Assembly (NCBI GenBank): GCA_021780225.1
Contig: JAJXZF010000097.1
Coordinates: 1-44,534, forward strand
DNA: 44,534 nucleotides
Source: Deltaproteobacteria bacterium
Lineage (GTDB): Bacteria; Desulfobacterota; Binatia; Binatales; Binataceae
Reading direction: 5' to 3'
Shown here: positions 1-44,534 of the stretch, piece by piece
How positions within the stretch are numbered: position 1 is the first letter of the stretch
Layout: each line of letters opens with the position of its first letter
Program-made: the position numbers and the translations under genes
The notes under the pieces: model-generated
Database searches by the model: none
Seen by the model: the letters and a program-made list of their open reading frames with translations, nothing else
What the model was told of the DNA's origin: nothing

Positions 1-115
1 GAGAAAGTAAGAACTCTGGAAGGTGGATCACTTTTAGAGCGCGAAACGAGGAGCGATCAAAAACAACGTAGGGGGTGGGCCAAATCTGAATATCAAAGTG
101 GGCCAAGCCGCATTG
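1..115. mobile_element. Possible insertion-sequence end (IS21-like terminal motifs)
   Basis: The first 115 bases contain GGTGGATCACTTTT (about 21-34) followed by two GTGGGCCAA-type units (about 75-115). Iterated GTGGATCA/GTGGGCCA units like these occur in the multiple terminal repeats of IS21-type elements. No transposase frame is visible inside the window, so this can only be an end or relic. The assignment rests on motif resemblance alone. Confidence 0.3.
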
Positions 116-408
116 TCAAAATCAGCCGTCCGATGCAATTGGCCTGTGCCTCCGTTCCCAACCCCGCCTTGCGCGGCATCCGCTCAAGACCGCCGCGCCA
201 TCCCTGACGGGACCGCTCGCGCTTGTCACGGCGGCCTTGAATGGCTTCGCCGCGCTCGTGGGTGGCTGCGCTTCGCTCCGCATCGGGTCCTTTCCACCCT
301 CCCACTCTCAGTCTGGGGCGAAGAGCGGGAGGGCGGAAAAAGGTTCGGGTTTTTACGAACCAAGCCGCGCCCTGTCCCTGCGGGAAAGCGGGCGCCAGAA
401 AGGAGCGA
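116..408. other. Non-coding stretch upstream of ardC-like gene
   Basis: Roughly 290 bases precede the ArdC-like start. Several overlapping frames are open here, but none begins with a convincing ribosome binding site or resembles a known family. An AGAAAGGAG ribosome binding site lies at its right end (about 397-404) and fixes the downstream start. No clear sigma70 promoter was recognised. Confidence 0.4.
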
Positions 409-1302
409 ATGGCGATGGATGTCTATCAGGTAATTACGAACCGGCTCATCGAGAAGTTGGAAGCGGGTTGCGTCCCGTGGCGCAAGCCGTGGCGGAGCAT
501 CGGTGCGCCGCGAAACCTTGTGTCGAAGAAGTTCTATCGCGGGATCAATGTCTGGCTGCTCACGGTGCAGGGGTACACGTCGCCCTACTGGGCGACCATC
601 CGGCAGATCAACGAGCTTGGCGGAGCGGTACGCAAAGGCGAAAAGGCAACGCCCGTGGTCTTCTGGCGGATTTACGTCGATGGCGTCGAACTGAAGGCCG
701 GCGAACCGGAGCCGGAGGCACAGGAAGCAGAAGAGCACGGCAAGCGCCGATTTGTGCTGCGGTACTTTTCGGTTTTTAACACCGAGCAATGCAATCTGCC
801 CGCATCAGTTGCCGACAAGCTGGCGCTTCCCGAACAGCGGAAGCACGATCCGATCGAAGCGTGCGAGAAGATTCTTGCCGGGATGCCGAATGCCCCGGAG
901 ATTGTCCACGCCGGCGACAAGGCTTTCTATTCGCCGGTAACCGACCGCGTAACGATGCCGCCGCGCGGCCTGTTCGAGAGCGCCGGGGAGTACTGGGCGA
1001 CTCTGTGGCATGAATGCGGCGGGCACGCCACCGGCCATCCGAAGCGGCTCAATCGCGACTCGATCAAAGAAGCGGCGCCGTTTGGATCGGCGACGTACAG
1101 CCTTGAAGAGTGCATCGCGGAGATGGCAGCCGCCTATCTGTGCGGAATTGCCGGCATTGAAAACCGCACAATCGACAATTCCGCCGCCTACCTTGCCGGC
1201 TGGTTGGCCCGCCTGAGAAATGATCGGAAATTCATCATTCACGCCGCCGCCCAGGCGCAGCGTGCGTGCGATTACGTCCTGAACGTGAGACCCTGTAATT
1301 AA
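409..1302 (+). CDS. ArdC-like antirestriction protein (ssDNA-binding domain + zincin-like domain)
   Basis: A 297-residue protein matching ArdC/DUF1738-type proteins of conjugative elements, which protect incoming DNA in the recipient. The N-terminal part (about 1-130) carries the family pattern VYQVITNRLIEKLEAG...PWRKPW...RGIN and GYTSPYW, the expected ssDNA-binding domain. The C-terminal part has the zincin-like metallopeptidase signature WHECGGHATGHPKRLNR and a downstream EECIAEMAAAYLC helix. The helix would supply the third metal ligand. The metal motif reads H-E-C-G-G-H, one residue longer than the canonical HExxH, so peptidase chemistry is doubtful. The reading frame is open further upstream, but ATG 409 has a good AAAGGAG site and begins exactly at the family N-terminus. 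Its neighbourhood in an integrase-bearing island fits an anti-defence role. Confidence 0.85.
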   Translation: MAMDVYQVITNRLIEKLEAGCVPWRKPWRSIGAPRNLVSKKFYRGINVWLLTVQGYTSPYWATIRQINELGGAVRKGEKATPVVFWRIYVDGVELKAGEPEPEAQEAEEHGKRRFVLRYFSVFNTEQCNLPASVADKLALPEQRKHDPIEACEKILAGMPNAPEIVHAGDKAFYSPVTDRVTMPPRGLFESAGEYWATLWHECGGHATGHPKRLNRDSIKEAAPFGSATYSLEECIAEMAAAYLCGIAGIENRTIDNSAAYLAGWLARLRNDRKFIIHAAAQAQRACDYVLNVRPCN

Positions 1303-1351
1303 AACCGCATCGGCGCGGCGCCCCCCTCGGGCGGCGTTGCGCAATTGGCCG

Positions 1352-3088
1352 CTACTCGGCGGACCAGCGCGGCGAGAAGGCGTCCAACGGTGCCGTGATC
1401 TTTTCAAGGAGAACCGATCCGTTGGGAAAGTTCGGGAGCATGCCGGCAATGGTGCCAGCCACAAGCATCTCTGCTTGCACGCTGGCATTCGACTTCAGCC
1501 AGTTCTGAGGGCTAAACACCTTACCACCAACCTGCGCCTGATTGAGCGCGGTCTGTAGTGCCTGCTCCACGCAATTGGCTGCCATGGGTAAAAACTGCAA
1601 TGCGCTCTCGGCCGCAGGCAAGGTGTAGCGAGGCTCGATCACCATTGTCGGCTGTCTGTTAGCAGTTGAGATGAGGGCCGAAATTGAGAACAGAACGTGG
1701 AACTTCACGTATGCGCGGCCCGCTTTCAACACGTCGTTCAGCGCAAGATTTGCCCACGCCTGATCGATCGCGTTCAGCCACATTTGCAGAGCCATCATAG
1801 AACTCGGATCGTAGCCGGTGCGGAATATCGTCTTGTAGTGCTCATCGAAAAGCTTCTTTTCGTTGTACGAGATGTTCGGGCGCTGGCAGTGCCAAGCCAT
1901 GATCATCTTCGCCAGAATTGCGGCATCGATGGTCTTTGCGGCATCCTTATCCGCAGGGCGCTCCTCCCCACGCTTTGTCATAAAGAATCCGTCCGGGTAT
2001 CGAACTTCGAAAGCCCTCTTCAAGCCTACCATCACTTTGTCGTTGCTCCGCAGGTCGCGAGGCTTTACCGCGCTCTGCGAATTTGTGTTGATGCTGATGC
2101 GGTCTGCGAGACCCCGATCAGGGATTTCGTAAACCCGGAAGAGGATAGATGCGTCGCTTGCCTCGCGGGATCTGACGCGCTCCGAAGCCGAGTAGATCGT
2201 CGACAAGGATTGACAGCCGTTTACGACGCTCAACCCCCGCACGGCCAATTGCGTCCGATCCTCGGTTAGTTTCATCGAATCGCAGAGGGCGGTTATCCCG
2301 TTATGGTAGAAAAAGAAGTCTCGAACCCTCTCACCGTTGATCGTGGCGCGGAGCGCGCGATTAACCTTGTTCGTAGCCCCTAATGACTGACGAACGTTTT
2401 TCCGGAACAAGCGACCGTCCACAATGCCAGGAAGCTTCAAGCACTCCTTGAGGGGCAACACCGCTAGAACCGTCTGTGCTCCGCCCAGAGTCGTGATCAG
2501 TGTCTTTGACGGATCGAGCGATATTGTATGCTCCAGCAGTGGGAGTTCCTGCGCTTCGGCCTCGGAGAGGCGCGTCTCAAGTACCTCCGAATCAACCAGA
2601 TGAACGGCTGCCGTGAAGTCCTCGCTTTCTTCGAGGCGCTCGCCGAAGGCCTTCAGGTCTGCTTGGGCCGCTTCTGTCAGCGTGCCGGTGGTCAGCAACT
2701 CGAAATCGATGGAGTATTCGTCCTCGATCGCTCTGCGGACAGCCTCCAGCTTCTGCTTTAGCTTTTCGTTACAGTCCTGCTGCAGCGACGAGAGATCCTG
2801 AAGACGTATCCAAGCCGCCAGGACTTCCCGCAGCGGCTCTGCATCGACCTGCCGGGTGCCGATGAACTTGCCTTGAATCATCAGGACGCGTCGCTCTTCA
2901 TCATCCACGATCAGCGCGTCGATTTGCTTATCGTTCGCACCGTCCGTGATATCGTCGCGGGTTGCTATCGAGTCCCGCAGCAGGACGCGACGCAAGTACC
3001 AGGCCACGAACCGTTGGCCATCATTGGAGAAGTTCTGCCTGTAGTACGGATCCGATTGGATCTCTCTCTGAATTTGATCGAGTAGCAT
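1352..3088 (-). CDS. AIPR-family abortive infection / phage resistance protein
   Basis: A 578-residue protein with the AIPR domain (abortive infection phage resistance). The centre contains FRKNVRQSLG, then FFFYHNGITALCDS and LSVVNGCQSLSTIY, the family core of the form NVR...N..I..T...FFYYNNGIT...IVNGCQT. The N-terminal 100 residues hold DKQIDALIVDDEERR...MIQGKF. This D...QxK pattern resembles PD-(D/E)XK restriction-endonuclease folds, so a nuclease is possible but not shown. I chose ATG 3088 because GGCGGGGGA lies just upstream; the frame extends to a weak TTG at 3151. It is divergent from the hypothetical/XRE/ImmA operon, sits in the island, and is visibly less GC-rich than the flanking chromosome. 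A phage-defence role is inferred from the family name and context. Confidence 0.85.
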   Translation of the reverse strand: MLLDQIQREIQSDPYYRQNFSNDGQRFVAWYLRRVLLRDSIATRDDITDGANDKQIDALIVDDEERRVLMIQGKFIGTRQVDAEPLREVLAAWIRLQDLSSLQQDCNEKLKQKLEAVRRAIEDEYSIDFELLTTGTLTEAAQADLKAFGERLEESEDFTAAVHLVDSEVLETRLSEAEAQELPLLEHTISLDPSKTLITTLGGAQTVLAVLPLKECLKLPGIVDGRLFRKNVRQSLGATNKVNRALRATINGERVRDFFFYHNGITALCDSMKLTEDRTQLAVRGLSVVNGCQSLSTIYSASERVRSREASDASILFRVYEIPDRGLADRISINTNSQSAVKPRDLRSNDKVMVGLKRAFEVRYPDGFFMTKRGEERPADKDAAKTIDAAILAKMIMAWHCQRPNISYNEKKLFDEHYKTIFRTGYDPSSMMALQMWLNAIDQAWANLALNDVLKAGRAYVKFHVLFSISALISTANRQPTMVIEPRYTLPAAESALQFLPMAANCVEQALQTALNQAQVGGKVFSPQNWLKSNASVQAEMLVAGTIAGMLPNFPNGSVLLEKITAPLDAFSPRWSAE

Positions 3089-3171
3089 TTCGTCCCCCGC
3101 CCACTCATTTGGAAGGCCGAACGGAGTGTAACACAGGAGGCGTTGGTCCAACGACAGTGGCCTTAGTGCTC

Positions 3172-3474
3172 ATGGCCAGTTTCCAGCGGGGCCAGCCCCC
3201 ACCTTTCATGCGCGCCATCATCTCGGGCCTCCGGAAACAAATTGCACGTCTGCAGCGGGCGCGGGGCGTTCTGTTTGAGGATGACCTGTTCCGCATTGGC
3301 GAACTTGTCTGCTGCACGGATGTTGAGACGGAGTGCCAAATGGCAGGCGCTTATGACATTATGGAATTAGTGTGGCACCGGTGGAGTCGGGAACGAGCCT
3401 ATGGGAGAGAACGCACAACCGAGCTTTTGACGAGAGGAGCAGGCGGAATGAGCAGCACCGACCCGAGCGTATGA
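3172..3474 (+). CDS. Small hypothetical protein upstream of XRE regulator
   Basis: A 100-residue frame beginning MASFQRGQPPPFMRAI and ending SSTDPSV. I do not recognise a family. It is rich in Arg and Leu in its first half (MRAIISGLRKQIARLQRARG), suggesting a helical segment, with an acidic stretch FEDDLF after it. The argument for reality is coupling: its TGA overlaps the ATG of the XRE gene in an ATGA arrangement, and the XRE gene overlaps the ImmA gene the same way. Possible starts are GTG 3157, ATG 3172 or ATG 3208. A GGAGG lies at 3136-3140, rather far from all of them. No competing gene occupies this interval. Confidence 0.45.
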   Translation: MASFQRGQPPPFMRAIISGLRKQIARLQRARGVLFEDDLFRIGELVCCTDVETECQMAGAYDIMELVWHRWSRERAYGRERTTELLTRGAGGMSSTDPSV

Positions 3475-3809
3475 AGAAGAAGACCTTCGGCCAGGTACTT
3501 ACGGAGGCCCGCAAGCGGGCTGGTTTAACCCAAAAGGAGGTTGCCGAGCGCCTGAGGCGCCCAGACGGAAGGCCAGTCGATGCGCCCTATCTGAATGCGG
3601 TCGAACACGACCGGCGTCGGCCGCCGCCGGACTACCTGATCGTACAGCTCGCCAAAATCATCGAGATTTCGGCGAACGTGCTCTTCTTTCACGCGCGCCG
3701 CATGCCGAGCGACATCAAGCGCGATGTCGAGCATGAGCAGGTCGAGGCGGCTTACGAGGCCTTCCGCAAGGCGATTGCGGGCGCGAAGTCCGGCAAAAAG
3801 AAGGGATGA
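3471..3809 (+). CDS. XRE-family helix-turn-helix regulator
   Basis: A 112-residue DNA-binding protein. Residues 1-65 form a Cro/C1-type HTH domain: KKTFGQVLTEARKRAG, LTQKEVAERL as the first helices, and PYLNAVEHDRRRPPPDYL as recognition and closing segment. The tail is charged (EHEQVEAAYEAFRKAIAGAKSGKKKG). ATG 3471 is chosen because it puts the HTH at the N-terminus and overlaps the preceding stop codon. It overlaps the following ImmA-like gene by four bases (ATGA), so the two are probably co-translated. XRE plus ImmA pairs in integrative elements usually act as a repressor and its cleaving protease, or as a toxin-antitoxin-like unit. Either role is inferred here. The likely operator would lie upstream, near 3089-3171. 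Confidence 0.85.
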   Translation: MKKKTFGQVLTEARKRAGLTQKEVAERLRRPDGRPVDAPYLNAVEHDRRRPPPDYLIVQLAKIIEISANVLFFHARRMPSDIKRDVEHEQVEAAYEAFRKAIAGAKSGKKKG

Positions 3810-4489
3810 GCAGTTACCGCGACCCACTTGGCCGACCCATCCGGTGGCTTTACTTAAAAACGGAGGTGCTGGATCGCCGTTGTGAGGGGATCATGCGCGA
3901 GTTCATGAACCGCCGTTCGGGTGGTTACCGGTTGCCGATTCCGACCGACGAGCTGATTCGTCTGCTCGAAGAACGCGCCGAGGAGGTCGACACTTACGCC
4001 GCCCTGCCCGAGGGGATTCACGGGCAGACGCTTCTGTTTTATGACCGCCGTCCTATTGTCAGGATCGCGGAGAGCATCTATCGGACGCGCAGCGACCATC
4101 GCGTGCGAACGACCGCCACGCACGAATTTGGCCATGTCTGGCTTCACGCCCCATTGTGGCGGGAAGCCGGCGCGAAGTTGGCTCACGGTATCGGTCAGGG
4201 CAGCGCCGGCCCGGTTTGGAACTGCCATCGCGATAACATTGTCAATGCGGCAAGAGCCGACTGGGTCGAGTGGCAGGCCGGTTGGGTGAGCGGCGCGATT
4301 CTGATGCCGGCGAGCGCGCTGCGGTCGTGGGCGGCGGAGTGCGCCGAGAAGTTTGGAGCGAAATTGCCGTTTCCTGCGGACTCGCCTGGAGGCACGGAGC
4401 TGATCAAACGTGTAGCGGAACGGTGTGATGTATCGGTGCATGCCGCGCGCGTGCGGCTGAGCAAGTTGAGCCTGATTGTCGAGAAGTAA
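3806..4489 (+). CDS. ImmA/IrrE-family metallo-endopeptidase
   Basis: A 227-residue protein with the zinc protease motif THEFGHVWLH (HExxH) near residue 110, preceded by VRTTATHEFGH as in ImmA/IrrE (DUF955) proteins. The family cleaves a partner repressor, for example ImmA acting on ImmR in ICEBs1, inducing element excision or a stress response. The preceding XRE gene is the natural substrate candidate because the two overlap by ATGA. The middle segment contains an extended, Trp-rich insert (ARADWVEWQAGWVSGAILMPASAL); the WQAG..SGAILMP part is typical of the family, where it follows the metal site. The C-terminus (VAERCDVSVHAARVRLSKLSLI) looks like a winged-helix segment, also common in the family. 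No signal peptide. Confidence 0.88.
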   Translation: MSSYRDPLGRPIRWLYLKTEVLDRRCEGIMREFMNRRSGGYRLPIPTDELIRLLEERAEEVDTYAALPEGIHGQTLLFYDRRPIVRIAESIYRTRSDHRVRTTATHEFGHVWLHAPLWREAGAKLAHGIGQGSAGPVWNCHRDNIVNAARADWVEWQAGWVSGAILMPASALRSWAAECAEKFGAKLPFPADSPGGTELIKRVAERCDVSVHAARVRLSKLSLIVEK

Positions 4490-4523
4490 GCGGCGAAGAC
4501 GCCATCTTGATGAATACTGGAAT

Positions 4524-4552
4524 TTGACAAGCAATTGGCGTGGCGTTATTCT
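4524..4552 (+). promoter_or_regulatory. Probable sigma70 promoter for excisionase-integrase genes
   Basis: A perfect -35 box TTGACA (4524-4529) is followed by 17 bases and TATTCT (4547-4552). It lies in the 160-base gap between the ImmA gene and the excisionase-like gene, pointing towards the latter. Found by eye. Confidence 0.5.
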
Positions 4553-4651
4553 TGAGTGGCGCCGGCTGGCTTCACGTGGCGGAGAGGAGGCGTGGCTTGT
4601 GCGGGGACGGTGGGCCAGCCGACGCGAAAAAACCAAGGAGCGCGGATTGTT

Positions 4652-4858
4652 ATGGAAACCCCGAGCGTCAGTGGAGAACCGATATTCCTGACGGCTGAAC
4701 AGTGCGCCGCCAGGCTGCAGATGTCCCGGTGGACGATCTATCACTGGATCAGCGGAGGCAAGCTCGATACGGCAAAGGGGCTGCGTCGTGTCGGTCGAAG
4801 GCGGCTGATTGACTGGAACGCGCTGAAGGCAGCTATCGAACGCGGCGACTTGGAGTAG
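4652..4858 (+). CDS. Excisionase-like helix-turn-helix protein
   Basis: A 68-residue MerR-type winged-helix/excisionase-family protein. The pattern LTAEQCAARLQMSRWTIYHW, then GGKLDTAKGLRRVGRRRLID, matches the HTH_17 (excisionase family) domain used by recombination directionality factors. ATG 4652 follows an AAGGAG (4635-4640). It ends six bases before the integrase start, so the two are almost certainly one operon, driven by the promoter at 4524. In such elements the small protein bends att DNA and steers the integrase towards excision. That role is inferred from family and position. Confidence 0.8.
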   Translation: METPSVSGEPIFLTAEQCAARLQMSRWTIYHWISGGKLDTAKGLRRVGRRRLIDWNALKAAIERGDLE

Positions 4859-4864
4859 AAGCGA

Positions 4865-6190
4865 GTGCGTACCTATGCGCGTTTCGAGACCTCGGTTCCA
4901 TATCGGAGCCGTAGGAATAATCGCGAGCGCAGGTATTTGCTGGTCTCGTTCCTGTGGAAGGGGCCGGGCGATGAGAGGCCACGGCGCTATCGCGAATCAA
5001 CCGGCCTCGAAGACTCGCGAGCGAGCCGGCGCGCGTGGAAGCGACGGTTGGAAGTGATCAACGAAGAGTTGCTAAAGACGCACGGCGGTCTTACGGGCAT
5101 TGTTGACCTGGCCCGTTACTTTCCACATTTCGCGCTCAAGGGAGCTGAGCCGGATTGCGGTCAGGCTCAAAGGCGTGCCACCGTGGGCGATTTGGTTCGC
5201 GATTATCTTGAGAGCCTGCCGGGCACCGAAGTTGGCGAGTACACTCGTCGCCAGTACGAAGCGGTTTTCAGAACTCATTTGCTCGGGAGCGCTTTGGCGC
5301 AGGTCCATCTGGATGAGTTAACCGACAACCACATCAAAAAGTGGTTGGGTGAGGTGCGGCAGACGACAGTTCGCGGCGGCAAGCTCATCCAAGCTTCCAC
5401 GGTCAACAAGATTCTGGCGCGCGTTCGGACCGCGCTTACTCTCGCTTGGAAGCGCGGCGACATTCCGCGCTCGGTCAACCCGATGGATCTGGTGGAGAAT
5501 TTGCGGCAGGAGAGCGCGGAACCCAACCCGTTTACGCCCGATGAACTGCTGGCGCTCTTCGCCGTCACCGAAGGCCAGCAGCGTGCGCTCTATGTCGCCT
5601 TTGCGCTGACCGGGCTGAGGCCGGGAGAAATGTTCGGGCTTTGCTGGGACAGCGTCGATATGCGGAACTTGGAGCTTCGCGTCCACCAGCAGGTGCTGGA
5701 GAACGGCAAGGTTTCGGATCAGCTCAAGACGCCAAAGTCACGGCGCAACGTGACCATGTTCGAGCCGGTCAAAACGGCGATTGCCGCCCTTCAGGCGAAA
5801 AATCGGCTGCGCACGAAGTTCGTGTTTGCGAACCGAGACGGTTCGCCGCTCAACGTGCGCTGGCAGGACGACGATCCTTGGCGCCGGGCGCTGGAGCGCG
5901 CCGAGTTGGAGTACCGGCGTCTCTATCTCCTGCGCCACACGTACACCTTCCTGATGCTTTCCGCAGGCAAGCCGCTGCAGTGGATCGCCGCGCAGCTTGG
6001 CCATCGCGGAGTGGCAAAGATTGACGAAACTTACGGCCGCTGGAGGGATGCGCACAAGCTTCCGGCGCGCCCACTGGATCTCGACGAGTTCTTCAGAGCG
6101 ATCCGGAATTTGCCGCCATTTGCGGCCAAAACGCGGCCGAACTTGCCAAGAATTTGCCAAGAATTTTCGAGTGAGGCCGCCGACGGCTGA
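4865..6190 (+). CDS. Tyrosine-type site-specific integrase
   Basis: A 441-residue phage-type integrase. The N-terminal third is a DNA-binding arm region, followed by a core-binding SAM-like domain (RATVGDLVRDYLESLPG...YTRRQYEAVFRTHL). The catalytic domain then carries the first Arg in LTGLRPGEMFGLCW, box II as LYLLRHTYTF, the H/W-type GHRG segment, and the nucleophile in KIDETYGRW. The first His of HxxR is replaced by Tyr, a variation seen in many RHT-type integrases. The start is GTG 4865 with GGAG at 4852-4855. An 11-base tandem repeat TTGCCAAGAAT (6143-6153 and 6154-6164) lies in the last codons. The gene ends 38 bases from the tRNA-Arg 3' end, its presumed target. Confidence 0.92.
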   Translation: MRTYARFETSVPYRSRRNNRERRYLLVSFLWKGPGDERPRRYRESTGLEDSRASRRAWKRRLEVINEELLKTHGGLTGIVDLARYFPHFALKGAEPDCGQAQRRATVGDLVRDYLESLPGTEVGEYTRRQYEAVFRTHLLGSALAQVHLDELTDNHIKKWLGEVRQTTVRGGKLIQASTVNKILARVRTALTLAWKRGDIPRSVNPMDLVENLRQESAEPNPFTPDELLALFAVTEGQQRALYVAFALTGLRPGEMFGLCWDSVDMRNLELRVHQQVLENGKVSDQLKTPKSRRNVTMFEPVKTAIAALQAKNRLRTKFVFANRDGSPLNVRWQDDDPWRRALERAELEYRRLYLLRHTYTFLMLSAGKPLQWIAAQLGHRGVAKIDETYGRWRDAHKLPARPLDLDEFFRAIRNLPPFAAKTRPNLPRICQEFSSEAADG

Positions 6191-6228
6191 GAAACTCGTT
6201 GTAATGCAAGGGCTTTTCTCGGTTTGAG

Positions 6229-6300
6229 TGCCCCGGCCGGGAGTCGAACCCGGACTTGAGGTTCCGGAGACCTCCGTGATGTCCTTTTCACTACCGGGGC
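6229..6300 (-). tRNA. tRNA-Arg (anticodon CCG)
   Basis: The minus strand folds as a complete cloverleaf: acceptor GCCCCGG/CCGGGGC, D-stem GTGA/TCAC, anticodon stem GAGGT/ACCTC around loop CTCCGGA (anticodon CCG, 6265-6267), and T-arm CCGGG-TTCGACT-CCCGG. Length is 72 with the discriminator A. CCA is not encoded: the bases after the 3' end are CTC. Anticodon CCG reads the CGG arginine codon. Its 3' end faces the integrase gene, marking it as the attachment site of the island. Confidence 0.95.
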
Positions 6301-6400
6301 GTAATCAGGCGAGAGCGGCAATATAACACGCGCGGCGCGACGACTGAAATACGCCGCGCCCGACGCTTCTGAATTATGCGCCGCTCGGCGGCGTCCGCGC

Positions 6401-7609
6401 TTAAATCGCTTCGGCTTCGCGCAGCGCCGCAATCTCCTCCCACGTATAGCCGGCCTCGAGCAGGATCTCCTCGGTGTGCTGGCCATGCTCGGAAACCGGA
6501 CCCGCTTCGGTCGTGATTTCGCCGTTCAGCGACACCGGACATCCCGTGACCGCCATCTTGCCGACCACCGGATGGTTCAACTGCGTGATGTAGCCGTTGA
6601 TCCGCGCCTGTTCGCTCGCCAGAACGTCTTTGTGGCTGGCGACTTCGGTGACGAGGATATCGACGGCGGTCAGATCGTCGAGCCATTCGCGTGTGGTGCG
6701 CTTCGGGAAGATTTTATCGAGCACCTTTTCGATTTTATCGCCGTGGAAATTGCGCGTGACGTTCTCGAACTCCGGATCGTCCCGCATCGCCTCGATTCCC
6801 ATCACGCGGCAAAAATCCGCCCAGCGCTTGTCGTCGACGCCCGCGATGCAGATATAGCCGTCCCTGGTCCGATATGCGCCCCATACGCCGGGCAGGAATG
6901 GATGGCCGCGGCCGGCTTTGGGCGGCTCCGTGCCGGTCATCGAGGTGTAATTCAGCTCGAAGCCCTGCGCGGCGATCATCGTGCCGTAAATCGAGGCGTC
7001 CACGCGCTGGCCCTCGCCGGTTCGCTCGCGCGCGAACAGGGCGGCCAGCACTCCGCTCGCTAAAGTAAGCGCCCCGGCCTGATCGGCGATCGCGGCGCCC
7101 GCGGCCAACGGCGGATCGGCCAGCATCCCCGTCTTCGACATCAGGCCGCTGGCCGCCTGCGCGAGCGTATCGCGGCTCGGCCGCGAGACCCACGGACCGC
7201 GCGGATCCCATGAACTGGCCTGGGCGTAAATGATGCGTGGATTAATCTTGCGGATTTCATCGTAGCCGAGTCCGAGCCGATCCAGCACGCCGGGGCGGTA
7301 GTTGGTCAGGATGACGTCGTGCGTTTTGGAAAGGCGGCGGACAACCTCGATACCCTGCGGCTTCTTCAAGTCCACCGTGAGGCTGCGTTTGCCGCGGTTC
7401 ATCGCAATGAAATAATGAGAAACTTCTGGATTTTTGACGTTCGGCCCGCCCAGCATCCCGGCCAACAGCCAGCGGCTCAAATCGCCGGTTTCGCGGTTTT
7501 CGACCTTGGTGATTTCAGCTCCGAGATCGGAGAGGAAGAGGGCGGCGAACGGCCCCTGAATCTCTTGCGCGATTTCGATTACCTTGACGCCCGCGAGCGG
7601 CTTGCTCAT
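6401..7609 (-). CDS. CaiB/BaiF family CoA-transferase
   Basis: A 402-residue type III CoA-transferase. It opens with PLAGVKVIEIAQEIQGPFAALFLSDLGAEITKVE, the typical N-terminus (LxGxRVLDLt...GPfa...LaDlGAeVIKVE). It continues with NRGKRSLTVDLKKPQG, TNYRPGVLDRLGLGYDEI, and GEGQRVDASIYGTM, where the Asp is the expected acyl-carrying residue. These enzymes move CoA between carboxylic acids, often in degradation of carnitine, oxalate or aromatic acids. The substrate cannot be told. The GHDxNY segment of alpha-methylacyl-CoA racemases is absent, so transferase rather than racemase activity is favoured. Start ATG 7609 has AGAGGTGAT upstream. It is divergent from the methyltransferase gene and is the first chromosomal gene beyond the tRNA. 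Confidence 0.88.
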   Translation of the reverse strand: MSKPLAGVKVIEIAQEIQGPFAALFLSDLGAEITKVENRETGDLSRWLLAGMLGGPNVKNPEVSHYFIAMNRGKRSLTVDLKKPQGIEVVRRLSKTHDVILTNYRPGVLDRLGLGYDEIRKINPRIIYAQASSWDPRGPWVSRPSRDTLAQAASGLMSKTGMLADPPLAAGAAIADQAGALTLASGVLAALFARERTGEGQRVDASIYGTMIAAQGFELNYTSMTGTEPPKAGRGHPFLPGVWGAYRTRDGYICIAGVDDKRWADFCRVMGIEAMRDDPEFENVTRNFHGDKIEKVLDKIFPKRTTREWLDDLTAVDILVTEVASHKDVLASEQARINGYITQLNHPVVGKMAVTGCPVSLNGEITTEAGPVSEHGQHTEEILLEAGYTWEEIAALREAEAI

Positions 7610-7790
7610 TTTCGATCACCTCTGAACATTGACGGCGGACGCACGATGCCGAACGCCGCCGTTGAATCGGGCGCATCATCACGCGCTTGGGTCCAACCCT
7701 CAAGCGTATCGATTTTCGCCGCGAGGCCGGCTCCAGCCGGTCACGGCGCTGGATGGGCGACAAATCGAGCGAAGGGTAAACTCGGCGTCC

Positions 7791-8570
7791 ATGGAGCCGA
7801 GCATTTACGAATATCCCGATATTTTTCGGCGCGTCCATATGGAACGGCCGGGCGAAATTCCGGCGGAAGTGCAATTTATCAAGGAGATCTGGCGGCGCCA
7901 TCGCAAAGCGCCCGTCACACGGATGCTCGACATCGCATCGGGTAATTCGCCGCATGGGCAGATTCTCGCACGCGCCGGGACAACGGTTGTCGGGATTGAC
8001 CGTTCGTCTTCGATGATCGCGGCGGGCCGGCGGGAGCTTGAGAATGCGAATTTACGTTTTTATCGCCGGAATCTAATCAATTTTTCGATTCCCGAACGGC
8101 CTTTCGACGCCGCGATTCTGATGTCCGAGACGTTTCCGGCAATCCGCAGCAACGAGGATTTGGTCGCGCATCTGCATTCAGTAGGACGCGCGCTCAAACG
8201 GGGCGCGATTTATGTGATTGACGTCGATCGGCACGACGGCATTACGCTGGTGAAACGGCGGCGGCTATGGCGTTCGCGCCGGGTGCGGATCGGTTCATTG
8301 CGCGTCGATGTCCGCGAGTTCCATCGGCCGATCGCATGGCATGATGGAATGCATTCGATTTACGAGCTGGAATGCACGATTCGATTTCCGGGCAATCCGG
8401 TGCGCACGCGCGATTTGATTCCGGTGCGCTACACGACGCCGCCAACGATGGACCTGCTGGCGCGCGCCTCGGGCCGCTTCACGATGTTGGCCGCGTACGC
8501 CGATCTCTCCTTCGACAGGCCGCTCGATAAATGTATCGGGCGGTGGTTCGCCGTCTTGCGTCGAATCTAA
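7791..8570 (+). CDS. Class I SAM-dependent methyltransferase
   Basis: A 259-residue protein with the SAM-binding motif I as TRMLDIASGNSPHGQILA (about 43-60), an acidic end of strand 2 in VVGIDRSSSMIA, and a strand-4 region FDAAILMSETF. This is the class I Rossmann methyltransferase pattern. The target is unknown: no neighbouring pathway gene gives a clue. The Arg-rich C-terminal half (VKRRRLWRSRRVRIGSLRVD) may bind a nucleic acid or anionic lipid, which is a guess. The frame is open to 7629, but ATG 7791 fits the family N-terminus and has GAAGGG upstream. It converges with thiE, leaving a short AT-rich gap. Confidence 0.75.
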   Translation: MEPSIYEYPDIFRRVHMERPGEIPAEVQFIKEIWRRHRKAPVTRMLDIASGNSPHGQILARAGTTVVGIDRSSSMIAAGRRELENANLRFYRRNLINFSIPERPFDAAILMSETFPAIRSNEDLVAHLHSVGRALKRGAIYVIDVDRHDGITLVKRRRLWRSRRVRIGSLRVDVREFHRPIAWHDGMHSIYELECTIRFPGNPVRTRDLIPVRYTTPPTMDLLARASGRFTMLAAYADLSFDRPLDKCIGRWFAVLRRI

Positions 8571-8612
8571 AGTAATTGTTTAAATTTAAATGTTTGCCGC
8601 GGCCGGCCTGGT

Positions 8613-9290
8613 TTATTTTGCGGAATCGCACGCGACCAATAGATCGCGTGCGGCGGCGCCGGGATCGGCCGCGCCAATCACAGCGCCGATAACGGCCACG
8701 CCCACCATTTTCGTCAAGTAGCCGAAATTCAGTTCCTGGCTCATCTGGCCAATGCGTTCGGCCGTTATGCCGCCGAGCGCGTAAAGCGGAAGGGAGGAGC
8801 GTGCGCAGGCTGCGGCAAGTTCGGAAAGTCCAGCAGCCGACGTGTACGCCGCTTTGGAAATCGGATCGAAAACCGGTCCGAAGACGACGAAATCAGCGGC
8901 GGACGAAGCGTTGGCCGCTTCCGCGACGGTATGAATCGACACGCCGATTAGACCCGATGATCCCAGCAGTGCGCGGGCGTCGGCGGGATCGAATGAATCG
9001 GCCGGTAGATGCACGCCATCGGCGCCGATCGCGAGCGCGACGTCGATCCTGTCGTTGATCAGCAGAGGGGCGCGATATTGAGCGCAGACGCTTCGCATCG
9101 CCCGGCCGAGATTCACCAGTTCGCGCGCGTCAAGGTCTTTTTCCCGCAACTGTATGGCGACCGCGCCGGGCGGAGCGACTTCCGCCGCACCGCGCAGCGC
9201 ACGCGCGGCGACGTCAACAATTCCGCCGTTGGCCGCGGCCAAACGCCGGTCCGTAATCAGATAGAGCCGAAAAGCCGGTCGGGGCCGCAT
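8613..9290 (-). CDS. thiE: Thiamine phosphate synthase
   Basis: A 225-residue ThiE, which joins HMP pyrophosphate and thiazole phosphate to make thiamine phosphate in the cytoplasm. Family segments are RLYLITDRR at the N-terminus, AIQLREKDLDARELV (pyrophosphate-binding), LLINDRIDVALAIGADGVHLP, and FGPVFDPISKAAY. The last usually reads GP.F.T.SK, so the loop is slightly divergent. YALGGIT closes the barrel. The start ATG 9290 lies three bases after the thiG stop, so the two are co-transcribed from the TPP riboswitch promoter. It is the last gene of thiS-thiG-thiE. Confidence 0.93.
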   Translation of the reverse strand: MRPRPAFRLYLITDRRLAAANGGIVDVAARALRGAAEVAPPGAVAIQLREKDLDARELVNLGRAMRSVCAQYRAPLLINDRIDVALAIGADGVHLPADSFDPADARALLGSSGLIGVSIHTVAEAANASSAADFVVFGPVFDPISKAAYTSAAGLSELAAACARSSLPLYALGGITAERIGQMSQELNFGYLTKMVGVAVIGAVIGAADPGAAARDLLVACDSAK

Positions 9291-9293
9291 CCG

Positions 9294-10070
9294 TCAGCGG
9301 ATTAAACCGTCAAGCGGGCTGGATGCGGTGGCGTAGAGTTTTCGCTCGATGCGGCCGGCCAGATAGGCGGTGCGGCCTGCCTCCACGCCCATCCGAATCG
9401 CCCGCGCCATCGCGAGCGGGTCGCGCGCGCCGGCGATCGCGGAGTTGACGAGCAGCGCGTCGCATCCCAATTCAATCGCGAACGCCGCGTCGGACGCCGT
9501 GCCGACCCCCGCATCGACGATGACCGGCAACTTCGCCTGCTCAAGGATGATGCGCAGATTGTACGGATTCCGAACGCCCAGTCCGGAACCGATCGGCGCG
9601 GCCAGCGGCATCACCGCGGCGCATCCGATTTCGGCGAGCTTCAAGCAGGCGACCGGATCGTCCGTGATATAAGGAAGAACCTTGAAGCCTTCCTTTACCA
9701 GGATGCGTGCGGCCTCAAGGGTCGCCGGTACGTCGGGGAACAGGGTTTGCTGATCGCCGATAACTTCAAGCTTGACCAAATCGCCGACGCCGGCTTCGCG
9801 CGCGAGACGGCAGGTGCGGACCGCCTCTTCGGCCGTAAAGCATCCGGCGGTGTTCGGCAGAATCTGCCAGCGTTTGGGATCGATATAATCCAGCAGGTTT
9901 TCCCGGCCGCGATCCGTAATATTGACGCGGCGGACCGCGACCGTGACGATTTCAGCGCCGCTGGCCTCGATCGCCGCGCGGGTTTCGGCGAAGTCCCGGT
10001 ATTTGCCGGTCCCGACTATCAGCCGGGACGTGTATCGTTTGCCCGCAAGCTCGAAAGAATCGTCTTTCAT
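9294..10070 (-). CDS. thiG: Thiazole synthase
   Basis: A 258-residue ThiG, which builds the thiazole phosphate ring from deoxyxylulose phosphate, a dehydroglycine/glycine-derived imine and ThiS thiocarboxylate. Recognisable segments are [59 protein letters not shown] with the Schiff-base Lys, and [16 protein letters not shown]. The frame extends upstream to 10142 with two more Met codons. ATG 10070 is chosen because GGAG lies just before it and because it gives the usual length (about 256). It lies 46 bases after thiS. No thiF, thiH or thiO is in the window, so the sulphur and glycine steps must be encoded elsewhere. Confidence 0.94.
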
Positions 10071-10116
10071 CAATTGCTCCGCTTGGACGGCTCCCATTGG
10101 CGTGCCCCGTCGCAAA

Positions 10117-10329
10117 TCAACCGCCGCCGACAAAATTGACAATTTCGACCACGTCGCCGGCTTTCAAGGCGGTCGCGTCCCATTGCGCGCGTGGAACGAT
10201 AGAGCGATTGATTTCTATCGCGATCCGGCCGCGCTTCAGCTTGAGCTGGTCGATTAGAGACGCCAGACAAGAGTCTCCATCGATTTTGTGCGGCTCGCCA
10301 TTTAGCGTGATTTGAAAACCGATCGCCAT
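10117..10329 (-). CDS. thiS: Sulphur carrier protein ThiS
   Basis: A 70-residue ubiquitin-like sulphur carrier. It begins [16 protein letters not shown] and ends [11 protein letters not shown], with the C-terminal Gly-Gly that is adenylated and thiocarboxylated. It is first in the thiS-thiG-thiE operon, directly downstream of the TPP riboswitch. It ends in three glycines; ThiS normally ends in GG, so one extra residue follows the usual tail. A GGAAGCG upstream of ATG 10329 is a plausible ribosome binding site and could be masked by the riboswitch platform. Confidence 0.92.
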
Positions 10330-10371
10330 CGAAGGGACGCTTCCAGTTAAAATCCGGGAAGCGGCCCTGCC

Positions 10372-10392
10372 GCGGAACCCTGATCGTTCCGC
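10372..10392 (-). promoter_or_regulatory. Hairpin in the TPP riboswitch expression platform
   Basis: A perfect 7-bp stem (GCGGAAC / GTTCCGC, 7-nt loop) lies between the TPP aptamer and thiS. An overlapping second stem GCGGC/GCCGC (10361-10373) cannot form completely at the same time. This suggests alternative structures, but a strong U-tract is lacking, so transcription termination is uncertain. Confidence 0.4.
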
Positions 10393-10407
10393 ATTTTCGG
10401 TTTGAGG

Positions 10408-10495
10408 GGCCTGGCTTCCCTACGCCGGCATTACCCGGATCAGGTTCAAGGGGTGCTCGCTCGAGCTCTCAGTGCTTGCGCACGCCCCCAGCCGT
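10408..10495 (-). promoter_or_regulatory. TPP riboswitch (THI box)
   Basis: Read on the minus strand, this carries the THI-box consensus in order: GGGGGCGTG, CTGAGA, ACCCCTTGAACCTGATC, GGGTAATGCCGGCGTAGGGA. The closing CTGG/CCAG helix is also present. It lies directly upstream of thiS-thiG-thiE and will repress them when thiamine pyrophosphate is plentiful. The consensus is nearly perfect. Confidence 0.95.
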
Positions 10496-10500
10496 TTCGA

Positions 10501-10530
10501 GCTATATCACCACGCCTTCGATCCTGTCAA
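10501..10530 (-). promoter_or_regulatory. Sigma70 promoter of the thiamine operon
   Basis: On the minus strand TTGACA (10530-10525) is followed by an 18-base spacer and TATAGC (10506-10501). Transcription would start just before the aptamer, which supports it strongly. Confidence 0.65.
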
Positions 10531-10674
10531 AAAATTAAAATCCTGTGAATGAAACGAGGCTTTTGAGCCGCTATTCGATTGCGTAAGGCGGCCGCGCGGT
10601 GGATGATTCAAATGAAGCTCGCCCGAGCGAGCCGATTTTCTTCCGGTGACGCCGCTCCACGGCCAGACGCAAAG

Positions 10675-11799
10675 ATGACCTCAGCCATGCGCCCGACCGT
10701 GGCGGAAATCGATATAAGCGCTCTACGCGACAACTATCGCGCCCTTCGCGCATTCACCAACGGCGCCTCGATTATGGCGGTGGTGAAAGCCGACGCTTAC
10801 GGCCACGGCGCCGTCGAAATCAGCCGCGCGCTCAGAGCGGAGGGATGCGCCAGTTTTGGCGTGGCGACGGTCGAAGAAGGACGCCAATTGCGCGCCGCCG
10901 GCGTCGCCGAGCGAATCTACCTGCTGGCCGGTTATTTCGCGGACGAGGCGGACGAAATCGTCGCGCTCAATCTGACGGCTCCCATCTTTGATATTTCGTT
11001 GATCGAGCCGCTGAACCGCGCGGCGCGCGCGCACGGCCGCATTCCGACAGACACATTCCTCGAAATCGATACGGGCGCGACGCGGCTCGGCGTCGCGCCG
11101 GACGACCTCGGCGCGGCGATCGAGCGGATGCGCGGCGCCGGCGCGCTCCGCTTCGAGGGCGCGAGCACGCTGCTCGCCAACGCGGGCGATCCCGCAAGTC
11201 CGATTACCGATCGCCAGCTTGCGGCGTTCCGCGCCGCGCTCAACGCTCTGCGCGCGGCGGGCTTCGATCTGCCAAATAATCATGTGGCGAATTCGGCGGC
11301 GACCGTGCTGCGGCCTGACGCGCATTTCCATCTGATGCGCCCCGGCCTCGCGCTCTATGGATTGCCGCCGGTGCCCGCCGTGCGCGAACAGGTCGGGTTG
11401 CGGCCGGTGATGACGTTCAAGACGCGCGTGATGCAGGTTAAGCGGACGCCGGCGGGCCGCGGCGTCAGCTACGGCCATACCTTCATCACTCCGCGCGAAA
11501 GCGTGATTGGGGTGTTGCCCGTGGGCTACGCCGACGGCTACCGGCGCGGAATGCAGCAGGGCGGCGAAGTGATGGTCCGCGGACGCCGCGCGCCGGTGGT
11601 CGGCGCCGTATGCATGGACCTGACGATGATCGATTTGACCGACGTTCCGAACGCGGCGGTGGGCGACGAGGCGGTGCTGTGGGGAGGAATCGGCGAAGGC
11701 ATGATCAGCGTGAACGACGTTGCGCGGTTGGCGCAGACCATCTCGTACGAAATGCTCTGTACGGTGGGCCGGCGCGTGCCGCGCATCTACCGAGGATAA
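10675..11799 (+). CDS. alr: Alanine racemase
   Basis: A 374-residue PLP enzyme that interconverts L- and D-alanine for peptidoglycan. The PLP lysine is Lys38 in MAVVKADAYGHG. The second catalytic residue is the Tyr in GVSYGHTF. Other family segments are LEIDTGATRLGV (usually DTGM.RLG), NNHVANSAA, RPGLALYG and LPVGYADGYRR. The frame is open back to 10579, but ATG 10675 (or 10687) places the core MRPTVAEIDISALRDNY at the usual distance. It is the first gene of a compact plus-strand operon, with purH starting six bases after its stop. It is divergent from the thiamine operon. Confidence 0.94.
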   Translation: MTSAMRPTVAEIDISALRDNYRALRAFTNGASIMAVVKADAYGHGAVEISRALRAEGCASFGVATVEEGRQLRAAGVAERIYLLAGYFADEADEIVALNLTAPIFDISLIEPLNRAARAHGRIPTDTFLEIDTGATRLGVAPDDLGAAIERMRGAGALRFEGASTLLANAGDPASPITDRQLAAFRAALNALRAAGFDLPNNHVANSAATVLRPDAHFHLMRPGLALYGLPPVPAVREQVGLRPVMTFKTRVMQVKRTPAGRGVSYGHTFITPRESVIGVLPVGYADGYRRGMQQGGEVMVRGRRAPVVGAVCMDLTMIDLTDVPNAAVGDEAVLWGGIGEGMISVNDVARLAQTISYEMLCTVGRRVPRIYRG

Positions 11800-11805
11800 C
11801 CCCCA

Positions 11806-13371
11806 ATGAACGGCAAAGACGCGAAAATCACCCGCGCCATTATCGGCGTATCGGACAAGCAGGGGCTGAAAGCGCTGGCCGCGGCGCTTGAACGCAATCA
11901 AATCGAGATTCTTTCGACTGGCGGCACCCGCGCCGCGTTGCGCGAAGAAGGATTCGAAGTGCGCGCGGTCGAGGACTACACGGAATTCCCTGAAATCCTC
12001 GGCGGCCGCGTCAAGACGCTCCACCCGAAGATCCACGGCGGCATCCTCGCGCGCCGCGACGAACCGTCGCATCAGCGGCAGATGGGCTACCACTCGATCG
12101 AACCGATTGACCTTGTGGTGGTGAATTTCTACCCGTTCGAAAAGACCGTGGCGCGGCCCGGCGTAACGTTTGAGGACGCGATCGAAAATATCGATATCGG
12201 CGGGCCGGCGCTGGTGCGCGCGGCGGCCAAGAATCACGCCGACGTCACGGTCGTCGTAGATCCCGCGGATTACGCCGAAATTATCCGCGAACTCGACGCG
12301 AACGACGGCCATATCTCGGCGGAAACGCGATGGCGCCTGGCGCGCAAGGCGTTCGCCCGCGTCACCGCCTACGATTGCGCTATTTCGAACTATCTCGGCC
12401 GTTTCGCCGGCGGCGAATCCGGCGCGCTGGGCGACAGTTTCAGCCTGTCGCTGCCGCGCGCGCAGATGCTGCGCTACGGCGAGAATCCGCATCAGACCGG
12501 AGCGCTCTACGGAGATTTTCCAAAGATCGCCGAGCAGCTTCACGGCAAGGAGCTGTCGTTCAACAACGTCTTCGACATCAGCTCGGCGGTGAACCTGATC
12601 GCCGAGTTCCACGACTATTCCGACGCGGTGGTCGCGATTCTGAAGCACAACACGCCGTGCGGCGTTGGCGTGGGTCCGACCCTGAAAGCCGCATGGGACA
12701 AGGCCTTCGCGACCGATCCCGATTCGCCTTTCGGCGGAATCATTATCAGCAACCGCCCGTGGGACCTTGAATTCGCGCGCGCGGTGGATGAACTCTTCAC
12801 CGAAGTGCTGATCGCTCCCGATTATCCGGCCGAGGTGCTCGAGTTCCTGCGCAAGAAGAAGAACCGCCGCGTGATGCGGTTCCATCCAGAGGCGCTGGAT
12901 CGCTCCGAACTGGACCTCAAAAAGGTCGTCGGCGGACTGCTGGTGCAGACGCCGGATCTTGCGATCGAAGATCCGCGCGCGGCCAAGGTGGTTACGAAAC
13001 GATCGCCCACGGACGCCGAGATGCGTGCGCTGGCGTTCGGAATTCGCGTCTGCAAACACGTCAAATCCAACGCGATCGCTTTTGTCGCCGAAGATCGCAC
13101 GCTGGCGGTCGGCGGCGGCGCGACTTCGCGAATCGATCCGGTTTACGCGGCGCGGGAAAAAGCCGCCCGGCTCGGCGTCGGGCTGAACGGGTCGGTGCTG
13201 GTGTCGGAAGCGCTCTTTCCATTTCCAGACGGGCCGACGCTGGCCGCGGAGGCGGGCGCGACGGCGGTCGCGCAGCCCGGCGGCGCCGTGCGCGACGCGG
13301 AGGTGATCGCCGCCGCCGACAAGCTCGGGATGGCGATGGTTTTCACGGGCGTGCGCCATTTCCGCCACTAA
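11806..13371 (+). CDS. purH: Bifunctional AICAR transformylase / IMP cyclohydrolase
   Basis: A 521-residue PurH catalysing the last two steps of de novo IMP synthesis. The N-terminal MGS-like cyclohydrolase domain (1 to about 200) shows [19 protein letters not shown] and [13 protein letters not shown]. The C-terminal AICAR formyltransferase domain has [28 protein letters not shown] with the catalytic Lys-His, and [11 protein letters not shown]. The end [14 protein letters not shown] is the normal family C-terminus. Length is typical. It sits between alr and purD, so two purine genes are embedded in an operon with a cell-wall gene. Confidence 0.96.
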
Positions 13372-13408
13372 GCGCGCGGCGTTTCAAAATCGGTTAGAAT
13401 AAGCCGCG

Positions 13409-14725
13409 ATGAAAGTCCTGGTCGTTGGCCACGGCGCGCGCGAGCACGCGCTCTGCTGGCGGTTGAGTCAAAGTCCGTCGGTGTGGGGCCTGTACTGCAC
13501 CGGCGGCAATCCGGGCATCAATCAGATTGCGCGGCCGGTGCCGATTGAATCCGAGGATATCGAGGAACTCCGGCGCTTCGCGATCGCCGAGCGAATCGAT
13601 CTGACGATTGTCGGACCAGAGGCGCCGCTGGCGATCGGAATCGCCGACGAATTCGCGAACGTGGGTCTCACGCTCTTCGGACCAACGCGCGAAGCGGCGC
13701 AGCTTGAATCGAGCAAGGTCTTCGCGAAGGCCGTGATGCGCGCGGCGGGCGTGCCGACCGCGGATTATGCGGTGTTCAACGACGCGGCCGCGGCTGCGCA
13801 ACATGTGCGCGCGCGCGGCGGGCCGTGCGTCGTGAAGGCGGACGGCCTCGCTTTCGGCAAGGGCGTAACCGTGTGCGATGGCTCTGAACAGGCGCTCGTG
13901 GCGATCGACGACGCGATGGTCAAGCGGCGTTTTGGTCTCGCCGGCGAAGCGGTGATCGTCGAGGAGCGGCTTTCGGGCGAGGAATTATCGTTCTTCGCGT
14001 TGTGCGACGGCAAGGACGCGATTCCGCTCGGTTTCGCGCAGGACCACAAGGCGATCTACGACGGCGACCGCGGGCCAAACACCGGCGGGATGGGCGCGTA
14101 TTCGCCGGTGCCGCGCTACAACGAACAATTCGCCGCGCGCGTGATGGACGAAGTCGTTCGTCCGACGCTGCATGCGATGGCCGCGAAGGGCGCGCCGTTT
14201 CGCGGCGTGCTCTTTGCCGGCCTGATGGTTGACGGCGATCAAATCAACGTTCTCGAATACAACGTGCGTTTCGGCGATCCGGAATGCGAAGCGTTGATGA
14301 TGCGCTTCGACGGCGACCTTGCGGAGACTTTGCGCGCGGTCGCGCAGGGCAAGGCGCACGAAGCGGATTTCAGGCTGTCGCCGCAATCCGCGGTCACGAT
14401 CGTTCTCGCCGCCCAGGGTTATCCGGGAGACTATCGCAAAGGGATGAATATCACCGGGCTGGAACGGCTCGAAGGCCCCGAACCGTCGCCTGCGAAAGTC
14501 AAATGGGCGCTGGATAAAGTGCGCATCAAGGCGTTTCACGCCGCGACCGCCGTGCGCGAGGCGATGCTGGTGACGGACGGCGGCCGCGTGCTGGCGGTGA
14601 CCGCGCTGGCCGACGGTCTCGAACGCGCGGTCGCGGCGGCATACGAGGCCGCCGACATGGTGCGTTTCGAGGGCATCTACTTTCGGCGCGATATCGGACG
14701 GCGGGCGCTGGCGAGCGTGAAATGA
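13409..14725 (+). CDS. purD: Phosphoribosylamine-glycine ligase
   Basis: A 438-residue GARS of the ATP-grasp family, second step of purine synthesis. It begins MKVLVVGHGAREHALCW, then shows TIVGPEAPLAIGIADEF, CVVKADGLAFGKGV (ATP-grasp lysine loop), GPNTGGMGAYSPVPRY, and LEYNVRFGDPECEALM. Length and order are canonical. It starts 37 bases after purH; a TAGAAT in that gap could be part of a secondary promoter, but no matching -35 stands out. Its stop overlaps the tsaC start by four bases, so translation is coupled. Confidence 0.96.
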   Translation: MKVLVVGHGAREHALCWRLSQSPSVWGLYCTGGNPGINQIARPVPIESEDIEELRRFAIAERIDLTIVGPEAPLAIGIADEFANVGLTLFGPTREAAQLESSKVFAKAVMRAAGVPTADYAVFNDAAAAAQHVRARGGPCVVKADGLAFGKGVTVCDGSEQALVAIDDAMVKRRFGLAGEAVIVEERLSGEELSFFALCDGKDAIPLGFAQDHKAIYDGDRGPNTGGMGAYSPVPRYNEQFAARVMDEVVRPTLHAMAAKGAPFRGVLFAGLMVDGDQINVLEYNVRFGDPECEALMMRFDGDLAETLRAVAQGKAHEADFRLSPQSAVTIVLAAQGYPGDYRKGMNITGLERLEGPEPSPAKVKWALDKVRIKAFHAATAVREAMLVTDGGRVLAVTALADGLERAVAAAYEAADMVRFEGIYFRRDIGRRALASVK

Positions 14726-15375
14726 AAGCCGCCCGACAGCGCCTCCCGGACTCGAATATTCCAAATCCGGACGAAGCGCGAATCGCGGAGGCGGTCGCGG
14801 CGATCCGCGCCGGCGAGGTGGTGGTCTGTCCCACCGAAACTTTTTACGCGCTGGCCGCTGATGCCCGTTCGGTCAAGTCGCTCGAAAGAGTTTTTGAACT
14901 TAAAGGCCGCGACGCCGCCAAGACGATCGCGCTGATCGCGGCCGATGCGAAAATGGCGTTTTCGATCGCGCGCGAGATTCCGCATCTCGCCCGGCGGCTC
15001 GCGCGGAAGTTCTGGCCCGGGCCGCTCACTCTGGTGTTGCCGGCGCGCGATGGCCTGCCGGAGGCTTTGCTCGGTCCGGACGGCGGCGTGGGCGTGCGCG
15101 TCTCGCCCGACCGGTACGCATCCGCGCTGGCGCTGGCTTTGGACGCGCCGATCACGGCGACCAGCGCGAATCTTTCGGGCGCGCCGGCGGCGGTAACGCT
15201 CGATCCGGTCCGGCAGGCGTTCGGCGGCAAAATTAAAGTGATGCTTGACGGCGGTCGGCTGCCCGGCGGCGCGCCGAGCACGCTGGTCCGCTGCCGCGCC
15301 GGCGGTTTCGATATTCTCCGCGAGGGCGCGATTTCGCGCGACGCGATCGCCGCCGCGCTTGCTGAGCAAATTTAA
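14722..15375 (+). CDS. tsaC: L-threonylcarbamoyladenylate synthase (Sua5/YciO/YrdC family)
   Basis: A 217-residue YrdC-type protein that makes the threonylcarbamoyl-AMP used for t6A37 modification of ANN-decoding tRNAs. It shows VCPTETFYALAADARS (usual P-T-D/E-T-x-Y-x-L), VFELKGRDAAKTIALI (the KxR substrate-binding segment), KFWPGPLTLVLPA, VGVRVSPD and ATSANLSG. The extended Sua5 C-terminal domain is absent, so it is the short TsaC/YrdC form. It overlaps purD by ATGA and is followed three bases later by the DUF1015 gene. Confidence 0.9.
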   Translation: MKAARQRLPDSNIPNPDEARIAEAVAAIRAGEVVVCPTETFYALAADARSVKSLERVFELKGRDAAKTIALIAADAKMAFSIAREIPHLARRLARKFWPGPLTLVLPARDGLPEALLGPDGGVGVRVSPDRYASALALALDAPITATSANLSGAPAAVTLDPVRQAFGGKIKVMLDGGRLPGGAPSTLVRCRAGGFDILREGAISRDAIAAALAEQI

Positions 15376-15378
15376 GCG

Positions 15379-16686
15379 ATGGTTAAAGTTGCCCCGCGAA
15401 TCGCGCCGTTCCGCGCGTTGACTTATGACGCCGATCGCGCCGGCCGGCTCGAAACGTTAATCGCGCCGCCGTACGATCTGATCGACCAGCGCCGGCAGGA
15501 CGAACTGTACGCGCGCAGTCCTTACAATGTCGTTCGGCTGGAGCTGAATCGCGCGGCCGATCCATACGCATCCGCGGCGGCGGAGTTGGCCGCGTGGCGG
15601 GCGGATGGAATCCTCAAACCAGCGGCGCGGCCCGCGCTTTACCATTACACGCAAACCTTCGAGCTGGACGGACGCGGTTTGACGCGCACGGGACTGTTCG
15701 CGCGAATCCGCCTCGACGAGTTCAGCACGGGAACGATTCTGCCGCACGAACGAACCTTTCCGAAGGCGAAAGAGGATCGCTTGCGCCTGCTTGAGGCCAC
15801 GCGCGCGAATCTGAGTCCGATCTTCGGTTTGTATCCCGCTGGCGACGGCGCGCTCGCCAATTTGCTCGACGAGACCGCGCGGCGCATGCCGGATTTCGCC
15901 GCGCGCGACGATCTTGGCGTGCGGAACGAAGTCCGGGCGATCGCTGACGCGGGCGCGATCGGCATTATTCAAAAAGCGCTCGCCGACGCCCGGATTCTGA
16001 TTGCCGACGGGCATCATCGCTACGAGACCGCGCTTGAATACCGGCGCCGCCGGCGTGCGGCGGAACCCGGTACGGCGGATGCGCGCGGATTCGACTACGT
16101 GATGATTGCGCTGGTCAGATTCGACGATCCCGGACTGGTGATTTTGCCAACGCATCGCGTGGCCCGCCGCCTCGATGCCGTAGCGGCCGGCGCCTTCGAC
16201 GAGCGCGCGGGCGCGGCCTTCGCGGTCGAGAAAATCACGCACGCGGATGCGCTGCGCGCGGCCGTTGCTGAAGCGGGCCGCGGCGCGCTCGGCGTCGCGC
16301 TGAAGGGCGGCGGGTTTCGGCTGATTCGTTTGCGCGATCGGGCGGCGTTGAACGCCGCGCTGCCGGATTCACCGCCGCCGGTGCGCGAACTCGACGTAGC
16401 GATTCTTCACGCGCTGGTGTTCGATCGGATCTTCGGACTCAAGCCGGACGCGATTCGCGCGGGCGGAAATCTCGAATATACGATCGACGCGAAAGGCGCG
16501 CTCGCCGCGGTGGATTCGGGCGCGGCGGACGGCGCGTTTCTGATGGCGCCGCCAACCGTCGCGGACGTTGAAAAAGTCTGCGCGTCCGGCGCGACGATGC
16601 CCGAGAAATCCACCTACTTTCATCCCAAGCTCGCCACCGGGCTGCTGATCAATCCGCTCGACGACGGCGATATCGGCGGCGCGTGA
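15379..16686 (+). CDS. DUF1015 family protein
   Basis: A 435-residue DUF1015 protein. Hallmarks are the N-terminal RIAPFRALTYD...APPYDLID, YNVVRLELNR, ALYHYTQTFELDG, FSTGTILPHERTFPKAKEDRL and the ADGHHRYETAL motif. The family is widespread next to serine or purine biosynthesis genes. Its biochemical role is not firmly established to my knowledge. Invariant His and Arg residues suggest an enzyme. It is tightly packed in the alr-purH-purD-tsaC operon: the start is three bases after tsaC, and its TGA overlaps the next gene's GTG. No membrane or signal segment. Confidence 0.88.
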   Translation: MVKVAPRIAPFRALTYDADRAGRLETLIAPPYDLIDQRRQDELYARSPYNVVRLELNRAADPYASAAAELAAWRADGILKPAARPALYHYTQTFELDGRGLTRTGLFARIRLDEFSTGTILPHERTFPKAKEDRLRLLEATRANLSPIFGLYPAGDGALANLLDETARRMPDFAARDDLGVRNEVRAIADAGAIGIIQKALADARILIADGHHRYETALEYRRRRRAAEPGTADARGFDYVMIALVRFDDPGLVILPTHRVARRLDAVAAGAFDERAGAAFAVEKITHADALRAAVAEAGRGALGVALKGGGFRLIRLRDRAALNAALPDSPPPVRELDVAILHALVFDRIFGLKPDAIRAGGNLEYTIDAKGALAAVDSGAADGAFLMAPPTVADVEKVCASGATMPEKSTYFHPKLATGLLINPLDDGDIGGA

Positions 16687-17333
16687 GCGGACCGCGGCGC
16701 GTGACGACCCTGCTGCTGGTCCGGCATGGCGAAACCGTCGGAAATTCGCGGGTTCGCTATTTCGGCCGCACCGATCTGGAATTGTCGGCGCTGGGGCGCG
16801 CGCAGATGGCGGCGGCGCGCGAGTGGATCGGCCGGCGCTTCGCCGGGGCGAGAATCGCGCCGGTGATGAGCAGTCCGATGCGGCGTGCGCGCGAAAGCGC
16901 GGCAATCATCGCCGGAAATCCTGCGCCGATCGAAATTCAACAATTCGTTGAAGTTGATTTCGGCCGTTTTGAAGGACTGACCGCCGAGGAAATCGCGGCG
17001 CGCTTTCCCGAGGATTTCGCGCGTTGGAACCGCGACCGTCTCGATCCCGCTTTTACCTACCCCAGCGGCGAGAGCCGTGCGGCTTTCACGGCGCGAGTGC
17101 GAGAGGGCATCCGCGCGATGCTTGCGGCGATCGACGAATCGCCGAACCAATCGGACAACGGTTTTGCGCTGCTCGTGGCGCATCGCGGCGTAATTCGGAT
17201 CGTTACGGAGACGCTGGCGGGCGCAACCCCGGCGATCGAACTTGGATCGCTCCAGGCGCTGGCGCGTGACGGCGCCGATCGCTGGCGCGCGACGATGCTT
17301 GACGCTACCGAATATCTGCGCGGACTCGCTTAA
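16683..17333 (+). CDS. Histidine phosphatase family protein (phosphoglycerate-mutase-like)
   Basis: A 216-residue histidine phosphatase. The catalytic His sits in LLLVRHGETVGNS, the usual partner Arg region is in MSSPMRRARESAAI, VDFGRFEGLTAEEI supplies the acid/base Glu, and the second His is in LLVAHRGVIRI (normally SHGG.IR). Related enzymes include CobC alpha-ribazole phosphatases and broad-range phosphatases. There is no cobalamin gene nearby, so the substrate is open. It starts with GTG 16683 overlapping the DUF1015 stop (GTGA) and is the last gene of the plus-strand operon. Confidence 0.86.
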   Translation: MSGPRRVTTLLLVRHGETVGNSRVRYFGRTDLELSALGRAQMAAAREWIGRRFAGARIAPVMSSPMRRARESAAIIAGNPAPIEIQQFVEVDFGRFEGLTAEEIAARFPEDFARWNRDRLDPAFTYPSGESRAAFTARVREGIRAMLAAIDESPNQSDNGFALLVAHRGVIRIVTETLAGATPAIELGSLQALARDGADRWRATMLDATEYLRGLA

Positions 17334-17355
17334 ACGCTTCGGCGTACTCTGGCAA

Positions 17356-18012
17356 TTATACGGCCGCGCCGGCTGCGCCGGCAGCCAGCGCCCGCATCAC
17401 TTCGGCGACAGTCGTCAAATCGACGCCCTCGGCCGCCCATCGTTCGCGATAGCCGGGTCCGTCAGCGCCGATATCCGCGGTCGCATCGGCGACCAGATGG
17501 ATCCGGCATCCCAGCGCCCGCAGACCGCGAATCGCGTCGTTAACGCAGACTTCGGTATAGACGCCATAGATGACGACGTCGGGACGATCGCGCAGCAGTT
17601 CGCGCAGGATCGCGGCGGTGTTGGAATTGCCCGCGAACGCGTCGAACGCCTGCTTTTCGATCACCAGTTCGCCGCGATGCGCCACGGCCGCGGCAAGTTC
17701 GTCTGGGCGAAGTTGCCGCGCGAGGACGAAGAGCGGGTCAAGCGGCGCGGTCTCGTCGATTTTCAACTGGCCCGGCGTGCCGCTCATACAGTGGTCGGGA
17801 TAGGCGCCGCCATTGCGCTCGAGTTCGAGGTCGCCGGAGCGATGGCTATCGGTGGTGGCGAAAATTCTAATTTGAAATCGCCGCGCCAGCGTTGTCATCG
17901 CGGCCAGCGCCGGGATGATCCGTTCCGATCCCGCGATGTGCAAACTACCGCCGGGCAGCAGAAAATCGCGCTGCGTATCGACGTCGTAAAAAAGCGTGGT
18001 TTCAGGGCGCAT
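17356..18012 (-). CDS. Isochorismatase-like cysteine hydrolase
   Basis: A 218-residue protein of the nicotinamidase/isochorismatase fold. The catalytic triad is visible: Asp in TLFYDVDTQRDFLLPGG, Lys in VIEKQAFDAF, and Cys in YGVYTEVCVNDAIRGL. HRSGDLELERNGGAYPDHCM provides the metal-binding type His/Asp region of nicotinamidases, so a nicotinamidase-like amidase is the best guess. The open frame extends upstream into the MITE. ATG 18012 is chosen because GGGAGG lies eight bases before it. Its own upstream region is largely replaced by the MITE-like element. Confidence 0.85.
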   Translation of the reverse strand: MRPETTLFYDVDTQRDFLLPGGSLHIAGSERIIPALAAMTTLARRFQIRIFATTDSHRSGDLELERNGGAYPDHCMSGTPGQLKIDETAPLDPLFVLARQLRPDELAAAVAHRGELVIEKQAFDAFAGNSNTAAILRELLRDRPDVVIYGVYTEVCVNDAIRGLRALGCRIHLVADATADIGADGPGYRERWAAEGVDLTTVAEVMRALAAGAAGAAV

Positions 18013-18044
18013 CGCAAAGCCTCCCGCCGTCGCGCGAGCCTGGT

Positions 18045-18325
18045 GTGGTGTCCCGCAAATAACTTCCACCTGATGCCTTGTCAGTTCGGCACGCAAGCCG
18101 CCCACCGCGGAGCGACAGGGGCGCAAGGGATGGATTGCCGGGTCTGGACCCGGCAATGACGCACAGAGTTCCTGCTATTTCGGCGGTCGTGTCCAAGCGT
18201 TCTGAGATTGCCGGATCCATGTCCGGCAATGACGAACAGCGTTGGTCATGCCCGGACTTGATCCGGGCATCCACGCCGAGCGCAAGATCGACGCGGAGCG
18301 CAAACTTGTTCAGAGGACGCCGCAC
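18045..18325 (-). mobile_element. MITE-like element, copy 1 (three internal hairpins)
   Basis: A 281-base non-coding element matching, in inverted orientation, the copy at 43531-43728. The well-kept terminal repeat GTGGTGTCCCGCAAATAA is at 18045-18062. The other end (about 18307-18325) is degenerate. Inside are three near-perfect palindromes at 18134-18157, 18207-18230 and 18248-18270. Copy 2 has only two, so one hairpin unit was gained or lost. A TA dinucleotide borders the right end (18326-18327), as expected for an IS630/Tc1-type target. The element's last base is also the last base of the rtcB stop codon. No coding capacity. Confidence 0.75.
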
Positions 18326-19761
18326 TAGCCTTTGATTACGGCGAACGGTTTAAGCCGCGCAACCCGCCGGCTCACGCCCGCGCCTTCCATCACCGCGACC
18401 ACGTCGGCGACGTCCTTGTATGCAGCGGGCATCTCTTCCGCGACGGTGGCGCGTCCCTGATAGCGAATCGTAACGCCCGCGGCCCGCAGTTCAGCGATCA
18501 AATCGCGGCCGCGCGCTTCCTTCTTCGCCCGCGCCCGGCTCATCACGCGGCCTGCGCCATGACAGGTCGAGCCGAAGGTTTCGCGCATCGCGCCTTCGGC
18601 GCCAATCAGCACGTATGAATAGCGGCCCATATCGCCGGGGATCAGCACCGGCTGTCCAATCGCGCGCACCGCGTCGGGCAGGGCGGGATGGCCGGGGGCG
18701 AAGGCGCGGGTGGCGCCCTTGCGATGCACGCATAGGCGCCGGCGGCGGCCTGCGACAACGTGATCCTCGAATTTCGCGATATTGTGGCAGACGTCATAAA
18801 CCAGCGTCATGCCCAAATCGCGCTCGCTGATCCCGAGCGTTTCCATAAAAACCCGGCGCGTCAGATGGGTCATCATCTGGCGATTGCACCAGGCGAAATT
18901 CGCCGCCGAGGCCATCGCGGCCAGATACGCCTGGCCTTCAGGCGAAAGAATCGGAGCGCAGGCGAGCTGCCGATCCGGCAGTTTGATCGCGTAGCGCTCC
19001 ATCGCCTTGCCGATCGTTCGCAGATAGTCGTCGCAGGTCTGATGGCCCAATCCGCGCGAGCCGGAATGAATGATCACCGTAACGGCGTCGTGGCCCAAGC
19101 CGAGACGTTCCGCCTCGGCGGGCAGGAAGATTTGATCGACCCGGCCCAGCTCCAGGAAGTGATTGCCGGAGCCAAGCGTGCCGAGCTGCCGCCGTCCGCG
19201 CGCGTACGCCTCGGCGCTGACCGCGTCCGGATTCGCCATCGCGAGGCGGCCGTTTTCTTCCGTATGGTCGATATCGGCGCGTGTGGCGTAACCTTGGCGC
19301 AGCGCCCAATCGGCGCCGTCGCGCACCAACCGGCGCATTTCCGACAGATCGAGCGTCGGAATGGCGCCCTCCGAGCCGACGCCGGCTGGAATCGTTGCGA
19401 AGAGCGCATCGGCCAAGGCGTCCGCGCGATCCGCAACCGTGGAGTAGGGCAGGTTGGTGCGCAGCAGGCGCACGCCGCAGTTGATGTCGTAGCCGACTCC
19501 GCCCGGCGATATGACGCCTTCTTCCGCGTCGGTCGCGGCGACGCCGCCGATCGGAAAACCGTAGCCCCAGTGAATATCCGGCATCGCCAGCGAATAGCCG
19601 GCGATGCCCGGCAGATGGGCGACGTTGGCGACCTGTTCGAGACAGGGATCGTCGCGGATATCGTCGATTATCCGCCGGCTGGCGTAGATCCGCCCCGGCA
19701 CGCGCATCCCGCCGATGCGCGGAATCTCCCAGAGAAATTCGTTGACCTGCTTAAGCTCCAT
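18325..19761 (-). CDS. rtcB: RNA-splicing ligase RtcB
   Basis: A 478-residue RtcB, the GTP- and Mn-dependent ligase that joins 2',3'-cyclic phosphate to 5'-OH RNA ends. It contains MPDIHWGYGFPIGGVAA, GGVGYDINCGVRLL (metal-binding Asp and Cys), GSGNHFLELG, IHSGSRGLGHQ, and TCHGAGRVMSRARAK with the guanylylated histidine. All key residues are present. ATG 19761 (MELKQVNEFLWEIP) matches the family N-terminus better than TTG 19782 upstream. Archease lies directly upstream, the classic partner. The stop codon abuts a MITE end, so the C-terminus may have been trimmed, although FAVIKG is a plausible natural end. Confidence 0.95.
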   Translation of the reverse strand: MELKQVNEFLWEIPRIGGMRVPGRIYASRRIIDDIRDDPCLEQVANVAHLPGIAGYSLAMPDIHWGYGFPIGGVAATDAEEGVISPGGVGYDINCGVRLLRTNLPYSTVADRADALADALFATIPAGVGSEGAIPTLDLSEMRRLVRDGADWALRQGYATRADIDHTEENGRLAMANPDAVSAEAYARGRRQLGTLGSGNHFLELGRVDQIFLPAEAERLGLGHDAVTVIIHSGSRGLGHQTCDDYLRTIGKAMERYAIKLPDRQLACAPILSPEGQAYLAAMASAANFAWCNRQMMTHLTRRVFMETLGISERDLGMTLVYDVCHNIAKFEDHVVAGRRRRLCVHRKGATRAFAPGHPALPDAVRAIGQPVLIPGDMGRYSYVLIGAEGAMRETFGSTCHGAGRVMSRARAKKEARGRDLIAELRAAGVTIRYQGRATVAEEMPAAYKDVADVVAVMEGAGVSRRVARLKPFAVIKG

Positions 19762-19833
19762 GGTCGCCGGTCCCTGCGCCAATTAGCGTAGCCTTGCGAG
19801 CGCGCGGCATGGAACGGCGGACTTGGGATTGGA

Positions 19834-20256
19834 TCAGGCGTCGAAAATCACGACCGCGCGCCATCCGGAGGGCGTCCGTTCGACGGCCAATCGATGATAG
19901 GTGACGGCCTTGAGCTCCTCGTGCAACCGGTGGCGCGATCGATCGAATGGTTCGCCGATCAGTTCGGCCTCGATTCCTCCTGAAATCGCGATCACGTTCG
20001 CGTCGCGCCAAAGGAACGCATCGATCAGGAACAGATTCAGCGCGGCCGAGAGTGCGTCGTGCATCAGGTCCGCGTCGTCGTCGGCAAATACCGTCAGCTT
20101 TCGGCATTCGCGATCTCTGATGTTGTCGGTCTCGTACATTATCCGGCCCAGCGCGACGATCGCTTCGGCGAACAATTCTTCACGGGTCGCGGCGAGAACT
20201 TCAATTCCGACGTCGCCGGTATGTTCGATTTCGCGGGTTGCGGCATTGCGCGGCAT
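19834..20256 (-). CDS. Archease (RtcB activator)
   Basis: A 140-residue archease, which speeds RtcB guanylylation and turnover. It shows REIEHTGDVGIEVLA near the start (metal-binding Asp), DADLMHDALSAALNLFLIDAFLW, FDRSRHRLHEELKAVTYH and a final Asp-containing AVVIFDA. All are family hallmarks. The frame is open 27 residues further upstream, but ATG 20256 gives the normal length and N-terminus. It precedes rtcB by 72 bases on the same strand and follows the cation efflux gene by 37 bases, so all three are probably in one transcript. Confidence 0.92.
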   Translation of the reverse strand: MPRNAATREIEHTGDVGIEVLAATREELFAEAIVALGRIMYETDNIRDRECRKLTVFADDDADLMHDALSAALNLFLIDAFLWRDANVIAISGGIEAELIGEPFDRSRHRLHEELKAVTYHRLAVERTPSGWRAVVIFDA

Positions 20257-20293
20257 CGTGACCGCCGGTGGCGTCAATAGAGATTCGCGCGGC

Positions 20294-21199
20294 TCAGAAA
20301 TGTTCCGGTTCGGACTCGCGCCGGTTATCCCGTTCAAGCTGCACGGTCATGTGCCGGATGTTGAATTTCCGTTCCAGCACGTCGGCCATGTCGCAGAGCA
20401 CGCGGTCGTGGTCGGCTTGGCGCAGGATTACGGCGTGGGCCGAAAGCGCCAACTCGTTCGGCGTGAGGCACCAGACGTGAAGGTCGTGCAGTTCCTCGGC
20501 GCCGTTGACCGCAAGGAGATCGCGGCGCAGCTCCTCGAGATCGATATGCGCCGGCACCGATTCCATCAATATGTCCACGCCGTCGCGCACCAGACCCCAC
20601 GATCCGTATACGATCAATCCGCCAATCAGGATGCTGACGGTGGGATCGGCGATCCGCGAGCCGGTAAAATATGCGATTGCGCCGGCCGAGAGCACGCCGG
20701 CCGATCCCAGCAAATCGGAGAGCACGTGGATGAAAACGGCCCGCACCGCAAGGCCCGACTTCCCGTCGCCACGGTTTCCGCCAGCGGTCATCCAGGCTGA
20801 AAACGCGTTAATCCCGATTCCGGCGCACGCGATCGCCATCATCAAAGGAGCGTGCACCGCGGGTGGATTGCGAATCCGTTCGACCGCCTCGATCCACACG
20901 AAAATCACGATCGCCCACAGGAGCAGGCCGTTCAGCAGCGCGCCGAGAATTTCGGCGCGAAGGTAGCCGAAGGTCTTCGCGGCGCTGGCCGGGCGGCCCG
21001 AAATCCACAGCGTGAACAGCGCCAGGCAGAGCGCGGCGATATCGGTCAGGATATGCACCGCGTCGGTCATCAGCGCGAGACTGTTGGCGTACCATCCGCC
21101 GACCAGTTCAACCGCGAAAAATACAGCGGTTACGCCGAGCACGATGCGCAGCCGGCGCCTGTCGCCCGCGAGCCCCTGGGTATGATCGATCCCTTCCAT
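20294..21199 (-). CDS. Cation diffusion facilitator (Zn2+/metal efflux)
   Basis: A 301-residue CDF transporter in the inner membrane. Six hydrophobic segments are seen across residues 20-200. Metal-site residues sit in MTDAVHILTD (helix 2) and IHVLSDLLGS (helix 5), giving the HxxxD/DxxxH-like pairs of zinc CDFs. The C-terminal cytoplasmic domain (about 205-301) has ELHDLHVWCLTPNELALSAH, typical of ZitB/CzcD. ATG 21199 begins the family-like MEGIDHTQGLAGDRRRLRIV. Overlapping upstream codons run into apt. It lies between apt and archease on the same strand. Confidence 0.92.
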   Translation of the reverse strand: MEGIDHTQGLAGDRRRLRIVLGVTAVFFAVELVGGWYANSLALMTDAVHILTDIAALCLALFTLWISGRPASAAKTFGYLRAEILGALLNGLLLWAIVIFVWIEAVERIRNPPAVHAPLMMAIACAGIGINAFSAWMTAGGNRGDGKSGLAVRAVFIHVLSDLLGSAGVLSAGAIAYFTGSRIADPTVSILIGGLIVYGSWGLVRDGVDILMESVPAHIDLEELRRDLLAVNGAEELHDLHVWCLTPNELALSAHAVILRQADHDRVLCDMADVLERKFNIRHMTVQLERDNRRESEPEHF

Positions 21200-21263
21200 C
21201 GTTTTCAGAACCGGCTCCGCGGAGTTGAAAGCCGCCGCAGGCCGGAGCGGCTTGGGCCGCGCC

Positions 21264-21785
21264 TCAATCGTACTCGACCAGCGCGGCGCAGGGCGCCGGA
21301 TCAAGCCGGGCGCGTCCGCCGAGGGATTTCAGCTCGATCACGAATGCGCAGCCGACCACCTCGCTGCCCAACCGATTCACCAGCCGGATCGCGGCCATCG
21401 CGGTGCCGCCCGTGGCGAGCAGATCGTCAACGATCAGGACGCGGCGATGACCCGCGAGTCCGTCCTCATGCATCTGCAAGGTCGCGTTGCCGTATTCCAG
21501 TTCGTAAGTCTCGTCGATCGTGCGAAAGGGCAGCTTGCCGGGTTTGCGCGCGATCGTCAGGCCGACTCCCAATCGGTATGCGACGGGCGCGCCGATAATA
21601 AAGCCGCGCGATTCGATGCCGAGCACCAAATCGACGCGGCCGAGCCACGGCTCGGCGATCTGATCGACGATGGCGGCCAGTCCGCGCGCATCGGCGATAA
21701 GCGGAGTGATGTCCCGAAACAGGATTCCGGGTTTGGGGAAGTCGGGAATGTCACGAATCAGTTGTTTGATTTCTTCGAGTTTCAT
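21264..21785 (-). CDS. apt: Adenine phosphoribosyltransferase
   Basis: A 173-residue Apt, salvaging adenine to AMP with PRPP. It shows IPDFPKPGILFRDITPLI at the N-terminus, LGIESRGFIIGAPVAYRLG (flexible loop and base site), RKPGKLP and the PRPP loop VLIVDDLLATGGTA. ATG 21785 (MKLEEIKQLI) is the best start; a GTG at 21800 is possible. It follows the M23 lipoprotein gene by about 45 bases and precedes the CDF gene by 64. Confidence 0.94.
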   Translation of the reverse strand: MKLEEIKQLIRDIPDFPKPGILFRDITPLIADARGLAAIVDQIAEPWLGRVDLVLGIESRGFIIGAPVAYRLGVGLTIARKPGKLPFRTIDETYELEYGNATLQMHEDGLAGHRRVLIVDDLLATGGTAMAAIRLVNRLGSEVVGCAFVIELKSLGGRARLDPAPCAALVEYD

Positions 21786-21830
21786 GCGCGAAACGCGCAC
21801 TTCCGTTCCAAAGCGCGCCCGCAGAGCATA

Positions 21831-22622
21831 CTAGTCGGCGCTCGCGCGGGCAAAGCTGATGCCTGCGGATCGGTTCGGATCGGGCAAAAACGCCATCGGA
21901 TTTTCGGCCTCGTTATGATAGCGCACTTCGAAATGAAGGTTCGGTCCGGTGGCGCGGCCGGTCTCGCCAATTTCAGCGATCACCTGACCGCGCTCGATCA
22001 TCTGTCCGTCGCGCACGAAATTGCGTTCGTTGTGCGCATAAACGGTCGTATAGCCGCCGCTGTGCTGAAGAATCACGACATTGCCGTAGCCGCGCAGGCG
22101 CCCTGAATAGATCACCGCGCCGGAACCGGCTGCGCGCACCGGAGTTCCCTCGGGCGCCGCGATATCGACGCCCTCGTGCATCGTTCCGTGACGCATCCCG
22201 AATGGCGACGATAGCGTTCCCGCCGCGACCGGCCACGCAAACTCGCGCGGACCGCGCGGCACGCCGTTCCACGGATTCGTCCCTGCGAAAGCGTTGCCAT
22301 ACGCATAACGGCCGGCGTAGCCGCTTGACGGTATCGTCAGTCTTTCGCCGACCCGAAGATCTCGCGGATCCGGAATCTGGTTGGCTCGCGCCAGACTCTC
22401 CACGCTGACGCCGTATGCTTGCGCGATCCGGTAGAGCGTATCGCCCGGCCGAACAACGTGAATCGTCGCTCCGCGCGATTCATAGGAATGATAGGAGGGG
22501 CTGAAGGCGGCGGTTGGCGCGGGCGCCTGCGCCGCGCATCCCGAAATTGCGCACGCCGCCGCAAGCGCGATCTTTAATTGAAATTTCCGGAATGAACCGT
22601 TCGATCCGCGTCGATGCGCCAC
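21831..22622 (-). CDS. LysM/M23 peptidase-family lipoprotein (NlpD-like)
   Basis: A 263-residue exported protein. The N-terminus has a basic region, a hydrophobic core IALAAACA and a lipobox ISGC, so it is likely a lipoprotein. A LysM domain follows (THIHVVRPGDT-like start HVVRPGDTLYRIAQAYG to VGERLTIP), then an M23/LytM domain with MRHGTMHEGVDIAAPEGTPV and GPNLHFEVRY. The usual HLHFE reads NLHFE, so the first His of HxH is missing. As in E. coli NlpD, it may be a non-catalytic amidase activator. The start is probably GTG 22622 with GGAGGAG upstream. The pcm-nlpD-type gene order is also as in enterobacteria. Confidence 0.85.
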   Translation of the reverse strand: MAHRRGSNGSFRKFQLKIALAAACAISGCAAQAPAPTAAFSPSYHSYESRGATIHVVRPGDTLYRIAQAYGVSVESLARANQIPDPRDLRVGERLTIPSSGYAGRYAYGNAFAGTNPWNGVPRGPREFAWPVAAGTLSSPFGMRHGTMHEGVDIAAPEGTPVRAAGSGAVIYSGRLRGYGNVVILQHSGGYTTVYAHNERNFVRDGQMIERGQVIAEIGETGRATGPNLHFEVRYHNEAENPMAFLPDPNRSAGISFARASAD

Positions 22623-22671
22623 GTCATCACCGCTCCTCCGCCCGCCCGTCTGGGCGCGCCGCAAATCGGAA

Positions 22672-23313
22672 CTATTCGCCGAAGCCGTATTTGCCGGTCA
22701 TCTTCACGAAACGGCACTCGCCAAAATATTCTTCCCGCCATGCGCCGCCAATCCGGCTGATGCGCACGAGAGTCTGGAGTTCGTCCTCGCCGATCGGCGC
22801 GATCAGCCGGCCCGCGGGCGAGAGCTGATCGAGCAACGGCCGCGGAATTCCGGGCATCGCCGCGGTGACAACGATCGCATTGTATGGGGCTCGCTCCGGC
22901 CATCCGTCGGAACCGTCGCCAAATCGCAGTTCGACGTTGTCGATTTGTTGCGCGGCCAAAATGACGCGGGCGCGCTGATGAAGCCCCGCGATCGTTTCGA
23001 CGGAATAGACCCGCGCGCAAAGCCGCGCCAGCACGGCGGTCTGGTAGCCGGAGCCGGTGCCGATTTCGAGCACGCGCTCGCCCCCGGCCAGCGCCGCGAC
23101 TTCGCAAATCAACGCGACCATATAGGGTTGGGAAATCGTCTGCTCCGAACCGATCGGAAGCGGGCCGTCGTCGTAGGCGTGTTCCGCGAATTCAGGCGCG
23201 ATGAAGCGGTCGCGCCTGACCGCGCGCATCGCATCGAGCACGCGCGCGTCATTGATGCCGCGCCGTTCGAGCTGCTCCAGCACCATCCGTTCGCGCGCCG
23301 CGTTCAAATCCAT
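22672..23313 (-). CDS. pcm: Protein-L-isoaspartate O-methyltransferase
   Basis: A 213-residue PCMT that repairs isoaspartyl residues with SAM. It shows MVLEQLERRGI, VRRDRFIAPEFAEHAYDDGPLPIG, EQTISQPYMVA (substrate-binding family motif), and the SAM motif VLEIGTGSGYQTAVLA. VYSVETI provides the ribose-binding Glu. The C-terminus GECRFVKMTGKYGF matches the family (VRFVPLxG..G). It lies upstream of the LysM/M23 lipoprotein with 49 bases between, and 105 bases after the lyase gene. Confidence 0.95.
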   Translation of the reverse strand: MDLNAARERMVLEQLERRGINDARVLDAMRAVRRDRFIAPEFAEHAYDDGPLPIGSEQTISQPYMVALICEVAALAGGERVLEIGTGSGYQTAVLARLCARVYSVETIAGLHQRARVILAAQQIDNVELRFGDGSDGWPERAPYNAIVVTAAMPGIPRPLLDQLSPAGRLIAPIGEDELQTLVRISRIGGAWREEYFGECRFVKMTGKYGFGE

Positions 23314-23418
23314 GGCCGCATCACCACGCCGCCTGACTTATCCACAACATAAGCATAACCGCTTGTCGAGCCTGCGGATACCTGTTGATAGCGGCGTCGC
23401 GAAGGATCGGAAATCCGT

Positions 23419-24771
23419 TCAGGATGGTAAATAACGAGCCAAAATACGGTCAACGATCGCCGGCGCCGAGCCGAGATAATTGCTCGGATCGAGCAGTCGA
23501 TCGAGCGCGGCGCGATCGAAATGGCGCGCGATTTCCGCGTCCGCTTCCAGCACGTCGAGCAGCGGCCGTCTCTCGTCCAGCGCCTGACGGCACCGCGCCG
23601 TCACCAGACGATGAGCATTCTCACGTCCTAAATACGGCGCGAGCCCCATCATCACCGCTTCCGCCATGATTAGCCCGCCGTTCGCCGCGAGATTGGCGCG
23701 CATCCGCGCCGGATCGACCGTCAAGCCGGCGATCATCGTGCGGCTATGCGCGAGCGCTCCCGACGCCAGCAGAAAGATCTCCGGAAGGGCGGCCCATTCG
23801 ATTTGCCACGCGCCGCTTGGACGTTCGTGATCGGCGACCATCGCTTCGAGCAAGGCGGAGGCTTGATTCCGCACGAGGGCCGCGCACGCGACGACAAAAT
23901 CACACGCGACCGGATTGCGTTTTTGCGGCATCGTGCTGCTCGATCCGCGTCCGGGAGCGTAGGGTTCGAATACTTCGGCGACTTCGGTCTGCATCAGCAG
24001 CTTGACGTCGGTGGCGATCTTGGCGAGCGTGCCCGCGGCCATCGCCAGCCAGCATCCGGTCTCGGCGATGCGATCGCGATGGCTGTGCCAGGCGACTTCG
24101 GCCGAGTTCAGCCCAAGCTGCGACATCAAGGCCGTCGCGACTTCCGGACCGCGCGCGCCGATCGCGGCGAAGGTTCCGACCGCGCCGCCGAATTGGCCCA
24201 CCAGCACCCGCGGACGGATTTCGGCGAGGCGCGCGCAATGCCGTTCGATCGCGTCGAGCCATCCCGCGGCCTTGAAACCGAAACTGATCGGCGCCGCCTG
24301 TTGCAGATTGGTCCGTCCGGCCATCGGCGTGTCACGATAACGCCGCGCCAAATCCGCAAGCGCGGCGGCGATCGCCGCGAGGTCGTCGGATAACAACGCG
24401 AGGCCGTCGCGCATCTGCAGGACTGTCGCGGTATCCGCGATATCCTGCGTGGTCGCGCCCCAGTGGCAGTATTGGCCGAAATCGCCGGCGCATCGCGCGG
24501 CCAGCTGATCGACCACCGGCGCGATCGGCGCTCCGACCGTCTCGGTGCGTTCGCGCAAGGCGGGTAAATCGAAATTGGCCGCCACGGCTTGCCGTGCGAT
24601 TTCCTCCGCCGCGGCGATCGGAATCAGGCCGAGGCGCGCCTCGGCCTGCGCGAGCGCCGCCTCGATATCGAGATAGCGCTGCAAGCGAGCTTCGTCGGCA
24701 AAAACAGCGCGCATCGCGGAGGTGCTGTAAAGATTTCCCAGCAATATGGAGTCCATCGCAGTCGCCGCCAT
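23419..24771 (-). CDS. Fumarase/aspartase-superfamily lyase, PcaB/adenylosuccinate lyase-like
   Basis: A 450-residue member of the superfamily, with the signature GRGSSSTMPQKRNPVACD (GSSxMPxKxNP). It also shows HWGATTQDIADTATVLQ and GRTNLQQAAPISFG. That set resembles 3-carboxy-cis,cis-muconate lactonizing enzyme (PcaB) more than PurB. No other beta-ketoadipate gene is in the window, so the function is only suggested. Start ATG 24771 has GGGAGG seven to eight bases upstream; the frame extends further but without support. It is the promoter-proximal gene of the long minus-strand run leading to rtcB. Confidence 0.82.
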   Translation of the reverse strand: MAATAMDSILLGNLYSTSAMRAVFADEARLQRYLDIEAALAQAEARLGLIPIAAAEEIARQAVAANFDLPALRERTETVGAPIAPVVDQLAARCAGDFGQYCHWGATTQDIADTATVLQMRDGLALLSDDLAAIAAALADLARRYRDTPMAGRTNLQQAAPISFGFKAAGWLDAIERHCARLAEIRPRVLVGQFGGAVGTFAAIGARGPEVATALMSQLGLNSAEVAWHSHRDRIAETGCWLAMAAGTLAKIATDVKLLMQTEVAEVFEPYAPGRGSSSTMPQKRNPVACDFVVACAALVRNQASALLEAMVADHERPSGAWQIEWAALPEIFLLASGALAHSRTMIAGLTVDPARMRANLAANGGLIMAEAVMMGLAPYLGRENAHRLVTARCRQALDERRPLLDVLEADAEIARHFDRAALDRLLDPSNYLGSAPAIVDRILARYLPS

Positions 24772-25074
24772 GATCGCCGCCTCCCGAGCCGGACTTCCGA
24801 ACGTTGACCGGACCGATCGGCCAACCGTCGCCGAGCATAGCATCGCGCCAGTCAACCGTTGTCCGATAAATTTCGACGCCTTGCGCGATTCGGACATTCT
24901 TCACGCCGCCGGCTAATGATCGATTAAGCCAAGCAATCATTTTCTTTTGTCGGTCGTTTCGGGTTATATTCGGGCCGCGCCAAGATCGAGCCCGGCGGTG
25001 TCATCGCGGATGTCCGGACTTGCCGCTCGAGCGAGCGCCGATTCGACCAATTTTCGGGGTGGAGACGAACTTAG

Positions 25075-25866
25075 ATGGCTGAAACGAATCACAAGGAAGA
25101 AACGTTCCGCGTTGGGGAGACGGAACTGCGCGTAATCAAAGGCGGGCAGGGCAAGCCGTTGCTGGTGCTTCACGGCGAACTGGGTTTTCCAGGATGGCTG
25201 CAATGGCTGGATGCGTTGGCGAAGAAGCGCACGATCTGGATTCCGTTGCATCCGGGCTTCGGCAAGACCCCGATGGCGAGCTGGATCATGAACGTGCGTG
25301 ATCTCGGCGCCTTCTATTCCCGGTTTATTCGTGAACAGAAGCTCGCTCCGGTCGACGTTATCGGATTTTCGCTCGGCGGATGGCTCGCGGCTGAGATGGC
25401 GGTCGCGAACAGCGCCCAGTTCGGCAAGATGGTTCTGGTCGGCGCGGCCGGGCTTAAGCCGCCAGCCGGCGAAATTATGGATATGTTCACGATGACCGCG
25501 CGCGGCTATCTCAACGCCAATGTTGTTGATTCCCGCACCAATCCCGAATTCGCAAAGCTCTTCGGCGGCGAGCAGACCCCCGAGCAGTTCGAGGCGTGGG
25601 AAGACGCGCGCGCCGAAACCGCTCGTATCGCGTGGGCGCCGTATATGTACACCCAGAGCATGCCCGAGCTGCTGGCCAACGTATCGGGCCTGCCGACGCT
25701 GATTCTGTGGGGCAAACAGGACGCGGTCACGCCGCTCAGCGCGGGCGAGCTGTATCATCAGAAAATCGCCGGCTCCAAGCTGACGACCTTCGACAATTGC
25801 GGCCACATGCCGGCGGTCGAAAAGCCGGCGGATTTCATCAAGGCGATCGAAAGTTTTCTGGGCTGA
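25075..25866 (+). CDS. Alpha/beta hydrolase
   Basis: A 263-residue alpha/beta hydrolase. The oxyanion region is LLVLHGELGFPGW, the nucleophile Ser lies in VIGFSLGGWLAAEMA, the acid Asp probably in LWGKQDAVTPL, and the His in NCGHMPAVEKP. It resembles C-C bond or ester hydrolases of catabolic clusters. The luciferase-like monooxygenase gene starts 20 bases after its stop, so the two are likely one operon. The monooxygenase might generate an ester or acyl product that this hydrolase cleaves, which is inference. No signal peptide. Confidence 0.88.
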   Translation: MAETNHKEETFRVGETELRVIKGGQGKPLLVLHGELGFPGWLQWLDALAKKRTIWIPLHPGFGKTPMASWIMNVRDLGAFYSRFIREQKLAPVDVIGFSLGGWLAAEMAVANSAQFGKMVLVGAAGLKPPAGEIMDMFTMTARGYLNANVVDSRTNPEFAKLFGGEQTPEQFEAWEDARAETARIAWAPYMYTQSMPELLANVSGLPTLILWGKQDAVTPLSAGELYHQKIAGSKLTTFDNCGHMPAVEKPADFIKAIESFLG

Positions 25867-25886
25867 TTAATTTCGGAGGTCCGGCC

Positions 25887-27191
25887 GTGCACATAATGTG
25901 GTTCACCGAACGCGCCTATCATTACCTGCCCGAAGAGGAGGTTCTGAAGCGGCGCAGTTTCTTCGGCGTGCCCAACTCTTTTTTCGATGCGGAAAAAGGC
26001 TCGCAGCTCCTCAACCAATATCTCGACGAAAAAATCTATTCGGACGAGCTTGGATTCGACGGCGTGATGCTGAACGAGCATCACGGCACCCCGTTCTGCA
26101 TGGGCGCGGTGATGGACGTCGAGGCGGCGGTGCTCGCGCGCGCCACCAGGCGGGTGCGGATCGTGCTGCTCGGAAATCCGATTCCGACGGTCGCGAATCC
26201 GCTCCGGCTGGCCGAAGAGCTGGCGATGATCGACATGATCTCGGGCGGACGGCTGGTGCCCGGATGGGTGCGCGGCGCGGGCAGCGAACAGCTCGCCAAC
26301 AACGCCAATCCCGCCTACAACCGTGAATATTTCGACGAGGCGCACGACCTGATTCTGGCCGCATGGACACGGCCCGGCCCGTTCCGATGGGAGAGCAAGC
26401 ACTTCCATTTCCGCTTCGTGAATCCGTGGGTGCTGCCGCTGCAGAAGCCGCATCCGCCGATCTGGATCCCCGGCTTGATCAGTCCCGAGACGGTCAAATG
26501 GTGCGCGGCGCACAAGTATCCCTATGTGGCGCTCGCCACGATGCTCAAGCCGACGCTGGAGATGTGGGACCTGTACACCGCCGAAGCGGCGGCGCACGGC
26601 TATCAGGCGGGACCGGAGAACTTCGGTTATTTGCAACCGATTTTCGTCCATGAAACCGAGGAAAAGGCCGACGAGCTGGGCCGGAACTTCCTGTTCGGCG
26701 GCGGCTTCGCCAACTTCGCCCGGCCCGAGTGGATGTTTCCGCCGGGGTACAATTCGAAGGAAGCGACCCGCCGGCTCGCGAGCCTCTATGCCAATCCGAA
26801 TCTGCCCGGCAAGACCCTTGTGCCGCAGCATCTCCATTCGATGAACGATATCGCGGCGATAAAAAAGGCGGTTTACGACAACTATGACACCGCCAAGGAG
26901 TCGTTGCAGATAATCACCGGCACGCCGAAATCGGTGATGCCGAAACTGCGCAAGGTTCTGGAAGTGCTCAGGCCGGGGATTTTCTCGTTCTGGCTCGACG
27001 GTCCGGCGCCGCGCGCCGATCGGATGACGTGCCTGAAATTGCTGGGCGCCGAAGTGCTGCCGGCGGTGCGCGAAATCGGCAAGGAACTCGGACTTGCCGA
27101 TCCGTTTCAGGTCGCGCCCGGGTCGCGTCCGCTCGCGGCCAGCGGACGGCCCGAAAGAGTCGGCTCGCCGGAGGCGTTGGCGGCGGGATAA
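25887..27191 (+). CDS. LLM-class flavin-dependent oxidoreductase, paralogue 1
   Basis: A 434-residue luciferase-like monooxygenase (bacterial luciferase superfamily TIM barrel, FMN or F420 dependent). It begins with GTG 25887 (VHIMWFTERAYHYLPEEE), supported by GGAGGT at 25875-25880 and by the equivalent MHIMFFTERAYH of its paralogue. Family segments are LGFDGVMLNEHHGTPF, ARATRRVRIVLLGNPIPTVANPLRLAEELAMIDM, SGGRLVPGWVRGAGSEQ and PHPPIWIPGLISPETVKW. It is closely related to the next gene, with long identical DNA runs. The C-terminal 60 residues differ most. It is probably co-transcribed with the upstream alpha/beta hydrolase. Confidence 0.9.
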   Translation: MHIMWFTERAYHYLPEEEVLKRRSFFGVPNSFFDAEKGSQLLNQYLDEKIYSDELGFDGVMLNEHHGTPFCMGAVMDVEAAVLARATRRVRIVLLGNPIPTVANPLRLAEELAMIDMISGGRLVPGWVRGAGSEQLANNANPAYNREYFDEAHDLILAAWTRPGPFRWESKHFHFRFVNPWVLPLQKPHPPIWIPGLISPETVKWCAAHKYPYVALATMLKPTLEMWDLYTAEAAAHGYQAGPENFGYLQPIFVHETEEKADELGRNFLFGGGFANFARPEWMFPPGYNSKEATRRLASLYANPNLPGKTLVPQHLHSMNDIAAIKKAVYDNYDTAKESLQIITGTPKSVMPKLRKVLEVLRPGIFSFWLDGPAPRADRMTCLKLLGAEVLPAVREIGKELGLADPFQVAPGSRPLAASGRPERVGSPEALAAG

Positions 27192-27337
27192 GGATTTAGC
27201 ACGACGCGCGCCTGCGGTTTTGTTTCGCTCGAAAGTAGCGCGTTTGATAATGCTTGAAGCTAAGGTCTAATGAATCAACCGCCGCGGTGTGAAGTTCGGG
27301 CTTTTGACGCGGCCAAGATTTTTCGGGAGGTCTTGAT

Positions 27338-28651
27338 ATGCACATTATGTTTTTCACCGAGCGGGCGTACCACGCCGTGCCGGAAGACGAAGTCCTGAAG
27401 ATCCGCAGTTTCTTCGGCGTGTCGAACAAATTCTTCGACGCGCAGAAAGGCTCGCAGCTTCTCAACGAGTATATCGACGAGAAGATCATGTGCGACGAAA
27501 TGGGCTTCGACGGCCTGATGCTGAATGAGCATCACGGCACCCCGTTCTGCATGGGCGCGGTGATGGACGTCGAGGCGGCGGTGCTCGCACGCGCCACCAA
27601 GCGCGCCAAAATCGTGTTGCTCGGAAATCCGATTCCGACGGTCGCGAATCCGCTCCGGCTGGCCGAAGAGCTGGCGATGATCGACATGATCTCGGGCGGA
27701 CGGCTGGTGCCCGGATGGGTGCGCGGCGCAGGCAGCGAACAGCTCGCCAACAACGCCAATCCCGCCTACAACCGCGAGTATTTCGATGAAGCGCACGACC
27801 TGATTCTGGCGGCGTGGACGCGTCCCGGTCCGTTCCGATGGGAAGGCAAGCATTTCCACTACCGTTTCGTGAATCCGTGGGTGCTGCCGCTGCAGAAGCC
27901 GCATCCGCCGATCTGGATCCCCGGCTTGATCAGTCCTGAGACGGTCAAATGGTGCGCGCACCATCGCTACCCATACGTCGCGCTGGCGACGCTGCTCAAG
28001 CCGACGCTCGAGATGTTCAACATGTACGCGAAGATCGCGGGCGATCTCGGCTATCAGGCCGGGCCCGAGAATTTCGGCTATCTGCAGCCGGTCTTCTGCG
28101 CCGACACCGAGGAGAAGGCCGAGGAACTCGGCAAGAACTTCCTGTTCGGCGGCGGCTTCTCGCACTTCGCGCGGCCGGAATGGATGTTCCCGCCGGGATA
28201 CAACTCCAAGGAAGCGACCCGCCGGCTCGCGGCGCAGGCGGCGAATCCGAATCTGCCCGGCCACGGCCTGATCGACCACGATCCGACAAGCGACGCCGAA
28301 CTGCAGTCGCTGAAGAAGGCGCTCTACGGCACCTATCCGGAATGGCTGCGGCAGTCGCAGATGATCACGGGCACGCCGAAGACGATCGTTCCGAAACTGC
28401 GCCATGTGCTGGAAGTGCTGCGTCCAGGAATCTTCTCGTTCTGGCTCGACGGCCCGGCGCCGCTCAAGGATCGCCGCCGTTGCGTCGAATTGCTGGGCAA
28501 GGAAGTGTTGCCGCAGTTGCGCGAAATCGGCAAGGAACTGGGCCTCTCGGACCCGTTCGAGGTCAAGCCCGGCTCGCGCAAGCTTTCCAACGGCAAGGCC
28601 GAAGCCGTCGGACGGGCCGACCTGATCGCTGAATCGACGATGGGCGCATAA
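27338..28651 (+). CDS. LLM-class flavin-dependent oxidoreductase, paralogue 2
   Basis: A 437-residue tandem duplicate of the preceding monooxygenase, 146 bases downstream with its own GGGAGGT site. The overall architecture is the same: MHIMFFTERAYHAVPEDE, MLNEHHGTPFCMGAVMDVEA, LGNPIPTVANPLRLAEELAMIDM and RPEWMFPPGYNSKEATRRL. A 112-base stretch (27618-27729) is identical to 26167-26278, synonymous sites included. The region facing the substrate differs more (RAKIVLL against RVRIVLL, HHRYPYVALATLL against HKYPYVALATML, and the segment after NPNLPG). The copies may have different substrates. A strong terminator follows at 28675. Confidence 0.9.
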   Translation: MHIMFFTERAYHAVPEDEVLKIRSFFGVSNKFFDAQKGSQLLNEYIDEKIMCDEMGFDGLMLNEHHGTPFCMGAVMDVEAAVLARATKRAKIVLLGNPIPTVANPLRLAEELAMIDMISGGRLVPGWVRGAGSEQLANNANPAYNREYFDEAHDLILAAWTRPGPFRWEGKHFHYRFVNPWVLPLQKPHPPIWIPGLISPETVKWCAHHRYPYVALATLLKPTLEMFNMYAKIAGDLGYQAGPENFGYLQPVFCADTEEKAEELGKNFLFGGGFSHFARPEWMFPPGYNSKEATRRLAAQAANPNLPGHGLIDHDPTSDAELQSLKKALYGTYPEWLRQSQMITGTPKTIVPKLRHVLEVLRPGIFSFWLDGPAPLKDRRRCVELLGKEVLPQLREIGKELGLSDPFEVKPGSRKLSNGKAEAVGRADLIAESTMGA

Positions 28652-28674
28652 CGCCTGCTGAGTGGATTGCATAA

Positions 28675-28712
28675 CGGCGGGTGGCGTGACGGCGCGCCGC
28701 CCGCCGTTTTTT
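28675..28712 (+). terminator. Rho-independent terminator after the monooxygenase pair
   Basis: CGGCGGG (28675-28681) pairs with CCCGCCG (28700-28706), extended by GGCG/CGCC after one mismatch. A run of six T follows immediately (28707-28712). It lies 24 bases after the second monooxygenase stop. Confidence 0.8.
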
Positions 28713-28833
28713 CTCCATACGGCTTGAATTGCGGCGAGCGCTTGAGCCGTTGCGGAAGCTTGATTAACGTCGGGCAATATGGGGCGGCGGAGAGGCAGGC
28801 GGAGCTTCCCGGAATTCCTGCGGCTCGGATTCG

Positions 28834-29667
28834 ATGGTTTTTCTTCAGACGACTGACGATCTTGGTTTCAAGTTGGAATTGGCCGAGCGGCCCGCTCGCA
28901 TCGTCTCGCTGGTGCCGAGTTGGACGGAGACGCTGTTCGCCTTTGGCGCCGGCGGCGAAATCGCCGGCCTGACGCGATTTTGCGTCGAACCGGCGGATCG
29001 CGTCGCCGGCGTGCCGAAAATCGGCGGCACTAAAAATCCCGACATCAAAGCGATCGTCGATCTCAGGCCGGATATCGTAATCGCCAACGCGGAGGAAAAC
29101 CGGCGCGAGGATATCGAGAAGCTGCGCGCCGCGGGAGTCGCGGTCTTCACGACCTACTCGCGCACGGTGGCGTCCGCGGTCGAGGCGATCCTCAAACTCG
29201 GCCAGGTCGTCGGACGGCCGGCCGAGGCCGACGCGATCGCGCGCGACGTGGTGCGCGAAGTAAGCGTAATCGAAACCGGACTGGGGGTTTGGAACCGCCT
29301 GCGCTTCAGAGTGTTCTGCCCGATCTGGAAAAACCCCTGGATGGCCTTTAACGCCGATACTTACGCTCATGACGTTTTGCGGATGCTCGGCTTCAACAAT
29401 ATTTTCGCGTCGGCGGGCGAGCGTTATCCGCGCGTGACGCTCGACGAAACGCTCGCGCTGCGGCCTGATTTCGTGCTGTTGCCGAATGAGCCATACGAAT
29501 TCAGCCAGAAGGACGCCGACGAATTGAAGCCGCTGCTGCCGCCGGCGCTGAGCCGCCGCGTCGTTCTGATCGACGGGCGCGACCTGCATTGGTACGGAAC
29601 GCACATGACGCTCGGCTTCAGGCGGCTGGCGGCGCTGCTGGCGCGCGTGCGCGCCGCGACGGTTTGA
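28834..29667 (+). CDS. Helical-backbone metal receptor (BtuF/periplasmic-binding-like) protein
   Basis: A 277-residue protein of the BtuF/FecB-type substrate-binding fold: RIVSLVPSWTETLFAFGAGGEIAGLTRFC, KIGGTKNPDIKAIVDLRPDIVIAN, EDIEKLRAAGVAVFTT, and the C-terminal LDETLALRPDFVLLPNEPYEF. Normally such proteins feed an ABC importer of cobalamin, haem or siderophores. Here no signal peptide or lipobox is visible (start MVFLQTTDDLGFKLEL) and no permease or ATPase gene adjoins. It may act in the cytoplasm or as an orphan receptor. The start ATG 28834 lacks a clear ribosome binding site; an upstream start would not add an obvious signal. Confidence 0.82.
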   Translation: MVFLQTTDDLGFKLELAERPARIVSLVPSWTETLFAFGAGGEIAGLTRFCVEPADRVAGVPKIGGTKNPDIKAIVDLRPDIVIANAEENRREDIEKLRAAGVAVFTTYSRTVASAVEAILKLGQVVGRPAEADAIARDVVREVSVIETGLGVWNRLRFRVFCPIWKNPWMAFNADTYAHDVLRMLGFNNIFASAGERYPRVTLDETLALRPDFVLLPNEPYEFSQKDADELKPLLPPALSRRVVLIDGRDLHWYGTHMTLGFRRLAALLARVRAATV

Positions 29668-29786
29668 TTCGCGTCCCGTTTGCCGAACGGCGCGGCGACC
29701 GACTAATTAGTAGACATACCGGAAGTTCGGCATCGGCGACCCCGCCGGCTCCGAATGCCGCTTTCCACGCAAAGGGAGAAACCAGG

Positions 29787-30995
29787 ATGGCCGCAGTCGC
29801 TCCGCTCACGGGTATCAAACTGATCGATCTCACCAAGCTCGCGCCGGGACCTCATTGCACGATGATTCTTGGCGACCTCGGCGCCGACATTATCAAGGTC
29901 GAAGAACCCGGCGCGCCGACCGGGCGGCGCGCGGAGCAGGGCGGCGCGACCGGCAAAGTGCGGCGGGTCGAGGGCTTTGGATCGGTTCCGACCAACGCGC
30001 TCGCGCGCAACAAGAAATCGATCGGCATCAATCTGAAAAGCCCGATCGGCAAGGAAATCTATCTGCGGCTCGCCCGCGACGCAGACGTGATCGTCGAAGA
30101 GTTCCGGCCCGGCGTGGCGAAGCGGCTGGGAATCGATTACGAAACGCTCAAGGCCGGCAATCCGAAGCTGATCTATTGCGCCGTGACGGGCTTCGGCCAG
30201 ACCGGGCCGTACAAGGATCAGGTCGGCCACGACCTGAATTATATCGCGACATCCGGCGCGCTCTCGCTGATCGGCCGCAAGGATCAGCCGCCGACGATTC
30301 CCCTGAATCTGCTCGCCGACTACGCCGGCGGCGGCCTGCACGCGGCGATCGGCGTGCTGGCGGCGCTGGTCGCGCGGAATCAGACCGGCCGGGGGCAGTA
30401 CGTCGATATCGCGATGCTCGACGGCACGATGCTGCTGATCGCGCAGGCGCTGTCGACCTATTTCACCAACGGCAAGCTTTCCAAGCGCGGCTTCACTTCC
30501 ACCGACGGCGCGGCGCCTTACTACAATTTGTACGCAACGAAGGACGACAAATACATCACGATCGGATCGGTCGAGCCGTGGTTCTACGCCAACCTGTGCC
30601 GCGCGCTCGGCTGCGAACAGTACATCACGGACCAGCACAACCATCAGAAATGGACCGAGATGCTCGAGCATTTCGCCCGCGTCTTCAAGACGCGCACGCG
30701 CGATGAATGGTTCGAGTATCTGTCCAAGTCCGATATCTGCGTGGGCCGGATGCTTACGCTCGACGAACTTGCCGACGAGCCGCAGATTCGCGCCCGCAAC
30801 ATGATCGTCGAGGTTGAAACGCCGGCCGGCGAGAAGGTCAAGCAGGTGGGCATTTCAGTCAAACTGTCGGAAACGCCCGGTTCGATCCGGTCGCTCGCGC
30901 CCAGGCTGGGGCAGCATACCGAGGAGATTCTCGGCGGACTTGGCTACGGCGCCGCGGATATCGAACGCTGGCGCGCCGAGGGCGCGATCAAATAG
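29787..30995 (+). CDS. CaiB/BaiF family protein, alpha-methylacyl-CoA racemase-like
   Basis: A 402-residue family III CoA-transferase-fold protein. It starts PLTGIKLIDLTKLAPGPHCTMILGDLGADIIKVE. It contains VGHDLNYIATSGALS and LLADYAGGGLHAAIGVLAAL. The first holds the His and the second the Asp known as catalytic acid/base residues of alpha-methylacyl-CoA racemases (GHDxNY and GDFxGG). It may therefore epimerise branched acyl-CoA rather than transfer CoA. RNQTGRGQYVDIAMLDG is shared by both groups. Start ATG 29787 follows AAAGGGAGA. A class III aminotransferase follows 62 bases downstream. Confidence 0.86.
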   Translation: MAAVAPLTGIKLIDLTKLAPGPHCTMILGDLGADIIKVEEPGAPTGRRAEQGGATGKVRRVEGFGSVPTNALARNKKSIGINLKSPIGKEIYLRLARDADVIVEEFRPGVAKRLGIDYETLKAGNPKLIYCAVTGFGQTGPYKDQVGHDLNYIATSGALSLIGRKDQPPTIPLNLLADYAGGGLHAAIGVLAALVARNQTGRGQYVDIAMLDGTMLLIAQALSTYFTNGKLSKRGFTSTDGAAPYYNLYATKDDKYITIGSVEPWFYANLCRALGCEQYITDQHNHQKWTEMLEHFARVFKTRTRDEWFEYLSKSDICVGRMLTLDELADEPQIRARNMIVEVETPAGEKVKQVGISVKLSETPGSIRSLAPRLGQHTEEILGGLGYGAADIERWRAEGAIK

Positions 30996-31057
30996 GCCGC
31001 GGCGAATCCGACAACCGTGGTCGAAGCGCGGCGGCGCGCGAAACATGGAGGATGATG

Positions 31058-32392
31058 ATGGCGGACGATCGGCAGAGCGCGATGTTCATGGAAGGGCCGT
31101 ACGAACCGCTGATGATCGAGCGGGCGGAGGGTCCGTGGCTCTATGCGAACGACGGAATGCGGATTCTCGATGCGGCGGCCGGCGCGGTTGTCGTAAACGT
31201 CGGCCAGGGACGCGAAGAGATTGCGCGTCTGATGGCTGAAGAGGCCGCGAAAATCAATTATGTCGTTCCGATCTGGAACACGCCCGCCCGCGAGCGGCTG
31301 TGCGCGCGCCTGGCGCGATGGACGCCGCCGGGCCTGAACCGTTTCTTTTTCACCAGCGGCGGCTCGGAGGCAGTCGAAGCCGCAATCAAATTCGCCTTGA
31401 TGTACCAGAAGGTGAAGGGCCGGACGGGCCGCACGAAAATCATCTCGCGCTGGACTTCGTACCACGGCAATACCCTTGCGTCGCTCTCGGTCGGAGGAAA
31501 CCTCAACCGCCGCAAAGACTACGAACCAGTCCTTTTCGATTGGCCGCACATTCCGCCATCGTTCTGCTACCGATGCCCGTGGGGGAAGACGTATCCGGGA
31601 TGCGGTCTCGACTGCGCCGAGGCGCTGGAGGCCGAAATCGAACGGCACGGCGCCGATTCGATCGCGGCGTTCATCGCCGAGCCCATGATGGGCGCGACGG
31701 GCGGCGCCGTTCCGCCGGTAAAGGAATATTGGCCGCGAATCGCCGAAATTTGCCGGAAGCATCAAATTCTGCTGATTGCGGACGAAGTGATGACCGGCTT
31801 CGGCCGCACCGGACGGCGTTTCGCGGTTGAGCACTGGAACGTGGCTCCCGATGTGCTCGTCGGCGGTAAAGGGCTGACCGGCGGTTACATGCCGATGGGC
31901 ATGATCGCCGTGGGCGAAAATCTTGTCGCCGAATGCGAAAAGCTGCACGCGGACTTCATGTTTTACACCTATAGCTGCCATCCGCTGGCCTGCGCCGTCG
32001 CGGACAAGGTGCTCGAAATCATGGAGCGCGAACGTCTGGTCGAGCATGCGGCCGAAATCGGCGCCCAGCTCGGCGCGCAACTCAAAGAGAATCTGTCGGG
32101 CCATCCGATGGTCGGCGACATTCGCGGTACGGGTCTGTTCTGGGGCGTCGAGTTGGTGCGCGATCGCGCATCGCGGACGCCTTACGCTCCGTCGCGGAAG
32201 GTCACGTCGCAGGTGATTGGCGCGGCGCTCAAGCACGGACTGTTCGTGTATCCGACGGTTGGGATGGCGGGACAAGCCGGCGGCGACGGCGTGATGGTCA
32301 CGCCGCCATTCGCGATCGGCGACGCCGAGGTGGACTTTATCGTGCGGAATCTGCGGACCGCGCTCGACGAGACGCATCCGCGGGCGCAGTGA
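31058..32392 (+). CDS. Class III PLP-dependent aminotransferase
   Basis: A 444-residue class III (omega-type) aminotransferase. It has FFFTSGGSEAVEAAIKFA (PLP phosphate site), SYHGNTLASLSVGG, AFIAEPMMGATGGAVPP, LIADEVMTGFGRTGR and the PLP lysine in VGGKGLTGGYMPMGM. The substrate may be an amino acid, a beta-amino acid or an amine. A Cys-rich loop FCYRCPWGKTYPGCGLDC is present, which is found in a subset of this class. Three ATG codons follow one another (31052, 31055, 31058). The GGAG at 31047 best fits the third. It probably shares a transcript with the racemase-like gene. Confidence 0.9.
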   Translation: MADDRQSAMFMEGPYEPLMIERAEGPWLYANDGMRILDAAAGAVVVNVGQGREEIARLMAEEAAKINYVVPIWNTPARERLCARLARWTPPGLNRFFFTSGGSEAVEAAIKFALMYQKVKGRTGRTKIISRWTSYHGNTLASLSVGGNLNRRKDYEPVLFDWPHIPPSFCYRCPWGKTYPGCGLDCAEALEAEIERHGADSIAAFIAEPMMGATGGAVPPVKEYWPRIAEICRKHQILLIADEVMTGFGRTGRRFAVEHWNVAPDVLVGGKGLTGGYMPMGMIAVGENLVAECEKLHADFMFYTYSCHPLACAVADKVLEIMERERLVEHAAEIGAQLGAQLKENLSGHPMVGDIRGTGLFWGVELVRDRASRTPYAPSRKVTSQVIGAALKHGLFVYPTVGMAGQAGGDGVMVTPPFAIGDAEVDFIVRNLRTALDETHPRAQ

Positions 32393-32532
32393 AGGATTCA
32401 GGCGCGATCGAATCGGAAATGCAGCCGAAAAAATTTCCTCGATTTTTTCGCTGTGAGTTGCGATAGCCCTATAACTTGCGGCGCGGGTCGGATAGATTTT
32501 TCATCAACGTTTCGGGCGCAAATGGGGCGGCG

Positions 32533-33408
32533 ATGGCTGACATAATCGGTCCGACTTCGCATTTTTTCTACTCGCAGCGGCTTAAACTGCATTACGTCGA
32601 TTGGGGCAATCATCATCTGCCCTTGGCGATATTGGTGCACGGCGGCCGCGACCATTCCCGGAACTGGGATTTCGTCGCGCTCGATTTGCGCCGGCATTTT
32701 CATATCGTCGTACCGGATCTGCGCGGCCACGGGGATTCGGACTGGGCGATCGGCGGAGCCTATTCGATCACCGATCACGTGCTCGATCTGGGTCAGTTGA
32801 TGAAGGCGCTCGATCCCAAAGGCCCTGTGACGCTGATTGGGCATTCGCTGGGCGCCGGAGTGGTGTTGCAGCGCGCGGGCGTATTTCCGGAGGCCGTCAA
32901 GGCGATCGTCGCAATCGAGGGTCTGGGGCCGCCGGGCGCGATGATCCGCGAAACTCCGGCGCACGAGCGGATGGAGCACTGGGTCACCGATATGCTCGCG
33001 TTGGCGCAGCGCAAGCCGCGCGAGTACCAGACGATCGAGCAGGCGATGGAGCGCATGCGCGAGGCGAATCCGCATCTGAGCGCGGAGATGGCGCGCCATC
33101 TCACGATTTACAGCGTCAGGCGCAACGAAAACGGCACCTTTTCGTGGAAATACGATAATTATACCCGCGCCACGTCGCCGTATTTGTTCAATTTGAAAGA
33201 CGCGATGGAGATCTGGTCGCGAATCCGATGCCCGGCGCTGCTGGTGCGCGGCGATTCGTCATGGGCGGGCGATTGGGAGCGCGACGGACGGCTTGAAGCG
33301 TTCCGCACGGCGGAACTGGTAACGATCAAAAACGCCGGCCACTGGGTGCATCACGATCAATTGACCGAGTTTCTTGGCGTGATCCATCGATTTCTCGATC
33401 TATCCTGA
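32533..33408 (+). CDS. Alpha/beta hydrolase
   Basis: A 291-residue hydrolase. ILVHGGRDHSRNW forms the oxyanion region, DLRGHGDSDW follows, the nucleophile Ser is in LIGHSLGAGVVLQ, an acid is likely in VRGDSSWAGDWERDG, and the catalytic His in AGHWVHHDQ. It looks like an epoxide hydrolase or lactonase-type family member. Substrate unknown. Start ATG 32533 follows GGGGCGG. Its TGA overlaps the ATG of the ClC gene (TGATG at 33406-33410), so the two are translationally coupled. The functional link is unclear. Confidence 0.87.
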   Translation: MADIIGPTSHFFYSQRLKLHYVDWGNHHLPLAILVHGGRDHSRNWDFVALDLRRHFHIVVPDLRGHGDSDWAIGGAYSITDHVLDLGQLMKALDPKGPVTLIGHSLGAGVVLQRAGVFPEAVKAIVAIEGLGPPGAMIRETPAHERMEHWVTDMLALAQRKPREYQTIEQAMERMREANPHLSAEMARHLTIYSVRRNENGTFSWKYDNYTRATSPYLFNLKDAMEIWSRIRCPALLVRGDSSWAGDWERDGRLEAFRTAELVTIKNAGHWVHHDQLTEFLGVIHRFLDLS

Positions 33409-35504
33409 TGGCGGTCAAACCTTCAGCGGCCGGAGCCGCGGCGCCGCCCGACCCGCTGGTTCATCCTGAATCGGTTTCGTTGCGGATCGACCAGCTCGAA
33501 TATCTGGAAACGATTTTGCTGGCGGTCGCGGTCGGAGTGCTCGCGGCGCTTGGCAATCTCGGCTTTCGGCAGGCGATCGATTTCTTCTCCTGGATTTTCC
33601 GCGGACTGGAATGGCGCGCGCTCGCCATCCATCACGGCTCGTGGACGATAATCCTGATTCCGCTGATCCTGCTGAGCGGCGGCGTCGGGATGCTGATTCT
33701 GAATTATTTTTTCCCCGGCGACGTGCTGGGCTACGGCTTCCCGAATTTCCTCGAGATGGTCAATCTCGGCAACGCGCGTATCAAGCGCCGCTGGATCGTC
33801 CTGAAAGCGCTGGGCGCTGGACTCTCGCTCGGCTCGGGCGCGTCGGTCGGACGCGAAGGCCCGATCGCGCAAATCGGCGGCGCGATCGGATCGGCCGTCG
33901 CGCAAGTGCGCCGGCTGGGGGTCGAGCGCGCCAAGGTTCTGGTCGCCGCCGGCGCCGGAGCCGGTATCGCGACGACGTTTAATGCGCCGATGGGTGGCCT
34001 GATGTTCGCGCAGGAAATCGTCCTGATGGGACAGACGGAGCTCGCCAATCTGGTCTTGATGATCGTTGCGACGTTCACCGCGGTCGTAACCTCGCGCACG
34101 CTGATGGGCGAGGCGGGCGCCATGTTCCATCCTGTGGAATTTCATCTGGTGAGCTACTGGGAGCTGCTCAGCTATGGCTTGCTGGGCGCGATGCTCGGCG
34201 CGGTCGGCGCCGGGTATATCCGGTTTTTCCACGGACTCGGGCGCTATGTGCGGGCGATCAAGCAGCCGCAGTGGGTCAAGCTGATGGGCGGCCTGTTGCT
34301 GGTCGGCGCGGTCGCGATTTTTCTGCCGCGGAATCTTTCCGACGGCTACCCGGCGATCGATCAGGCGATGCAGGGAAAACTCGCGGCGGAGATGCTGCTG
34401 GCGCTGGCGGTGGCGAAATTCTTCACCAGCGCGGTTTCGCTCGACTGCGGCGCGCCGGGAGGAGTATTCGGACCGATTTTCTTTATCGGCGCGATGAGCG
34501 GCGGCGCCTTTCGGCAATTTCTGAGCTTCTTCATGCCGCGGATGCTTGGTCCGCGCGGTTCGTATTCGCTGATCGGCCTTGGCGCGTTTCTGGGCGGCGT
34601 CACTCATGCGCCCCTGACGGCGCTGTTTCTGCTGTTCGAGATGACCGAGCTCAACTATTCAGTCGCATTGCCGGCGATGATCGCGGTCATCACGGCGCTG
34701 GTCGTCGCGCGTTCGATCGAGAGCGAGTCGATCGATATGTACACGCTCGCGCGGGAGGGCAAGACGCTGGCGATCGGGCGCGAGCGCCTGCTTCTCACCC
34801 AACTGCCCGTATCATCGGTCATGAACAAGGAAGTGGACGTTTTGCCGCTCAACGCGCCCTTGCACGAAGTGTTGCGCTCCGCCGGCGAAACCTCGCAGGC
34901 GACGCTGCCGGTCGTTAACAGCAAGAACGAGCTGGTCGGATTGGTCGTGACGCGGGATTTGCTCGCGCTTTTGGCGGGCGGGGGCGAATTGGGACCGCTG
35001 GTGAACGCCTTCGATATCTGCCGGCGCAACCCACCCGTGGTGACGCCCGAATCGAATCTCGATCAGGCCGCGCAGATGATGGAATACGAAGCCCTCGACG
35101 AATTGCCGGTGGTTGAAAGTCCGCACGGAAGCCAGTTTTTGGGCATTGTTGCGCGGCGCAGCATCGCGCAGGCGTTCAACCGCGTGACGGTCTCGCTATC
35201 GGCGCACGAAGGCGGCGACCGCGGCATCTTTTGGGCGACCGGATATCGCGTGGCGCGGCTCAGGATCCCCGAATCCGCGGCCGGCAGGACCGTGCGCGAG
35301 CTCGATCCGCGCGCCCGTTACGGCGTCAGCGTCCTTGCGGTTCAAGACGCGAGCGATCCTATCGCCGGGTTTGCGCCAATCGCTCCCGATCGCCAGCTCA
35401 AGGTCGGCGATCTATTGATTGCCGCGGGCCGGTCGGCCGATCTGCGCCGATTCGAACGCGAGCTGGCCGGGATTGAACAGAATTCCGCGGTCAAGCCGGA
35501 CTAG
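33408..35504 (+). CDS. ClC-type chloride channel/transporter with CBS pair and TrkA-C-like domain
   Basis: A 698-residue membrane protein. The ClC domain (about 30-440) has about ten hydrophobic helices and the selectivity motifs GSGASVGREGPIAQIGGAIG (with the gating Glu of GREGP) and CGAPGGVFGP. The GSGxP proline is Ala-Ser here, so anion preference may differ. A CBS pair (about 460-590) contains MNKEVDVLPLNAPLHEVL and CRRNPPVVTPESNLDQAAQMM, usual for adenosine nucleotide sensing. The last 100 residues (RLRIPESAAGRTVRELDPRARYG...LKVGDLLIAAGR) resemble a TrkA-C/RCK-C domain. This channel architecture is common in environmental bacteria. It overlaps the alpha/beta hydrolase by TGATG. Confidence 0.92.
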   Translation: MAVKPSAAGAAAPPDPLVHPESVSLRIDQLEYLETILLAVAVGVLAALGNLGFRQAIDFFSWIFRGLEWRALAIHHGSWTIILIPLILLSGGVGMLILNYFFPGDVLGYGFPNFLEMVNLGNARIKRRWIVLKALGAGLSLGSGASVGREGPIAQIGGAIGSAVAQVRRLGVERAKVLVAAGAGAGIATTFNAPMGGLMFAQEIVLMGQTELANLVLMIVATFTAVVTSRTLMGEAGAMFHPVEFHLVSYWELLSYGLLGAMLGAVGAGYIRFFHGLGRYVRAIKQPQWVKLMGGLLLVGAVAIFLPRNLSDGYPAIDQAMQGKLAAEMLLALAVAKFFTSAVSLDCGAPGGVFGPIFFIGAMSGGAFRQFLSFFMPRMLGPRGSYSLIGLGAFLGGVTHAPLTALFLLFEMTELNYSVALPAMIAVITALVVARSIESESIDMYTLAREGKTLAIGRERLLLTQLPVSSVMNKEVDVLPLNAPLHEVLRSAGETSQATLPVVNSKNELVGLVVTRDLLALLAGGGELGPLVNAFDICRRNPPVVTPESNLDQAAQMMEYEALDELPVVESPHGSQFLGIVARRSIAQAFNRVTVSLSAHEGGDRGIFWATGYRVARLRIPESAAGRTVRELDPRARYGVSVLAVQDASDPIAGFAPIAPDRQLKVGDLLIAAGRSADLRRFERELAGIEQNSAVKPD

Positions 35505-35547
35505 CGACCGGCTGTCGCGACAGAGACGCGCGATTGCAACGGAGCGC

Positions 35548-36399
35548 TTAGAGCCGTTCGATTACGTCTTCGCGGAATCGCGCCAGTTCGTTTTCGGTCA
35601 GCGAACGGAGCGGCGTACCAATCAACGCGCGATCGACGCCTGCCGCTTTAAGCCGGCGCATGTCGTCGAGCGTCAGCGGCTTTCCGGTGCGCAGGCTGAG
35701 AGTGACTTCGACCGGCTTGGCGCGGCCCGCGTCGCATTCGAGCGCTCGCAACCGGCCGATTATCGCCTGCGCGTCGTCGTGGGTTTTCGCGATTCCGTAC
35801 CATCCGTCGCCGTAGCGAACGGCGCGCTTGAGCGCGATCTCGGTGGCGCCGCCGACGACGATCGGCGGATGAGGTTTTTGCACCGGCTTGGGGTTGAACC
35901 GTGCGCCTTCAAGACTGATGGTCTTGCCGTGATAGCTCGGTTCGTCGCTGGTCCACAATTCTTTCATCAATTCGATTGATTCGCGGGCGCGCAGCGCCCG
36001 GTCGCCAAAACTCGCGCCCGCGAGCGCAAACTCTTCCGCCCACCAGCCGACGCCGACACCAAAAACGGCTCGTCCGGAACTCAACACGTCCAGCGTCGCG
36101 ACCGCCTTCGCGGTCGAAATCGCATTGCGCATCGGCACGACGTAAATTCCCGTCGCCAGCTTGATCCTGCTGGTATGCGCGGCGGCGTAAGCGAGCGCCA
36201 GCATCGGGTCATTGAAGGGAACGTCCAGCGGCGCCGGAAAACTGCCGTCGGCCGAGTAGGGATATTTCGATTGCGACTTGACGGGCATGATCAAATGCTC
36301 GCCAATCCATGCCGATTCGTATCCGAGTTCCTCGGCGCGCCGCACATGGATCGAGATTCGTTCCGGTTTGACGCTGGTGATGAAGGTTCCGAAATTCAT
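35548..36399 (-). CDS. F420-type LLM-class oxidoreductase
   Basis: A 283-residue luciferase-like protein of the short class often annotated as F420-dependent (TIGR03619-like). Signs are GYESAWIGEHLIMP, RIKLATGIYVVPMRNAISTAKAVATLD, SGRAVFGVGVGWWAEEF and PVQKPHPPIVVGGATEIALKRAV. VPMRNA with an Arg replaces the more usual LPLRHP, a small divergence. The ATG 36399 lies in a normal family N-terminus (MNFGTFITSVKPERI). It is unrelated at the DNA level to the 25887/27338 pair. A 176-base gap without features separates it from the PHP gene upstream. Confidence 0.88.
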   Translation of the reverse strand: MNFGTFITSVKPERISIHVRRAEELGYESAWIGEHLIMPVKSQSKYPYSADGSFPAPLDVPFNDPMLALAYAAAHTSRIKLATGIYVVPMRNAISTAKAVATLDVLSSGRAVFGVGVGWWAEEFALAGASFGDRALRARESIELMKELWTSDEPSYHGKTISLEGARFNPKPVQKPHPPIVVGGATEIALKRAVRYGDGWYGIAKTHDDAQAIIGRLRALECDAGRAKPVEVTLSLRTGKPLTLDDMRRLKAAGVDRALIGTPLRSLTENELARFREDVIERL

Positions 36400-36575
36400 A
36401 CGCGCCCCCGATTTTGCGATAGCGGCGGCCGTTCCACCCCGATATCGCGTATCAATGCGCGGCGCCGTCCTTAAGCCGGGCCGCCGTCGCCTCGCACTTA
36501 AGCGATTTCAGACCGCCGGCCGCGCCGGCGTTCCTGCCGCACGATAGATCGATTGGCGCGCCGGCGTCGACCTTT

Positions 36576-37244
36576 TCAGTTGGCGCGGAGCGCCACACTG
36601 CCGAAGCGGAACGGGCGCGCCCGCCCGGCGCGCAACTCGCCGCACAAGTCAGCGACCGTGGCGGCGTCTTTTGTCAGTTCAGTCGCGCAGGTGAGAAACC
36701 ATCGCGCCGTCGGAAAATGCGCGTCGCTGCCGGCCACGGCGGCAAGTCCCAGCTTTTCGGCAGCCGCCAGCGCGTCGCGATCCTGCTCGTGCGTGTTCTG
36801 ACCGTTGACCGCCTCGATTGCGGCGAGGGCGGTTCCGACTTTGGCCATCAAATCCGCAAGCCTGACGCCGTAGCCCGAATCGCGAAATGGATGGGCCGGA
36901 ATGGCGGCGCCGCCCTCGCCATGCACCGCTTCGATCAACGGTTCCGCGCGCAGCATCCGGTCGCCGAAATCAAACCGTTTAAGAAGATGCCCGGTGACGC
37001 CGAAAATCAGCAAATGGCCCAGATTCGTGTCGGCTTCGACGCCCTTGAAAATTCGTACTGCGAATCGATCGGAGAGCCGCGCGTATGCCGCATCAAGCGC
37101 GGCGTCGGTGGGAAACAGCCGATGCTCGGTCAAGCAAATCGCGCCCAAACGCTCGCGCGCGCGCGCGTTCGCCTCCAGATATTGCTCGACCAGCGCGTTG
37201 GAATCCGATGACAGCCGCGTATGGACATGCAGATCAACCAGCAT
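36576..37244 (-). CDS. PHP-domain metal-dependent phosphoesterase
   Basis: A 222-residue PHP-family protein. Metal ligands appear in order: VDLHVHTRLSSDS, CLTEHRLF, FKGVEAD, AIPAHPFRDSG, and GSDAHFPTARW. Such single-domain proteins hydrolyse phosphoesters (AMP/PAP phosphatases, RNase AM) or DNA ends. Which applies is unknown. ATG 37244 (MLVDLHVHT) places the first ligands at the N-terminus as usual. It lies 46 bases downstream of the kinase on the same strand and may be the last gene of the FHA-zinc ribbon-kinase transcript. Confidence 0.85.
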   Translation of the reverse strand: MLVDLHVHTRLSSDSNALVEQYLEANARARERLGAICLTEHRLFPTDAALDAAYARLSDRFAVRIFKGVEADTNLGHLLIFGVTGHLLKRFDFGDRMLRAEPLIEAVHGEGGAAIPAHPFRDSGYGVRLADLMAKVGTALAAIEAVNGQNTHEQDRDALAAAEKLGLAAVAGSDAHFPTARWFLTCATELTKDAATVADLCGELRAGRARPFRFGSVALRAN

Positions 37245-37290
37245 CGCGCACAATCTTCACACGTCTTGCGAGGCGGGGAAAACGCGGCGC

Positions 37291-38892
37291 TCAAGGCGCG
37301 GCGTACTCGTCGCGCACCTGAAGATGATCGATCGGAAAGACCAGGCCGGTGTAACGGATCACCAGCGTTTCCACTTCGAGGCGATCGAACTCGCTGTTGA
37401 CCTGGCCGTAAAGCTCAAGATTATCGCCCGCGACGCGAAACCGCACCTGCGAATAGCCGGCGTTATCGAGATCCTGGCGCAACACGGCGAGCCGCGGCGC
37501 GCTCAGGTCGGGCGCCATCGCATCGGGCGCAGGAGCGGGCGCAGGGTAGTATCCGGAATCGCCGCCGCTATCCGCCGGCGCCATCGCCTGAAAAATCTTC
37601 GCGACGCCATACGCGCACGCGAATATCGCCACGATCCAGATCAACCGATAGCGCGGCGGGCGGCGCCGCCGGGCTCCGATGCCGGCGGTATCGCGATGCG
37701 CGCCGCTGTGGCGCGGCGATCCCGCCGGAGCCGCGGACGGCTGGCCGCCCGGCAGCGGCAGCGTAACCGCGTCCGCCGCACCGAGCTCGAACGGCCGGTT
37801 GAAGGCTCCAACCTCGGCCGCGCAGTAGGAACAAAAACGCGAATCCGCCGGAATCATCCGCGCGCAGTTCGGGCAGCGAAACTCATTGGTCAGGCCGACC
37901 ACTGTTGGAGCGGCCGCCGCCGCGGGCGAGGGCGGGTTCGCGCTTGCGGAAGAAGCCGCCGCGGACGCGCCGCCGTTCGGCGCCGCAGCGGAGTTCGGCT
38001 GCCCCGCCGGCGCCTGCGACGCGACCGGAAGCGGCAACGGCAACTGCGAGCGGGCCGCCTCCGCGGTTGCGCCATTCACCGCGGCTGGGCCTCCATTTCG
38101 GATCGCGATCAGCCGGTTTTTGAACTCCGTCGCATCGCGCATCCGATTGACGACGTCATACGTGAGCGCCTGATCGACCAGCGCCGCGAGCGACGGATCG
38201 AGATCGGCGCGGAGTTTGCGCAATGGCGGAAAGCTGAAAGGCGCCTCCGCCGCGGGATCGCGGCCGGAAAGCGCCTGATGCATCGTCGCGCCGAGCGCAT
38301 AAAGATCGGAGCGGATTTCCACTTTGCCGCGATATTGCTCCGGTGGCGCATAGCCTTGCGTGCCGATCATGGTCGCGTTGCTGAGCGGCGCGAAATGGCG
38401 CGCGATGCCGAAATCGATAAGCTTGGCCTGACCCTCTGCCGTGAGCATCACGTTCGACGGTTTCAGATCGCGGTAAATCACCGGCGGATCGAGATTATGC
38501 AGGTATTCGAGCGTTTCCAGGATTTGGACCGCGATGTCGATCACTCGCGCCGCGGGCAATTTTCCGCCGGTTCGGCGCAGCTCGTCGTCGAGCGTATCGC
38601 CCTCGATGTACTCCATCACGAGGAAGTGATGGTTCGCGTCGCTGAAACGATCGAAGATGCGCGGGATGTGCTCGTTGGCCAACTTGGCGAGCATGTCGGC
38701 CTCGCGATTGAACGCCGCGACCGCCTGCTGCTGCATATCGGGACTGGTGAAGCTGTCAACCATCTCGGCGAGCGCGCAGCGGCGATCGGCGAGGCGCATA
38801 TCCTCAGCCAGGTAAACCAGCTTCATGCCGCCGCCGCCGATCGCTTTGACGACGCGATAACGGCCGCCGACGATAGTGCCGGAATCGATCAT
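37291..38892 (-). CDS. Ser/Thr protein kinase with zinc ribbon, WNK-like lysine placement
   Basis: A 533-residue membrane-anchored Hanks-type kinase. The kinase domain (about 10-260) has the loop IGGGGMKLVYLAED, ALAEM at the VAIK position, helix-C Glu64 (FNREADML), the catalytic YRDLKPSN (Asp142, Lys144, Asn147), DFG at 160-162, and GTQGYAPPEQY. The usual VAIK lysine is Ala42 (codon GCC). Lys24 (AAG) occupies the third glycine of GxGxxG, exactly where WNK kinases carry their lysine. After an Ala/Pro-rich linker come a four-Cys zinc ribbon (CPNC...CSYC), a transmembrane helix (about 415-437) and a C-terminal domain of about 95 residues that looks BON-like. It lies 22 bases after the zinc-ribbon gene. 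Activity is not proven. Confidence 0.9.
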   Translation of the reverse strand: MIDSGTIVGGRYRVVKAIGGGGMKLVYLAEDMRLADRRCALAEMVDSFTSPDMQQQAVAAFNREADMLAKLANEHIPRIFDRFSDANHHFLVMEYIEGDTLDDELRRTGGKLPAARVIDIAVQILETLEYLHNLDPPVIYRDLKPSNVMLTAEGQAKLIDFGIARHFAPLSNATMIGTQGYAPPEQYRGKVEIRSDLYALGATMHQALSGRDPAAEAPFSFPPLRKLRADLDPSLAALVDQALTYDVVNRMRDATEFKNRLIAIRNGGPAAVNGATAEAARSQLPLPLPVASQAPAGQPNSAAAPNGGASAAASSASANPPSPAAAAAPTVVGLTNEFRCPNCARMIPADSRFCSYCAAEVGAFNRPFELGAADAVTLPLPGGQPSAAPAGSPRHSGAHRDTAGIGARRRRPPRYRLIWIVAIFACAYGVAKIFQAMAPADSGGDSGYYPAPAPAPDAMAPDLSAPRLAVLRQDLDNAGYSQVRFRVAGDNLELYGQVNSEFDRLEVETLVIRYTGLVFPIDHLQVRDEYAAP

Positions 38893-38914
38893 GCGCTCGG
38901 CTCGCGATTGCCAG

Positions 38915-39310
38915 TCATGGCCGGGTCCGCGCCGGCGGCGACATCGCGGTCCGTCCGCGCGGATTGCGCCGCCGCGTGAAAGCTTCCTCGCGCACGGCGC
39001 CGGAAAGCGCCGCGTTCATCGCGCAGATCGCATGCAGCATAAAGCCCAGCGCCGCCGCCATCGAGTAAGTCGCAGCGACTGCGATGAACCAAGCCACCGC
39101 CGCGCGCTGCTGATGTTTGTAAATATGGCCGAGGCCGGGAATGACGCTCAACGCCAGCGCGACCATCGGCCGCCACGTGATATTGCGGCTGAGCCATTCG
39201 GTACCGGCCAACGGCGCCCCGCAATCTTTGCAATAGATCGCGTCGGAGACCATGACCGGCTTTCCGCATTGCGAACAGAATCGCGCCCGATCGAGGATTG
39301 CGTCAGCCAT
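38915..39310 (-). CDS. Zinc-ribbon membrane protein
   Basis: A 131-residue protein with two CxxC pairs at the N-terminus (RFCSQCGKPV and AIYCKDCGAPL). Two hydrophobic segments follow: MVALALSVIPGLGHIYKH, with the PGLGHIY turn typical of TM2-domain proteins, and VAWFIAVAATYSMAAALGFML. The C-terminus is basic (RRRNPRGR). It starts eight bases before the FHA gene ends, an overlap indicating translational coupling. It is followed by the kinase. The kinase carries a similar zinc ribbon, so a shared partner or regulatory interaction is plausible. No specific function is known to me. Confidence 0.78.
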   Translation of the reverse strand: MADAILDRARFCSQCGKPVMVSDAIYCKDCGAPLAGTEWLSRNITWRPMVALALSVIPGLGHIYKHQQRAAVAWFIAVAATYSMAAALGFMLHAICAMNAALSGAVREEAFTRRRNPRGRTAMSPPARTRP

Positions 39311-40589
39311 GGAAGACGAAGGCGGCGTCGCCGAACCGGACCGCCGCGCCGTCGGTCAGCGGAGCCTCGGCGATACGCTGGCCGTTGACAAATAATCCGT
39401 TCTGGCTCCCCAGATCGACCACGCGAAAACCGCCGCCATTGGCTTCGATCGCGGCGTGATGGCGCGAGACCGAGGCGTCGTTGATTACGATGTCGTTGTC
39501 GAGCGCCCGCCCGATACTCACCCGGCCGGAGGCCGCCAGCCGAATTCGCTCGCCCGTCGCGCTCTCCAGGCAAGCCTCGTTCGTCGCGGACGGCGCCGCA
39601 GGCGCGGCGGGCGGCGGCGCGACCGGCGCCTGATGTGGCGGCGCGGCGGCAATCGGATGCGCTCCATGAGCTTGGGCTCGCTCGTGGAAGCGTAATTCGT
39701 AATTGCCGATTCTGATCTGATCGCCGTCAGTCAGGGGCGCGGTTTCGATTCGTCCGCCGTTGACCAGCGTGCCCGCCTGCACTGCGAGATTGCGAATCGT
39801 GTATGCATCGCCCTTGCGTTCGAGCGCGGCGTGGCGCGGCTGCACGCTGGGATCGCCAAACAGACCGATCGCGTTTTCCTCCGCCCGGCCGATCGTGACC
39901 GTCGGCCCGTCGATGCGGAATTGCCGGCCTTTCAATCGGCCGGCTTCAACGACGATCCATGCGGTCTTGGTCAATTCGTGCGCCAGTCCGATAAACAGGC
40001 CGATCGCGAAACCTACCGCGCTGAAGCCGATGAACCGCGACATCATCCCGCTCGAACTGAGCATCCCGATCGGATCGAAGACGATTCCGCCGGCAAAACC
40101 GCCGACCCATCCGCCCGCCGCGCCTTTGAGCGCGTTGCGCATCGAACCGGTCGCAAGGCCGACGCCGAGGCCGAGCATCATTCCCATCAGCGTCCATCCG
40201 ACGAGCCTTGCCAGAATGAGATAGAAGGTCGATCCCGGATTGCTGCCGACCCATCCGCCCGCCGTCAGGATCGCGCTGAACGCGCGGTTCGAAAAATAAG
40301 TCGCCGGCAAAGAAAGTAAAAAGCAGATGACGAAGCTCCACAGCGCGCGGCGCTTCATCGCGTCGGTGATGGTGAACGATTGATCGTCCGACGCGGCGAT
40401 CAACGCGCCGATCGTTCCGGCCAATATCGCCATCACGATCAGGTTGCCGTACACGAGCCATAGGGATTCGGCCTGCGTCAGCGAATGGCCGTGGTTGACG
40501 AGCTCGACCGGGATCCAGCCGATCGCGCCGCCGAGCAGGCCCGCCAACGCTTTGAACATCAATTCGCGCTGATTGATGGAACTGTTCAT
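39303..40589 (-). CDS. Multi-pass membrane protein with two FHA domains
   Basis: A 428-residue protein. Residues about 10-210 form several Gly/Ala-rich membrane helices, with repeats resembling glycine-zipper packing (GLGVGLATG, GGWVGGFAGG). FHA domain 1 (about 218-303) has VTIGRAEENAIGLFGDPSVQPRHAAL and GTLVNGGRI. A Pro/Ala linker follows. FHA domain 2 (about 339-428) has VSIGRALDNDIVINDASVSRHHA and DLGSQNGLFVNG, the full phosphothreonine-binding set. Domain 1 has the less standard SVQPRHA. It is the natural phosphopeptide reader for the downstream kinase. ATG 40589 (MNSSINQREL) is chosen; the open frame upstream runs into the divergent promoter region. It overlaps the next gene by eight bases. 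Confidence 0.88.
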   Translation of the reverse strand: MNSSINQRELMFKALAGLLGGAIGWIPVELVNHGHSLTQAESLWLVYGNLIVMAILAGTIGALIAASDDQSFTITDAMKRRALWSFVICFLLSLPATYFSNRAFSAILTAGGWVGSNPGSTFYLILARLVGWTLMGMMLGLGVGLATGSMRNALKGAAGGWVGGFAGGIVFDPIGMLSSSGMMSRFIGFSAVGFAIGLFIGLAHELTKTAWIVVEAGRLKGRQFRIDGPTVTIGRAEENAIGLFGDPSVQPRHAALERKGDAYTIRNLAVQAGTLVNGGRIETAPLTDGDQIRIGNYELRFHERAQAHGAHPIAAAPPHQAPVAPPPAAPAAPSATNEACLESATGERIRLAASGRVSIGRALDNDIVINDASVSRHHAAIEANGGGFRVVDLGSQNGLFVNGQRIAEAPLTDGAAVRFGDAAFVFHG

Positions 40590-40791
40590 CCGCTGCAAAC
40601 CCTCATGCCCGGCCTCTCCGGTGCAGCGACGCTTGTTTATCGCAGCCGTTCCGAGACCACCTACATGATAGCGCCAGCGGGCGCGGCTTTGAACGCCTGG
40701 ATGCGCCGCGCCAGCGGCGGCGGTTGCCGACCCCGTCCCAAAAGATGCATTATTTTCCGCCGCAGCCGCGGCCGTGGATTCGAGGTTCCCG

Positions 40792-42030
40792 ATGGCGGAA
40801 AAAACGCTGATAAATGAACCCTTTGGCCCGTTGCAGAGCGTGCGGATAGTGTCAACCGGCACGCTGGTCGCACAGCCGTTCGCCGCCGAGCTGGCGGCGG
40901 AGATGGGCGCCGAGGTGATTCAGGTCGAGCGGCCCGGCCACGGCGACGCCGGATGGCGCACGCTCGGCGCGACGCTTCCGGCCCGCGACGGCGGTCCGGC
41001 GGTAGCCACGAATTTCATCCAGGAGCGGCGCAACGTGTTTTGCGTCACGCTCGATTTCGCGAAGCCGCGCGGCCGCGATCTTTTTCTGGAAATCGCCGCG
41101 CGCGCCGACATCTGGATGGAAAGCTCGAAGCCGGGCACGTATCCGCGATGGGGCCTCGATGACGACACAGTCCGCAAAATCAATCCGAAAATCGTGATTG
41201 CGCACGTCTCGGGATACGGCCAATACGGCGAGCCGGAATATATCCGGCGCACCTCTTACGACATCGTGGGTCAGGCGTTCGGCGGCTCGATGTATCAGAC
41301 CGGTTATCCCGAAAACCCGCCGTCGCGCGCGGCCCCGTGGACGGGAGACTATATGACCGCGATGTTCACGCTGTGGTCCTCGCTGGCCGGGCTGACTTAC
41401 GCGCGCTCGCACGGCGTCGGCCAGTCGATCGACGTCGCCCAGTACGAGGCGATCCATCGCACGCTCGGCGGCACGATGCTCGAATATTTCCAGAAGGGCC
41501 AAGTGCGCGAGCGGTCAGGCAACAAAGGGCAGGGCTTTCAGCCGCTCGACAGCTTCCAGACCGCCGACGGCTGGATCGCGATGGGCGCGCTGACGGAAGT
41601 TTACAACCGCCTGCTGGCCGCGATCGGACTCGACCCGGCGGAGCCGAAATGGCAAAGCGCGCGCACCAATCTCGATTCGATCGAGGGCGGCGAATTCGAC
41701 GCTATTCTGCGCGGATGGGTCGCGGAGCGGCCGACCGCCGAAGTCGTTCGCATCCTGAACGAAGCGCAGGTGCCATGCGCGAAAATCATGAACAGCCGCG
41801 ATATCGCCGAAAATCCGCACTATCGGGCGCGCGAGATGCATGTCGAGTGGGACGATCTACAGGTTGGCCGCGTGAAGGGCATCAACGTCGTGCCGAAATT
41901 TTCGCAGACGCCGGGCCGCGTCTGGCGCGGCGCCGCCGCGGTCGGCCACGACAATCAGCGCGTTTACGGCGATTTTTTGGGCAAAAGCGCGGCGGAACTC
42001 GAAGCGCTCAAACGCGACGGCGCGATCTGA
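40792..42030 (+). CDS. CaiB-like CoA-transferase
   Basis: A 412-residue CoA-transferase closest in motif pattern to the L-carnitine CoA-transferase CaiB. Shared features are FGPLQSVRIVSTGTLVAQPFAAELAAEMGAEVI near the start, IAHVSGYGQYGEPEY, DIVGQAFGGSMYQTG and GQSIDVAQYEAI (catalytic Asp). The C-terminal NVVPKFSQTPGRVWRG is nearly the CaiB form. No caiC/caiD-type genes adjoin, so carnitine itself need not be the substrate. Start ATG 40792 follows GAGGTTCCCG. It is divergent from the FHA gene, leaving a 202-base intergenic stretch, and convergent with the frameshifted oxidoreductase. Confidence 0.88.
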   Translation: MAEKTLINEPFGPLQSVRIVSTGTLVAQPFAAELAAEMGAEVIQVERPGHGDAGWRTLGATLPARDGGPAVATNFIQERRNVFCVTLDFAKPRGRDLFLEIAARADIWMESSKPGTYPRWGLDDDTVRKINPKIVIAHVSGYGQYGEPEYIRRTSYDIVGQAFGGSMYQTGYPENPPSRAAPWTGDYMTAMFTLWSSLAGLTYARSHGVGQSIDVAQYEAIHRTLGGTMLEYFQKGQVRERSGNKGQGFQPLDSFQTADGWIAMGALTEVYNRLLAAIGLDPAEPKWQSARTNLDSIEGGEFDAILRGWVAERPTAEVVRILNEAQVPCAKIMNSRDIAENPHYRAREMHVEWDDLQVGRVKGINVVPKFSQTPGRVWRGAAAVGHDNQRVYGDFLGKSAAELEALKRDGAI

Positions 42031-42043
42031 TTGCGCCGCGCCG

Positions 42044-42870
42044 TCAGCTCGCGACCTTGGCGATGAAGGTCTCGGCGCGCGCGGCGAAAATCCGCGCATC
42101 GGCATAACGGCCGAGGTCGAGAATGAAATATGTCGCGCCGGCGGCGCGTTCCGCCGCGAGCGCGTCGCGCGCCGCCGCGATGTCGTCAAGCCGCATCCCG
42201 CGCCGCAGACGATCTCGAAATCGCCGCCGCGCCCGCGCGCCGCCAGCTTCGCTTTTAGCTCCGCGACCATCGGCGCGAGCTTGTCCGCCGCAAGCATCGG
42301 ATGCCATCCATCGCCGAATTCCGCCGCGCGCTCCAGCGCGGGCGCGCCGTTGCCGCCGATCCAGATTGGAGGACATGGCGGCCGGGGCGCAAACACGAAT
42401 GGCGGAAATTTTACCAGCTCGCCGGCGTAGCCTTCCGCGTCGTGCGCGAACAGATGGCGGATCACGCGCAGCGTCTCGTCGCTGAGCCGGCCGCGCATCC
42501 GCTTCTCCACCCCTAACGCCTCGAACTCGCGCCGCATCCATCCGACTCCCGCGCCCAGGATCATTCGCCCGCCCGACAGCTCCTGAATCGTCGCGATCTG
42601 CTTGGCCGTGAGCACCGCGGGCCGATACGGCAGCACCAGCACCGAGACGCCGAGCCGAATCCGTTCGGTCGCGCCGGCGAACCATGCCAGCGCCGCCAAC
42701 ACGTCGAGATAGCGGCCGCCCGAGCCTTCGACGTCGTCGGGCGGAATGCATAGATGGTCGGAAACGAACAGCGCGTCGAAGCCAAGCCGTTCAGCCGCCG
42801 CCGCGCACTCGCGCATCGCCGCACGGTTGGATTGCGGCCCCATATTGCGGATCGCGATGCCGTATTTCAT
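42044..42870 (-). pseudogene. F420-type LLM-class oxidoreductase, frameshifted
   Basis: A luciferase-like oxidoreductase gene of about 275 codons that is not readable in one frame. It starts MKYGIAIRNMGPQSNRAA with GGAGAG before ATG 42870. It shows AERLGFDALFVSDHL, RIRLGVSVLVLPYRPAVLTAKQIATI, SGGRMILGAGVGWM and PPIWIGGNGAPAL. At about 42197-42199 (after DFEIVCGAG) the frame breaks. The natural C-terminus MRLDDIAAARDALAAERAAGATYFILDL continues one base out of frame to a stop at 42044. A single missing base in a G-rich run explains this: it could be a true mutation or a sequence error. Left uncorrected, the frame reads on into the CoA-transferase gene to 41857. Confidence 0.82.
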
Positions 42871-42929
42871 GGGAGCTCTCCGTCGCTCGAATTATTCATG
42901 GCGTGGCGTATCGGCGCCGCCTGCGTTAA

Positions 42930-43529
42930 ATGATCAAAGCCGTGGGCCGGCCTTCCGCCAGAGAACGCAAACCCTACAATGTCGACGCGCTCGTCGATAT
43001 CGCCGTGCGGGTCTTCTTGCGCCACGGCTATGACGGCGCGTCGCTCGATCAGGTGGCGGCGGCGGCCGGCATCAGCAAGGCCAGCATCTACTATCACGCC
43101 GACGGAAAGGAAGCCCTGCTCAAACTGGGCGTCAGCCGCGCGCTCGCGGCGCTGTTCGCGGTGCTCGAAGAACCGCAAGCGCGCGAGGGCGGGGCAATCG
43201 AGCGGCTGCGCCACGTCGTGCGCAGAACGGTCGAGATCACGGTCGCGCGGCTGCCCGAGGTCGCGCTGCTGTTGCGCGTGCGTGGCAACACCGAGACCGA
43301 GCGCTGGGTGCTGGAACAACGGCGGAGTTTCGATCGGCTGATCGCGGCGATCGTCGACGAAGCGCAGGCGAGCGGCCAGCTTCGCGCCGATATCGACGCG
43401 GCGCTGGCGACGCGCCTGCTGTTTGGGATGCTCAATTCAATTACAGAGTGGTATCGGCCGGTGGGCGGGATGGGCGCCGAGCAAATCGCCGACGCCGCGA
43501 TCAAAATCGCCTTCGAGGGTTTGCGCTAG
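42930..43529 (+). CDS. TetR/AcrR-family transcriptional regulator
   Basis: A 199-residue TetR repressor. The N-terminal HTH is typical: YNVDALVDIAVRVFLRHGYDGASLDQVAAAAGISKASIYYHADGKEALL. The ligand-binding C-terminal domain (70-199) shows no specific motif; AIERLRHVVRRTVEITVARLPEVALLLRVRGNTETERWV resembles regulators of fatty acid or aromatic catabolism. It starts 59 bases from the frameshifted oxidoreductase, on the opposite strand. A perfect palindrome at 43926-43943, just downstream, is a good candidate for its operator. If so, it would control the ferritin-like protein gene at 43973. Confidence 0.9.
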   Translation: MIKAVGRPSARERKPYNVDALVDIAVRVFLRHGYDGASLDQVAAAAGISKASIYYHADGKEALLKLGVSRALAALFAVLEEPQAREGGAIERLRHVVRRTVEITVARLPEVALLLRVRGNTETERWVLEQRRSFDRLIAAIVDEAQASGQLRADIDAALATRLLFGMLNSITEWYRPVGGMGAEQIADAAIKIAFEGLR

Positions 43530-43530
43530 C

Positions 43531-43728
43531 GTGGCGTTCCGCAAATAAGTTTGCGCTTGGCGTCTATCTTGCGTTCCGCCTGGATGCCCGGATCAAGTCC
43601 GGGCATGACCAATGCTGTGCGTCATTGCCGGGCCCAGACCCGGCAATCTATCCCTTGCCGCTCTGCGGTGGGCGACCTGCGCGCCGAGCTGATAAGGCAT
43701 CAGGTGGAAGTTATTTGCGGGGCACCAC
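43531..43728 (+). mobile_element. MITE-like element, copy 2 (two internal hairpins)
   Basis: A 198-base non-coding element with terminal inverted repeats: GTGGCGTTCCGCAAATAA (43531-43548) against the reverse complement of 43711-43728, 15 of 18 bases matching. Palindromes lie at 43584-43606 and 43624-43647. With one more base pair of the repeat at each end, the element is bordered by TA on both sides, as expected for an IS630/Tc1-mariner-type target duplication. It begins right after the TetR stop. It matches copy 1 (18045-18325) in opposite orientation. No transposase is present, so mobilisation would need one in trans. Confidence 0.78.
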
Positions 43729-43896
43729 ACTATTGAATCCTGCTTATTGCGGTTTTCGGCAAATGCCGGGATTCCCTTCGCAAGATTCAGGCGGGCTTTC
43801 GCTGCCCTCAGAATGACCTGATGAAGCATTTTGCTTGTCATTCTGAGCGAGGCGAAGAATCGCTGCTAACGAAACGAAAAAGAAGTTTCGCGAGGC
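43729..43896. repeat. Interspersed repeat with hairpin (CTCAGAATGAC inverted repeat)
   Basis: Within the gap between the MITE and the next gene, CTCAGAATGAC (43807-43817) is repeated inverted at 43837-43847, with an AAGCA...TGCTT inner stem. The arms sit in TTCGCAAGATTC- and GAGGCGAAGAATC-type flanks. GTCATTCTGAGCGA-type units like this occur as short dispersed repeats in several bacterial genomes. The rest of the stretch shows no coding signal. Confidence 0.55.
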
Positions 43897-43926
43897 TTGA
43901 CAGCAGGAAAGAAAATTTCGTATAAA
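43897..43926 (+). promoter_or_regulatory. Strong sigma70 promoter of the ferritin-like gene
   Basis: TTGACA (43897-43902), an 18-base spacer, then TATAAA (43921-43926). The -10 box shares its last base with the palindromic operator. It is directed at the gene starting at 43973. Confidence 0.75.
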
Positions 43927-43943
43927 TCTACCGTTCGGTAGAT
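43926..43943 (+). promoter_or_regulatory. Palindromic operator ATCTACC-GTTC-GGTAGAT (TetR type)
   Basis: A perfect inverted repeat with 7-base arms and a 4-base centre, overlapping the end of the -10 box and the expected start of transcription. This position and the TACCG..CGGTA core are typical of TetR-family operators. The closest candidate regulator is the TetR gene at 42930-43529. Confidence 0.7.
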
Positions 43944-43972
43944 AATTCCATGCCAACTCGGAGAGTGTCGCG

Positions 43973-44534
43973 ATGGGCGCATCGGCAATCGATATTTCCC
44001 GTAAAAATTCCGCGGCCGCATATCCTTCGGTCGAAGAACTCAAGCGGCGGCTAATCATCCCCGAAACTGGCTTCGCGCCCGCGCCGGAAGTGCCGCAGCC
44101 GAACGTTTTCCCGATCGAATGGCGGCTCGAAACGCCCAAGCTGGCGGAAATTTACGAGCGCGCCAAACGCGAGGGCTTCAATCCGTCCGCGATTCCGTGG
44201 GAGACGCTCGATCCGTCGGCCTACACGGCGGACGAACGGATCGCGATGATGTATTGGTGGGCGCTGCTTTCCAATTTCGATTCGTCCGGACCGGCGGTCT
44301 TTGGCCGCGCGATGATTCACGCCTTCGAGACGCATCAGGAAGATCCCGTCCGCAAGTGCTTTTTCTCGATCACACGCGACGAGACGAATCACGAGGAATG
44401 CTGCCAGCGCGCGATTCAGCGGCTGATTCCAAACGGCCCGCAAGGTTTCGCGCCGAAGACCGAGTTGGAACGCGCGGCGCTCAACAATATCGACTGGCTT
44501 TACCATAACGGCGGCCGCTACTGGACCGGCTTCA
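43973..44534 (+). CDS. Ferritin-like (putative diiron) protein, 3'-truncated by window end
   Basis: An open frame of 187 codons that runs off the window. It starts at ATG 43973 with GGAGAG at 43960-43965. The text reads MGASAIDISRKNSAAAYPSV, IPWETLDPSAYTADERIAMMYWWALLSNF, GRAMIHAFETHQEDPVRKCFFSITRDETNHEECCQRAIQRL, then a Trp/Tyr-rich end. The helical segment with RDETNHEECC (ExxH plus a further Glu) and the earlier AFETHQED look like a ferritin-like diiron carboxylate site. The exact family is not recognised and could be an oxygenase or ferritin-like oxidase. It is preceded by a strong promoter with a palindromic operator, so it is probably inducible. Confidence 0.7.
   Translation, partial: MGASAIDISRKNSAAAYPSVEELKRRLIIPETGFAPAPEVPQPNVFPIEWRLETPKLAEIYERAKREGFNPSAIPWETLDPSAYTADERIAMMYWWALLSNFDSSGPAVFGRAMIHAFETHQEDPVRKCFFSITRDETNHEECCQRAIQRLIPNGPQGFAPKTELERAALNNIDWLYHNGGRYWTGF

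Follow-up and report, generated by a model that had tools for sequence, protein, structure and literature searches.

A bacterial Ser/Thr kinase encoded in the window (the whole stretch of 44,534 nucleotides analysed here) lacks the beta3 VAIK lysine of Hanks-type kinases, having Ala42 at this site, and presents a lysine, Lys24, at the third glycine of its glycine-rich loop. The eukaryotic kinases WNK1 and WNK3 have the same arrangement, with the lysine in beta2 and a small residue replacing that of beta3. The reading that the lysine of the window kinase has been relocated is strongly supported by sequence comparison, and we consider it quite probable that the protein is an active, membrane-anchored kinase of the PknB type whose WNK-like lysine arose convergently. 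Wnk is presented, in the part of Kannan et al. (2007; PMC1821047) available to us, as the only functional ePK family without the beta3 lysine. No description of a bacterial kinase with such a relocation was found in the literature searched, the O'Boyle 2025 bacterial-kinase atlas lying outside that scope; the 2025 review of bacterial pseudokinases, in its accessible sections, covers families with other changes (PMC12599244).

The open reading frame 38892-37291 of the minus strand encodes a protein of 533 amino acids starting with MIDSGTIVGGRYRVVKAIGGGGMKLVYLAED, and the features of this protein and of the neighbouring genes are collected in Table 1. The Pfam Pkinase domain spans residues 12-215 with 122 bits against a gathering score of 31.7 (E 3.9e-35) and is matched in all of the 40 orthologues described below. 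The zinc ribbon near residues 340-360 scores slightly below the Pfam cut-off, and a hydrophobic window downstream of residue 280 (19-residue hydropathy of at least 1.6) is found in 39 of the 40 orthologues.

Table 1. Kinase gene, functional elements of its product and neighbouring genes, in window coordinates.
Feature	Position	Strand	Remarks
Ser/Thr kinase gene, 533 aa	37291..38892	-	kinase domain, zinc ribbon, one predicted transmembrane segment and BON-like C-terminal domain
Protein kinase domain, about residues 10-266	38095..38865	-	Pfam Pkinase E 3.9e-35; AlphaFold2 pLDDT 90.7
Glycine-rich loop GGGGMK, residues 19-24	38821..38838	-	invariant in 40/40 orthologues
Lys24 (AAG), the relocated loop lysine (third-glycine position), opens beta2	38821..38823	-	translation, alignment, model, codons
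Ala42 (GCC), at the VAIK lysine site, within beta3	38767..38769	-	translation, alignment, model, codons
Glu64, helix-C glutamate	38701..38703	-	invariant in 58 kinases and in 40 orthologues
Catalytic loop YRDLKPSN, residues 140-147	38452..38475	-	translation; 40-orthologue alignment
DFG motif, residues 160-162	38407..38415	-	Phe at the position of WNK1 chloride-pocket Leu369
Zinc ribbon, residues 338-361	37810..37881	-	Cys340, 343, 354 and 357 invariant in 40 orthologues
Predicted transmembrane segment, residues 417-435	37588..37644	-	hydropathy
BON-like domain, about residues 465-526	37315..37500	-	Pfam BON in some orthologues; model; weak OsmY match
Small zinc-ribbon protein, 131 aa, hydrophobic segment	38915..39310	-	directly upstream of kinase; same strand in 18/20 loci
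FHA protein, hydrophobic N-terminal half, two FHA stretches	39303..40862	-	Pfam FHA E 3.6e-37; same strand in 20/20 loci
ClC channel/transporter, CBS and TrkA_C domains	33408..35504	+	convergent neighbour; judged outside the kinase system

Re-translation places Lys24 at 38823-38821 and Ala42 at 38769-38767, exactly where the initial annotation had put them, and finds the rest of the catalytic set which it had described as intact, namely Glu64, YRDLKPSN (140-147) and DFG (160-162), with Asp142, Asn147 and Asp160 kept. When 58 kinases are aligned, at least 90% of them have Lys in column 42, and E64, D142, N147 and D160 do not vary; Ala42 is therefore at the VAIK position. The proposed match with the WNK loop lysine also holds, Lys24 and Ala42 aligning with the Lys and Cys (VAWC) positions in the WNK1 PDB sequence. 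In the AlphaFold2 model of the kinase domain, built on 58 sequences (pLDDT 90.7), beta2 (24-31) begins with Lys24, and Ala42 lies inside beta3 (37-44); WNK1 Lys233 is reported in beta2 in the available text of PMC4718504.

An orthologue is present in 40 of the 41 genomes of the window genome's family, the only miss being a genome of 53% completeness, which gives the kinase the appearance of a core gene. Lys24 and Ala42 occur together in each of the 40 orthologues, hence the swap is neither a sequencing error nor a one-off; Glu64, Asp142, Asn147 and Asp160 are likewise invariant, as are Gly177-Thr178 and Pro183-Pro184-Glu185 of the activation segment. The Lys24 codon is AAG in 30 orthologues and AAA in 10, while Ala42 is encoded by GCC (32), GCG (4), GCT (3) or GCA (1). 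Since synonymous codons vary while both amino acids stay, residues 24 and 42 appear to be under constraint. A contig search returned, among the best 80 of 181 relatives, four orthologues (L005-L008) with both Lys24 and Ala42. In a phylum sample of 395 genomes there are 8 matches at 1e-60, all within the window genome's family. Nine genomes of a sister family of the same class match at E 1e-40 or better, and in the three of them that were read (L173-L175) the matching domain has Gly24 and Lys42. Canonical kinases occur also in the window's own genome, namely L003 and L002 (49% identity, with GGGGMGMVYLAH and CAIKEMVD). Furthermore, nine additional loop-lysine paralogues, all diverged and one degenerate, occur in the window genome's family. 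In the paralogue L180 (G399) Lys24 is kept, but the catalytic Asn and the DFG are gone and position 42 is Val; it is apparently a pseudokinase derived from the family of the window kinase.

The check suggested by the initial annotation, whether loss of the VAIK lysine goes together with gain of the loop lysine, was made on 191 kinase domains. These were filtered by profile E, a start no later than profile position 25 and 60% length, with identical domains removed, so that domains without an N-lobe fall outside the count, and the numbers are counts of domains and not of independent events. Lys24 without Lys42 is found in 64 domains and Lys42 without Lys24 in 126; none has both, and the sole domain with neither is the degenerate second domain of L175. 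The two changes are thus coupled in 190 of the 191 domains, among which there is no intact homologue having Ala42 without the loop lysine. The 126 domains with Lys42 have Gly (84), Ala (39), Ser (2) or Asn (1) at position 24, while in the 64 loop-lysine domains Lys42 is substituted by Ala (61), Ser (2) or Val (1, in L180), the corresponding residue of WNK1 being Cys. These 64 domains comprise 49 of the window family, 14 of a second family and the single kinase L262. Glu64 and Asp142 are retained in 64/64 of them, and Asn147 and Asp160 in 63/64, a level of retention unlike that of a decaying pseudokinase. Seven columns have a state that both loop-lysine families share (at least 70% in each) and that canonical kinases seldom show (at most 25%); only the states at columns 24 and 42 are missing from all 126 canonical rows.

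The second family and L262 came from a DNA pattern search with G-G-x-K-x-[V/I/M]-Y-x-A, which is blind to position 42. The pattern is matched in 41 of 143 genomes of the class, 22 of 395 of the phylum and 2 of the 49 genomes behind other loci, as well as in samples of the phyla to which a Myxococcaceae genome (5/112), a Chloroflexi genome (3/151) and a Streptomyces genome (1/149) belong. The chance level is not negligible, as a reversed control gave 13 matches against 29 in the 395-genome phylum search, and the matches were read singly. Many matches beyond the window family lie outside kinases, and these (L216, L219, L240, L242-L252, L254, L263-L267 and L269) were set aside after reading. The second-family kinases (L211-L215, L217, L218, L253, L256, L258-L261, L268 and L270-L274) were sampled from several phyla, and most of them have the motif LGEGGxKxVYLAxD...LDRxVAxAL. 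None of the pattern matches read in a kinase frame has Lys at the aligned VAIK position. L270-L274 are later additions, outside the 191-domain count, in which reading by eye found a loop Lys and, at VAIK, Ala; in L271-L273 (G692, from the Chloroflexi sample) the frames are interrupted within the kinase domain, by decay or assembly error. Among six second-family proteins scanned (L211, L213, L214, L215, L217 and L218), three have a zinc ribbon, two guanylate-cyclase and SPOR domains, and four an AAA_16 ATPase domain. One genome of another class (G009) has six copies (L253, L256 and L258-L261). L262, a kinase from a deltaproteobacterial MAG, is a third type, with a loop lysine, Ala at VAIK and an FHA domain. 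A plasmid tblastn search with a second-family kinase returned 214 records by sequence similarity.

The alignment of the second family calls for some caution. Three residues past position 42 all 14 rows have a basic residue (Lys in 11, Arg in 3), and an alignment shift of three residues would place it at VAIK. The spacing from Tyr27 to position 42 is 14 in 14/14 rows of this family, which is also the commonest value in canonical kinases (67/126, with 17 in 10/126), and Lys, Arg or His occurs at 42+3 in 46 of the 126 canonical rows that retain Lys42; both observations favour the unshifted alignment. Because of this caveat we slightly lowered our confidence that the swap is recurrent and, by a smaller step, that in the overall explanation given at the outset. 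Neither the window family, which has Val, Ile, Thr, Leu or Ser at 42+3 in 49/49 domains, nor L262 is affected by it.

The relationships of these kinases were analysed on a tree of 109 representatives, from which columns 24 and 42 were excluded and which has no eukaryotic WNK rows; the 82 of the 191 rows that were dropped are the degenerate second domain of L175 and 81 rows with at least 75% identity to a kept one. The window family forms a clade of 16 rows (SH-aLRT 98) whose neighbours are canonical paralogues (94, not starred); another clade, of 7 rows (SH-aLRT 99), comprises the second family, and L262 is placed alone. Each of the two traits requires three changes on this tree, at the same places. 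Forcing the two loop-lysine families into one clade lowers the log-likelihood by 68.6 with a p-AU of 0.029, which constitutes moderate evidence, given a p-value of modest size and groups that were named only after inspection of the tree. Only two independent pairs lie on well-supported branches, and both agree; they are too few for a sign test. The initial annotation had left it that this bacterial kinase either reached the WNK solution itself or belongs to a lineage that keeps it. The lineage does keep the lysine, in 40/40 orthologues, and the swap looks convergent, and wider in bacteria than first thought. We lean, if only slightly, to the view that the two-site lysine switch took place at least two and probably three independent times in bacteria, besides WNK, and that it gave several bacterial phyla whole families of 'with-no-lysine' kinases that are active.

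In the mechanism that we propose, a PknB-type ancestor would have had its ATP-positioning lysine in beta3, at position 42, where Ala now stands, and the lysine would since have shifted to Lys24, which opens beta2. The small residue at 42 would give the Lys24 side chain room toward the alpha and beta phosphates of ATP and toward Glu64, and by this reach the enzyme would remain active. One bacterial family would have undergone the paired change, and at least one further group of bacterial kinases would have done so on its own. What the comparison shows directly is the two residues with their conservation and covariation, the separate positions on the tree and the conserved trio of genes; catalysis and the contact of Lys24 with the phosphates, as well as the signal and the substrate considered below, are what we infer. 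Alternatively, catalysis could have been abolished and the protein could act as a scaffold for the FHA protein, Lys24 being incidental or only an aid to nucleotide binding. To this pseudokinase explanation we give a minor share of our belief. It agrees with the usual criterion for pseudokinases, loss of the beta3 lysine (as given in the sections of PMC12599244 at hand), and L180 is a clearly degenerate member of the family; however, the other catalytic and activation-segment residues are invariant across the 40 orthologues, Lys24 itself stays invariant under synonymous codon change, and what recurs on the tree is relocation, not mere loss.

The CAK-chloro subfamily also has its charge moved to this loop site (Kannan et al., 2007, PMC1821047, in the portion available); there the loop residue is Arg, not Lys, and Phe stands at the helix-C Glu, whereas the window kinase keeps Glu64 and is a true Pkinase member. 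The bacterial pseudokinase families DLHK and DYD are also without the beta3 lysine. As far as the accessible sections of PMC12599244 describe them, DLHK has a conserved beta2 Arg, possibly aiding ATP binding, and a tabled example with AVLT and GFG, while in DYD the beta3 residue is Arg and the helix-C Glu is missing; neither description, in these sections, combines a loop lysine with intact HRD and DFG. The intact YRDLKPSN and DFG of the window kinase do not fit the motifs that these sections give for the families DYD, DLHK, ActPs, GLW and CP1, such as DYD, GLW or an altered HRD or DFG.

The kinase belongs to a same-strand trio with the FHA and small zinc-ribbon genes (37291-40862), the frames of the last two overlapping by 8 bases; the FHA frame is taken from its first possible start, and the true one may be further in. 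The neighbourhood was counted in 20 of the 40 family loci, of 10.7-19.9 kb each, in 14 of which a PHP gene is on the same strand as the kinase. The same-strand pairing of kinase and FHA protein suggests phosphothreonine signalling, in which the kinase would probably phosphorylate threonines and so create binding sites for the co-encoded FHA protein. A PADLOC comparison gave 33 families for the kinase, mostly PD-T4-6, and none for its two partner genes (FHA and zinc-ribbon); the matches were read as general kinase similarity, and for this reason, and because the gene is so widely kept (40 of 41 genomes), a role in anti-phage defence was not retained.

The C-terminal part of the protein resembles, weakly, a BON domain. 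Of the 40 orthologues, 15 match Pfam BON with an E value of at most 0.01; the window protein itself does not. The model of this region (pLDDT 75) has the order alpha-beta-beta-alpha-beta, and a Foldseek search with it is led by OsmY (best E 0.016), with CdsD, DolP, Kbp and BonA lower and no match at E 0.001 or better; we take all five to be BON-type proteins. The weak structural likeness of the domain (37315-37500) extends to both OsmY and the potassium-binding Kbp. The BON-like domain lies probably outside the cytoplasm, is possibly the sensing part of the kinase, and probably reads an envelope signal.

The initial annotation had also pointed out that in WNKs this pocket binds chloride and that a ClC gene lies about 2 kb from the kinase, perhaps by coincidence. 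The odd lysine position of WNK1 has been proposed to make room for chloride (available text of PMC7606576 and PMC4718504). In WNK1, according to the same part of PMC7606576, the ion touches the amides of Gly370 and Leu371 and is surrounded by Phe283, Leu299, Leu369 and Leu371, and the substitution L369F activates the kinase and makes it chloride-insensitive. The window kinase has the Phe of its DFG motif (Phe161) at the Leu369 site, as do all 40 orthologues and 14/14 rows of the second family, and a WNK-type pocket is therefore unlikely in both. The neighbourhood points the same way. ClC is indeed nearby in 16 of the 20 loci (in one of the other four, the downstream sequence is just 2.6 kb), but it is on the opposite strand in 16/16 and no better linked than the adjoining, unrelated hydrolase, which is present in the same 16 loci and also always on the opposite strand. 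Chloride sensing by the window kinase thus appears unlikely, and a WNK-like chloride-sensing kinase tied to the ClC gene is an explanation to which we attach very little weight.

The closest solved relatives of the window kinase, by both sequence and structure, are bacterial Ser/Thr kinases of the PknB/StkP type, which have the VAIK lysine where the window kinase has Ala42. Kinases of this type have a membrane segment after the kinase domain, as the window kinase does, and outer PASTA repeats where the latter has its BON-like domain. StkP and PknB head the PDB sequence matches, and the best 60 of 2120 include no WNK. Among solved neighbours of the model found by VIA-align, PknB is on top (Z 31.6); the 50 VIA-align rows include no WNK, which counts neither way. 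Foldseek gives PknA and PknB first, then WNK1 and WNK3 chains at ranks 11, 13, 14 and 19; these WNK matches are not exclusive, standing amid Aurora, TLK2 and other eukaryotic kinases of similar rank. The helix-C Glu is kept as in WNK1 (PMC1821047, in the part seen). On the other hand, WNK has Cys where the window kinase has Ala, and DLG in place of DFG, and the window kinase is a bacterial protein, PknB-like in sequence and fold, with a zinc ribbon, a membrane segment and a BON-like domain that WNK lacks. It resembles WNK in the position of the lysine alone and is not a member of the WNK family. That a WNK gene was taken from a eukaryote, or that this kinase represents a bacterial ancestor of WNK, is scarcely credible: the same two positions are changed and WNK chains rank fairly well in the fold comparison, but sequence and structural matches are led by the bacterial enzymes, the Pfam domain lists of the window protein contain no WNK-type C-terminal domain, and outside the loop-lysine clade the closest sequences belong to canonical kinases from the same family and the sister family (the best four with 52-56% identity, one of them a fragment).

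An active PknB-type kinase with a convergently relocated lysine remains our preferred reading, and what is new beyond this single protein is that the swap looks recurrent in bacteria. If a bacterial set with the WNK-like relocation is real, this solution would be reachable by two coupled substitutions, and the bacterial loop-lysine families would be natural replicates for asking in which order the substitutions occur. As the bacterial kinases keep DFG, relocation of the lysine would be separable from chloride sensing. Finally, kinases labelled as pseudokinases for their missing VAIK lysine may be active, and, if the recurrent switch is true, current rules would label whole active families as pseudokinases.
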